Of a DNA stretch of 64,000 nucleotides, positions 1-64,000 are shown piece by piece; within the stretch, counting starts at the first letter, position 1; the number at the start of each line of letters is the position of its first letter. Source of the DNA: Streptomyces rapamycinicus NRRL 5491. Lineage in GTDB: Bacteria; Actinomycetota; Actinomycetes; Streptomycetales; Streptomycetaceae. The DNA lies in contig NZ_CP085193.1 of NCBI RefSeq assembly GCF_024298965.1, forward strand, positions 7,006,001-7,070,000, in the 5' to 3' direction. The notes below the pieces were generated by a model, which saw only the letters and a list, made by a program, of their open reading frames with translations, was not told the DNA's origin and ran no database searches. Position numbers and translations under genes: made by a program.

Positions 1-463
1 TGACCCCGGGGACGCCGCCGGGGCGGAGCTCCAGGGCGCACCACAGGGCCATCGGGCCCTCGGGGGACGGGGGGAGGAACAGGTCCTCGATCCGGTCGAG
101 CTGGTCGGTCGAGAACCCCCAGCGGTCCGCCATGGCGTGAATCGACCGCAGACCGGTCCGGCCGTTCTCCGCCAGGTCGTTCCCGCTGGAGCAGCCCGGC
201 TCCACCAGCACCCGCAGGTCCGGGGTCTGGCCCGGCAGGAAGGCCAGGGAGAACTCGACGGGGCTGTGGTCGTCGGAGAGAAAGGTGTGCGACGGGGGCG
301 GCAGTGCCAGCGGCCGTCCGGCCGTGGCCCCGAGGCTCTCGATCAGCACCCCTGTGTACGCGGCCATATCGGCCTCGCTCAGCCCGGCCACGTGGCACAG
401 CCGGGTCAGCTGGCCCGTGGTGAGGTCACCGAGCAGGGCCTCGCCCGAACGGAAACCGTTCAT
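1..463 (-). CDS. DMATS-type aromatic/indole prenyltransferase (partial, 5' end only)
   Basis: Only the first 154 codons are present; the gene runs off the left edge of the window. The ATG at 463 follows a good ribosome binding site (GGGAGGT). The visible protein contains PVEFSLAF, LRVLVEPG, NGRTGLRSI and the stretch LWCALELRPGGVPGV. These resemble the N-terminal third of the bacterial tryptophan dimethylallyltransferase (DMATS/ABBA-fold) family, which moves a prenyl group from an allylic diphosphate onto an indole or other aromatic ring without a DDxxD motif. It follows a conservon on the same strand, whose last gene is a P450, after a 345-bp gap. A natural reading is a prenylated aromatic product modified by that P450, but this is inference. 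Family assignment is by remembered motifs and the catalytic C-terminal part cannot be seen. Confidence 0.72.
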   Translation of the reverse strand, partial: MNGFRSGEALLGDLTTGQLTRLCHVAGLSEADMAAYTGVLIESLGATAGRPLALPPPSHTFLSDDHSPVEFSLAFLPGQTPDLRVLVEPGCSSGNDLAENGRTGLRSIHAMADRWGFSTDQLDRIEDLFLPPSPEGPMALWCALELRPGGVPGV

Positions 464-808
464 CGAACCTCCCGCTGAATCGAGAGGAACGGCTGTTTTG
501 GTTTAGGCGGTGGGGATAGCCGGTGTTCCGGTACCACGAGAAGATACCCGCCCCGGGGGGCGGGTATCTGGGTTCCCATCGCGTGTGCTTCCGCGAAATT
601 AGGGTAGGTGTTCGATTGGCCGCGGGTGTGGGGGTGCGGTCGGGATATGAGTGAAACCGCTGATCGTCGACCGACAGTGATGTCGCCGGCGGCGGGAGAC
701 CTCACGACAGCTCCTCTTAGATTTTGGCCAACATAAATTGCGCAACACTGCCTACCCGTTCACTTGAACATTCATGCGGTATGAAATGGGTTCCCGATGT
801 GACCTAGA
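464..808. promoter_or_regulatory. Intergenic region between conservon P450 and prenyltransferase, with a 26-bp palindrome
   Basis: No convincing gene is seen in these 345 bases. The stretch near 720-780 is unusually AT-rich for this genome. It holds two inverted repeats. One is a 26-bp near-perfect palindrome at 543-568 (GATACCCGCCCC, two bases, then its complement), about 80 bp before the prenyltransferase start. The other is a 12-bp palindrome at 758-769 (GTTCA-CT-TGAAC). These could be a terminator/attenuator or operators controlling the prenyltransferase separately from the conservon. Confidence 0.4.
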
Positions 809-2155
809 TCACGCTCTCCACCACGAGAGGAACGAACTCCACAAGCCGCCCTTCTCCTGCTTATTCTGGGCGTGGGCGCGATGGTCGCCCGTGGGGATCT
901 GTTGCTGCGTAACGGGCTGTTTTTCCGTACGTATCGGAGTGAATCGGGCAGGGAGTGCGTTCAGCCCTCGGTTGAATGGTCCGGGGCGCCACGTCAGGCT
1001 CGACTCGGGCACCGCGAGCTCGATGTCCGGCAGCTTGTTGAGCAGTTTTTCGATGGCCACCACACCGATCAGCTGGCCGGTGTCCTTGGCCGGGCAGGCG
1101 TGCGGACCGGCGCTCCATGCCAGGTGAGCGCGCTTGCTGAGCTGCTGCCGGGAGGCGGACAGCGCGGGGTCGCTGTTCGCGGCCGCGATGGAGACCAGCA
1201 CCAGATCGCCCGCCCGCAGCCGGGTCCCGGCGAAGTCCACATCGGTAACCGGGTAATGCGGGGCGTAATTGGCCATTGGCGGGCTGTTCCACAGCACATC
1301 GTCGAGGGCGTCCTCGACCAGCAGCCCGGCCCCCGCGTACCGCTCGTCCGAGAGCAGTAGCAGCAGCGCGTTGGCGATGAGATTCCGCTGCGGCTCGGCC
1401 CCGGCGCCCAGCAACAGCACCAGCTGATGAACCATTTCACCGTCGTTCAGCTGGGCATGGTGTTCCATAAGCCAGGAGGTGACATCGTCTCCGGGCTGCT
1501 TGCGCTTCAACGCGACGAGTTCGGCCACGCTCTGGCCGAGTACCTCGTTCGCCTTCTCCGCATTGATTCCGTCGAATATCCCGGAAATGCCGAAGATGAC
1601 CCGGTCGCCAATTTCCGCCGGACATCCGAAAAGCTCATTGAAAACAAACAGCGGCAGCAGTTTGGCATAATCGTTGAGCAGATCGGCCGAGCCGCGGGAG
1701 ATGAACTGGTCCATCAGATATTCCGCGACGCGTTCGACATGGCGGCTCAGCCGATGCGTGTCCACCCGGGCCAGGCTGTCGGTCACCGCCTGACGCAGCC
1801 GCATATGCTCGGCGCCGTCGGTGAACATGCAGTTCGGCCGGTACTCCAGCAACGGGACGACCGGATTGTCCCGGGAGACCTTGCCCTCGTTGTATTCACG
1901 CCAGCGGCGCGAGTCCTTCCGGAAGGTGTCCGGGTTCTGCAGCAGCTGGAGCGCCGCCGAGTAGTCCGTGACCAGCGTGGCCTCGACGCCCGGGGAGAGC
2001 TCCACCGGCGCGGTCGGGCCGTACGAGCGCATGTAGGTGTAGTAGGCACCCGGATCGGCGGCGAACTCCGTCCCGTACAGCGGCACCCGCTTGCCACTGC
2101 CATGGGCGGGGCAGCCGGGTGGTGGCGCCGCCGGAAAATCCGATTGCATGTTCAT
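809..2155 (-). CDS. cvnE: Conservon cytochrome P450 (CvnE), CYP157-like, lacking the ExxR motif
   Basis: This 448-residue protein is the last gene of the conservon and starts 9 bp after cvnD, behind an AGGAG site. The haem-ligand segment is SAGPHACPAKDTG with Cys354. The I-helix reads GAGAEPQ (about 250-256) in place of AGxxT. The K-helix reads DDVLW (285-289): the normally invariant ExxR glutamate and arginine are Asp286 and Trp289. CYP157 members of conservons are known to lack ExxR and to have Trp in the Arg position, so this is a family trait rather than decay. The tail after about residue 415 is polar and ends FLSWWRA. The protein probably works with the CvnA-D complex; its substrate and electron donor are unknown. 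Confidence 0.85.
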   Translation of the reverse strand: MNMQSDFPAAPPPGCPAHGSGKRVPLYGTEFAADPGAYYTYMRSYGPTAPVELSPGVEATLVTDYSAALQLLQNPDTFRKDSRRWREYNEGKVSRDNPVVPLLEYRPNCMFTDGAEHMRLRQAVTDSLARVDTHRLSRHVERVAEYLMDQFISRGSADLLNDYAKLLPLFVFNELFGCPAEIGDRVIFGISGIFDGINAEKANEVLGQSVAELVALKRKQPGDDVTSWLMEHHAQLNDGEMVHQLVLLLGAGAEPQRNLIANALLLLLSDERYAGAGLLVEDALDDVLWNSPPMANYAPHYPVTDVDFAGTRLRAGDLVLVSIAAANSDPALSASRQQLSKRAHLAWSAGPHACPAKDTGQLIGVVAIEKLLNKLPDIELAVPESSLTWRPGPFNRGLNALPARFTPIRTEKQPVTQQQIPTGDHRAHAQNKQEKGGLWSSFLSWWRA

Positions 2156-2164
2156 CAGGTGCTC

Positions 2165-2755
2165 CTAGCGGGTACGTTCCTGTAGGTAACGGACAAGCGT
2201 TATCAGCGCGTTGGCCGATGACTTCTCGTCACGTGCGTCACAGGTGACGATCGGGGTCTCGGGCAGCAGATCGAGCGCCTCGCGCAATTCGTCGTCGGGG
2301 CGGTCCGGCGTGCCATCGAAGTGGTTGACGGAAATCGCATAGGGCAGTCCGTAGTGCTCCACCAGGTCGATCACCGGGAAGGATTCCTTGAGCCGTTCGG
2401 GATCGACGAGGATCAGTGCCCCGAGAGCGCCTCGGGTCATGTCCTCCCACACCTGGACGAAGCGCTCCTGTCCGGGCGTGCCGAAGAGATACAGGACAAG
2501 TCTGTCGCTGAGCGTGAGCCGGCCGAAGTCCATGGCCACGGTGGTCGTGGTCTTGCCCCGGGTGCCCATGAGGTCGTCGACATGGGCTCCGGCCTGAGTC
2601 ATCCGCTCCTCGGTGCGCAGCGGAGGAATCTCGGACATGGTGCCGATGAACGTCGTCTTTCCGACCGCGAAATGCCCCACGACCAGGATCTTGGCCGCGA
2701 TCTGCACCGCTTCGTTCAGATAGACGTCATCATCCGAAACGGGCCTGGAGCCCAT
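2165..2755 (-). CDS. cvnD: Conservon GTP/ATP-binding protein (CvnD)
   Basis: This is a 196-residue Ras/MglA-like small GTPase. The P-loop is GHFAVGKT (about 27-34), a switch threonine run follows (TTTTVAMDFG), the G3 box is GTPGQERF and the G4 box appears as NHFD. The start was placed at the ATG at 2755 because an ideal GGAGGTGCTGG site precedes it; a longer upstream reading lacks this. It overlaps the end of cvnC by 26 bp, which suggests translational coupling. In characterised conservons the CvnD protein associates with CvnA-C in a membrane complex compared to eukaryotic G-protein systems. The fourth-motif residues differ from NKxD, so nucleotide specificity is uncertain. Confidence 0.88.
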   Translation of the reverse strand: MGSRPVSDDDVYLNEAVQIAAKILVVGHFAVGKTTFIGTMSEIPPLRTEERMTQAGAHVDDLMGTRGKTTTTVAMDFGRLTLSDRLVLYLFGTPGQERFVQVWEDMTRGALGALILVDPERLKESFPVIDLVEHYGLPYAISVNHFDGTPDRPDDELREALDLLPETPIVTCDARDEKSSANALITLVRYLQERTR

Positions 2756-3101
2756 CCAGCACCTCCTGAAGGAGCGAAACGTCGACAAGCTGCGCGGGAG
2801 GCGCGGGTGCGCGGGTGACGAGGTATCCGTCCGAGGAGAGATCGGACAGCAGGACCTTCACGATGCCGATCGGAAGTCCCATGTGTCCGGCAATCTCCGC
2901 GACCGAGAGATAACCACCCGAGCACAGCTCCAGGAGCCCGCGCTTCTCCGGGTCGAGATGGCTGGGGGGTCTCTCTTCGGAGGCGGTGACCAGCGTGATC
3001 AGGTTGAACTGGTCGTTCTCCGGAAGCCCTCGACCGTTGGTGATGACGTACGGTCGCACTAATTGAGCGGATTCGGGCTCCTGCTCGCCTGGCGCCGTCA
3101 T
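2730..3101 (-). CDS. cvnC: Conservon DUF742 protein (CvnC), with a TTA codon
   Basis: This is a 123-residue DUF742 protein. The segment SAQLVRPYVITNGRG leads into a winged-helix-like part (LLELCSGGYLSVAEIAGHMGLPIGIVKVLLSDL), typical of CvnC. The start codon overlaps the stop of cvnB (ATGA, 3098-3101). Codon 14 (Leu in AQLVRP, bases 3060-3062) is TTA on the minus strand. In Streptomyces TTA is read only by the bldA tRNA, which is encoded elsewhere in this window. Because the downstream genes are coupled to this one, bldA dependence of cvnC could extend to cvnD, the P450 and perhaps the prenyltransferase. Confidence 0.9.
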   Translation of the reverse strand: MTAPGEQEPESAQLVRPYVITNGRGLPENDQFNLITLVTASEERPPSHLDPEKRGLLELCSGGYLSVAEIAGHMGLPIGIVKVLLSDLSSDGYLVTRAPAPPAQLVDVSLLQEVLDGLQARFG

Positions 3102-3499
3102 GCCTGAATTCCGGTGTTTTCGCGAGGTGGTGTGCTCAGCGCCTTGCCGAGCTGCCCGACAAGCTGCTGCATCCGGAAGGTGATGTCGGCCATGTCGACA
3201 TCCGGCGCCGAGGAGACCGCCAGATACGCGCCCTCACCCGCGGAGATGAGGAAGACCCAGCCACCGTCGAACTCGACCAGGGTCTGGCGCCACGTCATAT
3301 GGGAGCCACCGCAGAAGCCGGCCATGGTGCGGCTCAGCGACTGGATGCCGCTCATCGCCGCCGCGACGGTGTCGGCCTCGTCCTTTTTGACCTCTTGAGA
3401 ACGGGCCATCAGCAGACCGTCGGCGGAGACCAGGATCGCATGACGAGCCCCTGGTACTTCCAGGGCGCTCTCAAGCATCCATGACAGGTCGTTGTTCAC
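3098..3499 (-). CDS. cvnB: Conservon roadblock/LC7 protein (CvnB)
   Basis: This 133-residue protein has the roadblock/LC7 fold signature of CvnB: LSWMLESALEVPGARHAILVSADGLL at the start, then AAAMSGIQSLSR, and a central GGWVFLISAGEGAYLAV strand. Such proteins act as GTPase-associated adaptors; in conservons CvnB is thought to bridge the sensor kinase-like CvnA and the GTPase CvnD. The start overlaps the cvnA stop by 4 bp (ATGA), and the end overlaps cvnC in the same way, giving a tightly coupled operon. It is soluble, with no signal peptide or membrane segment. Substitution or truncation relative to the family is not obvious. Confidence 0.92.
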   Translation of the reverse strand: MNNDLSWMLESALEVPGARHAILVSADGLLMARSQEVKKDEADTVAAAMSGIQSLSRTMAGFCGGSHMTWRQTLVEFDGGWVFLISAGEGAYLAVSSAPDVDMADITFRMQQLVGQLGKALSTPPRENTGIQA

Positions 3500-4647
3500 T
3501 GAGGATCATGCCCTTCCCTGTTCGGGGTTCCTGCTGAGCGTCCGGACTGAGTGCCGCGCTGGAACGCGCCCATGATCGAAGCGGATTCCTCGCTCGTCCG
3601 GGCCGGGGCACTGGCGGAGTCTGCTCTGGGAACGATGGAAATCGAGCCCTTACGGCGACGTTTGGGCAGGCCCCCGGCGGTGGAACCGCCCACGGTGGAA
3701 CCGGTCATGGTGGAACCGTCCGGCTGCGGCTGCGGCTGCTCGACCGCGGCGGGAGCGTGGGTCGTCGGCTGCTCTTCCGGCTCGGGCATATTGGTCAGAA
3801 GGTCCTCGGGGAGAAGCACGACCGCGCGAACACCACCGTACGGAGAGGCCGAATCGACGGACACCGTGAAGCCATAGCGCGCGGCGAGCACACCGATCAC
3901 CGCAAAACCGAACTGCGGCGGATTGCCCAGTCCCGTTACACCGGTGGCGTGCGTGGCCGAGAGCAGCTTGTCCGCCCGGTTCTTCTCCTCCTCGTTCATA
4001 CCGACGCCGGCGTCGTCGATGATGACGCAGACGCCCTTGGGGACGGTGCGAATGGTGATGTCGATGGGCGAGTCGGGCGCGGAGTAACTCGTCGCGTTGT
4101 CCAAAAGCTCGGCCAGCGCCAGCGCGACCGGTTCCACGGCCCGGCTGACCAGGGCGAAATTGCTCTGCGAGCGGATTTCCACCCGGGTGTAGTGACGGAT
4201 GCGGCCCTTGGCGCTGCGCACCACGTCGTAGACCGAGGCGACGGCGCGCTGCCGGCCCAGCCAGCCGTCACAGAGCACCGCGATGGACTGCGCACGCCGA
4301 CCGAACTGCGAGTTCATGTGGTCGATCTCCAGGAGGTCCTGGAGAAGCTGGTGCTCGCCGTACTTGTCCTGCGTCTTGGAGAGGGCCAGCTGCTGCTCGT
4401 TGGCGAGGCCCTGAAGGGTACGCATGGCGGACTTCAGCGCGCTCTTGGTGGCCTCTTCGGCGCGGTTGTGGGCTTCCTGCACCGCCTCGGCGTAATTGTT
4501 CTCGAGGTCGGCCGCGCGTTTCTCTAGGTCCGCCTTCTCCTGGCGCAGATTCGCTCGCGCCTTTCGCCCGCGGATAATGGCGGTTGCGGCGAGAGGCGTG
4601 CCAGCGATCAGGGCCCAGAGCGCTGGATCCTGTAGATATTGCGTCAT
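3496..4647 (-). CDS. cvnA: Conservon sensor histidine kinase-like ATPase (CvnA)
   Basis: This is a 383-residue protein. One N-terminal membrane segment (WALIAGTPLAATAII, about 11-25) is followed by a long coiled coil (about 28-110, rich in E, A, R, Q). Next come the H-box-like LLEIDHMNSQFGRRAQ and a HATPase domain with ALAELLDNATSYSAPDSP (N box) and VIIDDAGVGM (G1). It lacks the large extracellular sensing domain seen in many CvnA proteins, so it is a short form that probably senses membrane or cytoplasmic signals. The C-terminal 100 residues are Pro/Gln/Thr/Ser-rich and probably disordered. It is the first gene of the operon, so the promoter should lie in 4648-5100. Confidence 0.88.
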   Translation of the reverse strand: MTQYLQDPALWALIAGTPLAATAIIRGRKARANLRQEKADLEKRAADLENNYAEAVQEAHNRAEEATKSALKSAMRTLQGLANEQQLALSKTQDKYGEHQLLQDLLEIDHMNSQFGRRAQSIAVLCDGWLGRQRAVASVYDVVRSAKGRIRHYTRVEIRSQSNFALVSRAVEPVALALAELLDNATSYSAPDSPIDITIRTVPKGVCVIIDDAGVGMNEEEKNRADKLLSATHATGVTGLGNPPQFGFAVIGVLAARYGFTVSVDSASPYGGVRAVVLLPEDLLTNMPEPEEQPTTHAPAAVEQPQPQPDGSTMTGSTVGGSTAGGLPKRRRKGSISIVPRADSASAPARTSEESASIMGAFQRGTQSGRSAGTPNREGHDPQ

Positions 4648-5298
4648 TGAGACTCTCTTTAAACGACTAGACCGCCAGGGACTTTAGGGAGGTGTGGTGC
4701 GTTATGCGTCTGGAATGGTCGGGGCGGCGGTAAGTCAGCGCCCGTACGGCGCCCGCGGGTTCCGGGGACATCGCACTCGTCTTGCCGACGGCAGCGCACA
4801 GGAGTCGGTGCGCCGGAACGGCTCCGTATGCCCGACTGGCGGCATAATGCTCCTCAGAGTGGGGATCCTCTCGGCGTGATGTGCCGGATCGCCGTGTGTC
4901 TTACGCGCCCTTGGCTCGCCTGGCAAGCGCGGTGATCGTATCACCGGTATCACTGGGCCCCGTGCATGTGCCCCAGTCCCATTCGTTCACCTGACGACGT
5001 TTCAGCCACACCGCCAGTTCACCGCGTTGACCGACGTCAGGGCATGTTCCGGGGGTTCGTAACGGGGCGGCGCGGGCATCCGCCGAACGGCGGCCTCAGC
5101 CATCAGATATCCGGGCATTCGGCCCCGGCTGTGTGTGGGTGGTGAAGGGTGTGTGGAGATGAATTGGGAATTCCGCTAGACATTCATCCCGGTCATGACT
5201 CTCTTATTCTCTTTGTTCTGCTTATTCCCTTATTTCTCTTGTCTGCCGTTACTTCCGGCAGACCGGGAGAGAGCGGCCCGCGCCGGTATCGTCGGGGG
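4648..5298. promoter_or_regulatory. Divergent intergenic region between conservon and CYP107-like P450
   Basis: About 650 bp between two divergent transcripts with no convincing coding sequence. The right third (about 5150-5250) is strikingly pyrimidine- and T-rich on the plus strand for this GC-rich genome. It ends in a small hairpin (TCTGCCG at 5242-5248 pairing with CGGCAGA at 5256-5262), 36 bp before the proposed P450 start. An open frame continues through it in phase with the P450, but its composition is non-coding. Promoters for both transcripts are expected here; no clear -35/-10 pair was identified. Confidence 0.4.
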
Positions 5299-6576
5299 GT
5301 GTCGGAACAGCCCCGTGACAGCTCCGCTCCCACCCTCTTCACCTGGGAGTTCGCCAGCGATCCCTACCCCGCGTACGCCTGGCTACGCGATCACGCCCCG
5401 GTGCACCGGACCACGCTGCCCAGCGGTGTGGACGCCTGGCTGGTGACCCGTTACGCCGATGCCAGGAGGGCGCTGGCCGATCCCCGGCTCTCGAAGAACC
5501 CCCAGCGGCACAGTGCGGCGGCCCACGCCAAGGGCAAGGTGGGCATCCCGGGCGAACGGCGCGCCGAGCTGATGACACATCTGCTCAATATCGACCCTCC
5601 CGACCACACCCGGCTGCGGCGGCTGGTGTCGAAGGCGTTCACCCCGCGCCGGGTGGCCGCGTTCGCCCCCCGGGTGCGGACCCTCACCGACCAGCTCATC
5701 GACGCCTTCGAAGAGAGGGGAGAGGCGGATCTCATCCATGAGTTCGCCTTCCCCCTCCCTATTTACGCCATCTGCGATCTGCTCGGGGTGCCGCGCGAGG
5801 ACCAGGACGACTTCCGGGACTGGGCCGGCGCGATGATCCGGCACGGCGGCGGCCCGCGCGGCGGAGTGGCCCGCGCCGTGAAGAGGATCCGGGCGTATCT
5901 GGGCGAGCTGATCCACCGCAAGCGCCTGGAGCTCGCGGAGTGGAGGGAAGAAGAGGACGGGGAGGATCTGATCTCGGGGCTGATCCGGGCCGGCGACCAC
6001 GGCGAGCACCTCACCGAGAACGAGGCCGCGGCCATGGCCTTCATCCTTCTCTTCGCCGGCTTCGAGACGACCGTCAACCTGATCGGAAACGGCGTCTACG
6101 CACTGCTGCGCCATCCGGAGCAGCGCGCCCTCATGCAGCGGGCCCTGGAAGAAGGGGACGAGCGGCTGCTCGCCGCCGGGGTCGAGGAACTGCTCCGCTA
6201 CGACGGACCCGTGGAGATCGCCACCTGGCGGTTCGCCACCGAGCCGCTCACCCTCGCCGGGCAGCACATCGCCGAGGGGGAGCCGGTGCTGGTGGTGCTC
6301 GCCGCGGCCGACCGGGACCCCGAACGGTTCGCGGAGCCGGACGTCCTCGATCTCACCCGCCGGGACAACCAGCACCTCGGCTACGGCCATGGCATCCATT
6401 ACTGTCTGGGTGCTCCGCTGGCCCGGCTGGAGGCCCAGACCGCGATCGCCACCCTGCTGCGGCGGCTGCCCGGGCTGCGGCTCGCGGAGGATCCGGAGGA
6501 TCTGCGGTGGCGCGGCGGGCTCATCATGCGCGGGCTGCGCACGCTCCCGGTGACCTGGGATTCCGCGGACGGCTGA
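5299..6576 (+). CDS. Cytochrome P450, CYP107-like
   Basis: This is a 425-residue soluble bacterial P450. It has all standard signatures: I-helix LLFAGFETTVN, K-helix EELLRYDGPVE (intact ExxR), and the haem loop LGYGHGIHYCLGAPLARLE with the cysteine thiolate ligand. The start was set at GTG 5299 (protein begins SEQPRDSSAP), because the in-frame sequence upstream is AT-rich and non-coding in character. It is transcribed away from the conservon and towards the rpf genes. In S. coelicolor I recall CYP107P1 (SCO3099) in this same place, so this is probably its orthologue. No redox partner gene is adjacent and the substrate is unknown. Confidence 0.9.
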   Translation: MSEQPRDSSAPTLFTWEFASDPYPAYAWLRDHAPVHRTTLPSGVDAWLVTRYADARRALADPRLSKNPQRHSAAAHAKGKVGIPGERRAELMTHLLNIDPPDHTRLRRLVSKAFTPRRVAAFAPRVRTLTDQLIDAFEERGEADLIHEFAFPLPIYAICDLLGVPREDQDDFRDWAGAMIRHGGGPRGGVARAVKRIRAYLGELIHRKRLELAEWREEEDGEDLISGLIRAGDHGEHLTENEAAAMAFILLFAGFETTVNLIGNGVYALLRHPEQRALMQRALEEGDERLLAAGVEELLRYDGPVEIATWRFATEPLTLAGQHIAEGEPVLVVLAAADRDPERFAEPDVLDLTRRDNQHLGYGHGIHYCLGAPLARLEAQTAIATLLRRLPGLRLAEDPEDLRWRGGLIMRGLRTLPVTWDSADG

Positions 6577-6761
6577 GACCCGCGAAACGGGTGGCCGGGA
6601 CTCCCAAGGCCCCTGCGGGCGGACATACGTGACGAATGATCAGCCGTGTGACCGTGGCGTGACCTCGGATACATCGCCTTGTGATGATCGAGTGCCCTCG
6701 CTATGTTCACCGGCAAACCTTGTCGCCATAGGGCCATAGCGCCATAGGAGAGGTCAATCGC

Positions 6762-7760
6762 ATGCGTTCCGGTAATGGTCGACACCGTCGCCCCCGTCAG
6801 GCTCCGGCCATCATCGTCGCGGCGGGGGTCACGGGAGCGGGCCTCGCCATGCCCCTCTTCGGGGCGACCGGCGCACAGGCCGCCCAGACCGCCACGTGGG
6901 ATCACGTCGCCGAGTGCGAGAGCGGCGGTATGTGGAGCGCCAACGAGGGCAACGGCTTCTACGGCGGGCTCCAGCTGACCCTCGACATGTGGAAGAAGTA
7001 CGGCGGCGCGGAGTACGCCCCGCGCCCCGACCTCGCCAGCCGCTCCCAGCAGATATCCGTCGCCGAGGCGATCCTCGGCGACCGCGGCCCCGACGCCTGG
7101 CCGAGCTGTGCGCTGGGCGCCGGGCTCACCGACGGCGGCGGCGCCCCCGATGTGGACCCCGGCAGCACGGCCACCCCGGACCCGGGGACGGGCCGCGGCG
7201 GGGACGACCAGGGGGACCGGGGGCGGGACGGCTCCTCCTCGGACGCGGACCGTTCGGGGACGTCCGACGGCGCCGGCAAGCCGGACGCGCCGGACGCGTC
7301 CGGGTCGGCCGAGGAGCCGGACGCGCCCCACACCTCCAAGTCCCCCGACGGCCTTGACGGCTCCGCCTCGGACGACCCGGCAGCGGACGACCCGGACTCG
7401 GACAGCCCCTCCCGTTCGGACGGTCCCTCGGTGCCGGACGGCTCCGAGAGCCCCTCGGCGGACCCCTCCGGCCGCCACCGCGGCTCCCCGGACGCCGGGG
7501 AGGAGGCCGACGACGGCGACGCGGGGAGCGCACGGCCCTCCGGGCGCCATGCCTCGCGCGGCGCTTCGGACCGCGACGAGGACTCCACGGACGACGATTA
7601 CACTGTTCGCCCCGGTGACAACCTGTCAGGGATCGCCGAGCACCAGAATGTGTCCCGCGGTTGGGAAGGGCTCTACGAGACCAACGAGGACCTCATCGGG
7701 ATCGACCCCGATCTGATCATTCCTGGTCAGCGACTTGACCTCACCATCAGGGAGCAGTGA
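6762..7760 (+). CDS. Resuscitation-promoting factor with acidic linker and LysM domain
   Basis: This is a 332-residue secreted cell-wall hydrolase. An Arg-rich start and hydrophobic segment ending AQAAQT form a signal peptide. The Rpf domain follows (about 45-115): TWDHVAECESGGMW carries the catalytic glutamate, and GNGFYGGLQLTLDMW is the substrate groove motif. A linker of roughly 145 residues is almost only Asp, Ser, Pro, Gly and Glu. A C-terminal LysM domain (YTVRPGDNLSGIAEHQNVSRGWEGLYETN) binds peptidoglycan. Rpf enzymes cleave peptidoglycan glycan strands during spore germination and growth restart. The ribosome site AGGAGAGG precedes ATG 6762. It lies directly before a second Rpf-LysM gene, like the rpfC-rpfA pair I recall from S. 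coelicolor, but no riboswitch is seen upstream of this copy. Confidence 0.9.
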   Translation: MRSGNGRHRRPRQAPAIIVAAGVTGAGLAMPLFGATGAQAAQTATWDHVAECESGGMWSANEGNGFYGGLQLTLDMWKKYGGAEYAPRPDLASRSQQISVAEAILGDRGPDAWPSCALGAGLTDGGGAPDVDPGSTATPDPGTGRGGDDQGDRGRDGSSSDADRSGTSDGAGKPDAPDASGSAEEPDAPHTSKSPDGLDGSASDDPAADDPDSDSPSRSDGPSVPDGSESPSADPSGRHRGSPDAGEEADDGDAGSARPSGRHASRGASDRDEDSTDDDYTVRPGDNLSGIAEHQNVSRGWEGLYETNEDLIGIDPDLIIPGQRLDLTIREQ

Positions 7761-7968
7761 TTCGGGGGGAATTGCCCGCTCTGGACCCGGTGAGACATAC
7801 ATCTCGTCACATTTTCCGGGGCGCACCTCGTGTCCGATCTCTCCTCACCCGGCCCCACCTGCGTCGATGTGGGCCGGGTGAGATCAATTACAGCCCCAAT
7901 CACTGCCCTTGGGGTGTTTGAACGTTCTTGGAAGGTGTGTTTAACGTCTTTCCGCTCGCCACCGCGGG

Positions 7969-8176
7969 CACCGTCGATCGTCACGCCGAATCCTGCCGGC
8001 GGTCGGGGGGAAACCGACGCGTCAGCGCCGAAGGCAGGAGCGGGGGACCCAAGGTAGGTGCCGAGTGGCCTGTGGATACGGGCTCGTCGGCTAGGGGTGA
8101 AGCCGGGAGCGACCATCGCGACCGGCCGGGCAACTCACGTCCGAACCCGACAGCTCACCTCGTAGGCGTCGGTGAG
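7969..8176 (+). promoter_or_regulatory. ydaO-type cyclic di-AMP riboswitch upstream of rpfA
   Basis: The leader of the next gene contains, in order, the hallmark ydaO/yuaA elements: CGCCGAATCCTGCC near 7984-7997, GAAGGCAGGAGCGGGGGACCC near 8030-8050, GGGGTGAAGCC near 8094-8104, and CCGAACCCGACAGCTCACCTCGTAGGCG near 8140-8167. The closing helix can form between CACCG (7969-7973)/ACGCC (7983-7987) and GGCGT/CGGTG (8165-8175). This class senses cyclic di-AMP and is known to switch off rpfA expression in S. coelicolor when the ligand is abundant. The ends are approximate; the 3' side reaches the ribosome binding region of rpfA. Confidence 0.93.
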
Positions 8177-8189
8177 GAAACGAACCAAA

Positions 8190-10396
<2,207 letters not shown>

Positions 10397-10408
10397 GCGG
10401 ACACGTCT

Positions 10409-10456
10409 GACGCCGGTCCCCGGCCGTGGTCCCGTACCGTGGCCGGGGACGGCGTC
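10409..10456 (+). terminator. Hairpin terminator after eno
   Basis: GACGCCGGTCCCCGGCC pairs with GGCCGGGGACGGCGTC around a 15-base loop directly after the eno stop. It is a strong GC hairpin without a T run, common for Streptomyces terminators. Confidence 0.7.
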
Positions 10457-10500
10457 GCTCGACGGCGTTACCCAAGCGAAGTCATCACCGGGGAGGCGAC

Positions 10501-10983
10501 GTGCCGGCGGATCGGGAACGGTTCTCCACCGCGACCAGGCTCAAGGCGCTCGGCGAGCACGCCGCCGCCCGGGTCTACCGCGTGCGCACCAAGCGCCGCC
10601 GCGGCCGGCTGACCGGCCGGGCCGCCCTGCTCGCGCTGGTCGTCTGCTCCCTCGTCGTGGCGCTCGCCTATCCGATGCGGCAGTACATCTCCCAGCGCTC
10701 CGACATCGCCGAGCAGCGGCACCAGGCCCAGCGGGCCCGCGAGGACGTGAAGAAGCTGCGGGAGCGGAAGGCCCGGCTGCGCGACCCCGCCTTCACCGAG
10801 CAGCAGGCGCGTGAGCGGCTGCACTTCCTGATGCCGGGGGAGACCGGCTACAGCGTGGTGGACGGCGGCGGTTCCACCGAGCGCTCCACCGACCAGGGCG
10901 CGGCCGGCCGCCCCTGGTACACCAACCTCTGGGACGCCGTGGACACGGCGGACGCGGCGGGGGCGGGCAGCGCGCGCCGCTGA
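10501..10983 (+). CDS. Septum formation initiator family protein (DivIC/FtsB-like)
   Basis: This is a 160-residue single-pass membrane protein. A basic N-terminus (TKRRRGRLTGR) precedes one membrane helix (AALLALVVCSLVVALAY, about 42-58). A coiled coil follows (QRSDIAEQRHQAQRAREDVKKLRERKARL), then the DivIC motif DPAFTEQQARERLHFLMPGETGY. This is the architecture of DivIC/FtsB, which with DivIB/FtsQ and FtsL stabilises the division septum complex outside the membrane. GTG 10501 has an ideal GGGGAGG site. The position directly after eno is the conserved actinobacterial place for this gene. The C-terminal 35 residues are Gly/Ala-rich and probably disordered. Regulation beyond operon context is not visible. 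Confidence 0.9.
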   Translation: MPADRERFSTATRLKALGEHAAARVYRVRTKRRRGRLTGRAALLALVVCSLVVALAYPMRQYISQRSDIAEQRHQAQRAREDVKKLRERKARLRDPAFTEQQARERLHFLMPGETGYSVVDGGGSTERSTDQGAAGRPWYTNLWDAVDTADAAGAGSARR

Positions 10984-11053
10984 TGCGCCGCGCTCCGGCC
11001 GCCGGCCGCACCCGGCGTTCGAATCGACACGAAGAAGAAGAAGTTTCCCACTC

Positions 11054-11602
11054 ATGGATACGCCCCCGCCCCAGACGGAGCCCACCGCGCCCACCGACGC
11101 GGACATCCACGCCGTACGGGAGCAGCTGAACCGCGTGCCCCGGGGTCTGCGTGCGATCGCGCACCGCTGTCCCTGCGGCAATCCGGACGTCGTGGAGACC
11201 GCGCCGCGGCTCGAGGACGGTACGCCCTTCCCCACCCTCTACTACCTGACCTGTCCGCGCGCCGCGTCCGCGATCGGCACGCTGGAGGCCGGGGGCGTGA
11301 TGAAGGAGATGACGGCCCGGCTGGGCACCGACCCCGAGCTGGCCGCCGCCTACCGCTCCGCCCACGAGGACTACATCGCGCGCCGCGACGCCGTCGAGGT
11401 GCTCCAGGGCTTCCCCAGCGCGGGCGGGATGCCGGACCGGGTGAAGTGCCTGCACGTGCTGGTCGCCCACTCCCTGGCGGCCGGCCCCGGGGTCAATCCG
11501 CTGGGGGACGAGGCGATCGCGATGCTGCCGGAGTGGTGGCGCAAGGGCCCGTGTGCGAGCCCGTGCGGGACCGAGGCCCCGAGCCGGGAGGAGAGCGTAT
11601 GA
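11054..11602 (+). CDS. DUF501 family protein
   Basis: This 182-residue protein is the conserved actinobacterial DUF501 family, found between divIC and the exopolyphosphatase gene. Recognisable parts are VREQLNRVPRGLRAIAHRCPCGNPDVVETAPRLEDGTPFPTLYYLTCPR and RVKCLHVLVAHSLAAGPGVNPLGDEAI. Conserved cysteines (HRCPCG, TCPR, KCLH) and histidines could bind a metal, but this is not shown. There is no signal peptide or membrane segment, so it is probably cytosolic. It overlaps the next gene by ATGA (11599-11602), so the two are translationally coupled, and a link to polyphosphate metabolism is possible. The biochemical function of DUF501 is unknown to me. Confidence 0.9.
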   Translation: MDTPPPQTEPTAPTDADIHAVREQLNRVPRGLRAIAHRCPCGNPDVVETAPRLEDGTPFPTLYYLTCPRAASAIGTLEAGGVMKEMTARLGTDPELAAAYRSAHEDYIARRDAVEVLQGFPSAGGMPDRVKCLHVLVAHSLAAGPGVNPLGDEAIAMLPEWWRKGPCASPCGTEAPSREESV

Positions 11603-12558
11603 CCCGCGTCGCCGCCGTGGACTGCGGCACCAACTCGATCCGGCTCCTGGTGGCGGACGCCGATCCGGCCACCGGGGAGCTGACCGAGCTCGACCGCCGG
11701 ATGAAGATCGTCCGGCTGGGCCAGGGCGTGGACCGCACGGGCCGGCTCGCCCCCGAGGCGCTGGAGCGCACCTTCGCCGCCTGCCGTGAGTACGCGGAGG
11801 CCGTGCGTGAGCTGGGCGCCGAGCGCGTCCGCTTCGTGGCCACCTCCGCCTCCCGGGACGCCGAGAACCGCGCGGAGTTCGTGCGCGGGGTCGTGGAGAT
11901 CCTGGGCGTGCAGCCCGAGGTGATCACCGGGGACCAGGAGGCGGAGTTCTCCTTCACCGGGGCCACCAAGGAGCTCACCGGCCATGACCGTATGGCCGGG
12001 CCGTATCTGGTGGTGGACATCGGCGGCGGTTCGACGGAGTTCGTCGAGGGCGGCGACGGGGTGCGGGCGGCCCGCAGCGTGGACATCGGCTGCGTCCGGC
12101 TGACCGAGCGCCATCTGGTGGTGGACGGCCGGATCACCGATCCCCCGACGGAGGATCAGATCGCCGCCATAAGGGCCGATGTGGAGCAGGCGCTGGACCT
12201 GGCCGAACGCACCGTGCCGCTCAGCCGCGCCTGCCGTCCCGCGGACGGCCACGCGCTGGTCGGGCTGGCCGGTTCGGTCACCACCGTGGCCGGGATCGCG
12301 CTGGGTCTGAGGGAGTACGACTCCTCCGCGATCCACCACTCCCGGATCACCCTCGGCCAGGTCCGCGAGATCACGGGCAAGCTGCTCGGCTCCGCCCACG
12401 CCGAGCGGGCGGAGATCCCGGTGATGCATCCGGGGCGGGTCGACGTGATCGGGTCGGGGGCGCTCATCCTGCTTTCGATCATGGAAAGGACCGGTGCCGA
12501 GGAGGTCGTGGTGAGTGAGCACGACATCCTCGACGGGCTCGCCTGGAGCATCGCCTGA
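11599..12558 (+). CDS. ppx: Ppx/GppA phosphatase family protein (exopolyphosphatase)
   Basis: This is a 319-residue member of the ASKHA-fold Ppx/GppA family, which removes phosphate from polyphosphate ends or from pppGpp. The phosphate-binding loops are visible: VAAVDCGTNSIRLLVAD at the N-terminus, VATSASRDAENRAEF near 80, VVDIGGGSTEFV near 140, and LAGSVTTVAGIALGL near 225. It is the short actinobacterial form without the C-terminal HD domain. It is coupled to the DUF501 gene by a 4-bp overlap, with GGGAGGAGAG as ribosome site. Whether polyphosphate or a guanosine nucleotide is the main substrate cannot be read from the sequence. Confidence 0.93.
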   Translation: MTRVAAVDCGTNSIRLLVADADPATGELTELDRRMKIVRLGQGVDRTGRLAPEALERTFAACREYAEAVRELGAERVRFVATSASRDAENRAEFVRGVVEILGVQPEVITGDQEAEFSFTGATKELTGHDRMAGPYLVVDIGGGSTEFVEGGDGVRAARSVDIGCVRLTERHLVVDGRITDPPTEDQIAAIRADVEQALDLAERTVPLSRACRPADGHALVGLAGSVTTVAGIALGLREYDSSAIHHSRITLGQVREITGKLLGSAHAERAEIPVMHPGRVDVIGSGALILLSIMERTGAEEVVVSEHDILDGLAWSIA

Positions 12559-12583
12559 GCGGCCGGGATAACGTATGAGCGGC

Positions 12584-12612
12584 CGCGGAACCCCCTTCGG
12601 GGGCCCTCCGCG
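12584..12612 (+). terminator. Hairpin after ppx
   Basis: GCGGA-A-CCCCC, loop TTC, GGGGG-CCC-TCCGC forms a compact hairpin 26 bp after the ppx stop. It is likely the end of the divIC-DUF501-ppx transcript. Confidence 0.55.
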
Positions 12613-12630
12613 AGCCGCCTCCGAGAAAGT

Positions 12631-12648
12631 TCGTGAAACTCTTCACAT
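12631..12648. promoter_or_regulatory. Candidate Rex operator upstream of ndh
   Basis: The sequence TCGTGAA-ACTC-TTCACAT matches the Streptomyces Rex operator consensus TTGTGAA-N4-TTCACAA at 12 of 14 fixed positions, including the complete GTGAA/TTCAC palindrome. Rex is the NADH/NAD+-sensing repressor of respiratory genes. The site lies 305 bp before the NDH-2 gene, a fitting target. The remaining intergenic sequence to 12952 shows no gene, so a long leader or a start closer to ndh are both possible. Confidence 0.7.
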
Positions 12649-12952
12649 GAAAAAGGCGCCTGGTGGCCGCCCGATCCGGTGCTCCGGGGCGGTTTCGGCG
12701 GCCGGGCCCCGTAACTGACCGGATCGTGAAGTGTCAGGGCGGTGTACGGCGCCCCCGCGCGGACCGCCTGGTCTACTCGCGCGTTCAGTCACAAGCCCTG
12801 CTCAGAGGGGTGGAAACGTGCCGATCCAGCCAGTGGTTCCGCTCCGCGGATATGGCGTCCAGCACGGGAGCGGCGGAGTGTAGCAGATGCTCCCACCATG
12901 CTTGTGAAGGGGCTCACGAGGTCCCCCCCAAGGGGTGCTGGATACTCGAATC

Positions 12953-14332
12953 ATGAGCACCACGGAGCGTCCCAGGATCCTCGTTGTAGGCGGTGGGTAC
13001 GTTGGCTTGTACGCGGCGCGCCGCATTCTGAAGAAGATGCGGTACGGCGAGGCGACCGTCACGGTCGTCGACCCTCGCTCGTACATGACGTACCAGCCCT
13101 TCCTCCCCGAAGCTGCGGCCGGCAGCATCTCCCCGCGCCACGTCGTGGTTCCGCTGCGGCGCGTGCTCCCCAAGGCGGAAGTCCTCACCGGCCGCGTGTC
13201 GACCATCGACCAGGACCGCAAGGTCGCCGTCATCCAGCCGCTCGTCGGCGAGACGTACGAGCTGCCCTTCGATTACCTGGTCGTCGCCCTCGGCGCGGTC
13301 TCCCGCACCTTCCCGATCCCCGGTCTCGCGGAGAACGGCATCGGTATGAAGGGCATAGAGGAGGCCATCGGCCTGCGCAACCACGTCCTCGAACAGCTCG
13401 ACAAGGCCGACTCCACCACGGACGAGGAGATCCGCCGCAAGGCGCTCACCTTCGTCTTCGTCGGCGGTGGCTTCGCCGGCGCGGAGACCATCGGCGAGGT
13501 CGAGGACATGGCCCGTGACGCGGCCAAGTACTACCCGAACGTCAAGCGCGAGGACATGCGCTTCGTCCTCGTCGACGCCGCCGACAAGATCCTTCCCGAG
13601 GTCGGCCCGAAGCTGGGCAAGTGGGGTCTGGAGCACCTGCAGAAGCGCGGTATCGAGGTCTACCTCGAGACCTCGATGAACTCCTGCATCGACGGCCATG
13701 TCGTCCTCAAGAACGGCCTCGAGGTCGACTCCAACACCATCGTGTGGACCGCGGGCGTCAAGCCCAACCCGGCGCTGGCCCGGTTCGGCCTCCCGCTCGG
13801 CCCGCGCGGCCATGTGGACACCGCCCCGACCCTCCAGGCCCAGGGCAGCGACTACATCTGGGCCGCCGGTGACAACGCCCAGGTCCCGGACCTCGCCACC
13901 GGCGAGGGCGCCTGGTGCCCGCCGAACGCCCAGCACGCGCTGCGCCAGGCCAAGGTCCTCGGTGACAACGTGATCTCCGGCATGCGGGGCTTCCCGCAGA
14001 AGGAATACAAGCACGCCAACAAGGGCGCCGTCGCGGGTCTGGGCCTCCACAAGGGCGTCGCGATGATCGTCTTCGGCAAGATGAAGATCAAGCTGAAGGG
14101 CCGCCTGGCCTGGTACATGCACCGTGGTTACCACGGCATGGCCATGCCGACCTTCAACCGCAAGATCCGGGTGCTCGCCGACTGGACGCTGGGGATGTTC
14201 CTCAAGCGCGAGGTCGTCTCGCTCGGCGCCATCGAGAACCCCCGCGAGGAGTTCTACGAGGCCGCCTCCCCGGTCAGCGCCGCCACCGCGGCCAAGCCCG
14301 CGGCCCCGGCCGAGAAGGCCAAGGCGTCCTGA
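12953..14332 (+). CDS. ndh: Type II NADH dehydrogenase (NDH-2)
   Basis: This 459-residue flavoprotein passes electrons from NADH to menaquinone without pumping protons. The FAD-binding Rossmann motif VVGGGYVGLYAARRI is at about 10-24 and the NAD-binding motif FVFVGGGFAGAETIGEVED at about 165-183. The third FAD motif is DYIWAAGDNAQVPD, and CPPNAQHALRQA is the NDH-2 quinone-side signature. The C-terminal part (RLAWYMHRGYHGMAM...) is the amphipathic membrane-association region, followed by an Ala/Lys/Pro tail. ATG 12953 is preferred, although the ribosome site is weak (AAGGGG lies far upstream). A Rex-like operator upstream suggests induction when NADH is high. A perfect hairpin terminator follows. 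Confidence 0.93.
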   Translation: MSTTERPRILVVGGGYVGLYAARRILKKMRYGEATVTVVDPRSYMTYQPFLPEAAAGSISPRHVVVPLRRVLPKAEVLTGRVSTIDQDRKVAVIQPLVGETYELPFDYLVVALGAVSRTFPIPGLAENGIGMKGIEEAIGLRNHVLEQLDKADSTTDEEIRRKALTFVFVGGGFAGAETIGEVEDMARDAAKYYPNVKREDMRFVLVDAADKILPEVGPKLGKWGLEHLQKRGIEVYLETSMNSCIDGHVVLKNGLEVDSNTIVWTAGVKPNPALARFGLPLGPRGHVDTAPTLQAQGSDYIWAAGDNAQVPDLATGEGAWCPPNAQHALRQAKVLGDNVISGMRGFPQKEYKHANKGAVAGLGLHKGVAMIVFGKMKIKLKGRLAWYMHRGYHGMAMPTFNRKIRVLADWTLGMFLKREVVSLGAIENPREEFYEAASPVSAATAAKPAAPAEKAKAS

Positions 14333-14387
14333 CCATACGGGCCCGACCGGCCCGCCATACGGGCCCGACCCGTACAACTGAACGCCG

Positions 14388-14421
14388 AGGGCGTCCGCCA
14401 TCCGTGGGGCGGACGCCCTTA
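14388..14421 (+). terminator. Terminator after ndh
   Basis: AGGGCGTCCGCC pairs perfectly with GGCGGACGCCCT around an 8-base loop, about 55 bp after the ndh stop. Just before it, the segment CATACGGGCCCGACC occurs twice in direct orientation. Confidence 0.85.
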
Positions 14422-14564
14422 CGTCTGCCCTCGGACACCCTCCGATGGACCGCTTTTTAAAGCTGTTTTGCCGATTCCAGACGTGTCGGCGGGACTGTAC
14501 GGCGGGTCCCATGGTGTTTACGTGGTGAGTGAATCTTGTTGAGTCGCCATCACGGAGGTGCGAA

Positions 14565-15878
14565 ATGGCCGACGCCGCTGGGCGGATCGCCACCCTGGCC
14601 GAGGAGGTGCTGGGAACCCCCCTCCCGATCCGCGTCCGGGCCTGGGACCACAGCGAGACCGGTCCGCCCGGCGGACCCACCCTGGTCATCCGGCGCCGCC
14701 GGGCGCTGCGCAGGTTCCTGTGGCGGCCGGGCGAGCTGGGCCTGGCCCGCGCCTGGGTCGCCGGGGACCTCGACGTCGAGGGCGATCTGTACGACGCCCT
14801 GGACCGGCTGTCCGGACTGCTGTGGGAGCGCGACCCCGCCACCGCGCCGCGGTCCCGGCTCCGCACCGGCATCCAGGCGCTGCGCGACCCCGGGCTGCGC
14901 ACCGCCGCCCGGGAGATGATCGCGCTCGCCGGGCCGGGGCTGCCGCCGCCCCCGCCGCGCGAGGAGGCCAGGACCACCCTCGGTTCGCTGCACTCCCTGC
15001 GCCGCGACCGTAAGGCCATCAGCCACCACTACGACGTCGGCAACGACTTCTACGAGCTGGTGCTCGGCCCCTCGATGGTCTACTCCTGCGCCTACTGGGA
15101 CCGGGCGGACTCCACGCTGGAGGATGCCCAGCGCGCCAAGCTGGACCTGGTCTGCCGCAAGCTGGCCCTGCGGCCCGGCCAGCGGCTGCTGGACGTGGGA
15201 TGCGGCTGGGGCTCGATGGTGCTGCACGCGGCGCGCGAGTACGGGGTGCGCGCCGTCGGCATCACGCTCTCCGAGGAGCAGGCGGCGTACGCCCGTAAGC
15301 GCATCGCGGACGCCGGGCTCACCGACCAGGTGGAGATCCGGGTCCAGGACTACCGCGAGGTCCCGGACGGCCCCTACGACGCCATCTCCTCGATCGGCAT
15401 GGCCGAACACGTGGGCGCCGTGCGGTACGCCGAGTACACCGCCATCCTGCACCGGCTGCTGCGGCCCGGCGGGCGGCTGCTCAACCACCAGATCGCCCGG
15501 CGCCCCCAGCCGGACGAAGAGGCGTACCACGTGGACGAGTTCATCGACCGCTATGTCTTCCCCGACGGTGAGCTCGCCCCGGTCGGCCGGACCGTGGCCC
15601 AGCTGGAGGAGGCGGGCTTCGAGGTGCGCGACGTGGAGGCCATCCGCGAGCACTACGCGCTCACACTGCGCCGCTGGGTCGCCAACCTGGAGCGGTCCTG
15701 GACCCAGGGCGTGCGGCTGACCTCCCCGGGCCGGGCCCGGGTCTGGCGGCTCTACATGGCGGCCTCCGCCCTCTCCTTCGAGCGCAACCGGATCGGGGTC
15801 AACCAGGTCCTCGCCGTGCGCACCCCCGAGGGCGGGGCCTCGGGGCTTCCGCTGCGCACCCGCGACTGGCGCGGCTGA
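14565..15878 (+). CDS. Cyclopropane-fatty-acyl-phospholipid synthase family methyltransferase
   Basis: This is a 437-residue class I SAM-dependent methyltransferase of the CFA synthase family, which adds a methylene or methyl group across a double bond of phospholipid acyl chains. An N-terminal lipid-binding domain (about 1-150) precedes the catalytic domain. SISHHYDVGNDFYELVLGPSMVYSCAYW is the family signature. LLDVGCGWGSMVLHAA is the SAM-binding motif, followed by GITLSEEQAAYA, and the bicarbonate-pocket region reads SIGMAEHVGAVRYAEY. ATG 14565 follows a good GGAGGTG site. The gene stands alone between two strong hairpins. It could be a cyclopropanating or a 10-methyl/tuberculostearate-type enzyme; the sequence alone does not decide. 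Confidence 0.92.
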   Translation: MADAAGRIATLAEEVLGTPLPIRVRAWDHSETGPPGGPTLVIRRRRALRRFLWRPGELGLARAWVAGDLDVEGDLYDALDRLSGLLWERDPATAPRSRLRTGIQALRDPGLRTAAREMIALAGPGLPPPPPREEARTTLGSLHSLRRDRKAISHHYDVGNDFYELVLGPSMVYSCAYWDRADSTLEDAQRAKLDLVCRKLALRPGQRLLDVGCGWGSMVLHAAREYGVRAVGITLSEEQAAYARKRIADAGLTDQVEIRVQDYREVPDGPYDAISSIGMAEHVGAVRYAEYTAILHRLLRPGGRLLNHQIARRPQPDEEAYHVDEFIDRYVFPDGELAPVGRTVAQLEEAGFEVRDVEAIREHYALTLRRWVANLERSWTQGVRLTSPGRARVWRLYMAASALSFERNRIGVNQVLAVRTPEGGASGLPLRTRDWRG

Positions 15879-15933
15879 CCGCGGCCGAAGTCGGCCGAAG
15901 TCGGCCGAAGACGGCTGGACCCGGCCACGACGC

Positions 15934-15976
15934 GGACGTCCCCGTCCGCCCCGGAGAGGGGCGGACGGGGACGTCC
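15934..15976. terminator. Bidirectional terminator, 19-bp perfect stem
   Basis: A perfect 19-bp inverted repeat (starting GGACGTCCCCGTCC) with the loop GGAGA lies between the convergent cfa-like gene and the ABC permease gene. It should end transcription from both sides. Just before it, GTCGGCCGAA is repeated three times (about 15890-15912). Confidence 0.9.
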
Positions 15977-16009
15977 CGTGTCCGGCTCGCCGCGGTGCGG
16001 CTTGCTCGG

Positions 16010-18559
16010 CTACTCGGCCTTGATGGCGGCCAGCATGTTCAGCTTGGAGGCCCGGCGGGCCGGCCACAGCGCCGCGATGACGCCCACGAACGCGGCCATC
16101 AGCAGGAACAGCCCCATCCTGGCCCACGGAAGCACCAGCTCGTAGCTCGGCAGCTCGGTGGCGATCAGCTCACCGGCCGCCCAGCCGAAGAAGCCGCCGA
16201 GGCCGAGGCCGAGCACCCCGCCGAAGAGCGAGATGACCAGCGACTCCAGCCGGACCATCCGCTTGATGCCGGCCCGGTCCAGGCCGATCGCCCGCAGCAT
16301 GCCGATCTCCTTGGACCGCTCGAAGACCGACATCGCCAGGGTGTTGATGACACCGAGCACGGCGACGATCACGGCCATGGCGAGCAGCCCGTAGAGCATG
16401 TTCAGCATCAGGGTGAAGGCGCTGGCGATCTCGTCGGAGATGTCCTGCTTGTTCTGGATCTTGATCGCCGGGTTCTCGCCGAGCGTCTTCTGCAGCAGGT
16501 TCTTGTTGTTCTCCGTGGCGCCGCCCTTGGTCTTCAGCATCACCTGGAAGTCCGCGACGGTGGTCATGTGCGGGGTGACCGTGGCGCTGTCGACCATGAC
16601 ACCGCGGATCATCTGGTTGCCCTCGTAGACACCGCCCACGGTCAGCTTGCCGGCGCGGCCGTCCTCGTAGGTCACCGGGATGGTGGAGCCGACCTTCCAG
16701 TGGTGCTCATCGGCGATCTTGTCGTCGACGAGGGCCTTGGTGCCCCCGAGCGCGGCGAACGAGCCCTCGGTGAAGTCCACCTTCACCAGGTCCTTGATGG
16801 CCTTCGGGTCGACGCCCGTCAGGGAGTCGGAGTCGCCGGCGACCCGGGCCGGGGAGGAGCGCAGCGGGCTGATCGAGGTGACCTCGGGCAGCTTCGCCAG
16901 GGTCTTGGACACCTCGGGCGACAGCGGCCGCCCGCCGGTCCCGCCGCCCCCGCCCATGCTGACGACGTAGTCGGACCTCAGCCCGTCGGCCGCCATCTTG
17001 TCGATCCCCTTCTGCATGGATCCGGCGATCACCGTCATGCCGGTGATCAGAGTGAGACCCACCATCAGGGCGGAGGCGGTGGCGGCGGTGCGGCGGGGGT
17101 TGCGCACCGCGTTCTGCCGCGCCAGCTTGCCGGGCATCCCGAAGATCCGCAGCACCGGGGAGGCGGCCGCGATCAGTGGCCGGGACAGCAGCGGGGTGAG
17201 CACGAAGACGCCGATCACCAGGACGGCCGCGCCGAGCGCCATCGGGCCCTGGCCGTCGCCGCCCATGCCCGCACCGGACACCACCAGCGCGGCACCGGCC
17301 GCGGCGAGGATCGCGCCGATGGTGTTGCGCACCACCAGACCGCGGGTGGTCGGCGCGGCGTGCACGCTGTTCATCGCGGCGACCGGCGGGATCTTGGCGG
17401 CGCGGCGGCCGGGCAGCCAGGCGGAGAGCACGGTCACCACGACGCCCACGACCACCGAGGCCAGCACCGTGGTCGGCGCGACGATCAGCGGACCGTCCGG
17501 GACGTTGGCCCCGGTGGAGTTGAGCACCGAGCGCAGCGCGGCGCCGATGCCGACACCGGCGGCGAGACCCACCACGGCCGCGACGGCGCCCACGACGGTG
17601 GCCTCGATCAGCACCGAGCGGGTGACCTGACGGCGGGTCGCACCCACCGCGCGCATCAGGGCGAGCTCCTTGGTGCGCTGGGCGACCAGCATGGAGAAGG
17701 TGTTGACGATGATGAAGATGCCGACGAAGAGCGCGATACCGGCGAACACCAGCATCGCGGTCTGCATGCTGCTCATGCCCTCTTCGATCGCCTTGGCCTG
17801 GTCCTTGGCGAGCTTCTTGGCGGTGGTGGCCTTGGCCTGCTCGGGCAGGATCTTGTCGACCGACGACTTCAGGGTGGACTGCGAGGTGCCCGCGGCGGCC
17901 TTCACATCGATCTCGTCGAACTGGCCGGGCTTGCCGAACAGCTTCTGCGCGGTGGCCGTGTCGTACAGCGCGAGGGTGCCGCCCGCGGCGACATTGCCGT
18001 CGTCGGTGGTGAAGACGCCGACGACCTTCTCGGTGCGCACCGGGCCGTCGACGGAGACCCGGATGGAGTCCCCGGCCTTGTAGTGGCCGCGCTCGGCGGT
18101 CCTGGTGTCGAGCGCGATCTCACCCGCGGCCTCGGGGGCGCGGCCCTCGGTCATGTTGTACCGGGGGTCCTTGCCGTCGGCGCCCGGGTAGTAGTTGCCG
18201 CCGAGGTTGGAGAAGCCGCCGCCGAGCAGGTCGCCCTTCTTGTCGGCGAGGGAGGAGGAGCCCTTCACCACACCGTAGGCGGAGGCGGCGCCGGGCGCCT
18301 TGGCCGCCTGGTCCAGCAGCCGCTGGCTCAGCCGGGGGGCGTCACCGGGGTTGGCGGAGTCGTCGTCCTTCTTGTCGGGGGTGATGGCGACGTCGACGCC
18401 CTTGAAGCCCTTCTGGGAGCTCTTCTGGTAGGCGTCGGAGATGGTGTTGGTGAAGACCAGGGTGCCGGCGACGAAGGCCACGCCGAGCATCACGGCGAGC
18501 ACGGTCATCAGCAACCGGGCCTTGTGCGCAAGCACATTGCGCAGGGCTGTACGGAGCAT
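16010..18559 (-). CDS. ABC transporter permease (FtsX/MacB-like)
   Basis: This is an 849-residue membrane protein with the duplicated architecture of long FtsX-family permeases. An N-terminal membrane helix (LLMTVLAVMLGVAFVAGTLVF) is followed by an extracellular MacB-like periplasmic core domain (about 40-255). Then come three helices of the FtsX domain, a central hydrophobic block of about four helices, a second helix plus extracellular domain (about 500-700), and a final three-helix FtsX domain ending PARRASKLNMLAAIKAE. Such permeases usually do not move bulk solutes; they use ATP hydrolysis to release lipoproteins or peptides, or to control cell-wall hydrolases. It follows its ATPase gene by 89 bp on the same strand. 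The substrate is unknown. Confidence 0.9.
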   Translation of the reverse strand: MLRTALRNVLAHKARLLMTVLAVMLGVAFVAGTLVFTNTISDAYQKSSQKGFKGVDVAITPDKKDDDSANPGDAPRLSQRLLDQAAKAPGAASAYGVVKGSSSLADKKGDLLGGGFSNLGGNYYPGADGKDPRYNMTEGRAPEAAGEIALDTRTAERGHYKAGDSIRVSVDGPVRTEKVVGVFTTDDGNVAAGGTLALYDTATAQKLFGKPGQFDEIDVKAAAGTSQSTLKSSVDKILPEQAKATTAKKLAKDQAKAIEEGMSSMQTAMLVFAGIALFVGIFIIVNTFSMLVAQRTKELALMRAVGATRRQVTRSVLIEATVVGAVAAVVGLAAGVGIGAALRSVLNSTGANVPDGPLIVAPTTVLASVVVGVVVTVLSAWLPGRRAAKIPPVAAMNSVHAAPTTRGLVVRNTIGAILAAAGAALVVSGAGMGGDGQGPMALGAAVLVIGVFVLTPLLSRPLIAAASPVLRIFGMPGKLARQNAVRNPRRTAATASALMVGLTLITGMTVIAGSMQKGIDKMAADGLRSDYVVSMGGGGGTGGRPLSPEVSKTLAKLPEVTSISPLRSSPARVAGDSDSLTGVDPKAIKDLVKVDFTEGSFAALGGTKALVDDKIADEHHWKVGSTIPVTYEDGRAGKLTVGGVYEGNQMIRGVMVDSATVTPHMTTVADFQVMLKTKGGATENNKNLLQKTLGENPAIKIQNKQDISDEIASAFTLMLNMLYGLLAMAVIVAVLGVINTLAMSVFERSKEIGMLRAIGLDRAGIKRMVRLESLVISLFGGVLGLGLGGFFGWAAGELIATELPSYELVLPWARMGLFLLMAAFVGVIAALWPARRASKLNMLAAIKAE

Positions 18560-18648
18560 GAGGTGTCAGTCCTGAAGGGGTGGAGTGGGGAGTGCGAGGC
18601 GGGGAGGCGAACCGAGCCTTAAGAGGGGAGTTGGGCGCGCGCCTCGCG

Positions 18649-19431
18649 TCAGCTCGTGCGGCCCTTGGCGTCGAAGCGCTTCATGCGGTCCAGCACCGAG
18701 TCGGCGGTGGGGTTGCGCAGCTCGTCCACGATCCGGCCGTCGGCGAGGAAGACCACCCGATCGGAGTAGGACGCGGCGACCGGGTCATGGGTCACCATCA
18801 CGATCGTCTGGCCCAGCTCCCGCACCGAGTTGCGGAGGAAGCCCAGGACCTCGGCGCCGGAGCGGGAGTCCAGGTTGCCGGTCGGCTCGTCGGCGAAGAT
18901 GATCTCCGGCTGGCCGGCCAGGGCGCGGGCCACGGCGACGCGCTGCTGCTGACCACCCGACAGCTGGTTGGGGCGGTGCTTGAGCCGCCCGGCCAGACCG
19001 ACCGTGGCCACCACCTGATCCAGCCACGCCTGGTCGGCCTTGCGGCCCGCGATGTCCATCGGGAGGGTGATGTTCTCCAGCGCGTTCAGCGTCGGCAGCA
19101 GGTTGAACGCCTGGAAGATGAAGCCGATCTTGTCGCGGCGCAGCTGGGTGAGCTTCTTGTCCTTGAGCGTGGTCAGTTCGACCTCGCCGATCCGGGCCGA
19201 GCCGTTGGAGATGGTGTCGAGACCCGCCATGCAGTGCATCAGCGTGGACTTGCCGGAGCCGGACGGGCCCATGATCGCGGTGAACTCAGCCTGGCGGAAC
19301 TCGACGGAGACCGAATCCAGGGCGATTACCTGGGTCTCACCCTCGCCGTAGACCTTGCTCAGGTCCGTGGCGCGGGCGGCCGCCCCGGTGGAGTGGGCGG
19401 TGGTTTTGACGCCGAGGGGCATGGTGGTCAC
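18649..19431 (-). CDS. ABC transporter ATP-binding protein (LolD/MacB-like)
   Basis: This 260-residue ATPase partners the FtsX-like permease downstream. It has Walker A GPSGSGKST, the Q-loop FIFQAFNLLPTLNALENI, the ABC signature LSGGQQQRVAVARAL, Walker B EIIFADEPTGNLDS and the H-loop VTHDP, with the LolD/MacB-type spacing. GTG 19431 was taken as start because AGGAG lies 9 bp upstream; an ATG three codons later is an alternative. It begins the two-gene exporter operon, divergent from the tRNA-Leu(UAA) gene. Its promoter must lie in the 400 bp between them. Confidence 0.93.
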   Translation of the reverse strand: MTTMPLGVKTTAHSTGAAARATDLSKVYGEGETQVIALDSVSVEFRQAEFTAIMGPSGSGKSTLMHCMAGLDTISNGSARIGEVELTTLKDKKLTQLRRDKIGFIFQAFNLLPTLNALENITLPMDIAGRKADQAWLDQVVATVGLAGRLKHRPNQLSGGQQQRVAVARALAGQPEIIFADEPTGNLDSRSGAEVLGFLRNSVRELGQTIVMVTHDPVAASYSDRVVFLADGRIVDELRNPTADSVLDRMKRFDAKGRTS

Positions 19432-19834
19432 GGTGAATGACTCCTGTCGTGCTCTGCGGGAGTGGGCGGGACGTCACTCCATGGTTCCGGTTGTGAAGGG
19501 GGACGGGATCAGCCCGTGCTCCCGTTCTCGTGGGGGCCTCGCGATGTAGGTGGTGGTGGCGGAGTCCTCCTTGAGGAGGAGAGGGCGCCCCGTCCGGGGC
19601 GTCGAGATTGCGTCAATCCCCAGTTAATGGGGGTTCAGGGCATATCGGCAGGTCCAATGGACGTCGGCATCTTCGGGTACCCCGCCCCGCTGCTGATGCA
19701 CCCTCAGTTGCCAATAAAATAAGACAACCTCGGGTCGAGGATTCACTGTGCGGGGGCATGTCCCCGGATAGGCTCGTGCTGCTCTCTTCCAGGGGAGGGC
19801 CGTATGCGCACCGTGCGGCCCAGGGGGAACCGCT
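19432..19834. promoter_or_regulatory. Divergent region between ABC exporter and tRNA-Leu(UAA)
   Basis: No protein gene is supported here. A hairpin GCCCCG-TC-CGGGGC lies near 19587-19601, and a CCCCA..TGGGG hairpin near 19618-19634. The element TAGGCT at 19769-19774 could be the -10 of the tRNA promoter; it sits in a 15-bp string (19769-19783) that is identical to one in front of eno (9073-9087). Confidence 0.4.
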
Positions 19835-19917
19835 GCCCGGATGGTGGAATGCAGACACGGCGAGCTTAAACCTCGCTGCCCCTCGCGGGCGTACCGGTTC
19901 AAGTCCGGTTCCGGGCA
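19835..19917 (+). tRNA. bldA: tRNA-Leu(UAA), the bldA tRNA
   Basis: The cloverleaf can be drawn by eye. The acceptor stem is GCCCGGA (19835-19841) with TCCGGGC (19910-19916) and discriminator A. The anticodon stem GCGAG/CTCGC encloses the loop CTTAAAC, giving anticodon TAA at 19867-19869. A long class II variable arm follows, then a T arm with GGTTCAAGTCC. The 3' CCA is not encoded (ACCT follows). A leucine tRNA reading UUA in a Streptomyces genome is the bldA product. It is needed to translate rare TTA codons in genes for aerial growth and antibiotic production; two genes in this window have such codons (cvnC and the surface protein at 52710). Confidence 0.97.
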
Positions 19918-20102
19918 CCTTCAGATCCGGTGGGCGCACTCAGCGTGTGTGGATGGTCGCCCCAAGTGCGTGCGCGGGGCCCGCAGGGGCCTCGCGCGGC
20001 CTCCTCCTGCGTGAAAAGATCCTCCCTGGGCACTAGGGTGCTTTCTTTGCTTACCCATTACTCTTGAGTCAAGGTCGCGCCCGGCGGCCACGGAGGAGTG
20101 AG

Positions 20103-20999
20103 ATGAGGAGCAGTAACCCGGTCTTCTCGCGACGGGGGTTCAGCCGCAGCGGCGGCTACGCCGGTTTCGGCGCGGCGCCGCAGGCCGGGAGTCCCGCCGC
20201 CGGTCAGGCCAACCCGTACGCGGGCGGTAACCCGTACGCGCAGACACAGCCGCCCACGAACCCCTACGCGGCGGGCGACCAGCAGAATCTGACCCCCGAA
20301 CAGCTGCAGCAGATGTACGGCGCGCCGCCGGCGGGCCCGCTGCAGACCGGCCGGATGACGATGGACGACGTCGTCATGCGCACCGGTATGACCCTCGGTA
20401 CCGTCATCGTCGCCGCCGCGGTCGCGTGGATCGCGCAGCTTCCGGTGGGCGTGGGCTTCGGCGCCGCGCTCGTGGCGCTGGTGCTCGGTCTCGTCCAGTC
20501 GTTCAAGCGCACGGCCTCGCCCGCGCTGATCCTGGGTTACGCCCTCTTCGAGGGCCTCTTCCTCGGCGTCATCAGCCAGGTGTACAACGATCGCTGGTCC
20601 GGCATCCCGATGCAGGCCGTGCTCGGCACGATGGCCGTGTTCGTCGGTGTGCTCGTCGCGTACAAGACCCGTCTCATCCGGGTGAACGCGCGATTCCAGC
20701 GCTTTGTGCTCGCCGCCGCCATCGGCTTCATCCTGCTGATGGCGGTCAACCTGCTGTTCGCCGCCATCGGTGGCGGGGACGGCCTCGGCTTCCGCAGCGG
20801 TGGCCTCGGCATCGTCTTCGGCCTCGTCGGCGTCGTGCTCGGCGCGGCGTTCCTGGCGATGGACTTCAAGCAGGTCGAGGACGGCGTCCGGTACGGCGCT
20901 CCGCGCGAGGAGTCCTGGCTGGCCGCCTTCGGGCTGACGCTCTCGCTGGTGTGGATCTACCTGGAGCTGCTCCGGCTGATCTCGATCTTCAGGGATTAG
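20103..20999 (+). CDS. Bax inhibitor-1/YccA family membrane protein
   Basis: This is a 298-residue protein. A Pro/Ala/Gly/Asn/Gln-rich cytoplasmic head (about 1-105, with repeated NPYA motifs) is followed by about seven membrane helices. The BI-1-like parts are RTGMTLGTVIVAAAVAWIAQLPVGVGFGAALVALVLGLVQSF, ALFEGLFLGVISQVYNDRW, and the C-terminal AAFGLTLSLVWIYLELLRLISIF. The start ATG has a clear GGAGGAGTGAG site; a longer upstream reading is not supported. Members act as membrane pH- or Ca2+-responsive channels or stress proteins in some organisms; the role in actinomycetes is not established. It is a single-gene transcript closed by a perfect 18-bp hairpin. Confidence 0.9.
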   Translation: MRSSNPVFSRRGFSRSGGYAGFGAAPQAGSPAAGQANPYAGGNPYAQTQPPTNPYAAGDQQNLTPEQLQQMYGAPPAGPLQTGRMTMDDVVMRTGMTLGTVIVAAAVAWIAQLPVGVGFGAALVALVLGLVQSFKRTASPALILGYALFEGLFLGVISQVYNDRWSGIPMQAVLGTMAVFVGVLVAYKTRLIRVNARFQRFVLAAAIGFILLMAVNLLFAAIGGGDGLGFRSGGLGIVFGLVGVVLGAAFLAMDFKQVEDGVRYGAPREESWLAAFGLTLSLVWIYLELLRLISIFRD

Positions 21000-21050
21000 C
21001 GCCCCTGAGCGTCGCGCAGCGCGCGGACAGCGCGTAGGCGGACAGCACGT

Positions 21051-21092
21051 AGAAGGGCCCGCGGAGGTGAAGACCTCCGCGGGCCCTTCTTC
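21051..21092 (+). terminator. Terminator after the Bax inhibitor-like gene
   Basis: A perfect 18-bp stem (starting AGAAGGGCCCGCGG) with the tetraloop GAAG is followed by TCC. It lies 50 bp after the stop codon. Confidence 0.93.
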
Positions 21093-21156
21093 CTATGCGG
21101 CTTAAGCCGCTCCGTTCGGTGGGTCTGTCATACACGCTTCTGCCTCCGGGCAGCGG

Positions 21157-21387
21157 CTACAGCAGCTTGCGTGCCGCACGCCTCAAGTCGTGTTCATGGA
21201 TGATGGCCTTCGCGTGGCCGTAGGCGAGCTGGTGCTCGCCGCGCAGCCAGCTGACCTTCTCCTCGAATCGGAAGAAAGCGGGGCCTTCGTCGACCGTGCG
21301 CAGCCAGTCGGCGACTTCACGGCCCGTGCACTGGGGGATGCGGGAGAGTAGGTTCCGGTGAGTCTCGTCGGAGAAGATTTGGGACAT
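21157..21387 (-). CDS. DUF4287 domain-containing small protein
   Basis: This 76-residue protein matches the DUF4287 pattern: an N-terminal helix ending TGREVADWLRTV, then VSWLRGEHQLAYGHAKAIIHEH, where the LRxEHxLxYGHA string is characteristic. ATG 21387 was chosen because GGAGG lies 6 bp upstream; an earlier in-frame start has no such site. It is probably cytosolic and of unknown function. It is transcribed towards the 3' end of the Bax inhibitor-like gene and is monocistronic. Confidence 0.8.
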   Translation of the reverse strand: MSQIFSDETHRNLLSRIPQCTGREVADWLRTVDEGPAFFRFEEKVSWLRGEHQLAYGHAKAIIHEHDLRRAARKLL

Positions 21388-21506
21388 CGGCGCCTCCGGA
21401 CGCTTCCATGCCGGACCCGGGTCCATGGCCCGGGTTTCCTTCAGCTCACCGTGCCTGAGTGTTCGCCCGTTGGCAACAGTCCCTCAGTGGCGCATACGCT
21501 CGGAGC

Positions 21507-21848
21507 GTGGATGATGTCTCCCCCCTCCTGACCGCCGTCGACCGGCTCGCCGACCGGTTGCGCGCCCTTCCGCAGTCCCGGCTGCGCGCGGGCGCGGCGG
21601 CCGAAGGACTGGCCCTGGCTAGGGAATTGTCGGTGCGCGCACAACGGCTCGAGGAGCCGGGGACCCCGCCGCGGATCATGCCGGACGCGGGGCTGTTCGT
21701 GGTCGCCGACCAGGTGGCGGTGGCCGGACATGACTTGGTGCACGCGCTGGAGCGTGCGCCGGTGGGCGCCGGGGGCGGCGATACGGCGCGGGGGGCCGCC
21801 GAGGCGGTGGCGCTCGTGGCGGGGGCGGCGGGGCGCTGCGGCGTCTGA
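21507..21848 (+). CDS. Hypothetical protein, Ala/Leu/Arg-rich
   Basis: This is a 113-residue soluble protein with no domain that I recognise. It has the pattern SPLLTAVDRLADRLRALPQSRLRAGAAAEGLALARELSVRAQRLEEPG, probably two amphipathic helices, then RIMPDAGLFVVADQVAVAGHDLVHAL. The start GTG 21507 is preferred over upstream readings; GGAG is very close to it. Codon usage (GC-rich third positions) fits a real gene on this strand, and a similar small protein occurs in this place in other Streptomyces as far as I recall. It is convergent with the next gene, 28 bp away. No function is proposed. Confidence 0.7.
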   Translation: MDDVSPLLTAVDRLADRLRALPQSRLRAGAAAEGLALARELSVRAQRLEEPGTPPRIMPDAGLFVVADQVAVAGHDLVHALERAPVGAGGGDTARGAAEAVALVAGAAGRCGV

Positions 21849-21876
21849 GGGCCTGCTCACAGCGGGGCGACGTGTC

Positions 21877-22809
21877 TTACAGCGAGGCGATGACGCGGTC
21901 GGCGAGGACGTACACGTTCTCCTCGCCGCAACCGAACGTGAGCGCATAGGCACCGGAGACGCCCGAGCCGCCCAGCAGCACCGGGGCGGTGCCCTCGCGC
22001 AGCGCGTCCGCCAGCCGCTCGGCGGTCTCCCGGTGGCCCGGGGTCATGCAGATCGTGGTGCCGTCGGCGAAGACGTAGACATCGAGGGTGCCGAGGGGCC
22101 CGGGCCGCACATCGGACAGCGGGGTGCGGGCGTCGGCCAGCTCGGTGAGCCGGGTCACCGTACGGTCGTGGTCGGCGACCGGTGACGACGGGGTGAAGTC
22201 GGGGTGGGACGGATGGCGACGGCGGGCCGCCGCCAGCTCGGCGGACTCCCGGGGCTCGGCCGCGGGCTCCGCCCCGGCGCCCAGCTCCAGCTCCACCTCG
22301 GACTCGACCTCGGGCTCCTGGTCCCCGCCGGAGTCCATGGCCTCGGGGCCCAGCGCGTCCAGCCCGAGCAGCGGTTCGAGCCCGGCCAGGTCGGCCTGGC
22401 GGGGCACGAAGAGCTGCGCGTCCTGGGAGGCGTCGTCGAACCCGCCCGGCCCGCTCAGCAGCGAGTGGGCGTCGGCCGCTCCGGCGGAGTCCCTGGCCTC
22501 CTGGGCGGCCCAGAACGCCCGCGCCTCGGCCAGCTCGCGCTCCCGCTCCTCGGCCAGCGCGTCGGCGACGGCCGCGCGTATCTCGGCGGCCGGGGTGGCG
22601 CGGGGCGCGGGCACCGTCGCGCCGCACTCCGGGCCGCCGCCTCCGCCGCCTCCGCCGCCCGTCCGGGTACCGGCGGCGACGGTGGCCGCGAGCTCGGCGC
22701 GCAGCTCACTGATCTGCCGGCGCACACCGCGCGCGGTGTGCAGGGCGGCCGCCCCTACGGCCGAGGCGGTCACCGCGGCCAGGAGGAGGACAAGACTCGT
22801 GGGGCTCAC
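21877..22809 (-). CDS. Hypothetical membrane-anchored protein
   Basis: This is a 310-residue protein. The N-terminal hydrophobic segment (LVLLLAAVTASAVGAAALHTA, about 5-25) is followed by RGVRRQISELRAELAATVAAG and a nine-glycine run (about 50-58). A helical Glu/Ala/Arg stretch and a very acidic part with PEVESEVELELG come next. The C-terminal globular domain (about 215-310) contains LDVYVFADGTTICMTPGHRETAERLADAL and ENVYVLADRVIASL. The short hydrophobic segment could be a signal anchor with the rest in the cytosol, judging from the basic residues after it. GTG 22809 has a good GGGAG site. No family was recognised and no function can be given. Confidence 0.75.
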   Translation of the reverse strand: MSPTSLVLLLAAVTASAVGAAALHTARGVRRQISELRAELAATVAAGTRTGGGGGGGGGPECGATVPAPRATPAAEIRAAVADALAEERERELAEARAFWAAQEARDSAGAADAHSLLSGPGGFDDASQDAQLFVPRQADLAGLEPLLGLDALGPEAMDSGGDQEPEVESEVELELGAGAEPAAEPRESAELAAARRRHPSHPDFTPSSPVADHDRTVTRLTELADARTPLSDVRPGPLGTLDVYVFADGTTICMTPGHRETAERLADALREGTAPVLLGGSGVSGAYALTFGCGEENVYVLADRVIASL

Positions 22810-22959
22810 TGACGTACTCCCGGTTGGCTGTAGATCCCCCGAATTCCTACCTCAGCTTGAGGCTTATCGCCTCTCGACGTCAGTGCATACCATCACCAAA
22901 TGGGCAGAATTCGGTACCGGGTGGGCCTTTGGTCACCGGTGCTGAGCTGGGCAGACAGC

Positions 22960-22994
22960 TCTCCCCCAGGACTTATGTCACATCCTGGGGGAGA
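22960..22994 (-). terminator. Terminator after thiolase
   Basis: A perfect 12-bp stem (TCTCCCCCAGGA with its complement) around an 11-base loop lies about 90 bp downstream of the thiolase stop. The rest of 22810-23081 shows nothing else that I can support. Confidence 0.8.
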
Positions 22995-23081
22995 TTCGGT
23001 CACGGCCCGGGCCGAACCAGTGTCGCAGACGCGCTACGACGCGGCCGCCCGGCCCGGCTCCGCGGACCGGCTCAGCTCACC

Positions 23082-24302
23082 TCAGCTCAGGCGCTCGATG
23101 ACCATGGCCATGCCCTGGCCGCCACCGACGCACATGGTCTCCAGGCCGAACTGCTTGTCGTGGAACTGCAGCGAATTGATCAGCGTGCCGGTGATCCGGG
23201 CGCCGGTCATGCCGAAGGGGTGGCCCACGGCGATCGCGCCGCCGTTGACATTGAGACGGTCCAGGTCGATGCCCAGATCGCGGTAGGACGGGATGACCTG
23301 CGCGGCGAACGCCTCGTTGATCTCCACCAGGTCGATGTCGCCGATCGACATCCCGGCGCGGGCCAGCGCCTGCTTGGACGCCTCGACCGGGCCGTAGCCC
23401 ATGATCTCGGGGGAGAGGCCGGTGACACCGGTCGACACGATCCGGGCCAGCGGGGTCACGCCCAGCTCCCGCGCCTTGGTGTCGGACATGATCACCAGCG
23501 CCGCGGCGCCGTCGTTGAGCGGGCAGCAGTTGCCCGCGGTGATCCGGCCGTCGGGGCGGAAGACCGGCTTTAGGCCCTGCACACCCTCCAGGGTGGTGCC
23601 CGCGCGGGGGCCGTCGTCCTGGCTGACGACCGTGCCGTCGGGGGTGGTCACCGGGGTGATCTCACGCTCCCAGAAGCCCTTCTTGATGGCCTCCTCGGCG
23701 AGGTTCTGGGACCGCACGCCGAACTCGTCCATCTCCGCGCGGGTGACCCCCTTGAGCCGGGCCAGGTTCTCGGCGGTCTGGCCCATCGCGATGTACGGGT
23801 CGGGCAGGAGATCGTCCTCGCGCGGGTCGTGCCAGTCGGAGCCCTCCTGCTCGGCGCGCGCGACCGTACGGGCCTCGGCCTCCGCGAACACCGGGTTGTG
23901 GGTGTCCGGCAGCCCGTCCGAGGTGCCCTTCTTCGACCGCGAGACCATCTCGACGCCCGCCGAGACGAAGACGTCGCCCTCGCCCGCCTTGATGGCGTGC
24001 AGCGCCATCCGCGAGGTCTGGAGGGAGGAGGAGCAGTAGCGGGTGATCGTACAGCCGGGGAGGTGGTCCATCCCCATCTGCACGGCCACGATCCGCCCCA
24101 GGTTGTGCCCCTGCTCACCGCCCGGGAGCCCGCAGCCGAGCATCAGGTCGTCGATCTCGCGGGGGTCGAGCTCGGGGACCTTGGCGAGCGCGGCCTGGAT
24201 GATCTCGGCGGTGAGATCGTCCGGCCTCAGATCCTTGAGCGAGCCCTTGAAGGCGCGGCCGATGGGGGAACGGGCGGCAGAGACGATCACTGCTTCGGGC
24301 AT
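23082..24302 (-). CDS. Acetyl-CoA acyltransferase (thiolase)
   Basis: This is a 406-residue degradative-type thiolase that cleaves 3-ketoacyl-CoA with CoA to acetyl-CoA and a shortened acyl-CoA. The nucleophilic cysteine is Cys90 in [14 protein letters not shown]. The NEAFAAQ motif, the histidine in [10 protein letters not shown] and the second cysteine in [10 protein letters not shown] are all present. ATG 24302 is preferred over the GTG one codon earlier, because GGAG is then at proper spacing. It is a single gene in the cytosol. Its upstream region contains 13-bp tandem repeats and a large palindromic element. It is probably part of fatty acid beta-oxidation; no hydratase/dehydrogenase partner is adjacent. 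Confidence 0.94.
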
Positions 24303-24440
24303 CACGGCTCCATGGGGGCGGGGTGCGGGCGGGACTCCGAGGGAAGTTACCCGTACGTATCGGCAGGGTCACGGGGTGCGGGCTGTGACACCGGACTCTT
24401 TTTTCCAAGCGTACGCTCAGCGACCCGGGGCTCGCCCGGG

Positions 24441-24530
24441 AACGGCCCCCGGGATCGGCCCCCGGGATCGGCCCCCGGGATCGGCCCCCGGGATCGGCCC
24501 CCGGGATCGGCCCCCGGGATCGCGCCCGGG
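24441..24530. repeat. 13-bp tandem repeat array
   Basis: The unit ATCGGCCCCCGGG occurs five times without change (24454-24518). It is preceded by one variant (AACGGCCCCCGGG, 24441-24453) and followed by a 12-bp degenerate unit (24519-24530). The period is not a multiple of three and the array lies in a gene-free region about 140 bp upstream of the thiolase start. Every unit holds a CCCGGG palindrome. The perfection of the units suggests recent slippage. Confidence 0.95.
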
Positions 24531-24585
24531 AGCGCCGCCCTCCGGGCGGCACGAGTATCCGTCGGGGCCCGCGCCGTCGCCGGGC

Positions 24586-24968
24586 GCGGCGCCGTCTCGC
24601 GCCTTCGGCGCCATTGAGCAGCGGGGCAGGGGGGCGGGGGCGCGCGGCCGCCGCCGGGCGCCGGGCCGGCGGGAGTGGGTGCCGGGGGCGGCTCCCGTGC
24701 TCGGTGGCCGAGGTTCCTCCGGACTGCGGGCGGCGGGGGTTCGGCATGCCCTCTCGAAAACACTTGATATAGCGCAACTAATGCATCAAGCGATTTCGAG
24801 AAGGCACCCCACCCCCGCTGTCCGGCGTCGGCCTCGGCCCCCCGGCCACGGAAGCCGCCCCCGGCGGCCACCGCCATCGGCCCGGCGCCCGGCGGCGCAC
24901 CCCGCACCCCGTCCCCCCCTGCCCCGCTGCTCAATTGCGCCGAAGGCGCGAGACGAAAGCCGCACCTG
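24586..24968. repeat. Large palindromic intergenic element, copy 1
   Basis: A gene-free element of about 380 bp. Outer arms: GTCTCGCGCCTTCGGCGCCA.. (from 24594) is repeated in inverted form at the right end (to 24953) over about 40 bp with one mismatch. GC-rich complementary stretches continue inwards. The centre (24752-24801) is TCTCGAAA-ACA-CTTGAT, a 16-base loop holding GCGCAACTA, then ATCAAG-CGA-TTTCGAGA. A second copy with the same flanks lies at 38380-38855. It contains no open frame of normal codon use and no transposase. It could be a passive mobile element, a recombination site or a strong RNA structure. Confidence 0.85.
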
Positions 24969-25056
24969 ACCGAGCAGATCAGCCCGCACCGGAAGGGGGC
25001 GGGCGGCGGCCCCGGCCGACCCGGGACGCAGGCTCCAGGCACGCCCCGGCGGGGCC

Positions 25057-26088
25057 TCAGCAGCCCGAAGGGGGCGGCGACGCCGGGGACGGGGTGTCGG
25101 GCGAGCCGGAGACGGCCGCGGGCTCCTTCTTGGCGGGGCCCTGGCGGCGCAGCAGACGGGCCCAGGGGCCGCGGGCCGCGGTGACCTCCGTGCCGCCCTC
25201 CGCGGCCGCCTCGGCCGCCGCCGTGGCGACCGGCAGGATGCCCTCGTCGAGCATCTCCGGCGCCTCCTCGGGCCACAGGCCGAGCGAGTCGCACAGGGTC
25301 GGCAGAACGGCCATCGCGGCCGTTGCGTACCCCTCCGCCGAGGGGTGGTAGTTGTCCGGGCCGAACAGCTCCCGCGGATTCGCCGCGAACTCCGGGCCCA
25401 GCAGATCGCCCAGCGAGACCGTGCGCCCGCCCTGCTCCACCACCCCGATCGTCTGCGCGGCGGCCAGCTGCCGGCTCAGCCGCCGCGCGATCCAGCGCAG
25501 CGGCTGATAGACGGGCTCGATCGTGCCGAGGTCGGGACAGGTGCCCACGATCACCTCGCAGCCCGTCTCGCGCAGCCTGCGCACCGCGTCCGACAGCAGC
25601 CGCACCGACTTGGCGGGCGGCATTCGCCGGGTGACGTCATTGGCGCCGATCATGATCACGCATACGTCGGGGAGCAGATCCGGATCCTCCAGCACCAGCG
25701 TGACCTGGCGCTCCAGATCGCTGGACTGCGCCCCCGGCAGCGCCACGTTCCGCAGGTCCACCGGGCGCTCCGCGACCGCCGCCAGCCCCGAGGCGAGCAG
25801 CGCGCCCGGTGTCTGACTAGGGCGGTGGACGCCCTGCCCGGCGGCCGTGGAGTCGCCGAGAAAGGCCAGCCGCAGTGGTGGCTGGCCGGTCCTGCGGGCG
25901 AATGCGAAGCCATATCGGCCGTCCGCGCGCGGAGGCGGATCGTCCGACCCGCCCACGACCCGCTTCGCATGGGACACCTCGGTGAGCACCAGCACGGCGG
26001 TCACCCCGCCCAGCAGCCCGATCCCGCCGCCCCCGTACGCCGCCGCGGCGGCGATCCGCCGCGCCACCCTCGCCCTCGACATCGACAT
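25057..26088 (-). CDS. SGNH/GDSL hydrolase, membrane-anchored or secreted
   Basis: This is a 343-residue protein. An N-terminal basic segment and hydrophobic stretch (AAAAAYGGGGIGLLGGVTAVLVLTEV, about 13-38) act as signal or anchor. The SGNH catalytic domain follows: LAFLGDSTAAGQGV (block I, nucleophilic Ser), VALPGAQSSDLERQV (block II Gly), IMIGANDVTRRMP (block III Asn), and DNYHPSAEGYATAA (block V Asp and His). The C-terminal 70 residues are Ala/Glu/Pro-rich. These enzymes remove acyl groups from lipids, sugars or cell-wall polymers. ATG 26088 was chosen from its GGAGGTGGG region; a second ATG two codons later is possible. It is divergent from the cystathionine beta-synthase gene. Confidence 0.88.
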   Translation of the reverse strand: MSMSRARVARRIAAAAAYGGGGIGLLGGVTAVLVLTEVSHAKRVVGGSDDPPPRADGRYGFAFARRTGQPPLRLAFLGDSTAAGQGVHRPSQTPGALLASGLAAVAERPVDLRNVALPGAQSSDLERQVTLVLEDPDLLPDVCVIMIGANDVTRRMPPAKSVRLLSDAVRRLRETGCEVIVGTCPDLGTIEPVYQPLRWIARRLSRQLAAAQTIGVVEQGGRTVSLGDLLGPEFAANPRELFGPDNYHPSAEGYATAAMAVLPTLCDSLGLWPEEAPEMLDEGILPVATAAAEAAAEGGTEVTAARGPWARLLRRQGPAKKEPAAVSGSPDTPSPASPPPSGC

Positions 26089-26285
26089 GGGTTCAGCCCA
26101 CCTCCGTCCGCACGCGCACGCGCTTCTTTCTCCTTTGTACGCCTTGCTAACAACTTGTTGCCCCGTGCAGGCTTCGTCCCAACGCGCCGGTCGGAGGGCG
26201 GCAGCGCGCAATAAGCTGACAGCAAGGCCCCGCGACGGCGGCCGCCCCGACGCGGAGATCCCGCGGAACCGGACCAGGAGCAGGT

Positions 26286-27671
26286 GTGCAGTACTACGAA
26301 TCGATGATTGAGCTGGTCGGCAACACCCCGCTGGTGAAGCTCAACACCGTGACCGAAGGCATCCGGGCGACCGTCCTGGCCAAGGTCGAATACTTCAACC
26401 CCGGCGGCTCGGTGAAGGACCGGATCGCGGTCCGGATGATAGAGGCCGCCGAGCGCTCCGGTGAGCTGAAGCCGGGCGGCACCATCGTGGAGCCGACCTC
26501 CGGCAACACCGGTGTGGGCCTCGCCATGGTCGCCCAGCGCAAGGGCTACAAGTGCGTCTTCGTCTGCCCGGACAAGGTGTCCACGGACAAGATCAACGTG
26601 CTGCGGGCCTACGGCGCCGAGGTCGTGGTCTGCCCCACCGCGGTGGACCCCGAGCACCCCGACTCGTACTACAACGTCTCCGACCGGCTGGTCCGCGAGA
26701 CGCCGGGCGCCTGGAAGCCCGACCAGTACAGCAACCCGAACAACCCGCTCTCCCACTACGAGACCACCGGCCCCGAGCTGTGGGAGCAGACCGAAGGCAG
26801 GATCACCCACTTTGTGGCGGGCGTCGGCACCGGCGGCACGATCTCCGGCACCGGCCGCTATCTGAAGGAGGCCAGCGAGGGCCGTGTCCAGGTGATCGGC
26901 GCCGACCCCGAGGGCTCGGTCTACTCCGGCGGCTCCGGCCGCCCGTATCTGATCGAGGGCGTCGGCGAGGACTTCTGGCCGACCGCGTACGACCAGACCG
27001 TCGCGGACGAGATCGTCGCCGTCTCCGACAAGGACGCCTTCCAGATGACGCGGCGGCTGGCCAAGGAGGAGGGGCTGCTGGTCGGCGGCTCCTGCGGGAT
27101 GGCCGTCGTGGGCGCCCTGAAGGTCGCCGAGCGGCTCGGCCCGGACGATGTGGTGGTCGTCCTGCTGCCCGACAGCGGCCGCGGCTATCTCTCCAAGATC
27201 TTCAACGATGAGTGGATGGCCGACTACGGCTTCCTCGAGGAGGACGGCCCCTCGGTGCGGGTCGGCGACGTGCTCCAGGGCAAGGAGGGCGGACTGCCCT
27301 CGCTGGTCCATATGCACCCGGAAGAGACGGTGGGCGAGGCCATCGACGTACTGCGGGAGTACGGCGTCTCGCAGATGCCGATCGTCAAGCCGGGCGCCGG
27401 GCACCCCGATGTGATGGCCGCCGAGGTCATCGGCTCGGTGGTGGAACGCGAGCTGCTGGACGCCCTGTTCGCGCGGCGCGCGGAGCTGACCGACCCGCTG
27501 GAGAAGCACATGAGCCCGCCGCTGCCGCATGTCGGCTCCGGTGAGCCGGTCGAGGACCTGATGGCGGTGCTGGGCGCGGCGGACGCGGCGATCGTGCTGG
27601 TGGAGGGCAAGCCCAAGGGCGTGGTGAGCCGGCAGGACCTGCTGGCATACCTGGCCAACAGCCCGAAGTGA
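26286..27671 (+). CDS. cbs: Cystathionine beta-synthase
   Basis: This 461-residue enzyme condenses serine with homocysteine to cystathionine, or acts as a cysteine synthase-like beta-replacement enzyme. The PLP domain (about 1-320) has the Schiff-base lysine Lys44 in NPGGSVKDRIAVRM, the substrate loop PTSGNTGVGLA, the phosphate-binding GVGTGGTISGTGRYL and a serine-containing GGSCGMAV. Two CBS domains follow (about 335-455, from LPSLVHMHPEETVGEAIDVLREYGVSQMPIV to PKGVVSRQDLLAYL) and should bind an adenosyl regulator. No haem-binding N-terminus is present, as usual for bacteria. The start GTG has CCAGGAG upstream. It is monocistronic and forms the reverse transsulfuration route with cystathionine gamma-lyase encoded elsewhere. 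Confidence 0.93.
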   Translation: MQYYESMIELVGNTPLVKLNTVTEGIRATVLAKVEYFNPGGSVKDRIAVRMIEAAERSGELKPGGTIVEPTSGNTGVGLAMVAQRKGYKCVFVCPDKVSTDKINVLRAYGAEVVVCPTAVDPEHPDSYYNVSDRLVRETPGAWKPDQYSNPNNPLSHYETTGPELWEQTEGRITHFVAGVGTGGTISGTGRYLKEASEGRVQVIGADPEGSVYSGGSGRPYLIEGVGEDFWPTAYDQTVADEIVAVSDKDAFQMTRRLAKEEGLLVGGSCGMAVVGALKVAERLGPDDVVVVLLPDSGRGYLSKIFNDEWMADYGFLEEDGPSVRVGDVLQGKEGGLPSLVHMHPEETVGEAIDVLREYGVSQMPIVKPGAGHPDVMAAEVIGSVVERELLDALFARRAELTDPLEKHMSPPLPHVGSGEPVEDLMAVLGAADAAIVLVEGKPKGVVSRQDLLAYLANSPK

Positions 27672-27961
27672 GGGCCCGTAAGGATCCCAACCGCTCCCAA
27701 CCGCCCTTCGGGCAAGTGGTACGAACGTGTCACGCGCCCGCAGCACAGGGTTAACACGGCTCCGGCAGATTAGTGGGCGTCGGAAGGACGACACCGACAC
27801 CCGAGATGAGGCGGCAGGACCTCCGGAGCGGCTCCCGGACCTCCATGGTCGCCTGGACGCGGAATTCCGGCCCTGACCCGGCCCGCGTCCCCGCGGGGAC
27901 CGCCGTCGTCCCGCCCTCGGTGGCTCGCCACCGGGGTGCGGCGGTCCCCGCGCAGCTTCTT
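27672..27961. terminator. Convergent intergenic region with nested inverted repeats
   Basis: There is no gene in these 290 bp. Near its right end GCGGGGACCGCCG (27893-27905) pairs perfectly with CGGCGGTCCCCGC (27939-27951), and inside the loop CCCTCGGTGG pairs with CCACCGGGG. This cruciform-like structure lies 10 bp after the stop of the minus-strand membrane protein and probably ends transcription of both convergent genes. Confidence 0.6.
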
Positions 27962-28399
27962 CTAGTTCCCGCTCTCCTCCTGCCCGCGGCCTCGGCGGAG
28001 CCAGGAGAAGGCCCCCATGGCGTGGACCGCGTTGACGCCGAAGATCCCGGCCCAGGTGATCAGCAGACCGGGCAGCCCCTCGTTCACGACGCCGATGGCC
28101 GACAGCGGGATGGCCAGCACCAGGGAGACCCCGACGAAGGCGAAGCGCTCGCCGAGGCCCAGGCCGTGGGCCTGGTCCGCGGGCGCGCCGGTGGCGTACG
28201 GGCGGCTGCCGCGGGCCGTCGCCATCTGCTGTTCGGCGAGCTGGCGGCGGACATGGCGGTCCGCCGTATCGTTGAACCGCTGCTCGACCTTCTCCATGAA
28301 GGAGTCGACCAGCTCCGACTCGTACTCCGCGCCCAGCTCCTTACGGGTCTGCAGGGCCGCGTCGAGTTCCTTTTTCAGATCCGGGTCACGGGCGTCCAT
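27962..28399 (-). CDS. Integral membrane protein, hypothetical
   Basis: This is a 145-residue protein. The N-terminal soluble half is strongly helical (LKKELDAALQTRKELGAEYESELVDSFMEKVEQRFND, probably a coiled coil). Two C-terminal membrane helices follow (FAFVGVSLVLAIPLSAIGVV and LPGLLITWAGIFGVNAVHAMGAF), and the protein ends in a basic tail. The arrangement resembles the small actinobacterial 2TM-domain proteins of unknown function. The ribosome site is weak. It is divergent from the MatB-like gene by 154 bp and convergent with cbs. No function is proposed. Confidence 0.78.
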   Translation of the reverse strand: MDARDPDLKKELDAALQTRKELGAEYESELVDSFMEKVEQRFNDTADRHVRRQLAEQQMATARGSRPYATGAPADQAHGLGLGERFAFVGVSLVLAIPLSAIGVVNEGLPGLLITWAGIFGVNAVHAMGAFSWLRRGRGQEESGN

Positions 28400-28553
28400 G
28401 CTTAAGGACGGTACGGTCGCGGGGACGCTTTGTCGGTAGGGCTAGCCCCCGAAACCAGCACCCCCTGAAACCACCCTCCGAGAAGCCAGCCCCCGGAAGA
28501 CGAGCGGACCCGGGAAGCACCACCCCCGGCCCGCTGTGGAAGGAGTCAGTTCC

Positions 28554-29933
28554 GTGACCGCACCTCTCCTCACGTCCCTCGCCGCGTCCGGCGACGACCG
28601 CCCCGACGCGCTGAGCGTCGGCGGCCGCGCGCTCTCGCGCGAGGAACTGCTCGGTGCCGCGGGCGCGGTGGCGGCCCGTATCGCCGGCGCGCCGGTCGTC
28701 GCGGTCCGGGCGACCGCGACCCCGGAGACGGTGGTCGCGGTGGTCGGCGCGCTGCTGGCCGGGGTGCCGGTGGTGCCCGTACCGCCGGACTCCGGCCCGG
28801 CCGAACGCGACCACATACTGCGGGACTCGGGCGCCACCCTGCTGCTCACCGGGGAGGCCGTGGACGCCCCGGTCGAGACCGTTCCGGTGGACCTGACCGA
28901 GCGCGCGGCGTGGACGAAGGCGGAGCCGGACCCGGAGTCCACGGCGTTCGTCCTCTACACCTCGGGCACCACGGGGGCGCCCAAGGGCGCGCTGATCTCC
29001 CGGCGGGCGGTCGCCGCCGACCTGGACGGACTCGCCGCGGCCTGGGCCTGGACCCCGGAGGACACCCTGGTCCACGGGCTGCCGCTGTTCCATGTGCACG
29101 GTCTGGTGCTCGGCGTGCTGGGCGCGCTGCGGACGGGCAGTCGCCTCGTCCACACCGGCAAGCCGACCCCGGCGGCGTACGCGGCGGCGGACGGCAGCCT
29201 CTACTTCGGCGTCCCCACCGTCTGGAACCGCATCGTCCAGGACCCGGACTCCGCCCGCGCCCTGGCCTCCGCCCGGCTCCTGGTCTCCGGCAGCGCCCCG
29301 CTCCCCGCCCCCGTCTTCCGCGAGCTGGAGCGGCTCACCGGCCAGCGCCCCATCGAGCGCTACGGCATGACCGAGACCCTCATCACCATCAGCACCCGCG
29401 CCGACGGCGAACGCCGCCCCGGCTATGTCGGCACCCCGCTCTCGGGCATCCGCACCCGGATCGCCGCCGAGGAGGGCGCCGAGATCGGCGAGCTCCAGCT
29501 GACCGGCCCGACCCTCTTCGACGGCTACCTCAACCGCCCCGAGGCCACGGCCGGTTCGTACACCGAGGACGGCTGGTTCCGCACGGGCGACATCGCCGCC
29601 ATCGACCCCGACGGCTTCCACCGCATCGTGGGCCGCGCCTCCACCGACATGATCAAGTCCGGCGGCTACCGCATCGGCGCGGGCGAGGTCGAGAACGCCC
29701 TGCTGGACCACCCGGCCGTCCGCGAGGCCGCCGTCGTCGGCGCCCCGCACGAGGACCTGGGCCAGGAGATCGTCGCGTACGTCGTGGCCGACGGCATCGG
29801 CGAGCGGGAGCTGATCGACTTCGTCGCCTCCCAGCTCTCCGTCCACAAGCGCCCCCGCAAGGTCCGCTTCCTGGAGGCCCTCCCCCGCAACGCCATGGGC
29901 AAGCCCCAAAAAAAGCTCCTGCCCCCGGCCTGA
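28554..29933 (+). CDS. Acyl-CoA synthetase, malonyl-CoA synthetase (MatB)-like
   Basis: This is a 459-residue ANL-superfamily enzyme. The AMP-binding P-loop is VLYTSGTTGAPKGALISRRA (about 140-160), then LPLFHVHGLVLGVLGALRTG, RLLVSGSAPLPAPVFRELE, the A5 motif ERYGMTETLITISTRADGERRPGYVG, DGWFRTGDIAAID, and IVGRASTDMIKSGGYRIGAGEVE with the hinge. The catalytic lysine is in NAMGKPQKKLL near the C-terminus. The string RADGExRxGxVGxPL and the overall motif set are very close to Streptomyces MatB, which makes malonyl-CoA from malonate and ATP, so malonate or a methylmalonate-like acid is the likely substrate. GTG 28554 has GGAAGGAG upstream. It is monocistronic. Confidence 0.85.
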   Translation: MTAPLLTSLAASGDDRPDALSVGGRALSREELLGAAGAVAARIAGAPVVAVRATATPETVVAVVGALLAGVPVVPVPPDSGPAERDHILRDSGATLLLTGEAVDAPVETVPVDLTERAAWTKAEPDPESTAFVLYTSGTTGAPKGALISRRAVAADLDGLAAAWAWTPEDTLVHGLPLFHVHGLVLGVLGALRTGSRLVHTGKPTPAAYAAADGSLYFGVPTVWNRIVQDPDSARALASARLLVSGSAPLPAPVFRELERLTGQRPIERYGMTETLITISTRADGERRPGYVGTPLSGIRTRIAAEEGAEIGELQLTGPTLFDGYLNRPEATAGSYTEDGWFRTGDIAAIDPDGFHRIVGRASTDMIKSGGYRIGAGEVENALLDHPAVREAAVVGAPHEDLGQEIVAYVVADGIGERELIDFVASQLSVHKRPRKVRFLEALPRNAMGKPQKKLLPPA

Positions 29934-29979
29934 CCCCGGCTTGACCCCGGCCCGCCCGCCCTCACCGTGCCGGGTGCCG

Positions 29980-31428
29980 TCACCCGGACTCGGTGACGTA
30001 CGGACGGTCCGATGGTGGATCCGGGGTGAGGATCATGTGGTCCGGGACGTGGGCGGTGTCGCGGTGGGCCAGGAGCCAGTAGACGGCGGCGGGGACGGCG
30101 AGGCCGATGAGCCAGGAGATGTCCGCGCCGCCCAGGGGGGCGACGAAGGGGCCGGTGTAGAAGGCGGTGGACAGGAAGGGGAGTTGGGCGAGGACACCGA
30201 GGGCGTAGGTGGTCAGCGCCTTCCAGCGCCAGGCGCCGTAGCGGCCGTTCGGGTCGCTGAGGGCGGGGATGTCGTAGCGCTCCTTGGCGATGGCGTAGTA
30301 GTCGACGAGGTTGATCGCGCTCCACGGGGTGAAGAAGGTCAGCAGGAACAGCAGGAAGTCCTTGAAGGAGGACAGGAAGCTGTCCTTGCCGAGCAGTGCG
30401 ACCGCCGTGCCCGCGACCATGATCCCGGCGATGTAGGCGGCCCGGCCGCGTGGGGAGAGGGTGGCGCGGCCGCGGAAGCCGCTGACGCTGGTCACCATCG
30501 ACATGAAGCCGCCGTAGGTGTTGAGGACGTTGATCGTCAGCTTGCCGAGGGCGATGACGAAGTAGAGCAGCGAGGTGATCAGGGCCGCGCCGCCGCCGAG
30601 GCCGACGATGTACGTGACCTCGTGGCCGACGAAGGCGTGGCCGGCCGCGGCGGCCGCGAGGGCGCCGAAGGTCATGGACCACTGGGAGCCGAGGACGGTG
30701 CCGGCGAGGGTCCAGGAGAAGGTGGCCTTCGCGGAGGTGGTGCGCGGCAGATAGCGGGAGTAGTCGGCGACGTACGGGCCGAAGGCGAGCTGCCAGGAGG
30801 CGGACAGCGACACCGCGAGGAGGAAGAGCGGGAAGTCGAAGGTCCGGTCGTGGAGGAGGGTGGCCAGGTCGGTGCGGTCCAGCAGCCGGATGCCCAGATA
30901 GACGAAGGCCAGGGCGCAGACGACGCCCGCGATCCGGCCCAGGGTGTGGATCAGGCGGTAGCCGACGGCGGCCGCCACGGCGGTGACGAGGGCGAAGAGG
31001 ACGATCCCGGTGGTGTCGCCGAGATGGGTGAGTTCGCCGACCGCCTGTCCGGCGAGCACGCTGCCGCTGGCGAAGAAGCCCACGTACATGACGATGACCA
31101 GCAGCAGTGGGACGATCGCGCCCCGGACCCCGAACTGGGCCCGGGAGGAGATCATCTGGGGGAGGCCTAGTCGCGGTCCCTGGGCGGAGTGGAGCGCCAT
31201 GACGGCTCCTCCGAGCAGGTTGCCGATCAGCAGGGCGATGATCGCCCAGAAGGCGGCGGCGCCGAAGACGACGGCCAGGGCGCCGGTCACGACGGCGGTG
31301 ATCTGGAGGTTGGCGCCGAGCCACAGGGTGAACTGGCTGAAGGCGGTGCCATGGCGCTCCGCGTCCGGGACGACGTCGATCGAGCGCTTTTCGACCAAAG
31401 AGTCCAGCGCGTCCGGGGAGTCGGGCAT
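29980..31428 (-). CDS. NCS1-family nucleobase/cation permease
   Basis: This is a 482-residue protein with about 12 membrane helices. The NCS1 signatures are the N-terminal TLWLGANLQITAVVTGALAVVFG, then GPRLGLPQMISSRAQFGVRGAIVP, ASWQLAFGPYVADYSRYLP and FFTPWSAINLVDYYAIAKERYD. NCS1 carriers bring in cytosine, purines, allantoin, hydantoins or thiamine with H+ or Na+. It begins 16 bp after the stop of the lipoprotein gene of the ABC importer, so it is the last gene of that five-gene operon. This suggests that an imidazole- or hydantoin-like compound is imported together with the betaine-type substrate, but that is inference. ATG 31428 has a GGAG site. Confidence 0.85.
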   Translation of the reverse strand: MPDSPDALDSLVEKRSIDVVPDAERHGTAFSQFTLWLGANLQITAVVTGALAVVFGAAAFWAIIALLIGNLLGGAVMALHSAQGPRLGLPQMISSRAQFGVRGAIVPLLLVIVMYVGFFASGSVLAGQAVGELTHLGDTTGIVLFALVTAVAAAVGYRLIHTLGRIAGVVCALAFVYLGIRLLDRTDLATLLHDRTFDFPLFLLAVSLSASWQLAFGPYVADYSRYLPRTTSAKATFSWTLAGTVLGSQWSMTFGALAAAAAGHAFVGHEVTYIVGLGGGAALITSLLYFVIALGKLTINVLNTYGGFMSMVTSVSGFRGRATLSPRGRAAYIAGIMVAGTAVALLGKDSFLSSFKDFLLFLLTFFTPWSAINLVDYYAIAKERYDIPALSDPNGRYGAWRWKALTTYALGVLAQLPFLSTAFYTGPFVAPLGGADISWLIGLAVPAAVYWLLAHRDTAHVPDHMILTPDPPSDRPYVTESG

Positions 31429-31444
31429 ACGGGTGCTCCTACTG

Positions 31445-32383
31445 CTACTTCTTGGTGAGGCCGTTCTTGGCGGCCCAGTCGGCGGCGACCCGGTCCGGGT
31501 CCTTCTTGTCGTTGCTCACCAGCTTGTTGAGCCGGGCCAGTTCGCGGGTGGTGAGGGCGCCGCCGAGGCGGGCCAGGGCCTTGCGGACCTTGGCGTCGGC
31601 CTTGGCGCCGCGGACCACGGGCACGATGTGCTGGGCCGGGATGAGGGCCTTGGGGTCGGCGAGGATCACCCAGTCGTTGGCCTCGATGTCGGGGTCGGTG
31701 GAGAAGAGGTTGGCGACGTCCACGTCGCCCTTCTTCAACGCGCCCTTGACCAGGGGCCCGGAGGCGTCGAGGGCCTTGAACTCCTTGAAGGTCACGCCGT
31801 AACGGTCCTTGAGGCCGACCAGGCCGACCACGCGGTTCTTGTCCTCGGCCGGGCCGCCGAAGATCAGCTTGCCGTTCTGCCTGGCGAGGTCGGCGAAGCT
31901 GCGCAGCCCGTACTTCCGGGCGGCCTCGCGGGTGACGCAGAAGACGTCCTTGTCCTCGGCGGCCGCGTACGACAGGGCCTCCAGACCGCTGGGGAGGGCC
32001 ACGGTGAGGGCGTTCTGGAGGTCGCCGGCCTCGGTCTGCGGGGCCTTGTCGTCGAAGTGGAGCAGCAGATTGCCCTGGTACTCGGGGAGCAGATCGATGT
32101 CGCCCTGCTGGAGGGCGGGTATGACGATCTCTCGGGAGCCGAGGTTGGGCCGCACGCTGGTCTTGATGCCCGCGCCCTTCAGCGCCTCGGCGTAGAGGTA
32201 GCCCAGCAGCTGGTTCTCGGTGAAGTTGGCGGTGCCGATGACCAGCCCGCCCAGGCTGCTGCCGCCGCCCGAGCCGCCGCTGCCGCCGTCGCCCTTGAGC
32301 GAGGTGATACCGCCGCCGCAGGCGGCGAGCGTGGGCACGGAGGCGCCGGCGAGCAGGCCGCCGAGCAGTTTCCTGCGGTTCAT
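31445..32383 (-). CDS. Quaternary-amine ABC transporter substrate-binding lipoprotein (OpuAC/OsmX-like)
   Basis: This is a 312-residue lipoprotein. The signal segment MNRRKLLGGLLAGASVPTLAAC has the lipobox cysteine, followed by a Gly/Ser linker. The binding domain (about 45-310) has the OpuAC/ProX features: VIGTANFTENQLLGYLYAEALKGAGI, LGSREIVIPALQQGDIDLLPEYQGNLLL, DVANLFSTDPDIEANDWVIL. Members bind glycine betaine, choline, carnitine and related trimethylammonium compounds in an aromatic cage; the exact ligand is not readable. ATG 32383 has GAGGAG at 8 bp. It is the fourth gene of the operon, after a 98-bp gap that contains tandem repeats. Confidence 0.9.
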   Translation of the reverse strand: MNRRKLLGGLLAGASVPTLAACGGGITSLKGDGGSGGSGGGSSLGGLVIGTANFTENQLLGYLYAEALKGAGIKTSVRPNLGSREIVIPALQQGDIDLLPEYQGNLLLHFDDKAPQTEAGDLQNALTVALPSGLEALSYAAAEDKDVFCVTREAARKYGLRSFADLARQNGKLIFGGPAEDKNRVVGLVGLKDRYGVTFKEFKALDASGPLVKGALKKGDVDVANLFSTDPDIEANDWVILADPKALIPAQHIVPVVRGAKADAKVRKALARLGGALTTRELARLNKLVSNDKKDPDRVAADWAAKNGLTKK

Positions 32384-32412
32384 GGGGTCGTCTCCTCGGA
32401 TCGGAGTGAAGT

Positions 32413-32477
32413 CGCTGAGTCGGTGGGGTGCTGAGGCGCTGAGCCGGGGGGCTGAGGCGCTGAGCCGGTGTGGGGTG
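32413..32477. repeat. Intra-operonic imperfect tandem repeat
   Basis: The segment GCTGAGGCGCTGAGCCGG with G/T-rich spacers occurs twice in full, with a third partial unit (GCTGAGTCGGTGGGGT). It lies in the gap between the second permease gene and the binding-protein gene. Such repeats can form RNA structure that adjusts the amount of binding protein relative to permease, or they may be neutral. Confidence 0.7.
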
Positions 32478-32481
32478 GCGC

Positions 32482-33159
32482 TCAGTGCGCGTGGGCGCGC
32501 GGGGGGCGGTTGCGGAACAGCAGGCGCTGCACTCCGGCCAGCGCCAGGTCCAGGGCGATGGCCAGCACGGCGACCAGCACCGCCCCGCCCAGCACCTGCA
32601 CCAGATCGCGCTGGGCGAGCCCGTCGAAGACATAGCGGCCGAGCCCGCCGAAGCTGACGTACGCGGCGATGGTGGCGGTGGCCACGACCTGGACGCAGGC
32701 CAGCCGCAGCCCGGTCATGATCAGCGGCAGCGCGAGCGGCAGTTCGACCTGGAACAGCACCTGGTACCAGCGCATGCCCTGGCCCCGCGCCGCGTCCCTG
32801 ACCTCGGGGTCCACGGCGGCCATGCCCGCGTACGTATTGGTGACGATCACCGGGACGGCGAGGGCGACCAGCGAGACGTACACCGGCCACATGCTCAGCC
32901 CGCTGGCCAGGAAGACCAGTGTGACCAGGCCGACGGTCGGCAGGGCCCGGCCGAAGCCGGAGAGGTTGATGGCGAGGAACGCGCCGCGCCCGGTGTGCCC
33001 GATGAGCAGCCCGACCGGGAGGGCGATGGCGGCGGCGACCAGGGTGGCCAGCAGCGAGTACTGGAGGTGCTCCAGCAGGCGGGTGGCGATGCCGTCGGGC
33101 CCGGACCACTGGGAGCCGCTGGTCAGCCAGCGGAGGAGGTTCTGGAGTAGTTCGAGCAT
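32482..33159 (-). CDS. Quaternary-amine ABC transporter permease (OpuCD/ProW-like), second
   Basis: This 225-residue inner-membrane permease has about five to six helices and the binding-protein-dependent transport motif: AAVDPEVRDAARGQGMRWYQVLFQVELPLALPLIMTGLRL (EAA loop). It starts LQYSLLATLVAAAIALPVGLLIGHTGRG. The ATG at 33159 was chosen, 1 bp after the stop of the preceding permease, because GGAGG then lies 10 bp upstream; a GTG three codons earlier has no space for a ribosome site. With the other permease it forms the heterodimeric channel of the importer. The C-terminus is basic (RNRPPRAHAH). Confidence 0.9.
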   Translation of the reverse strand: MLELLQNLLRWLTSGSQWSGPDGIATRLLEHLQYSLLATLVAAAIALPVGLLIGHTGRGAFLAINLSGFGRALPTVGLVTLVFLASGLSMWPVYVSLVALAVPVIVTNTYAGMAAVDPEVRDAARGQGMRWYQVLFQVELPLALPLIMTGLRLACVQVVATATIAAYVSFGGLGRYVFDGLAQRDLVQVLGGAVLVAVLAIALDLALAGVQRLLFRNRPPRAHAH

Positions 33160-33160
33160 G

Positions 33161-33802
33161 TCAGGCACGCCTCCTCAGCCACGGGGTGCACAGCCACTGG
33201 ATGGTGACCAGTACGGCGTCCGCGACCAGCGCCAGCACCAGGGACAGGATGACTCCGGCCACGACGGGGGTGGGGTAGTTGCGCTGGAAGCCGTCGGTGA
33301 ACAGCTGGCCGAGGCCGCCGTACCCGATGTAGCTGGCCACGCTGACCAGCGATATCGCCATAACGGTGGCGACCCGTACGCCCGCCATGATCACCGGGAA
33401 GGCGAGCGGCAGCTCGACGGTGAGCAGGGTGCGCAGCGGGCGGGCGCCCATCGCGGTGGACGCCTCGCGGACCTTGGTGGGGACGCTGTCGAGGCCTTCG
33501 ACGGTGTTCCGCAACAGCACGACCAGGGTGTAGATGGTCAGGCCGGTGATGGCGGTGGTGCGGGTGAGGCCGGTGACCGGCAGCAGCAGGACGAAGATCG
33601 CGATGGAGGGGATCGTGAACAGGATGTTCGAGAGCCCGAGCAGGAGTCCGCGCAGCGGGCGCACCCGGTGGGCGATCACGGCCAGCGGGAGCGCGATCAG
33701 CAGGCCGAAGAGGACGGCCGGGACGGCGGTGGAGAGGTGGTCCAGGGTGAGCGTGACCAGGGTGCTCCGGTGATCGGGGAACCAGCCCCAGTCGATGGTC
33801 AT
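33161..33802 (-). CDS. Quaternary-amine ABC transporter permease (OpuCB/ProW-like), first
   Basis: This is a 213-residue membrane permease. The N-terminus begins MTIDWGWFPDHRSTLVTLTLDHLSTAVPAVLFGLLIALPLAV. The EAA-type cytoplasmic loop is SVPTKVREASTAMGARPLRTLLTVELPLAFPVIMAGVRVATV, followed by LVSVASYIGYGGLGQLFTDGF, typical of OpuCB/ProW proteins. The ATG overlaps the stop of the ATPase gene (ATGA), and the next permease starts right after its own stop, so the set is translationally coupled. The protein sits in the plasma membrane and pairs with the other permease. Confidence 0.9.
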   Translation of the reverse strand: MTIDWGWFPDHRSTLVTLTLDHLSTAVPAVLFGLLIALPLAVIAHRVRPLRGLLLGLSNILFTIPSIAIFVLLLPVTGLTRTTAITGLTIYTLVVLLRNTVEGLDSVPTKVREASTAMGARPLRTLLTVELPLAFPVIMAGVRVATVMAISLVSVASYIGYGGLGQLFTDGFQRNYPTPVVAGVILSLVLALVADAVLVTIQWLCTPWLRRRA

Positions 33803-34938
33803 GCGGTCACGCTCGGGTCGGAGGCCGTGGTGCCGTCGCCCGCGTCGGCGGTTTCGGGGTCCTCGGCGGCGTTCTTGAGGGCGGCCGCGCGGCCCGCCTC
33901 CGTGTGGCGCTGCCCCGCGTACTCGTGGATCGCGTCGCGCCCGGTGACCCCGGTGAGCACCCCGTCGGCGTCCACGCGGGCCACCAGACCGGCGGGGGAG
34001 GCCAGCGACTCGTCCAGGGCGGTGAGCAGCGAGTCGCCGTCCCGCAGCGCGCGCACCGGCAGCAGCGGGGCCCGGTCGCCCTCCGGTCCTTCGGTGTCGC
34101 GCCAGCCCAGCGGCTCACCGCGCTCGGAGGTGACCAGCTGCCAGCGCTGCCCGTCGGCGGGCGCGGGCTCCCGCTCCACGTCGGCGAGGGTGGACAGGGA
34201 GAGCAGCTTCAGCCCGCGCTCGGCGCCCAGGAAGCCCGCCACGAAGTCGTCGGCGGGGCTCGCCAGCAGCTCGGCGGGGGGTGCGCACTGGACGAGATGG
34301 CCGCCGGTGCGGAAGATCGCGATGCGGTCGCCGAGCCGTACCGCCTCGTCGATGTCGTGGGTGACGAAGACGACCGTCTTGCGCAGCTCGCTCTGGAGCC
34401 GCAGCAGCTCGTTCTGGAGCTGGGTCCGTACGACCGGGTCGACCGCCCCGAACGGCTCGTCCATCAGCAGCACCGGCGGGTCGGCGGCCAGTGCGCGGGC
34501 GACCCCGACGCGCTGCTGCTGACCGCCCGAGAGCTGGTGCGGGTAGCGCTTGCCGGAGTCGGCGGGCAGCCCGACCAGCTCCAGCAGCTCGGCGGCGCGG
34601 GCCCGCGCCTTGCGGCGCCCCCAGCCCAGCAGCAGCGGGACGGTGGCGATGTTGTCGAGGATCGTGCGGTGCGGGAAGAGCCCGGCCTGCTGGATCACAT
34701 AGCCGATCCCGCGCCGCAGCTCGGCGGCGTCCGCTCGCAGGACATCACGTCCGCCCACGCTCACCGTGCCGCTGCTCGGCTCGACCATGCGGTTGACCAT
34801 GCGGAGGGTGGTGGTCTTGCCGCAGCCCGAGGTGCCGACAAGAACGGTGATGCCTCCTTCCGGGAGTTCGAGACTGAGGCGATCCACCGCTGTGGTGCCG
34901 TTCGGGTAGTGCTTACTGACGTCCTTGAAGCTGATCAT
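33799..34938 (-). CDS. Quaternary-amine ABC transporter ATP-binding protein (OpuCA/ProV-like)
   Basis: This is a 379-residue ATPase and the first gene of the importer operon. It has Walker A LVGTSGCGKTTTLRM, the Q loop IGYVIQQAGLFPHRTILDN, the signature LSGGQQQRVGVARAL, Walker B PPVLLMDEPFGAVDP and the H loop FVTHDIDEA. The C-terminal third is a regulatory region with a CBS-like segment (DSLLTALDESLASPAGLVARVDADGVLTGVTGRDAIHEYAG), as in OpuCA, where it gates transport by ionic strength. ATG 34938 is preferred (MISFKDVSKHYPNG, with AAGGGGAAG upstream) over an ATG 11 codons earlier. It is divergent from the HAL-like gene. Confidence 0.92.
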   Translation of the reverse strand: MISFKDVSKHYPNGTTAVDRLSLELPEGGITVLVGTSGCGKTTTLRMVNRMVEPSSGTVSVGGRDVLRADAAELRRGIGYVIQQAGLFPHRTILDNIATVPLLLGWGRRKARARAAELLELVGLPADSGKRYPHQLSGGQQQRVGVARALAADPPVLLMDEPFGAVDPVVRTQLQNELLRLQSELRKTVVFVTHDIDEAVRLGDRIAIFRTGGHLVQCAPPAELLASPADDFVAGFLGAERGLKLLSLSTLADVEREPAPADGQRWQLVTSERGEPLGWRDTEGPEGDRAPLLPVRALRDGDSLLTALDESLASPAGLVARVDADGVLTGVTGRDAIHEYAGQRHTEAGRAAALKNAAEDPETADAGDGTTASDPSVTA

Positions 34939-35100
34939 CCGCTTCCCCTTGCCCTGTCTGCATATAGTCATGCACAGTCATAGTCGAGTGAATAGAAGTC
35001 AAGAGGGTCTGCGTTAATCACCGGTTACTTCTGCTCGCGATGTGGACGGAGTGCTGGGCGGTTGGCCCAGAAAGGGCGCGTTCGAGAGGGGTTGCCCTGG
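34939..35100. promoter_or_regulatory. Divergent promoter region with inverted repeat
   Basis: This 162-bp region lies between the ABC importer operon and the HAL-like gene. It is AT-richer than its surroundings. An inverted repeat TGCAT-N6-ATGCA is at 34959-34974, inside a patch with repeated AGTCAT. It is a plausible operator for the RpiR-type regulator encoded downstream of the HAL-like gene, which would then control both sides. Confidence 0.4.
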
Positions 35101-36627
35101 ATGTTGTCTCACATGCTGGATGCTGATCACGCGGCGGCCGACGGCGCCGACGGCGCCGGCCCGCGGATCACGCTGGACGGCCGGAGCCTACGCGTCGTGG
35201 ATGTGGCGCGTCTGGCCGACCGTCTCAGCCGGCCCGCCGCGCCCGATCCCACCGCGCTCGCCCTGGCCGAGCGTGCCTGGGAGACTGCGGACCGGCTCGC
35301 GGCCACCGGCCGCGTCTACGGGCGCAGCACCGGTGTGGGCGCCAACCGCACCGAGGACGTCGGCCCGGCCGACTCCGACCACGGGCTGCGGCTGCTGCGC
35401 AGCCACGCCGGGGCGATCGGCGCACAGCTGCCCGGCCGCGAGGTGCGCGCCATGATGGCCGTCCGCGCCAATCAGCTGCTGGCGGGTGGTGCCGGGCTGC
35501 GCCCCGCCGTCGTCACCGCGCTCGTCGAGGGCCTCGACAGCGGCGCCCACCCGGTGATCAACGAATACGGCGCGGTCGGCACCGGGGACCTCGCCGCGCT
35601 CGCCCAGACCGGTCTGGCGCTCGTCGGCGAGCACCCCTGGGACCTCACCGAGGCCGTCCCGGGCCGTCGCGCCCCCGACCCCATCACGCTCGACAGCAAC
35701 GACGCCCTGGCGCTCATCAGCAGCAACGCCCTCACCCTCGGCCAGTCCGCGCTCGCCCTCGCCGAGCTGCGGCGGCTGCTGTCCGCCTCGCTCGCCGTGG
35801 CCGCGCTCTCGCTGATCGCGGTCGGCGGCTCGTACGAGGCGTACGCCGAACCCGTCCACGCGTCCCGGCCGCACCCCGGCTCCGTCGCGGCCGCCGCCCG
35901 GATGCGCGCCCTGCTCGGCGCCCCGCCCCGGCCCACCCCGCCGCTGGGCCGCATCCAGGACCCGTACGGCTTCCGCTGTCTGCCGCAGATCCACGGACCG
36001 GCGCTGGACGCGGCGGACGCGCTGGAGCGGGTGCTGGCCGTCGAGTTCAACGCGGCCGCCGAGAACCCGCTGATCAGCTCCACCGACGAGGCCGCCTACC
36101 ACCACGGCAACTTCTACGCCGCGCACACCGCCCTCGCCCTGGACCACTTCCGGCTCGCCGCGCTCCAGACCGCCCGGCTCTCCACGGCCCGGCTCGCCGC
36201 GCTCAGCGAACCCGACTTCACCCGGCTGCGCCCCTTCCTCGGTGACGCCGCGCCCGCGAGCTCGGGCGTGATGATCCTCGAATACGCGGCGGGGGCTGCT
36301 CTCGGCGAGATGCGGGCGGTCTCCCACCCCGCCTCGCTGGGCCACGCCGTGCTCTCGCGCGGGGTGGAGGAACAAGCCAGTTTCGCCTCGCTCGGCGCCC
36401 GCCAGACGCTGCGGGTGGCCGACCACTACCGGCTGGTGCTGGGCTGCGAACTCGTGGCGGCCATACGGGCGTTGCGCCAGCGCGGTCTTGAGCCGGACCC
36501 GGAGCTCCCGGCCGGTGTGGCCTTCGCCCTGGCGTCGGAAGTGCTCGATCCGCGGATGGAGGACCGGCCGTTGACGGAGGATGTGGCGGTGGCCGCGCGT
36601 CTGCTCGACCGGCTGGCGGGGGCCTGA
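35101..36627 (+). CDS. Histidine ammonia-lyase homologue with altered MIO triad (Gly-Thr-Gly)
   Basis: This is a 508-residue member of the aromatic amino acid lyase family. Conserved active-site parts are VYGRSTGVGANR (catalytic Tyr region), PHPG..GRIQDPYGFRCLPQIHG (Tyr and Arg), FNAAAENPLIS, and SRGVEEQASFAS (Glu). However, the segment that forms the MIO cofactor, normally ASGDLAPL, reads GTGDLAAL (triad at 35578-35586, residues 160-162), so the Ala-Ser-Gly cyclisation is not expected. It may therefore not be an ordinary HutH. HAL homologues without MIO are known that eliminate trimethylamine from ergothioneine, and the divergent operon here imports quaternary amines. The start is uncertain: ATG 35101 follows GAGAGGGG, with alternatives at 35062 and 35113. 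An RpiR regulator follows after 31 bp. Confidence 0.8.
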   Translation: MLSHMLDADHAAADGADGAGPRITLDGRSLRVVDVARLADRLSRPAAPDPTALALAERAWETADRLAATGRVYGRSTGVGANRTEDVGPADSDHGLRLLRSHAGAIGAQLPGREVRAMMAVRANQLLAGGAGLRPAVVTALVEGLDSGAHPVINEYGAVGTGDLAALAQTGLALVGEHPWDLTEAVPGRRAPDPITLDSNDALALISSNALTLGQSALALAELRRLLSASLAVAALSLIAVGGSYEAYAEPVHASRPHPGSVAAAARMRALLGAPPRPTPPLGRIQDPYGFRCLPQIHGPALDAADALERVLAVEFNAAAENPLISSTDEAAYHHGNFYAAHTALALDHFRLAALQTARLSTARLAALSEPDFTRLRPFLGDAAPASSGVMILEYAAGAALGEMRAVSHPASLGHAVLSRGVEEQASFASLGARQTLRVADHYRLVLGCELVAAIRALRQRGLEPDPELPAGVAFALASEVLDPRMEDRPLTEDVAVAARLLDRLAGA

Positions 36628-36658
36628 GGGACGAGGGTACGAGGGTCAGGAGGACGTG

Positions 36659-37603
36659 ATGAGTACGGAGCACGGGGTGAGCGACGGGGTGGGCGGTGCG
36701 CGGGTGACGCAGGTGGAAGAGGACGTCACGGCGGTGTCGGCGGGGGTGCCGGGCGTCTCGGCCGCTTCCGGCGCCTCGACCGCCGCCCGGCTGCAGGCGC
36801 TCTTCGAGGGCCACCGGCTGACCCCGACCCAGCGGCGGATCGCCCACTGCATGGTGCGGCGGGCCGCGGACGCGCCGTTCCTCTCCAGCGTCGAGCTGGC
36901 CGAGCTCGCGGGCGTCAGCCAGCCGTCCGTGACCCGCTTCGCGGTCGCCCTCGGCTTCGACGGCTATCCGGCGCTGCGCAAGCATCTGCGCGATGTCGCG
37001 CCCGCCGAGCCGGAGGCGGACGAGGGGTCGTACAACGAGTATCAGCAGGCCGTGCAGTCCGAGATCGACAATCTGCGCCATCTCGCCGCGCTGCTGGCCG
37101 ACCCCGCCCCGGTCGTCCGCGCCGGCCGGCTGCTCGCCGAGTCCCGTCCGCTGCCGGTCCTCGGGCTGCGCGCCGCCTCCGCGCAGGCCCGCGGCTTCAG
37201 CTACTTCGCGCGCAAGGTCCATCCGGACGTCCGGCTGCTCGACGAGGGCGGCACGATGCTCGACGACCGCGTGGACGCGGCGAAGCGCGCGGGCGCCACG
37301 GCGCTGCTGTGCTTCGCGCTGCCGCGGCATCCGCGCGAGGTCGTGGAGGGACTGGAGTACGCCCAGGAGGCGGGCCTGACCGTGGTCACCGTCGCCGACA
37401 GCGCCTTCGCCCCGGTCGCCCGCCACAGCGATCTGCTGCTGCCCGCGGCTGTCGGCACGGGCCTGGCCTTCGACACCGCGTGTGCGCCGATGCTGCTGGG
37501 GCGCGTGCTGCTGGAGGCGATGTGCGACGCGCTGCCGGACGCGCAGGCGCGGCTGGAGGAGTTCGACGCGAAGGCGGCGGAGCGGGGCCTGTTCGTGGAG
37601 TGA
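36659..37603 (+). CDS. MurR/RpiR family transcriptional regulator
   Basis: This is a 314-residue regulator. A low-complexity start (about 1-40) precedes the RpiR helix-turn-helix domain: LTPTQRRIAHCMVRRAADAPFLSSVELAELAGVSQPSVTRFAVALGFDGYPALRKHLRD (about 55-115). A SIS sugar/phospho-metabolite-binding domain follows (about 145-290), with VLGLRAASAQARGFSYFARKVHPDVRLLDEGG and TALLCFALPRHPREVVEGLEYAQEAGLTVVTVAD. The ATG has CAGGAGGAC upstream and lies 31 bp after the HAL-like gene, so the two are probably cotranscribed. It is a good candidate for local control of the HAL-like gene and the divergent importer. Its effector is unknown; it need not be a sugar. Confidence 0.9.
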   Translation: MSTEHGVSDGVGGARVTQVEEDVTAVSAGVPGVSAASGASTAARLQALFEGHRLTPTQRRIAHCMVRRAADAPFLSSVELAELAGVSQPSVTRFAVALGFDGYPALRKHLRDVAPAEPEADEGSYNEYQQAVQSEIDNLRHLAALLADPAPVVRAGRLLAESRPLPVLGLRAASAQARGFSYFARKVHPDVRLLDEGGTMLDDRVDAAKRAGATALLCFALPRHPREVVEGLEYAQEAGLTVVTVADSAFAPVARHSDLLLPAAVGTGLAFDTACAPMLLGRVLLEAMCDALPDAQARLEEFDAKAAERGLFVE

Positions 37604-37742
37604 GCCGGGCTTCCGGGCCGGGCTTCCGGACCGCCCTGGGGGCCAACCCCCGTTCCTCTCACCGAATTCTCAGGCATCCTGGCTAGATTCCTCGATTCGA
37701 CAGGGATTTCTTCCGGGATTCACCAGGGTGAGGAGGTCGGTC

Positions 37743-38330
37743 GTGGGGCGCGGGGCGTATGCGCTGGCACGGGTGGCGGTGATCGTGAGGGCTCCCGCGG
37801 GGTGGCTGTGGTGGCCCGGTGTGCTGGCCGCGGGGATCGGGGTGCTGGTGCCGGGGTTGACCGGGCGCCGGATCGGAGTGCTCGCCGGGGCGGCGCTCTT
37901 CCTGATCGCGGGGGTCGTGGTGTTCGTGGTGCGCCGCAAGCGGTATCTGGAGCTGGCGCGCGACGCCTCGCGTGCGGGCAAGGCGGTCTTCCTCCAGGAC
38001 CGCGCGGTGACCGTAAGGACTCGGCGGCGCGCCCTGCGGTGGTGGCTGCTGCTGGCCTTCCTCGCCGCGATGGGCTCGTCCTTCGCCGTTCCGGCGGCGG
38101 GCGGCATGCTGCTGGCGGGGCTAGGGGCCGGGCTGTGGGCCAAGGCGCTGTGGCTGGGCCGCTGGGAGCGCGCGCACGACGCGCTGCTGTGGGTCCGCAC
38201 GGAACGGGTCCCTCGGGGGCGGCCCGCGGGCAAGGCGGTGGACGGCTACCAGACGACGGGGATCGTGGCCGGTGACGCGGGGCCGGGCGGCGCGAGGCGC
38301 TCCCGCGCGATGGCGGCGGCCGCGCGCTGA
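37743..38330 (+). CDS. Hypothetical integral membrane protein
   Basis: This is a 195-residue protein with four predicted membrane helices in two hairpins: PAGWLWWPGVLAAGIGVLVPGL, IGVLAGAALFLIAGVVVFVV, WWLLLAFLAAMGSSFAVPAA and GMLLAGLGAGLWAKALWLG. Each hairpin is flanked by Arg/Lys-rich loops (RRKRYLELARDASRAGK; RTRRRALR). The C-terminal 50 residues are soluble and Arg/Gly-rich. GTG 37743 has GAGGAGG at 6 bp; the open frame upstream overlaps the regulator gene in another phase and is not coding. No family was recognised. It is probably a separate transcription unit, 139 bp after the RpiR gene and just before the second palindromic element. Confidence 0.72.
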   Translation: MGRGAYALARVAVIVRAPAGWLWWPGVLAAGIGVLVPGLTGRRIGVLAGAALFLIAGVVVFVVRRKRYLELARDASRAGKAVFLQDRAVTVRTRRRALRWWLLLAFLAAMGSSFAVPAAGGMLLAGLGAGLWAKALWLGRWERAHDALLWVRTERVPRGRPAGKAVDGYQTTGIVAGDAGPGGARRSRAMAAAAR

Positions 38331-38379
38331 GGGCGCTCCGGTGGGGGTTGCCCGGTGGGGTTGCGCGGTGTGGGTTTTG

Positions 38380-38855
38380 TGCGGCGCCGTCTCGCGCCTT
38401 CGGCGCCTTTGAGCATGGGGCCGGGGGTGCCCTGGCCGGGGCCCGTCGCCGACGGTCGGCCGGTGGGGGCGGGCCCGGTCGCGGCGTCCGTTCGGCCCGG
38501 GCTTCGCGCCGATCCGGACTGCGGGGGGTACCCCTCTCGAAAACGTTTGACAAAGTAGTTGCGCCAGATCAAGTGTCTTCGTGGAGGGGGTACCTCCACC
38601 GGGGGGCCGGGTCGCCGGGCACGGAGTGGACGTCGGACCGGCCCGAACACGTCGGCTCTTCGGCGACCTGCGAGGGCGCGGTGCGGCATGGGCCAGGCCA
38701 CAGGGGCCCGCAGTCCGGCAACGGCCCCGGCTCCAGATCACAGAGGCCGCCACCGGGCTTCGCCCCCACTGACCGGTGGTCGGCGACGTGGCCCGCGCCC
38801 GCCCCCACCTGGCCCGATGCTCAATCAACGCCAGCCCGGACGAAAGCGCCACCTG
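38380..38855. repeat. Large palindromic intergenic element, copy 2
   Basis: A gene-free element of about 475 bp that shares several blocks with 24586-24968. The left end is GGCGCCGTCTCGCGCCTTCGGCGCC followed by TTTGAGCA; the inner flank is TCCGGACTGCGG..CCCTCTCGAAAAC; the right end holds GCTCAAT..CGAAAG..CACCTG. The core (38535-38590) is again TCTCGAAA..TTTGA..TCAAG..TTCG. In this copy the loop carries TAGTTGCGC, whereas copy 1 carries its reverse complement GCGCAACTA, although the outer ends have the same orientation. The arms are less perfect than in copy 1. No gene or transposase is present, and 38331-38912 holds nothing else that I can support. Confidence 0.8.
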
Positions 38856-38912
38856 TGCGGCGGACTTCGGAGCCCACAGCCTGGGCACCCCACAGCCTGG
38901 GCACCCCGCGCC

Positions 38913-40268
38913 CTACCGCAACCGGCTCAGACCCAGCGCGTGCTTCGCGCCGCTCTCGGCCACGATCTCGTCCACCGTCTGCGGCTCCCGTACCGTCGCG
39001 AAGCGCACATCGGCGCTCGTCGCGTCGAAGCCGTAGATCCCCGGGCGGGGCAGGCTGTTGTACGCGAAGTGGTTGGAGAAGTAGTACGCGCCGGTGTCGA
39101 GCAGGGCGACCAGGTCGCCCGCCGCCAGCTCCGGCAGTGGCCGGTCGCGTGCGACCAGGTCGCCCGCGAAGCAGCAGGGACCGGCGATGTCCTGGGGGAC
39201 CGGGCCGTCGCCGGTCTCCGCCTTGGGGCGGCCCTCCGCGTCGTAGGCCAGGACGCGCAGCGGCCAGGCTTCCGGAGCGAAGACCGTACGGGTGGCGAGC
39301 TGGGCGCCCGCGTGGGTGACCGCGATCGGGCGGCCGCCCGCGGACTTGGCGTATTCGACCCGGGCCAGCACCAGGCCGGACTTGGCGAGCAGGGACCGTC
39401 CGAACTCGGTCACCAGCTTGTACCGCCCGTCGAGGAGCCCCGGCACGGTGGCCCGCAGCAGCTGGGCGTACTCCCGGTAGCCGGGGGTGATCTCGTCGGA
39501 GGCGAAGTTCACGGGGAGGCCGCCGCCGATGTCGAGGGCGTCGATCTGCTGCCGGCCGGCCGCCTCGTTGATCTCCTCGGCCAGTTCGTAGGCCGCCCGT
39601 ATGCCCGCCGCCATCAGCTCCAGCGGACAGCCCTGGGAGCCGACGTGCGCGTGCAGCCGGGTCAGCCACGGGCGCTCGGCGAAGGCGCGCACGACCCACG
39701 CGCGCGCCCCCGGGTCCTGGAGGGCCACGCCGAACTTGGAGGTCGCGGTGGCCGTGCTCATCGCGTCGATGCTGCCGCCGCCCACCTGCGGGTTGACCCG
39801 AAGGCCCAGGGGCGAGGGCGGGGCCGCGCGGTGCCCCACCAGCGCGTCGAGCCGCTCCAGCTCCTGGGGGTTGTCGGCGTTGACGGCGATGCCCAGGTCG
39901 AGGGCCTCGCGCAGCTCAGCGGTGGTCTTGGCGGGGGAGTCCAGGACGATCCGGTCGGGCGTCACCCCCGCCGCACGGGCCAGCGCCAGTTCGCCGGGGC
40001 TGGCCACCTCGCAGCCCAGGCCCTCGTCGGCCAGCAGCCGCAGGACGGGGACGAGCGCGGCCGCCTTGACCGCGAAGGCGTGCAGGACGGGGGTGCCGGG
40101 CGCGACGACCTCCTCGAAGGCCTCGCGCAGCCCGGCGGCCGCGGAGCGGATCCCGGCCACGTCCAGCAGCCCCACGACGGGCTGGTCCGGGCCCAGCAGC
40201 CGCTGCTCCACGGCCGCCCGTACGGCCTGTTCGCGCCGGGTGGCCATCGCAACCGCTTTCAAAGTCAT
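38913..40268 (-). CDS. Fold-type III PLP decarboxylase (diaminopimelate decarboxylase-like)
   Basis: This is a 451-residue protein of the alanine racemase-fold decarboxylases. The PLP lysine is in HAFAVKAAALVPVLRLLADEGLGCEVASPGEL. The barrel has HAHVGSQG, LDIGGGLPVNF (phosphate-binding Gly loop) and VTEFGRSLLAKSG in place of the usual EPGR. The C-terminal domain has CCFAGDLVARDR (catalytic Cys region, CxxxD) and GAYYFSNHFAYNSLPRPGIYGF (Tyr at the dimer interface). It is more distant than housekeeping LysA, so substrates such as a modified diamino acid are possible. The start is uncertain: ATG 40268 and ATG 40247 are both weakly supported. It is transcribed in the same direction as the MDR gene upstream (111-bp gap) and towards the palindromic element. 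Confidence 0.82.
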   Translation of the reverse strand: MTLKAVAMATRREQAVRAAVEQRLLGPDQPVVGLLDVAGIRSAAAGLREAFEEVVAPGTPVLHAFAVKAAALVPVLRLLADEGLGCEVASPGELALARAAGVTPDRIVLDSPAKTTAELREALDLGIAVNADNPQELERLDALVGHRAAPPSPLGLRVNPQVGGGSIDAMSTATATSKFGVALQDPGARAWVVRAFAERPWLTRLHAHVGSQGCPLELMAAGIRAAYELAEEINEAAGRQQIDALDIGGGLPVNFASDEITPGYREYAQLLRATVPGLLDGRYKLVTEFGRSLLAKSGLVLARVEYAKSAGGRPIAVTHAGAQLATRTVFAPEAWPLRVLAYDAEGRPKAETGDGPVPQDIAGPCCFAGDLVARDRPLPELAAGDLVALLDTGAYYFSNHFAYNSLPRPGIYGFDATSADVRFATVREPQTVDEIVAESGAKHALGLSRLR

Positions 40269-40379
40269 GCTTTCAGCCAACCATCCGGAACGGCCGCGGA
40301 CCAGCTCCGGGGGGCGCTCCGGCGGGCGGGGCCGTGCGGTCGCGGGGAGCGCGGCCCCTGGCCCCGGGCCGACCCGGCC

Positions 40380-41396
40380 CTACAGCTCCACCAGCACCGC
40401 CCCGAGGTGGCGGCCCGCCACCAGCTCGCACAGCGCGCCCGGCGCCCGGTCGATCCCCGTCAGCCGGGTGTACGGGTAGGTGAGCGCGCCCTCGCGCAGC
40501 GCACGGCCGAACTCGTTCAGGTACCCGGGCATGGCGTCCTGGTGGTCCACCGCGCTGATGCCGCGCAGCGTGATGCTCCGGGTGATCAGGGCCAGGGTGC
40601 TGATCGCGGTCGGGGCCAGCGCGTCGTCGGACAGCTGTGCGGCCAGCGCCCCGACCAGGGCGAACCGGGCGTTGCGGCGGGCCAGCGCCAGGGCGGCTCT
40701 CAGCTGCTCGCCGCCGACGGTGTCGAAGAGGACGTCGATGCCGTCGGGGGCGGCCGCGCGCAGCTGCTCCTCGATCGATCCGTCGCCGCGCAGGACGACC
40801 GCGTCATAGCCCAGCTCCCGCGTCAGCCGGTCGGCCTTGTGCCGGGAGCCGGTGGAGCCGATGACCCGTGCGGCGCCGTGCAGCCGGGCGAACTGTCCGG
40901 CCAGGGAGCCCACTCCGCCCGCCGCGCCGGTGACGAACACCGTGTCGCCGCGCCGCACCCCGGCCCCGCGCACCACCCCCAGCCAGGCGGTGAACCCCTG
41001 CGAGAGATGGGCGGCGGGGTCCGGCAGCACCTCGGGGTCGACGGGCGAGACCTCGGGGGCGTTCAGGACCGCGTACTCGCGCCAGCCCGCGCGGTGGCGG
41101 ACGAGGGTTCCGGGGGCGAGATCCGTGCCCGGCGCCCGGACCACCTCGCCGAGGGCCGCGCCCCGCATCACCTCGCCCGCCTTGTGCAGCAGCTGGGGCA
41201 GGCCGAAGGCGTCCGGGTCGGCCGGCGTGAGCGGGCGCATCACGGCGGCGACGCTCATCAGCCGGTTGCGCACCAGCACCTGACCGGGGCGGGGGGTGGG
41301 GACGGGAGCGGTGACGACCTCGAAGTGACCGGGGGTGAGCTCCCCGTCGGGCAGAGCCGCCAGACGGACCTCGCGGTGGGTGGCGGGGAGGGACAC
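40380..41396 (-). CDS. MDR-superfamily NADPH-dependent oxidoreductase
   Basis: This is a 338-residue zinc-independent medium-chain reductase of the curcumin/leukotriene B4 reductase group. It has PGQVLVRNRLMSVAAVMRPLT at the start, LSQGFTAWLGVVRGAGVRRGDTVFVTGAAGGVGSLAGQFARLHGAARVIGSTGS (the AAxGxxG cofactor loop), and GIDVLFDTVGGEQLRAALALARRNARFALVGA. No zinc-ligand cysteines are seen. These enzymes reduce alpha,beta-unsaturated ketones and aldehydes with NADPH. GTG 41396 was chosen because GAGGAG lies 6 bp upstream; a GTG nine codons earlier is less likely. It is divergent from hutU, so both promoters lie within 230 bp. Confidence 0.87.
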   Translation of the reverse strand: MSLPATHREVRLAALPDGELTPGHFEVVTAPVPTPRPGQVLVRNRLMSVAAVMRPLTPADPDAFGLPQLLHKAGEVMRGAALGEVVRAPGTDLAPGTLVRHRAGWREYAVLNAPEVSPVDPEVLPDPAAHLSQGFTAWLGVVRGAGVRRGDTVFVTGAAGGVGSLAGQFARLHGAARVIGSTGSRHKADRLTRELGYDAVVLRGDGSIEEQLRAAAPDGIDVLFDTVGGEQLRAALALARRNARFALVGALAAQLSDDALAPTAISTLALITRSITLRGISAVDHQDAMPGYLNEFGRALREGALTYPYTRLTGIDRAPGALCELVAGRHLGAVLVEL

Positions 41397-41562
41397 GGAG
41401 GGCTCCTCGGCGGGCGGGGACACGACCTGGTGACGCTACCCCGTGGCCCGGGGCGGGTAGGCCGCGACCAGCACGGGGAGTCCGCGCCGCTGAACCACCT
41501 GGGCGTATGCGGAGCCCCACGGTATTGACTAGTCATATTCATCGGCATCAAGATGTGAATAA

Positions 41563-41607
41563 GTCGATCCAGTCGATGTGGTCGACGCAGTCGAACCAGT
41601 TGATGGC
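41563..41607. repeat. Five 9-bp repeats upstream of hutU
   Basis: Five consecutive 9-bp units begin GTCGA or GTTGA: GTCGATCCA, GTCGATGTG, GTCGACGCA, GTCGAACCA, GTTGATGGC. They end 17 bp before the hutU start and just before its ribosome site (GGGAGG, 41611-41616). The hutU frame does not include them. A short palindrome GACTAGTC (41527-41534) lies upstream. The array could be an operator for hut control or a structural leader element. Confidence 0.7.
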
Positions 41608-41624
41608 ACAGGGAGGCTTGGCCC

Positions 41625-43286
41625 ATGACAGGACCGCGACCCGTACGGGCGCCGCGTGGTGCAGAGCTCAGCGCCCTTGGGTGGCAGCAGGAAGCCGCCC
41701 TTCGGATGCTGCAGAACAACCTCGATCCGGAGGTCGCCGAGCACCCCGACAAGCTCGTCGTCTACGGCGGCACCGGTAAGGCGGCCCGCGACTGGCGTTC
41801 GTTCGACGCCATGGTCCGCACCCTGCGCACGCTGAAGCAGGACGAGACGATGCTGGTCCAGTCGGGCCGCCCCGTGGGCGTCATGCAGACCCACGAATGG
41901 GCGCCTCGGGTGCTGATCGCCAACTCCAACCTCGTCGGCGACTGGGCCAACTGGGAGGAGTTCCGCCGCCTGGAGGCGCTGGGTCTGACCATGTACGGCC
42001 AGATGACCGCCGGCTCCTGGATCTACATCGGCACCCAGGGCATCCTCCAGGGCACGTACGAGACCTTCGCCGCGGTCGCCGCGAAGAAGTTCAGCGGTAC
42101 CTTGGCCGGGACGATCACCCTCACCGCGGGCCTCGGCGGCATGGGCGGCGCCCAGCCGCTGGCGGTCACGATGAACGACGGCGTCGCGATCTGCGTCGAC
42201 TGCGATCCGCGCGCCATCGAGCGCCGTATCGAACACCGCTACCTGGACGTCCGCGCCGACAGCCTGGACCACGCGCTCCAGCTCGCGACCGAGGCCCGGG
42301 ACGCCCGGCGACCCCTGTCGATCGGCGTGCTGGGGAACGCGGCCGAACTGGTCCCGCAGCTCCTCGCGATGAACGCCCCGATCGACATCGTCACCGACCA
42401 GACCAGCGCCCACGACCCGCTGTCGTACCTGCCGGTCGGCGTGGACTTCGACGAGATGGCCTCGTACGCCACCGAGAAGCCCGCCGACTTCACCCAGCGG
42501 GCGCGCGAGTCGATGGCCAAGCACGTGGAGGCCATGGTCGGCTTCATGGACGCGGGCGCCGAGGTCTTCGACTACGGCAACTCCATCCGCGGCGAGGCAA
42601 AGCTGGCGGGCTTCGAGCGGGCCTTCGCCTTCCCCGGCTTCGTCCCCGCCTACATCCGGCCGCTCTTCTGCGAGGGCAAGGGCCCGTTCCGCTGGGCGGC
42701 CCTGTCCGGCGACCCGAAGGACATCGCCGCCACGGACAAGGCGATCCTGGAGCTCTTCCCGGAGAACGAGTCGCTGGCCCGCTGGATCAAGATGGCGCAG
42801 GAGCGGGTCCACTTCCAGGGGCTGCCCGCCCGGATCTGCTGGCTCGGCTACGGCGAGCGCGACAAGGCGGGCGAGCGCTTCAACGAGATGGTCGCCGACG
42901 GCACCCTCGCCGCACCGCTGGCGATCGGCCGCGACCACCTCGACTGCGGCTCGGTGGCCTCCCCGTACCGCGAGACCGAGGCCATGCTGGACGGCTCGGA
43001 CGCGATCGCCGACTGGCCACTGCTCAACGCCATGGTCAACGTCGCCTCGGGCGCCTCCTGGGTCTCCATCCACCACGGCGGCGGCGTCGGCATGGGCCGC
43101 TCGATCCACGCGGGGCAGGTCACGGTCGCCGACGGCACGGCGCTCGCGGGCGAGAAGATCCGCCGCGTTCTGACGAACGACCCCGGCATGGGCGTCATCC
43201 GCCACGTGGACGCGGGCTACGACCGAGCGGACGAGGTAGCGGAGGAGCGGAACGTCAGGATCCCCATGAGGGAGAAGGATAAGTGA
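41625..43286 (+). CDS. hutU: Urocanate hydratase
   Basis: This 553-residue enzyme converts urocanate to imidazolone propionate, the second step of histidine breakdown, with tightly bound NAD+. It has [26 protein letters not shown] near the N-terminus, [26 protein letters not shown], the NAD-domain run [23 protein letters not shown], and the urocanase signature [19 protein letters not shown]. The length is normal for the family. ATG 41625 has GGGAGG at 8 bp. It is the first gene of a four-gene operon and overlaps the next by 4 bp. HutH proper is not in this window; in S. coelicolor I recall it elsewhere (SCO4932). Confidence 0.97.
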
Positions 43287-44605
43287 CCGTTGTGGGCAAT
43301 CGTTCCGCGGGGCGGAACGGGTGGGCACAACCCGGCCACCGGGCCGCACCCGCACACGAAACGGAGGCTGAGACGGGCGTGGGCGCACCCAGCACAACCG
43401 GCGCGTCGTTCCACGACATGTGGCGCGACCTGGCCCCCGTCGGCCGCAACACGACAACAAACGGCTACCGCCGCTACGCCTGGACAGACGCGGACGCCGA
43501 CTGCAGAACGTGGTTCAAGGAGCAAGCCCAGAACCGCGGCCTCACCTACGAAGTGGACCGCAACGGCAACCAATGGGCCTGGCTGGGCGACCCCACCGCA
43601 GGAGACGCCGTCGTCACCGGTTCCCACCTCGACTCCGTCCCCGACGGTGGCGCCTTCGACGGCCCGCTGGGCGTCGTCTCCTCCTTCGCCGCCCTCGACG
43701 GGCTACGAGCGCGGGGCGCCCGCCCCACCAGGCCGCTCGCCATCGTCAACTTCGGCGACGAGGAGGGCGCCCGCTTCGGTCTGGCCTGCGTCGGCTCCCG
43801 GCTGACGAGCGGGCAGCTCAGCGTCGCGCAGGCGCATGAGCTGCGGGACGCGGACGGGGTGAGCCTCCCCCGGGCGATGGAGCGCGCCGGTTACGACCCG
43901 GACGCCATCGGCCCCGACCCGGAGCGGCTGGCCCGCATCGGCGCGTTCGTCGAGCTGCACATCGAGCAGGGGCGCGCCCTCGCCGACACAGACGACCCCG
44001 TTGGTGTCGCCTCCGCGATCTGGCCGCACGGCCGCTGGCGGTTCGACTTCCACGGCGAGGCCAACCACGCCGGGACCACCCGGATCGAGGACCGCCGCGA
44101 TCCGATGCTCACCTATGCCAACACCGTCCTCGCCGCCCGTAAGAAGGCGAAGCTCGCCGGGGCGCTGGCGACCTTCGGCAAGGTCAGCGTCGAGCCCAAC
44201 GGGGTCAACGCGATCGCGAGCCTGGTCCGCGGCTGGCTGGACTCGCGCGCGGCCGACGAGGAGACCCTGGCCGCCGTGGTCGGCGAGATCGAGCGTGCCG
44301 CGGTCGAGCGCGGACAGCGGGACGGGGTGGACGTCCGGGTCACCCGGGAGTCCTTCACTCCGGTCGTCGAGTTCGCCCACGACCTGCGTGACCAGCTCTC
44401 GGGGCTGCTCGGCGGCGTCCCGATCCTCCCCACCGGGGCCGGGCACGACGCCGGCATTTTGTCCGCGTCGGTTCCGACGGCCATGCTGTTTGTAAGGAAC
44501 CCCACCGGCGTCTCGCATTCACCCGCGGAGACGGCGGGCGAGGACGATTGCCTCGCCGGTGTGGCCGCGCTCGCGGAGGTACTGGAGGGCCTGGCGTGTC
44601 ACTGA
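43283..44605 (+). CDS. M20-family amidohydrolase in the hut operon (annotated type: allantoate amidohydrolase)
   Basis: This 440-residue zinc-dependent enzyme belongs to the M20 carbamoylase/allantoate amidohydrolase family. The metal ligands are in [34 protein letters not shown] and [11 protein letters not shown]; the dimerisation domain has [17 protein letters not shown], and the final ligand is in [12 protein letters not shown]. It has an extra Ala/Gly-rich N-terminus of about 45 residues. GTG 43283 overlaps the hutU stop, behind GGGAGAAGG. It sits between hutU and hutF, while no hutG of the usual fold is in the operon. It is therefore a good candidate for the N-formylglutamate amidohydrolase of the Streptomyces pathway, releasing glutamate and formate. 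This role is inferred from position. Confidence 0.88.
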
Positions 44606-46047
44606 CGGCGCAGACGTACTGGGCGGAGCACGCCTGGGTGGACGGAAGCGTGCGGTCGGACGTGGTGATCGTGGCCGCGGCCAATGGGCGGATCACGGCG
44701 GTGGTGCCCGGGAGTCCGCGGCCACCCGCCGGGTCCGTCACCCTCCGTGGTCTGACGCTCCCCGGTCTGGCCAACGCCCACAGCCACGCCTTCCACCGGG
44801 CCCTGCGCGGTGTCGTCCAGGCGGACAGCAGGGCGAACGGTACGACGAACGGCGAAACGGGAGGCGAGACCGGAGACGGGGCGAACGCCCAGGCGGAAGG
44901 CAACGCGGACAGCGGCAATGGCGCGCCGGACTCCTTCTGGACCTGGCGCGAGGTGATGTACGGCGTCGCCGACCGGCTGACCCCGGACAGCTACTTCGAG
45001 CTGGCCCGAGCCGTCTACGCCGAGATGGCCATGGCCGGGATCACCTGCGTCGGGGAGTTCCACTACCTCCACCACGCGCCCGGCGGCGCCCGCTACGGCA
45101 ACCCCAACGCGATGGGGGAGGCCCTGATCGCGGCCGCGGCCGAGGCCGGTATCCGGATCACCCTGCTCGACACCTGCTATCTCTCCTCCGGTTTCGGGGC
45201 CGAGCCCAACGAGCACCAGCTGCGCTTCTCCGACGGCACGGCCGAGGCCTGGGCCGAGCGGGTCTCCGCGCTGAAGGGCGACGGCAACACCCGCATCGGC
45301 GCGGCGATCCACTCGGTGCGGGCCGTACCCGTCGACCAGCTGGCGACCGTGTCCGGCTGGGCCGACGAGCACACGGCGCCGCTGCACGTCCACCTCTCCG
45401 AGCAGACGGCGGAGAACGACGCCTGTGTGGAGGCACACGGCTTCACCCCCACCCGGCTGCTCGCCGACCACGGGGTGCTGGGCCCGCGGACCACCGCCGT
45501 GCACGCCACCCACCTCACCCCGGGCGACATCCGGCTGCTGGGCCACGCCGCCACCGGTGTCTGTATGTGCCCGACCACCGAGCGTGACCTCGCCGACGGG
45601 ATCGGCCCGGCCGTCGAGCTGCAGAGTGCGGGCTCACCGCTCTCGCTGGGCAGCGACAGCCATGCCGTGATCGACATCCTGGAGGAGGCCCGCGCCATGG
45701 AGCTGGACGAGCGGCTGCGCACCCGCGCCCGGGGCCACTGGACCGCGGCCCAGCTGCTCCGGGCCGCCACCGCGGACGGTCATGCGGCGCTCGGCTGGGG
45801 CGCGGAGGCGGGCCGGATCGAGGTGGGCGCGCTCGCCGACCTCACCACGATCGCGCTGGACTCGGTGCGCACCGCGGGGCCACCGCCCCGGCTGGGCGCG
45901 GAGACCGCCGTATTCGCGGCGACCAGCGCGGATGTCCGGCACACCGTGGTCGGCGGCCGCCACGTCGTACGGGACGGCGCCCATCAGCTCGTCCCGCGTG
46001 TGCCGCAAGCGCTGGCCGAGGCCATCGAAGCCCTGCACGGACCGTGA
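44596..46047 (+). CDS. hutF: Formimidoylglutamate deiminase
   Basis: This is a 483-residue amidohydrolase-superfamily enzyme that converts N-formimino-L-glutamate to N-formyl-L-glutamate and ammonia. Metal-binding and active-site motifs are [50 protein letters not shown] and [20 protein letters not shown]. An unusual low-complexity insertion rich in Asn, Gly, Thr, Glu and Ala (about residues 77-112, 44824-44931) follows the first metal motif. GTG 44596 overlaps the previous gene by 10 bp. Its presence indicates the two-step deiminase/amidohydrolase route and not the direct formiminoglutamase route. Confidence 0.93.
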
Positions 46048-46091
46048 TCCGGCCGCTACCGGCACGGCCGACGAAGGAGAGCACCCCCACG

Positions 46092-47270
46092 ATGACGACC
46101 GCGACGCCCACGACGGCCATCACCGACATCGCCACTCTGGTCACCAATGACCCCTCCCTCGGTGAAGGCCCCCTCGGTCTGATCCGGGACGCGGCCGTCG
46201 TCATCGGCGGCGACCGCATCGCCTGGGTCGGTGAGTCCAGCAAAGCACCCGCCACCGACAATCGGGTCGACGCCGGTGGCCGGGCGGCCATTCCGGGCTT
46301 TGTGGACTCCCACTCCCATCTGGTCTTCGCGGGCGACCGGACCGAGGAGTTCAACGCCCGGATGTCCGGCCGCCCGTACAGCGCGGGCGGGATCCGCACC
46401 ACCGTGGCCGCCACCCGCGCCGCCTCGAACAACGTGCTGCACGCCAACGTCGGCCGCTATGTGGCCGAGGCGCGCCGCCAGGGCACCACGACCGTCGAGA
46501 TCAAGTCCGGCTACGGGCTGACCTCGCACGACGAGGCCCGCGCCCTGACCATCGCCGGTGCCCACACCGACGAGGTGACCTTCCTCGGGGCGCATATCGT
46601 CGCGCCCGAGTTCGCCGACGACCCGGCCGCGTACGTGGATCTGGTCACCGGCCCGATGCTGGACGCCTGCGCCCCGCACGCCCGCTGGATCGACGTCTTC
46701 TGCGAGCAGGGAGCCTTCGACGGCGACCAGGCCCGCGCCGTCCTGACCGCGGGCAAGGAGCGCGGGCTGATCCCGCGGGTCCACGCCAACCAGCTCTCCT
46801 ACGGCCCCGGGGTGCGACTGGCGGTGGAGCTGGGCGCCGCCTCGGCCGACCACTGCACCCATCTGACCGAGGAGGACGTCGACGCGCTGGCCCAGGGCGA
46901 GACGGTGGCCACCCTGCTCCCCGGGGCGGAGTTCTCCACCCGCTCGACCTATCCGGACGCGCGCCGGCTGCTCGACGCGGGCGTCACGGTCGCCCTGTCC
47001 CCGGACTGCAACCCGGGCTCGTCCTTCACCAGCTCCATGCCGTTCTGTGTCGCCCTGGCCGTACGGGAGATGGGGATGACGCCGGACGAGGCGGTGTGGG
47101 CCGCGACGGCCGGTGGGGCGAGGGCCCTGCGCCGTACCGACGTGGGCCGGGTGAGCCCGGGCGCCCGCGCCGATCTGGCGCTGCTGGACGCCCCGTCCCA
47201 TGTGCACCTCGCCTACCGCCCCGGCATGCCCCTGGTCTCGGCGGTGTGGCACGAGGGCACCCTGATCTGA
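46092..47270 (+). CDS. hutI: Imidazolonepropionase
   Basis: This 392-residue metal-dependent amidohydrolase opens imidazolone propionate to N-formimino-L-glutamate, the third step of histidine degradation. Motifs: [25 protein letters not shown] (first metal histidines and substrate loop), [44 protein letters not shown] and [17 protein letters not shown]. The ATG has GGAGAG upstream, 44 bp after hutF, so it is the last gene of the hutU-M20-hutF-hutI operon. A bidirectional hairpin terminator separates it from the convergent sigma factor gene. The gene order differs from the pathway order, which is usual. Confidence 0.96.
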
Positions 47271-47298
47271 CGGCACGGCAGCGCACGACGGAGACACG

Positions 47299-47341
47299 GA
47301 TAAGGGCCCGTCCCGGGTGATCCGGGGGCGGGCCCTTATTC
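47299..47341. terminator. Bidirectional terminator between hutI and the sigma factor gene
   Basis: ATAAGGGCCCG-T-CCCGG pairs with CCGGG-GG-CGGGCCCTTAT around a five-base loop (GTGAT). There are A and T tracts on either side, so it can act in both directions. Confidence 0.9.
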
Positions 47342-47354
47342 GTCTGCGGAGGCG

Positions 47355-48302
47355 TCACTCCTCGATCATCAGACCCTTGCGGAGCCGACGGAGGGTGCGC
47401 GACAGCAGCCGCGAGACATGCATCTGGGAGATGCCCAGCTCCTCACCGATCTCCGACTGCGTCATATTGGCCACGAAGCGCAGGGAGAGGATCTTCCGGT
47501 CGCGGGCAGGCAGATCGGCGATCAGCGGCTTCAAGGACTCGACGTACTCGATGCCTTCGAGCCCGTGGTCCTCGTATCCGATCCGGTCCGCCAGCGCGCC
47601 CTCGGAGTCGTCCTCCTCCGGCTGGGCGTCCAGCGAGCTCGCGGTGTACGCGTTGCTCGCGGCCATGCCCTCGACGACCTCGGCCGGGCTGATGTCCAGC
47701 CGCTGGGCCAACTCGCTGACGGTGGGGGCGCGGTCGAGCCGCTGGGCCAGTTCGTCGCCGGCCTTGGCCAGGTCGAGACGGAGCTCCTGGAGGCGCCGCG
47801 GCACGCGCACCGACCAACTGGTGTCGCGGAAGAAGCGCTTGATCTCACCGACGATCGTCGGCATCGCGAAGGTCGGGAACTCCACGCCCCGGCCGGGCTC
47901 GAAGCGGTCGATCGCCTTGATCAGGCCGATGGTGCCGACCTGGACGATGTCCTCCATCGGCTCGCTGCGGGAGCGGAACCGGGAGGCGGCGAACTTGACC
48001 AGCGCCAGGTTGAGCTCGACCAGCGTGTTACGCACATAGGCGTACTCGTGGGTGCCTTCCTCCAGCACCTCGAGGCGTTCGAAAAGGGTCTTCGACAGAG
48101 CCCTCGCGTCTACCGGTGCTACCGTGTCGTAAGGAGGTATTTCCGGCAGATCGGACAATTCCGGCAGTTCATCGAAGAGGTGGCCAACGGTCGCCGGGGC
48201 GTCAACGTCGGGGATGAACTGCTCGGGCAGGGGAGCCGACGAAACGGTGGTCCGAGTGCTCCCCGAGGGTTCGGTACGCGTGTCGTCGAGGCGGGGTGAC
48301 AT
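47355..48302 (-). CDS. SigB/SigF-family (group 3) RNA polymerase sigma factor
   Basis: This is a 315-residue stress/development-type sigma factor. An N-terminal extension of about 60 residues precedes region 2 (TLVELNLALVKFAASRFRSRSEPMEDIVQVGTIGLIKAIDRFEPGRGVEFPTFAMPTIVGEIKRFFRD). Region 3 starts VRVPRRLQELRLDLAKAGDEL, and region 4 has the recognition helix in MTQSEIGEELGISQMHVSRLLSRTLRRLR. ATG 48302 is preceded by GGAGGAGAC. By place and partners it corresponds to what I recall as SigI (SCO3068) of S. coelicolor, but several paralogues exist, so no symbol is given. The divergent STAS and HATPase genes are its likely regulators. Confidence 0.92.
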   Translation of the reverse strand: MSPRLDDTRTEPSGSTRTTVSSAPLPEQFIPDVDAPATVGHLFDELPELSDLPEIPPYDTVAPVDARALSKTLFERLEVLEEGTHEYAYVRNTLVELNLALVKFAASRFRSRSEPMEDIVQVGTIGLIKAIDRFEPGRGVEFPTFAMPTIVGEIKRFFRDTSWSVRVPRRLQELRLDLAKAGDELAQRLDRAPTVSELAQRLDISPAEVVEGMAASNAYTASSLDAQPEEDDSEGALADRIGYEDHGLEGIEYVESLKPLIADLPARDRKILSLRFVANMTQSEIGEELGISQMHVSRLLSRTLRRLRKGLMIEE

Positions 48303-48471
48303 AGTCTCCTCCATCGTTCTTCGGCATATGGCTGCCGGTGCCATAACGTGCTGCTCCGGTGAGCGGCGCCTCCAAAGCCGGGCCGTAAGCGGGTGTGACC
48401 CTCTACGCCTACCTGCATCGGCCACCAAGTGGCAAGTCCACGTTGTCCATATTTGCCGAACTATGCGAAAT

Positions 48472-48496
48472 GTTCGGCTACCAGAGCAGCGGGTAG
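48472..48496 (+). promoter_or_regulatory. Candidate SigB-type promoter of the STAS gene
   Basis: GTTC, a 15-bp spacer, then GGGTAG resembles the consensus of Streptomyces SigB/SigH-family promoters (G-N-N-T, 14-16 bp, GGGTAC/T), with one deviation in each element. It lies 60 bp before the STAS gene. It would make the anti-anti-sigma gene a target of its own divergent sigma factor or of a paralogue. Confidence 0.45.
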
Positions 48497-48555
48497 AAGG
48501 CGTAGGGTTCGATGCGCGCAATCGAAAGCAACGAGACGCCAGAAGAGGTGCGCAG

Positions 48556-48924
48556 ATGGACCGCGGGATGGTCGGCAGCGCCAGCAAGGGCCGACTTCAG
48601 GTCGAGGTTCGGCACCACGGGGCGAGTGCGGTCGTCACGCCGGCGGGTGAGCTGGACCACCACACCGCCGAGGTGCTGCGCGAGCCGCTTGAGAAATGCG
48701 TGGAGGGGGGCCGTGTCCGGCTGGTGGTGGACTGCTCGAAGCTGGAGTTCTGCGACTCCACCGGGCTCAATGTCCTCCTCGGCGCGCGGCTCAAGGCCGA
48801 GGCCGCGGGTGGCGGCGTCCACCTGGCCGGGATGTTGCCGATCGTTGCCCGGGTATTCGAGATCACGGGCGCGGATGCCGTCTTTACCGTGCATGAGTCG
48901 CTTGATGCCGCTCTTGTCGAGTGA
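48556..48924 (+). CDS. Anti-sigma factor antagonist (STAS domain)
   Basis: This is a 122-residue single STAS-domain protein like SpoIIAA/RsbV/BldG. Key parts are AVVTPAGELDHHTAEVLREPL, the conserved phospho-acceptor loop LVVDCSKLEFCDSTGLNVLLGARL (serine in CDSTGLN), and HLAGMLPIVARVFEITGADAVFTVHESL. In its unphosphorylated form such a protein binds the anti-sigma kinase and frees the sigma factor. ATG 48556 has GAGGTG upstream. It is divergent from the sigma factor gene and codirectional with the kinase gene, 183 bp further on; this is a partner-switching set in which sigma and regulators are transcribed apart. Confidence 0.93.
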   Translation: MDRGMVGSASKGRLQVEVRHHGASAVVTPAGELDHHTAEVLREPLEKCVEGGRVRLVVDCSKLEFCDSTGLNVLLGARLKAEAAGGGVHLAGMLPIVARVFEITGADAVFTVHESLDAALVE

Positions 48925-49107
48925 CATAGCTCACTCCTGTTTCCGGCGTGTCATCGATGGGTCATCGATGCGTTGCCCGCGTCACATCGATGGGGCGGAA
49001 GTAGTGGGTGTTCTCACGCTATGGCCGGGCAGGAGACAGGCTGAAACTGTTGAAGAGATCAGGTATCCCTTGTCCCTGAATCGGTGAATCGGTGAGGTGA
49101 AGCGCTG
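48925..49107. promoter_or_regulatory. Intergenic region with three ATCGATG repeats
   Basis: This 183-bp stretch between the STAS and kinase genes has three copies of (T/A)CATCGATG(G/C)G at about 48951-48961, 48962-48972 and 48984-48994. Each is centred on the palindrome ATCGAT; the first two are directly adjacent. Just before the kinase start GAATCGGT is repeated (about 49079-49093). The ATCGAT set could bind a regulator; no named motif is recognised. Confidence 0.5.
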
Positions 49108-49635
49108 ATGAGCACCACGCGGCCGTACCCGCCGGGCGACCGCGGCCCGGACCCGGACGGCCCCGCCGCTTCGGCCTCCCCACCGGCCCCTCCGACCGCC
49201 GGCGCCCCTCCGGCCGCCGGTCCGACCCGCCAGATCCGCAGACTCCATCTGATCGGTGCCAGCGGGGCCGTGCCGCGCGCCCGCGACTTCACCCGCCAGG
49301 CGCTGCGCGACTGGGGGTGGCTTCCGGCCGCGACCGCCGACCACCGGGCCGCCGCCGAGGATGTGCTGCTCGTCGTCTCCGAGCTGGTCACCAACGCCTG
49401 TCTGCACGCCGAAGGCCCCGAGGAGCTGCGCGTCAGCTGCAACGCCAAAGTGCTCCGGCTCGAAGTCGTGGACCTCGGCACCGGTACGCCCGCCCCGCGC
49501 ACCCCGCACCGCGCCGGGCGGCCCGGCGGCCACGGCATGTTCATCGTCCAGCGGCTGTGCCTGGACTGGGGGGTCGTGCGGAACGTGGAGGGGACCGGCA
49601 AGACGGTCTGGGCCGAGCTGGCCGCGCCGGGCTGA
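49108..49635 (+). CDS. Anti-sigma regulatory kinase (HATPase, RsbW-like)
   Basis: This is a 175-residue protein. The first 40 residues are Pro/Ala/Gly-rich and probably disordered. The GHKL ATPase domain follows: PRARDFTRQALRDWGW, AAEDVLLVVSELVTNACLHAEG (N box), LRLEVVDLGTGTPAP (G1 box, with Gly/Leu changes) and RPGGHGMFIVQRLCLDWGV (G2 box). RsbW/SpoIIAB-like kinases bind the sigma factor and phosphorylate the STAS antagonist. ATG 49108 has GAGGTGAAG upstream. Together with the STAS protein and the divergent sigma factor it completes a partner-switching module. The single-domain Streptomyces kinases can also regulate other sigma factors, so exclusive pairing is not certain. Confidence 0.9.
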   Translation: MSTTRPYPPGDRGPDPDGPAASASPPAPPTAGAPPAAGPTRQIRRLHLIGASGAVPRARDFTRQALRDWGWLPAATADHRAAAEDVLLVVSELVTNACLHAEGPEELRVSCNAKVLRLEVVDLGTGTPAPRTPHRAGRPGGHGMFIVQRLCLDWGVVRNVEGTGKTVWAELAAPG

Positions 49636-49809
49636 AGAGCGCGGCTCCGGCGCCACGATCCCGCTTTCACCCACCCCTTCCCCCGCCCCACGCCGATCCG
49701 GCGTGCTCTTTGTCTTCCCTTGACAAGGTCCCCGGCGTACCGTCAGCGCCCAATCTGATGTGCCGTCAGTTATATCCGGCTGCGGCGCTTGACGAGAGGG
49801 GATCTCGTG
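49636..49809. promoter_or_regulatory. Terminator and promoter region before the surface-protein operon
   Basis: A short hairpin (ACGCCG-ATC-CGGCGT, 49690-49704) followed by GCTCTTTGTCTT may end the kinase transcript. TTGACA at 49720-49725 is a perfect -35 hexamer for the operon that follows, although no equally good -10 is seen at 17-18 bp. Nothing else was found in this gap. Confidence 0.4.
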
Positions 49810-50574
49810 GTGTCCCACAACCAACGCCGTCCGGCCGGCCGTGGCGGCGCCCTCACGCTCGCGGCGGCCCTGGCCGGCTCCGTGGTGCTGCTCACCGCCC
49901 CGGCCGCGCACGCCGCCACCGTGGACGTCGACTACAAGTGCAAGACGCCGATCGGCGACAAGAGCGCCGTATCGCCCATCGACATCAAGAGCGTCGCGAG
50001 CGGCGGCTCCTACAAGCTCACGATGTCCTTCCAGAAGGGCGTCTCCTCCAGCCCGGTCGAGCTCGGCAAGGGCGCCATGCACCCCAGCGCGCTCATCAAA
50101 CTGGGCGGAGCGGAGAGCGGCACGGTATCGGTGTCGGGCCCCGCCAACGACAAGGCCATCCCCGCCAACACCCCGATCAAGATCAGTGACCTGTCGGGCA
50201 CCTACACCCCCAAGAAGAGCGGAAAGGTCACGTTCACCGCCTCCACCCTCACCATCAAGGCGCTGGGCACGACCACGACCTGCACCCCCGGCAACAACCC
50301 CAAGCCCTCGCTGACGCTGGACGTCAAGGCCGCGGGCGGCGGCGGAGACTCCGGCTCCACCGGCGGTTCGGGCAGTACGGGCGGTACGGGGGGTACGAGC
50401 ACGGGCGGATCGGACGGATCCGGCGGTGCGCAGGGCGGCTCCGGCAACGACCAGCTGCCGCAGACCGGACCGACGGACTCCGCCGTCGCGCTCGGCACCC
50501 TCGGCGGCACGGTGCTGCTCGCCGGAGTGGCCGGGGCGCTCTGGCTGACCCGCCGTCAGCGTCCCACTCCCTGA
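49810..50574 (+). CDS. Secreted cell-wall-anchored protein with LPQTG sorting signal
   Basis: This is a 254-residue exported protein. The signal peptide (RRPAGRGGALTLAAALAGSVVLLTAPAAHAA) ends near AHAA. One globular domain of about 135 residues follows: VDVDYKCKTPIGDKSAVSPIDIKS.., a conserved lone Cys pair (YKCKTP and TTTCTPG), and SGTYTPKKSGKVTFTASTLTIKALGTTTTCTPG. A Gly/Ser/Thr-rich spacer leads to LPQTG, a hydrophobic helix (VALGTLGGTVLLAGVAGALWL) and the basic tail RRQRPTP, the classic sortase arrangement. Streptomyces class E sortases prefer LAxTG, so LPQTG is notable. The start could also be the GTG one codon earlier. The domain is duplicated in the protein at 52710. Function unknown. 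Confidence 0.85.
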   Translation: MSHNQRRPAGRGGALTLAAALAGSVVLLTAPAAHAATVDVDYKCKTPIGDKSAVSPIDIKSVASGGSYKLTMSFQKGVSSSPVELGKGAMHPSALIKLGGAESGTVSVSGPANDKAIPANTPIKISDLSGTYTPKKSGKVTFTASTLTIKALGTTTTCTPGNNPKPSLTLDVKAAGGGGDSGSTGGSGSTGGTGGTSTGGSDGSGGAQGGSGNDQLPQTGPTDSAVALGTLGGTVLLAGVAGALWLTRRQRPTP

Positions 50575-50600
50575 CGCGCGCGGCAGCCGAGGAGCCGCCG

Positions 50601-51644
50601 ATGCCGTCGCGTATCCGTGCAGGGGTCCATGTTGTCATCCGCCCGGCCGTGCGGGCAGCCGTACGCGGGGCCGTGCGGGCAGCCGTACGTCCGGCTGTGC
50701 GGGCAGCCGTACGTCCGGCCGTATGCCGTCCGGCCGTCCGCCGAGCCGTGCGCGCCTGTGCCCCGGTCCTGCTGGCCGCGTCCCTGGTGAGCCCCGCGCC
50801 GTGGGCCTCACCGGCGGCCGCCGCCGGGCCCGACTGGTCGGCGGCCCCCGCCGCCGGGGGCGGCGCACCGGGCGCGGGCGACCGGCCGTACGTCTACCTC
50901 GAAGGCGGGCCCGGCGCCGTCCTCGAGGACAAGCTCTCGGTCACCAACCGGAGCGAGCACCCCCGCACCGTCCGGCTGCGCGGCGGCGACGGCGCCCGGA
51001 TCGCGCTCGCCGAGCGGCGGGTGACGGTGCCGCCCCGCACCCGCGCCGACATCCCCTTCACCGTCACCGTCCCCTCCGACGCGGTGCCCGGTGAGCACCC
51101 CGGCGCGGTCATGGTCTCCTCCGGCGGCCGGGAGATCGCGGTCCGGCTGCGGCTGCGGATCAGCGGCGCGACGCTGTCCGCCCTCTCCGTCGAGGACGTG
51201 ACGGTCCAGGACCACGGCGGCGGGGCGGCCATCCGCTACGCCCTGGTCAACCGCGGCAACACCGTGCTCACCCCACGGCTGGCCGTACGCGCCGACGGGC
51301 TCTTCGGCCAGGTGCTGCGCCGCGGCCCGCGCACCCTGCCGGTCGAGCTGCCGCCGGGCAAACGGGTCCGGCTCACCGAGAGCTGGCCGGACCCGCCCGC
51401 CCTGGACTCGGTGGACGTGACGCTCACCGTCACCGCGGGCGGGGGCGCGCACGCCACGGCGACCGCCGGCTACACGGCCGTCCCCTGGTGGCTGCTCGCG
51501 CCGGTGGCGACCGTCCTGGCGGGCGCCGGGGGAGGCGTCTGGCTGCTGCGCAGACGACGCCGCCGACGCCGCACACCGCGATCGCAGCCGCAGCCGGAAC
51601 CGCAGCCGCAACCGCAGCGCACAGGGGCAGGAGCGACCACGTGA
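50601..51644 (+). CDS. Secreted protein with C-terminal membrane anchor and Arg-rich repetitive N-terminus
   Basis: This is a 347-residue protein. The first 50 residues are repeats of V-R-(P/A/G)-A, coded by a tandem DNA repeat. A hydrophobic signal segment follows (APVLLAASLVSPAPWASPAAAAG). The outer region (about 95-290) looks like two beta-sandwich domains (KLSVTNRSEHPRTVRLRGGDGARI; PFTVTVPSDAVPGEHPGAVMVSSGG; LSVEDVTVQDHGGGAAIRYALVNRGNTVLTPRLAVRADG), similar in style to WxL-interacting/DUF916-type proteins. A C-terminal membrane helix (WWLLAPVATVLAGAGGGVWLL) is followed by nine Arg/His-type basic residues and a Pro/Gln tail. ATG 50601 has GAGGAG; an internal GTG at 50748 would give a normal signal peptide but has no ribosome site. 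Function unknown. Confidence 0.78.
   Translation: MPSRIRAGVHVVIRPAVRAAVRGAVRAAVRPAVRAAVRPAVCRPAVRRAVRACAPVLLAASLVSPAPWASPAAAAGPDWSAAPAAGGGAPGAGDRPYVYLEGGPGAVLEDKLSVTNRSEHPRTVRLRGGDGARIALAERRVTVPPRTRADIPFTVTVPSDAVPGEHPGAVMVSSGGREIAVRLRLRISGATLSALSVEDVTVQDHGGGAAIRYALVNRGNTVLTPRLAVRADGLFGQVLRRGPRTLPVELPPGKRVRLTESWPDPPALDSVDVTLTVTAGGGAHATATAGYTAVPWWLLAPVATVLAGAGGGVWLLRRRRRRRRTPRSQPQPEPQPQPQRTGAGATT
50631..50750 (+). repeat. Tandem repeat encoding the Arg/Val/Ala-rich N-terminus
   Basis: Units of GTGCGGGCAGCCGTAC and the related GTACGTCCGGCCGT follow one another about six to eight times with small changes, giving the peptide repeat VRPAVRAA. All unit lengths keep the reading frame. The array covers the 5' end of the coding region of the membrane-anchored surface protein. 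Confidence 0.8.
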
Positions 51645-52708
51645 ACGCACGCCGACACCCAGGCACCCCGGCCCGGCCCTCCGCCGTGCTCACCGTGCTC
51701 GCCCTGGTCCTCCTCACCCTCGGTGCGCCCCTTACGGGCGGCGCCGCGGCGGCCGAGGGCCCGACCGCGAAGGTCTCCAAGGCCGAGGCGGGCACGGGCG
51801 GCACGGTCACCGTGACCGGCACCCGCTGGTGGCCGCGCGCCCTGCTCACCCTGCTCATCTGCGGGCAGAACATGATCGGCGGCACCAACTCGTGCGCCAA
51901 CGGCGACGGCAGGGCGGTCACCGTCGGCAAGGACGGCACCTTCACCAAGAAGCTGCCGGTGTCCGAGCCGCCCAAACCCTGCCCCTGTGTCATCCATATA
52001 GCGACCGTCACCGGTGAGGCCGCCGCCGCGGACGTGGCGTTCAAGGTCGCCGGGCACCCGGTCGCGCCGCTGCCGAAGGAGCGGACCGGAGGCGAGCGGC
52101 TGAGCGTGCTCTCGGCCCGGCTCGACGGCTCCAGCGGGCTGCTGACCTGGTTCGGCGCACCGCCCAGCCGGAAACTCGTGGTCACCGTCGGCAATCTCGG
52201 CTCGACCCCGGCCCGCGACCCGGTCTTCGAAGTGGGCAGCTCGCACGGCGTCTTCGCCCCCTCCTGGGAGGAGCAGCGCTGGCGGGGGACCATCCAGCCG
52301 GGGAAGAAGGCCCAGGTCAAGCTGGACGTCGAACTGTCCGCCGGGGCCCATGGCGACTATCTGGTCTCACTGCGCTACGGCCACAAGCTGCTCGTCGAAC
52401 AGCCGTGGACGGTGGGACGGCCCTGGGGCGTCACGCTCTTCTGGGTCCTGCTGTGCGTCGTGGTCTCGGCGACGGTCTTCCGGATCGGCATGGCCGTCGT
52501 GGACAAGGTACGGCCCCGTACGGCCCGGACCGCGCCGCCACCACCCCCGTTCCCGCCCGCGTCGCCGCCGTCCGGACCGGCCGCGGCGGACGGCGCACCG
52601 CCGGCGCTGCCCTGGTTCACCCCGGACACCGCGCCGGAGGCACGGCCGCACCACCAGATTTCCGCACCGACCGAGGAGATCCGACCGACCCCGAAAGGAA
52701 CCACGTGA
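51641..52708 (+). CDS. Secreted protein with C-terminal membrane anchor and Pro-rich cytoplasmic tail
   Basis: This is a 355-residue protein. A signal peptide (VLTVLALVLLTLGAPLTGGAAAAEG) is followed by a first domain (about 40-140) with a cysteine set (LLTLLICGQNMIGGTNSCANGDGR; PPKPCPCVIHIATVTG). A beta-sandwich-like region (KLVVTVGNLGSTPARDPVFEVGSSHGVF; PGKKAQVKLDVELSAGAHGDYLVSLRYG) comes next. A membrane helix (GVTLFWVLLCVVVSATVFRIGMAVV, about 265-290) is followed by a Pro-rich inner tail. GTG 51641 overlaps the previous stop (GTGA) behind GGCAGGAG. Close coupling with the previous gene suggests that the two form a membrane complex. No known family was recognised with certainty. Confidence 0.8.
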   Translation: MNARRHPGTPARPSAVLTVLALVLLTLGAPLTGGAAAAEGPTAKVSKAEAGTGGTVTVTGTRWWPRALLTLLICGQNMIGGTNSCANGDGRAVTVGKDGTFTKKLPVSEPPKPCPCVIHIATVTGEAAAADVAFKVAGHPVAPLPKERTGGERLSVLSARLDGSSGLLTWFGAPPSRKLVVTVGNLGSTPARDPVFEVGSSHGVFAPSWEEQRWRGTIQPGKKAQVKLDVELSAGAHGDYLVSLRYGHKLLVEQPWTVGRPWGVTLFWVLLCVVVSATVFRIGMAVVDKVRPRTARTAPPPPPFPPASPPSGPAAADGAPPALPWFTPDTAPEARPHHQISAPTEEIRPTPKGTT

Positions 52709-52709
52709 G

Positions 52710-54125
52710 ATGCGACCAAGAGTGAGTGCGGCGGCCGTCGCGCTGCTGCTCGGCGGTGCGGGCGTGCTGCTCGGCGCGGGCAGCGCGGAGGGCGCCGAGG
52801 TCTCGTACAAGACCGAGTGCTTACCGCCCCCCATCTCCGGTCTGCCCCCGGTGGAGGGCACCACGACCGTGGCCGTGACGGCACCGGAGACGGCCAAGGT
52901 CGGGGACGAGGTCGAGGTGGTGTGGAAGACGGTGCAGGCCGCCTCCAAGAACCCGCCCATCCTCGACCTGGAGGCCGACACCGTGCTGCCGACCGGCACC
53001 GTCACGGTGGGCGGCGCGCAGACGGGCGAACTGGCCATGGAGGGGCCGCGGGAGAACCCGGCGATCCCCAAGGGCGGTGACATGAAGCTCTCCGACATGA
53101 AGGGGAAGCTGAAGCTCACCAAGGCGGGAGAGGTGACGCTGACGCCCGGCGGCTACAACATCAACGTCAGCAAGCCGCTGCCCACGGACACCAAGTGCTC
53201 GGCGAAGGAGGACGTCAAGGCCGCCGCGACCATCAAGGTGACGGACGGCGGCAGCGGTCCGGGCGGCACGACGAGCGGTACGACGAGCGGTACGACGAGT
53301 GGCACCACGAGCGGGACGACCAGCGGTACCACGAGCGGCACCACCAGTGGTACGACGAGCGGGACGACCAGCGGCACCACAAGTGGCACCACGAGCGGGA
53401 CGACCAGTGGTACGACGAGCGGCACCACCGGTGGCGGGGGCGGCGGTGACGATTCGTACACCGGTAAGGAGGTTCAGGTCGCCTATGCCTGCAAGACCCC
53501 CATCGGTGACAAGAACGCGACCTCCCCGGTGCAGATCAACGCCACCAAGAGCGGCGGGAACTTCGAGCTGACCGTGAAGTTCGGCAAGTCCGTGATGGAC
53601 AGCCCGGCCGACATCCCCGCCGATTCGGTCAAGCCGTCGATGGCCGTCAAGGTCGGCGGCGTGGACAAGGGCACCGTCGCCGTGGCGGGGCCCACCAACA
53701 AGGAGCCCATCAAGTCCGGCGATCCGATCGAGATCCCCGACCTCACCGGCACCTACAAGCCGGGCGCGAGCGGCAAGTCGACGCTCACCCCCGGCGTGCT
53801 GACGGTCAAGGCGCTCGGTACGACCACCACCTGCACCCCGTCCAAGGACCCCGGCGCCTCGCTGGAACTGGACACCACCGGCCAGCCCGGCGGCACCACC
53901 GGCGGTGACTCGACCGGCGGCAGCGGCTCCGGGGGCGGCACCTCCGGCGGCGGCGGTTCGGGCAGCAGCGGCGGTTCGGCCACCAGCGGCGGGCTCGCCG
54001 ACACCGGTGCCAGTGACCACGGCGGGCTGAAGGCGCTCGCCCTGATCGCCGGTACCACCGTGCTGCTCGGCGGCGCCATCTTCACCCTCACCCCGTGGCG
54101 CAAGCTGCGCGGCACCACCCGCTGA
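52710..54125 (+). CDS. Surface protein with SGTT repeats, LADTG sorting signal and a TTA codon
   Basis: This is a 471-residue exported protein. After a signal peptide (AAAVALLLGGAGVLLGAGSAEGAE) come a first domain (about 30-175), a stalk of 13 SGTT tetrapeptides plus glycines (about 189-248), and a second domain (about 255-385) that is clearly homologous to the domain of the LPQTG protein (YACKTPIGDK; VLTVKALGTTTTCTP). A Gly/Ser/Thr spacer leads to LADTG, a hydrophobic helix (LKALALIAGTTVLLGGAIFTL) and the basic tail WRKLRGTTR. LAxTG is the motif of class E sortases, so covalent wall attachment is likely. Codon 38 (52821-52823, Leu in TECLPPP) is TTA, so translation should need bldA and be linked to development. 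ATG 52710 follows the previous stop by 1 bp. Confidence 0.87.
   Translation: MRPRVSAAAVALLLGGAGVLLGAGSAEGAEVSYKTECLPPPISGLPPVEGTTTVAVTAPETAKVGDEVEVVWKTVQAASKNPPILDLEADTVLPTGTVTVGGAQTGELAMEGPRENPAIPKGGDMKLSDMKGKLKLTKAGEVTLTPGGYNINVSKPLPTDTKCSAKEDVKAAATIKVTDGGSGPGGTTSGTTSGTTSGTTSGTTSGTTSGTTSGTTSGTTSGTTSGTTSGTTSGTTSGTTGGGGGGDDSYTGKEVQVAYACKTPIGDKNATSPVQINATKSGGNFELTVKFGKSVMDSPADIPADSVKPSMAVKVGGVDKGTVAVAGPTNKEPIKSGDPIEIPDLTGTYKPGASGKSTLTPGVLTVKALGTTTTCTPSKDPGASLELDTTGQPGGTTGGDSTGGSGSGGGTSGGGGSGSSGGSATSGGLADTGASDHGGLKALALIAGTTVLLGGAIFTLTPWRKLRGTTR
53274..53429 (+). repeat. Thirteen 12-bp repeats encoding SGTT
   Basis: Thirteen consecutive 12-bp units (type AGC GGT ACG ACG) code for Ser-Gly-Thr-Thr. 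Codons vary between units at third positions while the peptide stays perfect, which points to selection on the peptide and not only recent slippage. It is likely a flexible, possibly glycosylated stalk. Confidence 0.95.
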
Positions 54126-54159
54126 ACACCGGCCCATACGTAAGTCCATGCGAAAGGCG

Positions 54160-54195
54160 AAGGGCCCGGCGCGGATCTCCCCGCGCCGGGCCCCT
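54160..54195. terminator. Terminator between the surface operon and the POT transporter gene
   Basis: AGGGCCCGGCGCGG pairs with CCGCGCCGGGCCCCT around a short loop (ATCTCC). It lies between convergent genes and can serve both. Confidence 0.88.
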
Positions 54196-54226
54196 CGTGA
54201 GCCTCTTCCTGACGTCCTTACGGTCG

Positions 54227-55753
54227 TCAGTGGACGTCGGCCATCAACGCCACGACCTTCCTCCGGTACATGAAGACCGCGAAGCCCGCGAGCGCCGCCA
54301 TCGTCGCTTCCAGCGCGATCACCCCGACCCCGCTCAGGTCGACCCCGGCGATGGACAGCAGGCCCGTGACGCAGTCGCCCGCGGTCACGGCCAGGAACCA
54401 CACGCCCATCATCTGGCTGGCGTACTTCGCCGGTGCCATCTTGGTGGTCACCGACAGGCCGACCGGCGACAGGCACAGCTCACCCATCGTCTGGATCATG
54501 TAGATCGACACCAGCCACAGCGGGCTGACCTTGGTCCCGTCCCCGGCCATCCCCATCGGCACGACGAAGACGAAGAACGAGGCGCCGACCAGCACCAGGG
54601 CCATCGCGAACTTCAGCGTGGTGTTCGGCTCCCGGTCACGCCGCGCCAGCCACAGCCACAGCCAGGCGAAGACCGGCGCCAGCGCCATGATCATCAGCGG
54701 GTTGACGGACTGGAACCACGAGGACGGGAAGTGCAGCCCGAAGATCGTGTCCGCGGTCTTGGAGTCGGCGAAGGCCGACATCGTCGAACCGCCCTGGTCG
54801 TAGATCATCCAGAACACGGCGGCGGCCACGAAGAACCAGATGTAGCCGCTCACCTTGGTCTGCTCGACCGCCGAGAGCTCCCGGTCGCGCTTGATCCGGA
54901 TCAGTACCCCGGTCGGGATGATCAGGCCGAGGATGGTGATCGGGATCAGCACCCAGTTGAGGGTCCAGCTGCCGCTGAGCACCACGCCGGTGTAGAAGAC
55001 CGCGGCCACGATCAGCCAGATCATCGCCTTGCGCAGCCAGGAGCGGCGCTCCTCGGCCGCCAGCGGCGTCGGGACGACGCTGCTCTCCGTGCTCAGGTGG
55101 CGGGTGCCGATCAGGAACTGGACCAGGCCCAGCGCCATCCCGAGGGCGGCGAGCGCGAAGCCCAGGTGCCAGTTGTACGACTGGCCGACGGTGCCGATCA
55201 CCAGGGGAGCGGCGAAGGCACCGAGGTTGATGCCGATGTAGAAGATGGTGAAGCCGCCGTCCCGGCGCGGGTCCTGCGGACCGTCGTAGAGCTGGCCCAC
55301 CATCGTCGAGATATTGGCCTTGATCAGACCGGAGCCGAGCGCCACCAGGCCGAGACCGGCGAAGAAGGTCGCCTGGCCGGGGACGGAGAGCGCCAGATGC
55401 CCGGCCATGACGATGCCGGACGCGACCACCACCGTCTTGCGCGGGCCCCAGACCCGGTCGCCGAACCAGCCGCCCGGCATGGCCAGCAGATAGACCATGG
55501 CCAGGTACACCGAGTAGATGGCCACCGCGTTGCCCTCGGTCATCCCGAGTCCGCCGCCCTGTCCGCCGTCCTTGGCGTCGGGGCCGCCGGAGATCAGATA
55601 GACCACGAGGAGGGCCCGCATGCCGTAGAAGCTGAATCTCTCCCACATCTCGATCATGAAGAGAGTGGCCAGGCCGCGGGGGTGGCCGAAGAAGGTTTTG
55701 CCGCCGGCAGGGGTCCCCTGCGCGGTGGCGCCCTTCGTCAGGCTGGACGCCAT
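54227..55753 (-). CDS. Proton-dependent oligopeptide transporter (POT/PTR2 family)
   Basis: This is a 508-residue transporter of the major facilitator superfamily with about 14 helices, importing di- and tripeptides with protons. The POT signatures are FMIEMWERFSFYGMRALLVVYLI (the ExxER-type motif region in helix 1) and FTIFYIGINLGAFAAPLVIG (PTR2 motif FYxxINxG). An extra helix pair in the middle is typical of bacterial members (DtpT-like). ATG 55753 has AAGGAAAG upstream. It stands alone, convergent with the surface-protein operon and divergent from the two-component system. Confidence 0.94.
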   Translation of the reverse strand: MASSLTKGATAQGTPAGGKTFFGHPRGLATLFMIEMWERFSFYGMRALLVVYLISGGPDAKDGGQGGGLGMTEGNAVAIYSVYLAMVYLLAMPGGWFGDRVWGPRKTVVVASGIVMAGHLALSVPGQATFFAGLGLVALGSGLIKANISTMVGQLYDGPQDPRRDGGFTIFYIGINLGAFAAPLVIGTVGQSYNWHLGFALAALGMALGLVQFLIGTRHLSTESSVVPTPLAAEERRSWLRKAMIWLIVAAVFYTGVVLSGSWTLNWVLIPITILGLIIPTGVLIRIKRDRELSAVEQTKVSGYIWFFVAAAVFWMIYDQGGSTMSAFADSKTADTIFGLHFPSSWFQSVNPLMIMALAPVFAWLWLWLARRDREPNTTLKFAMALVLVGASFFVFVVPMGMAGDGTKVSPLWLVSIYMIQTMGELCLSPVGLSVTTKMAPAKYASQMMGVWFLAVTAGDCVTGLLSIAGVDLSGVGVIALEATMAALAGFAVFMYRRKVVALMADVH

Positions 55754-56077
55754 GGTGCTTTCCTTGTGTGCTCAGGGAGCGCCGCCTGCGGGGCCGGCAC
55801 CCTGTGGGGGGATGGCTGAGCGACTGAGCGGCCGGGCGCGGCGGGCCGGTTGTGCCGGTCTCGTCCCGCTCCGGACATGACAGAGACCTTTGGGTGCGTC
55901 GTCGCCACCAAAGGCCCCGGAGGAGTGCTGCAGACGTTGTTTCACCATACGACACGTTCTTGACACCTTTGGAGACGGTGAGAGATACCTCACGAGCGAG
56001 GCGTGCAACCTTCCGTGCTCCGTCCGTCGCGCCGTACGCGCCCCGTGCTCCGACCTCAGCGGACTACCATCACCCCC
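55754..56077. promoter_or_regulatory. Divergent region between POT transporter and two-component system
   Basis: No gene is supported in these 324 bp. TTGACA at 55960-55965 is a candidate -35 for the response regulator gene; a -10 at 17-18 bp is not clear. An inverted pair CCTTTGG (55880s) / CCAAAGG (55910s) forms a long hairpin that includes the possible leader of the transporter gene. Confidence 0.4.
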
Positions 56078-56758
56078 ATGACCCGAGTACTGCTCGCCGA
56101 GGATGACGCATCCATCTCGGAGCCGCTCGCCCGCGCCCTGCGCCGCGAGGGGTACGAGGTCGAGGTGCGTGAGGACGGACCCACCGCGCTCGACGCCGGT
56201 CTGCAAGGAGGCGTCGATCTGATCGTCCTCGACCTCGGCCTGCCCGGGATGGACGGGCTCGAGGTCTGCCGTCGGCTCCGTACGGAGGGCCATGGCTTTC
56301 CGGTGCTGGTGCTCACGGCCCGCGCGGACGAGGTGGACACGGTGGTCGGCCTGGACGCCGGTGCCGACGACTACGTGACCAAGCCGTTCCGGCTCGCCGA
56401 GCTGCTCGCCCGGGTCCGGGCGCTGCTGCGGCGCGGTGCCGTCGAGACGCAGCAACAGCAGCCGGCCACCCACGGGGTGCGGATCGACGTCGAGTCGCAC
56501 CGCGCCTGGATGGGCGACGAGGAGCTTCAGCTGACCGCCAAGGAGTTCGATCTGCTGCGGGTCCTGGTGCGGGACGCCGGGCGGGTGGTCACCCGCGATC
56601 AGCTGATGCGCGAGGTCTGGGACACCACCTGGTGGTCCTCCACCAAGACCCTCGACATGCACATCTCCTGGCTGCGCAAGAAACTCGGTGACGACGCGGC
56701 CAACCCCCGCTATATCGCCACCGTCCGCGGCGTCGGCTTCAGATTCGAGAAAAGCTGA
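56078..56758 (+). CDS. OmpR/PhoB-family response regulator
   Basis: This is a 226-residue response regulator. The receiver domain (1-115) has the acidic pair in LLAEDDASISE, the phospho-acceptor Asp52 in LIVLDLGLPGMDG, the Thr in VLVLTARAD and the Lys in DYVTKPFRLAEL. The C-terminal winged helix (about 130-225) has LQLTAKEFDLLRVLVRDAGRVVTRDQLMREVW and HISWLRKKLGDDAANPRYIATVRGVGFRF. No ribosome site is visible before ATG 56078, so the message could be leaderless. It is followed after 22 bp by its sensor kinase. The signal and targets are unknown; the arrangement corresponds to an uncharacterised pair in S. coelicolor as far as I recall. Confidence 0.94.
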   Translation: MTRVLLAEDDASISEPLARALRREGYEVEVREDGPTALDAGLQGGVDLIVLDLGLPGMDGLEVCRRLRTEGHGFPVLVLTARADEVDTVVGLDAGADDYVTKPFRLAELLARVRALLRRGAVETQQQQPATHGVRIDVESHRAWMGDEELQLTAKEFDLLRVLVRDAGRVVTRDQLMREVWDTTWWSSTKTLDMHISWLRKKLGDDAANPRYIATVRGVGFRFEKS

Positions 56759-56780
56759 CCAGAGCTGACACGGTAGGGCA

Positions 56781-58031
56781 ATGCGCCGTCGCTTGATCAA
56801 CTCCACCCTGGCCGTGGTGCTCGTCGTCATCGCGGTCTTCGGCCTGTCGCTGGTCATCGTCGAGACGCGGACCATCGAGAACAGCGCCCAGGAGAGCGTG
56901 AGCTCCGACGCCGTGCGCCTGGTCAGCATCGTCGACAGCAGGCTGCTGGGCGGCGAGGGGGTCACCCCCAGGGTGCTGCGCGAGCAGATCGAGCCCGGCC
57001 GCTACGCCGTGATCAGGATGCCCGACCACCGCACGGTGGAGATCGGCAAGCGCCCCACGGGCAGCGTCATCTCCGCCGAGGAGCCGGGGGAGCAGGGCGA
57101 GGCCGTCCGCGTCGAGGCGTCCCGCTCCACGGTGAGCCGCGAGATCGGCCGCACCATGCTGATCATCCTCGCCGTGGCGCTGCTCGCCGTGCTCGCCGCG
57201 GTGGCCCTCGCCGTACGCCAGGCGCACCGGCTCTCCGCCCCGCTCACCGATCTCGCGGAGACCGCCGAGCGGCTGGGCTCCGGGGACCCCCGGCCGCGCC
57301 ACCGGCGCTACGGGGTGCCGGAGCTGGACCGGGTCGCCGATGTGCTGGACGCGAGCGCCGAGCGCATCGCCCGGATGCTCACCGCCGAGCGGCGGCTGGC
57401 CGCCGACGCCTCCCATCAGCTCCGTACGCCGCTGACCGCGCTGTCGATGCGGCTGGAGGAGATCACGCTCACCGACGACCCGGAGACGGTCAAGGAGGAG
57501 GCGACGATCGCGCTGGGCCAGGTGGAGCGGCTCACCGATGTCGTCCAGCGGCTGCTGACCAATTCGCGCGATCCGCGCAGCGGCTCCGCGGTCGCCTTCG
57601 ACCTGGACGAGGTCGTCAAGCAGCAGATCGAGGAGTGGCGCCCGGCCTCGCGCAGCGAGGGCCGCGCCATCGTGCGCTCGGGCAAGAAGGGGCTGCGCGC
57701 GGTGGGCACCCCGGGCGCGGTCGCCCAGGTGCTGGCCACGCTGATCGAGAACTCGCTGATGCACGGTGACGGTACGGTCGCGCTACGTACGCGCGTCACC
57801 GGCAACCAGGCCGTGGTGGAGGTCTCCGACGAGGGCCCGGGGGTGTCGCCGGACCTGGGGGCGCGGGTCTTCGAGCGGACGGTCAGCGGACGCAACTCCA
57901 CGGGTCTCGGACTCGCCGTGGCGCGGGACCTGGCGGAGGCGGACGGCGGCCGGCTGGAGCTGCTCCAGCAGCATCCACCGGTGTTCGCGCTCTTCCTCAG
58001 CCGGGAGGCCGAGGACCCCACACCCTCCTGA
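56781..58031 (+). CDS. Sensor histidine kinase
   Basis: This is a 416-residue membrane kinase. Two helices (LAVVLVVIAVFGLSLVIVET, about 9-28, and MLIILAVALLAVLAAVALAV, about 125-144) enclose a 95-residue extracellular sensor. HAMP follows (RQAHRLSAPLTDLAETAERLGSGD), then the H box AADASHQLRTPLTALSMRLEEI and the N box LATLIENSLMHGDG. The G1/G2 regions are VEVSDEGPGVSPDLGARVFER and STGLGLAVARDLAEADGG. It is cotranscribed with the response regulator 22 bp upstream. Its stimulus cannot be read from the small extracellular domain. Confidence 0.94.
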   Translation: MRRRLINSTLAVVLVVIAVFGLSLVIVETRTIENSAQESVSSDAVRLVSIVDSRLLGGEGVTPRVLREQIEPGRYAVIRMPDHRTVEIGKRPTGSVISAEEPGEQGEAVRVEASRSTVSREIGRTMLIILAVALLAVLAAVALAVRQAHRLSAPLTDLAETAERLGSGDPRPRHRRYGVPELDRVADVLDASAERIARMLTAERRLAADASHQLRTPLTALSMRLEEITLTDDPETVKEEATIALGQVERLTDVVQRLLTNSRDPRSGSAVAFDLDEVVKQQIEEWRPASRSEGRAIVRSGKKGLRAVGTPGAVAQVLATLIENSLMHGDGTVALRTRVTGNQAVVEVSDEGPGVSPDLGARVFERTVSGRNSTGLGLAVARDLAEADGGRLELLQQHPPVFALFLSREAEDPTPS

Positions 58032-58073
58032 GCGGCCCTGCCGCGCCGCTGGGCGCTGCTTCGCCGCTGGGCG

Positions 58074-58601
58074 CTACTTCCGGACCGGCTGCTTCCGGGT
58101 GGCCTGGGCGGGCGGCGCCTCGGACAGGAAGGCCTCCGCGCGCTCGACGGCCTCCCGCGCGGGCAGCGTCCGGAACACCCAGGTCCGGTAGGACCAGAAG
58201 CGGAAGAGGGTGCCCAGCCCGATGCCGACGAACTTGAACACATTGCTCTGGAGTGAGCTGTCCCACCCGAAGCCATATGTGGCGGTGTAGAGCACACCGT
58301 TCTCGATGATCAGGCCGATGGCGCTGAACAGCAGAAAGAGGCTGAGCTCCTTGGTGCGGCCCTGCTTGTCGCGGTCCCGGTAGGTGAAGTACCGGTATCC
58401 CAGGTAGTTGAAGCAGGTGGCGACCACCGTGGCCACGATGCTGGCCCGCACCACGGGGAGTTCGGTGACCCCGCGCACCAGGTTGAACACCGCGAGATTG
58501 ACGAAGACGCCAGCACCGCCGACCACCCCGAACTTCGCGATCTCGCGGGTCAGTTGCCCCATCCGGGCACGCAGCCCACCGAGTGTGCTCCGTTCGCTCA
58601 T
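58074..58601 (-). CDS. GtrA-family membrane protein
   Basis: This 175-residue protein has four membrane helices with the GtrA pattern: EIAKFGVVGGAGVFVNLAVFNLVRG, ASIVATVVATCFNYLGYRYFTYRDR, ELSLFLLFSAIGLIIENGVLYTATY and FKFVGIGLGTLFRFWSYRTWVFR. Conserved points are the FGVVGG start, NYxxxRxxTYR and the RFxxYRxWVF end. GtrA proteins help to flip or handle polyprenyl-linked sugars for cell-surface polysaccharides. It is convergent with the sensor kinase gene (42-bp gap). The ribosome site is weak. The C-terminal 30 residues are soluble and charged. Confidence 0.9.
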   Translation of the reverse strand: MSERSTLGGLRARMGQLTREIAKFGVVGGAGVFVNLAVFNLVRGVTELPVVRASIVATVVATCFNYLGYRYFTYRDRDKQGRTKELSLFLLFSAIGLIIENGVLYTATYGFGWDSSLQSNVFKFVGIGLGTLFRFWSYRTWVFRTLPAREAVERAEAFLSEAPPAQATRKQPVRK

Positions 58602-58762
58602 GGTGATCGTTCAGCCCCGTCCGTCGGCGTCATCAATCCCCCCATGCTAACCAGCGGCCGCGCCCCGCGCCCTTCAGGCCGCGAGGCTGGGCCCGGCGGA
58701 ATATGTGGAGGTTCCTCCAACGCAGGTCAGGGCCGGTCGAAGCGGGAAGTTACCCTGGGAGG

Positions 58763-59905
58763 GTGACATTCCCGGTAGTCGGCATGGTCGGCGGCGGCCA
58801 GCTCGCCCGTATGACCCATGAGGCGGGCATCCCCCTCGGCATCAGGTTCAAGCTGCTCAGTGACACCCCCCAGGACTCGGCGGCCCAGGTGGTCAGCGAT
58901 GTCGTCATCGGCGACTACCGCGACCTGGACACCCTTCGTGCTTTCGCACAGGGCTGTGATGTGGTCACCTTCGACCACGAGCACGTCCCGGCCGATCATC
59001 TGCGCGCCCTGGAAGCGGACGGCGTGGTCATCCGCCCCGGAGTCGAGGCGCTGCTGCACGCCCAGGACAAGGGCGTGATGCGCGAGCGGCTGCGTACGGC
59101 CGGTGTGCCGTGCCCCCGTCACCGCATCGTGGCCGACCCCGAGGACGTGGCGCGATTCGCGGAGGAGGAGGGCGACGGATACCCGGTCGTCCTCAAGACC
59201 GTGCGCGGCGGCTACGACGGCAAGGGCGTCTGGGTCGTCCGCGGCGTGGCGGACGCGGCCGAGCCGTTCCGCGCGGGTGTGCCCGTCCTCGCCGAGGAGA
59301 TGGTCGACTTCGCCCGCGAGCTCGCCGCCAACGTCGTACGGTCCCCGCACGGCCAGGCCGTCGCCTACCCCGTCGTGGAGTCGATCCAGGTGAACGGGGT
59401 CTGCGACACCGTGATAGCCCCCGCCCCCGGCCTCTCAGAAGAGCTGTCCGGCCAGGCGCAGGAGATGGCGCTGAAGATCGCCGCCGAGCTCGGGGTGGTC
59501 GGCCATCTCGCGGTCGAGCTCTTCGAGACCCGCGACGGCCGGCTGCTGGTCAACGAGCTGGCGATGCGCCCCCACAACTCCGGCCACTGGACCCAGGACG
59601 GCGCCGTCACCTCCCAGTTCGCCAACCACGTACGCGCCGTGCTCGACCTCCCGCTGGGCGACCCGCGCCCGCGCGCGGGGTGGACGGTGATGACCAATGT
59701 GCTCGGCGGCGACTACCCCGACATGTACGCGGCGTATCTGCACTGCATGGCCCGCGACCCGGCGCTCAAGATCCATATGTACGGCAAGGACGTGAAGCCC
59801 GGGCGCAAGGTCGGCCACGTCAACACCTACGGCGACGACCTGGCCGACGTCCGCGAGCGCGGCCGCCACGCCGCCGACTACCTCCGAGGGACCATCACCG
59901 AATGA
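58763..59905 (+). CDS. purK: 5-(carboxyamino)imidazole ribonucleotide synthase
   Basis: This 380-residue ATP-grasp enzyme carboxylates aminoimidazole ribonucleotide at the amino group with ATP and bicarbonate in purine synthesis. Motifs: [22 protein letters not shown] (N-terminal domain), [18 protein letters not shown] (ATP-grasp loop), [23 protein letters not shown] and [37 protein letters not shown] 58763 was chosen. The TACCCT at 58751-58756 looks like a -10 element only 7 bp before it, so the transcript may be leaderless. purE overlaps the end by 4 bp. Confidence 0.95.
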
Positions 59906-60426
59906 GCGCTCCTGTGATCGGCATCGTCATGGGCTCCGACTCCGACTGGCCCGTCATGGAAGAAGCGGCCAAGGCCCTCGACGAGTTCGAGGTCCCGTAC
60001 GAGGTGGATGTCGTCTCGGCACACCGCATGCCGCGCGAGATGGTCGCCTACGGCGAGAACGCGGCGGACCGCGGCCTCAAAGCGATCATCGCTGGCGCGG
60101 GCGGCGCCGCCCACCTCCCGGGCATGCTCGCGTCCGTCACCCCGCTGCCGGTCATCGGGGTGCCCGTACCGCTGAAGTACCTCGACGGCATGGACTCCCT
60201 GCTGTCGATCGTCCAGATGCCCGCGGGGGTCCCGGTGGCCACCGTCTCCGTAGGCGGCGCCCGCAACGCGGGACTGCTCGCCGCCCGGATCCTGGCCGCG
60301 CACGACGCCGGGCTCCAGGCCCGGATGCGCGAATTCCAGGACGAACTCAACGCCCAGGCCACGGAGAAGGGCAAGCGCCTGCGCGCGAAGGTGGACGGGG
60401 CGGGTTCGTTCGGCTTCGGCCACTGA
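59902..60426 (+). CDS. purE: 5-(carboxyamino)imidazole ribonucleotide mutase
   Basis: This 174-residue class I PurE moves the carboxyl group of N5-CAIR to C4. Signatures are [114 protein letters not shown]. The catalytic Ser and His are within GSDSD and SAHR. It overlaps purK by ATGA, so production is coupled 1:1 and the substrate is probably channelled. A highly repetitive intergenic element follows the stop. Confidence 0.96.
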
Positions 60427-60432
60427 GCTCTT

Positions 60433-60600
60433 CAAACCCCTCCGGAGCAACTCCAGCCCCTCGGGGCAACTTCCAGCCCCTCCGGCGTTTGAGGAGCGGG
60501 GGTCTGGGGGCGGAGCCCCAAGTTTCGGGAAGGGGCGGGGTGGGGCAAGCCCGCCGCAGGCGCCCCCCACCCACGCGCCCCCACCCCACACGCCCCCACA
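60433..60600. repeat. Repetitive intergenic element after purE
   Basis: Three near-repeats of CAACT(T)CCAGCCCCTC(C)GG are followed by GCGTTTGAGGAGCGGGGGTCTGGGGGCGGAGCCCC and a C-rich tail (CCCCCACCC/CACGCCCCC). The motif of GTTTGAGGAG, GGGGTCTGGGGG and GGAGCCCC is one that I recall as very common between Streptomyces genes. It may act as terminator or merely be a dispersed repeat. No gene lies in 60427-60639. Confidence 0.65.
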
Positions 60601-60639
60601 ACACGTGACTTCGGCCGCCCCCCACGCGAAACTACGAGG

Positions 60640-61842
60640 ATGACCGATCACCTCGCGCAAGCCCACGACCTGCTGGCCACCCACCCCATCGTGGACGGCC
60701 ACAACGACTTCCCCTGGGCCCTGCGCGAGCAGGTCCGCTACGACCTCGACCAGCGCGACATGGCCACCGACCTCACCCCGTACACCCACACCGACATCGC
60801 CCGCCTCCGAACCGGCGGCGTAGGCGCCCAGTTCTGGTCGGTGTTCGTCCGCTCCGACTTCCAGGGCGACACGGCGGTCAGCGCCACCCTCGAACAGATC
60901 GACGTCGTCCGCCGGTTCACCGACCGGTACGCGACCGATCTGCGCCCAGCCTTCACCGCCGACGACATGGAGGCGGCCCGGACCGAGGGCCGTATCGCCT
61001 CCCTCATGGGCGCGGAGGGCGGCCACAGCATCAACTGCTCCCTGGCCACCCTGCGCACCCTCTACGACCTCGGCGTGCGCTATATGACGCTCACCCACAA
61101 CGACAACGTCCCCTGGGCGGACTCGGCGACCGACGAGCCGAAGGCACACGGCCTCACCCGCTTCGGCGAGGAGGTGGTGCGTGAGATGAACCGGCTGGGC
61201 ATGCTCGTCGACCTCTCCCATGTCTCGGCCGACACCATGCGGGACGCGCTCCGGGTGACCGAGGCGCCCGTGGTCTTCTCGCACTCCTCCGCGCGCGCCG
61301 TCTGCGACCATCCGCGCAACATCCCGGACGACGTGCTGGAGTCGCTGCCCGCCAACGGGGGTGTGGCGATGGCCACCTTCGTGCCCAAGTTCGTGCTGCC
61401 CGAGGCGGTCGCCTGGACCCGGGAGGCGGATGAGAACATGCGCGCCCATGGGCTGCATCCGCTGGAGATGACGCCCGCCGCGATGAAGGTGCAGCGCGCC
61501 TTCGAGGAGGCCAACCCGCGCCCCATGGCCACCGTGTCGACTGTCGCCGACCACCTCGACCACATGCGCGAGGCGGCGGGCATCGACCACATCGGCATCG
61601 GCGGCGACTTCGACGGAACCGCCTTCACCCCGGAGGGCCTGGGCGATGTCGCGGGCTATCCGAACCTGGTGGCCGAGCTCCTCGACCGCCGCTGGTCACC
61701 GGCCGACCTGGCCAAGCTGACCTGGCAGAACGCGGTCCGTACGCTGCGCGGCGCGGAGGACGCGGCACGCGCGGCGCAAACCACACGCGGCCCGTCCATC
61801 GCGACGATCGACCAACTGGACGCCGCCGAGCCGGACGCCTAG
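60640..61842 (+). CDS. Membrane dipeptidase family protein (peptidase M19)
   Basis: This 400-residue zinc enzyme resembles renal-type dipeptidases. The metal site begins at [13 protein letters not shown] (HxD). The bridging glutamate is in [15 protein letters not shown], further histidines are in [15 protein letters not shown] and [12 protein letters not shown], and the closing aspartate is in [13 protein letters not shown]. It may hydrolyse dipeptides, including those with a D-residue. It has no signal peptide and is probably cytosolic. ATG 60640 has only a weak site (GAGG adjacent). It is a single-gene unit between the repeat element and the phospholipase gene. Confidence 0.92.
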
Positions 61843-62044
61843 CCGAACGCCGAGCCGAACGCCGCCGGGTAACTGAACGGCAACGGCTCCGCCTGACACA
61901 CCAACAGCCCCTTTAGCGGCCCTTGGTGCCTTTGCGATGCCTTGATGCATCGTTCACGTAATGCTCCTCTTCCTCGTTGCCTTGCGGGCGAGACAGTCGA
62001 AGCGGTCTGACGATCTCTCACGCGCTCAACGAGAAAGAGGCGTT

Positions 62045-63472
62045 ATGCCCGACTTCACCCGCCGTAGACTCCTGGGTGCCGCCGCCAGCACGCTCGGTGC
62101 GGGCGCGGCCGCGTCGCTGCTGCCGCCGAGCGTGCAGCAGGCGATAGCCGCCGGCCCGGCCAAGGGCGGCTCCCTCCACGACGTCGAGCACGTCGTCCTG
62201 CTGATGCAGGAGAACCGCTCGTTCGACCACTACTTCGGCACCCTCAAGGGGGTCCGCGGCTTCGCCGACCCGGACGCCCTGACCCTCTCCACCGGCAAGT
62301 CCGTCTTCCACCAGCCGGACGCGGAGAACCCGGACGGCTATCTGCTCCCGTTCCACCTGGACACCCACTCCACCAGCGCCCAGGCGATCCCCTCCACCAG
62401 CCACGCCTGGTCGGTGCAGCACGAGGCGTGGAACGACGGCGCCATGGACAAGTGGCTGCCCGCGCACCGTAAGGCCGACGGCAAGAACGGTCCGTACGTC
62501 ATGGGCTACCACACCCGTGCGGACATTCCGTTCCAGTTCGCGCTCGCCGAGGCGTTCACGATCTGCGACAACTACTTCTGCTCGGTCTTCGGCCCCACCT
62601 GGCCCAACCGGCTGTACTGGATGACGGGCACCATCGACCCGGCCGGTGTCAAGGGCGGCCCGGTCCTGGAGAACAAGGCGCCCAAGCCGTACCGCTGGAC
62701 GACGTACGCCGAGCGGCTGCAGAACGCCGGGGTCAGCTGGAAGGTGTACCAGGAGGAGGACGACTACGGCTGCAACCTCCTGGAGCAGTTCCAGCAGTTC
62801 CAGGACGCCAAGCCCGGCGATCCGCTGTACGACCGCGCCATGACCGTCAGCCCCGCCGGGACCTTCGAGGAGGACGCCCGCAACGACCGGCTGCCGACCG
62901 TCTCCTGGATCATCCCCACCAGCACCCAGTCCGAGCACCCGGACTATCTGCCCGCCGCCGGTGCCGACTACGTCGCCTCCAAGATCGAGGCGATCGCGTC
63001 CAACCCCGAGGTGTGGCGCAAGACCGTCTTCATCCTCAACTACGACGAGAACGACGGGCTGTTCGACCATGTCCCGCCGCCCACGCCCAAGCCCGGGACC
63101 GTGGACGAGTTCGTGGGCGGTCTGCCCATCGGCGGTGGCTTCCGGGTGCCGTGCCTGATCGTCTCGCCGTGGACGGTGGGCGGCTGGGCCGCGGGCGAGG
63201 CGTTCGACCACACCTCGGTGCTCCGCTTCCTGGAGCGGCTGACCGGCGTCGAGGAGCCCAACATCAGCCAGTGGCGCCGCCGCTCCTTCGGCGACCTCAC
63301 CTCCGCCTTCGGCTTCTCGCACGCCGCGCCGAAGCCGCCGAGGCTGCCGGATGACACGGCCGAGCAGCTGGAGCAGGCCAAGAAGGACGTCGAGAACCTG
63401 CCCGAGCCGACCCTCCCGGGCGCCGACCAGACCCCGCCGAAGCAGGAGAAGGGCCGCCGCCCCCGCCGCTGA
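62045..63472 (+). CDS. Phospholipase C (non-haemolytic type), Tat-exported
   Basis: This is a 475-residue secreted phosphoesterase of the bacterial PLC/acid phosphatase AcpA family. The twin-arginine signal is FTRRRLLGAAASTLGAGAAASLLPPSVQQAIAA. Catalytic and metal motifs are HVVLLMQENRSFDHYFGTLKGVRGF, AWNDGAMDKWLPAHR, NYFCSVFGPTWPNRLYWMTG, TVSWIIPTSTQSEHPD and FILNYDENDGLFDHVPPP. The C-terminal tail is Lys/Pro/Glu-rich. It hydrolyses phospholipids or other phosphodiesters outside the cell and may serve phosphate supply. ATG 62045 follows AGAAAGAGG. A single GTTCACG string upstream is too little to call a PHO box. Confidence 0.93.
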   Translation: MPDFTRRRLLGAAASTLGAGAAASLLPPSVQQAIAAGPAKGGSLHDVEHVVLLMQENRSFDHYFGTLKGVRGFADPDALTLSTGKSVFHQPDAENPDGYLLPFHLDTHSTSAQAIPSTSHAWSVQHEAWNDGAMDKWLPAHRKADGKNGPYVMGYHTRADIPFQFALAEAFTICDNYFCSVFGPTWPNRLYWMTGTIDPAGVKGGPVLENKAPKPYRWTTYAERLQNAGVSWKVYQEEDDYGCNLLEQFQQFQDAKPGDPLYDRAMTVSPAGTFEEDARNDRLPTVSWIIPTSTQSEHPDYLPAAGADYVASKIEAIASNPEVWRKTVFILNYDENDGLFDHVPPPTPKPGTVDEFVGGLPIGGGFRVPCLIVSPWTVGGWAAGEAFDHTSVLRFLERLTGVEEPNISQWRRRSFGDLTSAFGFSHAAPKPPRLPDDTAEQLEQAKKDVENLPEPTLPGADQTPPKQEKGRRPRR

Positions 63473-63483
63473 GAGCACCCCGC

Positions 63484-63525
63484 TCCGCTCCCACCGGACG
63501 CCCTCCGGTGGGAGCGGAGGGCTTT
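63484..63525. terminator. Terminator after phospholipase C
   Basis: A perfect 13-bp stem (CCGCTCCCACCGG with its complement) around a 7-base loop, followed by AGGGCTTT. A 14-15-bp tandem repeat (GGGATGGACCGGTCA, three units, the last degenerate) lies at about 63529-63572 and runs into the end of the VOC gene. Confidence 0.88.
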
Positions 63526-63554
63526 GCGGGATGGACCGGTCAGGGATGGACCGG

Positions 63555-63923
63555 TCAGGGATGGATCAGACAGAAGGGGTGCCCCGCCGGATCGGCGAAG
63601 ACGCGGAAGTCCCGCTTCCCGCCGTCGTCGTCGAGGTCCAGCGCACGGGCCCCCAGCGCCAGCACCCGCTCCTGCGCCGCCGCCATATCGGTCACCCGCA
63701 GATCGAAGTGCAGCTGCTGCGACTCCTTCGCCGACGGCCAGCTCGGCGCCACGAAGCCGGGCGCCTCCTGGAAGGCCAGCCGCGCCCCGTCGGGCAGGTG
63801 GAGATCGACCCAGGGCTTCCCCTCGTTCTTGATCTCACCGCCCAGCACCTGCTGGTAGAAGTGGGCGAGCGCGGTGGGGTCGGGGCAGTCGACGGCGGTG
63901 ACGCTCAACTTGGCGATGGTCAT
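63555..63923 (-). CDS. VOC/glyoxalase-like domain protein
   Basis: This 122-residue single-domain protein has the two beta-alpha-beta-beta-beta halves of the vicinal oxygen chelate fold: MTIAKLSVTAVDCPDPTALAHFYQQVLGGEIKNEG.. and LHFDLRVTDMAAAQERVLALGARALDLDDDGGKRDFRVFADPAGHPFCLI. The ending DPAGHPFCL is typical of the actinobacterial glyoxalase/bleomycin-resistance-like family. ATG 63923 has GAGGAGGAG right upstream; a longer upstream reading is not needed. The substrate is unknown. The remaining bases to 64000 hold only its upstream region. Confidence 0.9.
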   Translation of the reverse strand: MTIAKLSVTAVDCPDPTALAHFYQQVLGGEIKNEGKPWVDLHLPDGARLAFQEAPGFVAPSWPSAKESQQLHFDLRVTDMAAAQERVLALGARALDLDDDGGKRDFRVFADPAGHPFCLIHP

Positions 63924-64000
63924 GGCTCCTCCTCGGGTCCCGTCCCGAGTTGACCGAACGGGCCCCGTCAAACGGGAAGCCTTGGCCTTATGCCATCGGG

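Follow-up and report, generated by a model that had tools for sequence, protein, structure and literature searches.

A MIO-free homologue of histidine ammonia-lyase in Streptomyces rapamycinicus and its predicted role as a hercynine trimethylamine-lyase

A stretch of 64,000 nucleotides from the 12.47 Mb genome of Streptomyces rapamycinicus NRRL 5491 (the window) encodes a protein resembling histidine ammonia-lyase (HAL), here called AAL, that lacks the MIO tripeptide. Judging from its sequence and gene neighbourhood, we consider it likely that AAL is a MIO-independent hercynine trimethylamine-lyase of the HAL fold, supplying urocanate to the Hut enzymes, and that it is not an ergothionase. AAL would take the beta proton from hercynine (N-alpha-trimethylhistidine) and expel trimethylamine, and the HutU, HutI, HutF and AllC-type enzymes, whose genes lie a few kb from AAL, would carry the resulting urocanate to glutamate. 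The quaternary amine brought in by a divergent OpuC-type importer would be ergothioneine or hercynine itself. Many relatives encode an ergothioneine dioxygenase and an amidohydrolase nearby, which would first convert ergothioneine to hercynine. Because trimethylammonium is a good leaving group, and with ergothionase as a precedent, the elimination should need no electrophile. The original prediction was, at its core, that a MIO-free HAL homologue strips trimethylamine from a histidine betaine taken up by the cell and so supplies the hut pathway. Clade, active site and gene neighbourhood support this idea, each of them indirectly.

Results

The AAL gene and its surroundings

The AAL open frame (35062-36627, + strand) encodes 521 residues counted from its TTG. 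Comparison with homologues places the likely start at the ATG at 35101, giving a protein of ~508 residues. A profile search identified it as a complete PF00221 aromatic lyase (374.7 bits), and over the best segment it is 98–99% identical to the AALs of five named Streptomyces species (L003-L007).

Table 1 Features of the window around AAL
Feature	Coordinates	Strand	Basis
NCS1-family permease	29980..31428	-	PF02133
OpuAC-type substrate-binding lipoprotein	31445..32413	-	PF04069, 170.8 bits; true start maybe a few codons inside
Importer permease B, choline/ProW-like	32482..33168	-	PF00528
Importer permease A, ProW-like	33161..33802	-	PF00528
Importer ATPase, ProV/OpuA-type	33799..34971	-	TIGR01186, 302.3 bits, under cut-off 326.6
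Divergent intergenic region, importer / AAL	34972..35100		Gene layout
AAL, MIO-free HAL-family lyase, predicted hercynine trimethylamine-lyase	35101..36627	+	Open frame from TTG 35062
GAVGTGD loop, one residue shorter than HAL GSVGASGD and without MIO tripeptide	35569..35589	+	Alignment
RpiR/MurR-type regulator	36659..37603	+	PF01418; 31 bases past AAL
HutU urocanate hydratase, genome's sole copy	41625..43286	+	TIGR01228, 907.7 against cut-off 375
AllC-like amidohydrolase, hut operon	43283..44605	+	NF006770, 672.5 bits, above cut-off 372
HutF formimidoylglutamate deiminase	44548..46047	+	TIGR02022, 524 bits, above cut-off 413
HutI imidazolonepropionase	46044..47270	+	ORF; named by eye and position; co-located homologues

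The gene layout agrees with what had been read from the sequence originally. AAL is divergent from an OpuC-type importer, of which the ATPase, two permeases and OpuAC-type binding protein were all found, and the predicted NCS1 permease, RpiR regulator and hutU are also present, the last ~5 kb downstream of AAL. The NCS1 gene and the binding-protein gene are 16 bases apart, and no other gene separates them. The RpiR/MurR-type gene is probably co-transcribed with AAL and may regulate the cluster. Two further observations concern the hut side of the window. The AllC-type protein of the hut operon (41625-47270) carries the profile name allantoate amidohydrolase, yet is placed in the formimidoylglutamate route. 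Between the lyase cluster and hutU lies a gene for a PLP-dependent decarboxylase of the Orn/DAP/Arg family (38913-40280, - strand).

The best solved relative of the importer's binding protein is EgtUC (E 2.9e-23, 86.0 bits), 1.3 bits ahead of Lmo1422 (84.7 bits); EgtUC, Lmo1422 and ProX all fall within 7 bits. The binding proteins of two other relatives matched acetylcholine/nicotine-sensor binding proteins best.

AAL lacks the MIO tripeptide and forms its own clade

The triad at 35578-35586 reads Gly-Thr-Gly, as first noted. Aligned with the GSVGASGD loop of P. putida HAL, the AAL loop (GAVG-TGD) carries a one-residue deletion rather than a plain substitution. The same short loop of seven residues is present in all 120 of AAL's closest homologues among the matches listed and in 53 of 53 more distant ones, or 173 of 173. 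Because the loop is one residue short, MIO cannot form in AAL as it does in HAL. Equivalents of Tyr53, Tyr280, Arg283 and Glu414 are present, in line with the earlier reading that the Tyr, Tyr/Arg and Glu segments of HAL are kept, and the alignment adds His83, Gln277 and Phe329. The equivalent of Asn195, a change absent from that reading, is lost (LLNGT to LISSN). Residue numbers are those of HAL.

AAL scored 291 bits against the NCBIfam hutH model TIGR01225, under the cut-off of 539, and lacks the Ala(Cys)-Ser-Gly within an eight-residue G..D loop that marks MIO-dependent HAL, PAL and TAL. In a phylogenetic tree built without PAL clades, AAL belongs to a clade of its own (34 rows, support 100/98), apart from the HutH clade (8 rows, 98/96); clustering within HutH, which had been named as a result that would refute the prediction, was not seen. 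The host's only other PF00221 gene, ~46 kb away and beyond the window, is of the HutH type with Cys-Ser-Gly.

The proposed link to ergothionase stood in part. Like the T. denticola ergothionase, AAL has a shortened loop without the MIO tripeptide; it lacks the conserved Lys and falls outside the ergothionase-type clade (9 rows, 100/100), which was sampled as relatives of the T. denticola enzyme with the Burkholderia enzyme left out. The grouping of AAL and ergothionase as sisters is weak (91/54), and the fold match of AAL does not discriminate ergothionase from HAL. AAL is probably a further type of MIO-free lyase, outside the ergothionase-type clade sampled.

Gene neighbourhoods of AAL in other genomes

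Within Streptomyces, we examined the best 80 of 543 stretches from named genomes; several stretches end at contig ends, and the neighbour counts are lower bounds. A complete importer is divergent to AAL in at least 56 of the 80 loci, and RpiR, HutU and NCS1 genes accompany it in at least 74, 61 and 30, respectively. In the sequence retrieved for the remaining 24 loci a complete importer is missing, in some cases because the sequence runs out; this counts against the hercynine-lyase reading. Four of the 24 carry a dioxygenase gene. The Streptomyces linkage of AAL and hut may be plain shared ancestry, and some loci hold AAL and the importer away from hut. A dioxygenase gene and an amidohydrolase gene lie at most 10 kb from AAL in 10 of the 80 loci (for example in S. 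lydicus, S. nigrescens, S. rimosus and S. chattanoogensis). Where the importer is kept (six of these ten), the pair lies beyond it as seen from AAL, and the NCS1 gene adjoins the pair in four of those loci. In L014, L017, L018 and L050 the pair sits between NCS1 and the importer. A LacI-like regulator gene follows the amidohydrolase in the three Streptomyces dioxygenase loci whose frames were listed.

Other arrangements were also seen in this genus. L034, L057 and L068 hold an importer-AAL-NCS1 unit with neither hut nor RpiR in the sequence retrieved around it, and a gene resembling a xanthine-dehydrogenase iron-sulfur subunit is nearby in L034 and L057, the two of these loci with frames listed. 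The PLP-dependent decarboxylase gene recurs, within the sequence retrieved, in 55 of the 80 loci. A second Streptomyces AAL subfamily (L098, L100, L101, L105, L121, L123, L128, L129; 48–59% identity) has the short loop too. A binding-protein gene adjoins most of its members, and the importer ATPase and permeases are 5–8 kb off in several.

Outside Streptomyces, 49 AAL loci were compared: 10 of 17 regions (the other seven being of the same genus as the host) and 39 of 40 further regions, the fortieth, the egt region of the host itself, being set aside. Loci were picked by AAL match and genus spread, not by their neighbours, and are not independent, most coming from one family. Within ~10 kb, three or four of the four importer genes occur in 21 loci, so that the co-occurrence of importer and lyase that the original prediction had proposed to look for is found in both samples. 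HutU is present in 14 loci, HutH in 7, EgtD in 8, and EgtA plus EgtB in 6. A dioxygenase gene is present in 26, an amidohydrolase in 23 and a LacI-type gene in 26. The dioxygenase is a homologue of the crystallised ergothioneine dioxygenase (PDB 8qfl-8qfr), and in the 26 loci it is 61–85% identical to that of L115, or is that of L115 itself. The amidohydrolase beside it is probably a sulfinate desulfinase. Of importer, dioxygenase, HutU and EgtD, 42 loci have one or more and 15 have at least two. Seven loci have none of them (two on contigs shorter than 7 kb), which counts against the proposed function. AAL is linked recurrently, though not at every locus, to genes that should supply hercynine (dioxygenase in both samples, egtD outside Streptomyces) and to one that should consume urocanate (hutU in both samples).

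Two loci illustrate the fuller arrangements. In L115, from Thermomonospora, the order is AllC, HutU, HutH, IclR, importer, AAL, LacI, amidohydrolase, dioxygenase, EgtD, EgtB, EgtA, and EgtA, EgtB, EgtD, HutH and HutU all score above their NCBIfam cut-offs. In L174, from another class, one strand carries RpiR, HutH, importer, AAL, AllC, HutU, HutF and HutI. Elsewhere we noted another HAL-like protein (L127:13473-14942, - strand, 489 residues) with a broken MIO segment, GSGA-AGE, and a very long branch; it adjoins an ornithine-cyclodeaminase-like gene, with AAL and HutU near. The AAL genes of G275, G360, G368, G370, G413 and G553 have an in-frame stop and are possibly decaying copies.

Co-occurrence across whole genomes is looser. 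Eight of 16 dioxygenase genomes (17 before one 43% match was dropped) have no AAL, 15 of 23 AAL genomes, the host included, have no dioxygenase, and in three of the eight genomes with both, the two lie on different contigs; all three figures count against the hercynine-lyase reading. Among the 23 AAL genomes the loop was read in 22, and G208 was assigned by score alone (960 bits). A search of the host genome found no ergothioneine dioxygenase homologue, only cysteine dioxygenases at 35–43%, and no such amidohydrolase. Most simply, the pair has probably been lost from the window's lineage. Because the host lacks both genes, its module would act on hercynine, which it can probably make itself, since it has EgtD.

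Weighing the alternatives

Because AAL keeps the HAL-type imidazole and carboxylate residues, its expected substrate is a histidine betaine. The original prediction had left ergothioneine and hercynine side by side. We favour hercynine, both because of the dioxygenase homologue and amidohydrolase beside AAL in many relatives and because the host's sole HutU is a true urocanate hydratase.

AAL could instead be a true ergothionase that splits ergothioneine into thiourocanate and trimethylamine, the host handling thiourocanate by another route. This seems unlikely in view of the separate clade and of two residues. The loop Glu of ergothionase-type proteins (118 of 120 sequences) is Thr or Ile in 173 of 173 AALs, and their Lys (115 of 120; 383 in the aligned chain), which we presume to be catalytic, is Tyr in 172 of 173. 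HutU, a single copy in the host genome, scored 655 against the thiourocanate hydratase model (cut-off 930) and 699 against its S-methyl form (cut-off 880); under both cut-offs, it is by these profiles a urocanate hydratase proper. In many relatives, moreover, the neighbouring dioxygenase system would strip the sulfur ahead of the lyase step.

We give slightly less weight still to a lyase acting on a different N-methylated aromatic amino acid, such as dimethylhistidine, a ring-methylated histidine betaine, or tyrosine or tryptophan betaine, with a hut link by location only. The NCS1 permease and the OpuC importer together suggest more than one imported compound, and the seven loci without linked genes would fit. 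Against this reading, linkage of AAL to egt genes, hutU and the homologue of ergothioneine dioxygenase recurs across several genera, and AAL retains the HAL-type His and Glu that would be expected to bind the imidazole.

That AAL builds a modified MIO from Gly-Thr-Gly, or uses a new electrophile as an ammonia-lyase or aminomutase, is very improbable. The HAL fold and several catalytic residues of HAL are retained, which favours this reading, but the loop is one residue too short in every AAL, the Asn195 region is altered, and the genome already carries HutH; ergothionase is described as lacking MIO (PMC13405746). A non-catalytic or sensory relative, suggested by the lost HAL electrophile and the adjoining RpiR gene, is scarcely credible given the invariant catalytic Tyr and Arg in 173 AAL sequences, the Glu kept in 172 (with one gap), and the recurrent linkage to genes of import and catabolism.

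Discussion

To our knowledge, the dioxygenase and desulfinase are the last steps to which aerobic ergothioneine breakdown in actinobacteria has been followed. We lean towards the view that a widespread Actinomycetota family of hercynine trimethylamine-lyases, to which AAL would belong, completes the aerobic pathway from ergothioneine to glutamate, and that in the window's lineage, where the sulfur-removing half is absent, the module is now a hercynine scavenger. The full pathway would run through import, dioxygenase, desulfination, the MIO-free lyase and the ordinary Hut enzymes.

Ergothioneine has been studied as an antioxidant and as a diet-derived compound. If our reading is correct, soil bacteria could degrade it fully to glutamate, and ergothioneine-making bacteria with AAL could turn their antioxidant over on demand. 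With an enzyme dedicated to hercynine cleavage, the path into central metabolism would be complete, and it would be clear why an ordinary HutU is enough. Such an enzyme would also release trimethylamine in soil from a source so far overlooked, and would be the second example in nature of a HAL fold functioning without its cofactor; many database entries that now read histidine or aromatic amino acid ammonia-lyase would need correcting. In the open-access literature searched, including PMC13405746, PMC7653990, PMC11818489 and PMC9103826, we met no account of a hercynine lyase or of such a cluster; an earlier description in subscription papers is possible.

Four known systems invite comparison. 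The window's importer resembles the EgtU/OpuC importers in its ATPase, permeases and OpuAC-type binding protein, with EgtUC as the top solved relative. In EgtU the permease and binding domains are fused, whereas the window has separate genes for them, and other betaine binders score nearly alike.

In the actinobacterial ergothioneine dioxygenase system, a desulfinase step reportedly follows and yields N-alpha-trimethylhistidine. Homologues of that dioxygenase (8qfl-8qfr) lie near AAL in many relatives, and the system would yield the proposed substrate, but AAL is not one of the system's two enzymes, and the host lacks both dioxygenase and amidohydrolase.

HutH (P. putida 1b8f and the host's own) shares with AAL the fold and the equivalents of Tyr53, His83, Gln277, Arg283 and Glu414; its product is urocanate, as is the predicted product of AAL. 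Unlike HutH, AAL has no Ala/Cys-Ser-Gly, has lost Asn195, scores below the hutH cut-off and belongs to a separate clade.

The T. denticola ergothionase (PDB 6s7j/6s7q) has the same HAL fold and one-residue-short loop, and it shares with AAL the GVG and, mostly, S-x-N-A motifs and a catalytic Glu followed by D/E-x-A. By analogy with it, trimethylamine elimination is expected of AAL. The two differ in that they are 25% identical and lie in separate clades. AAL has Thr for the loop Glu and Glu-Tyr for the Gln-Lys of ergothionase, and at the position of HAL Tyr280, AALs mostly have Tyr or Phe, where ergothionase has Leu or Ile.
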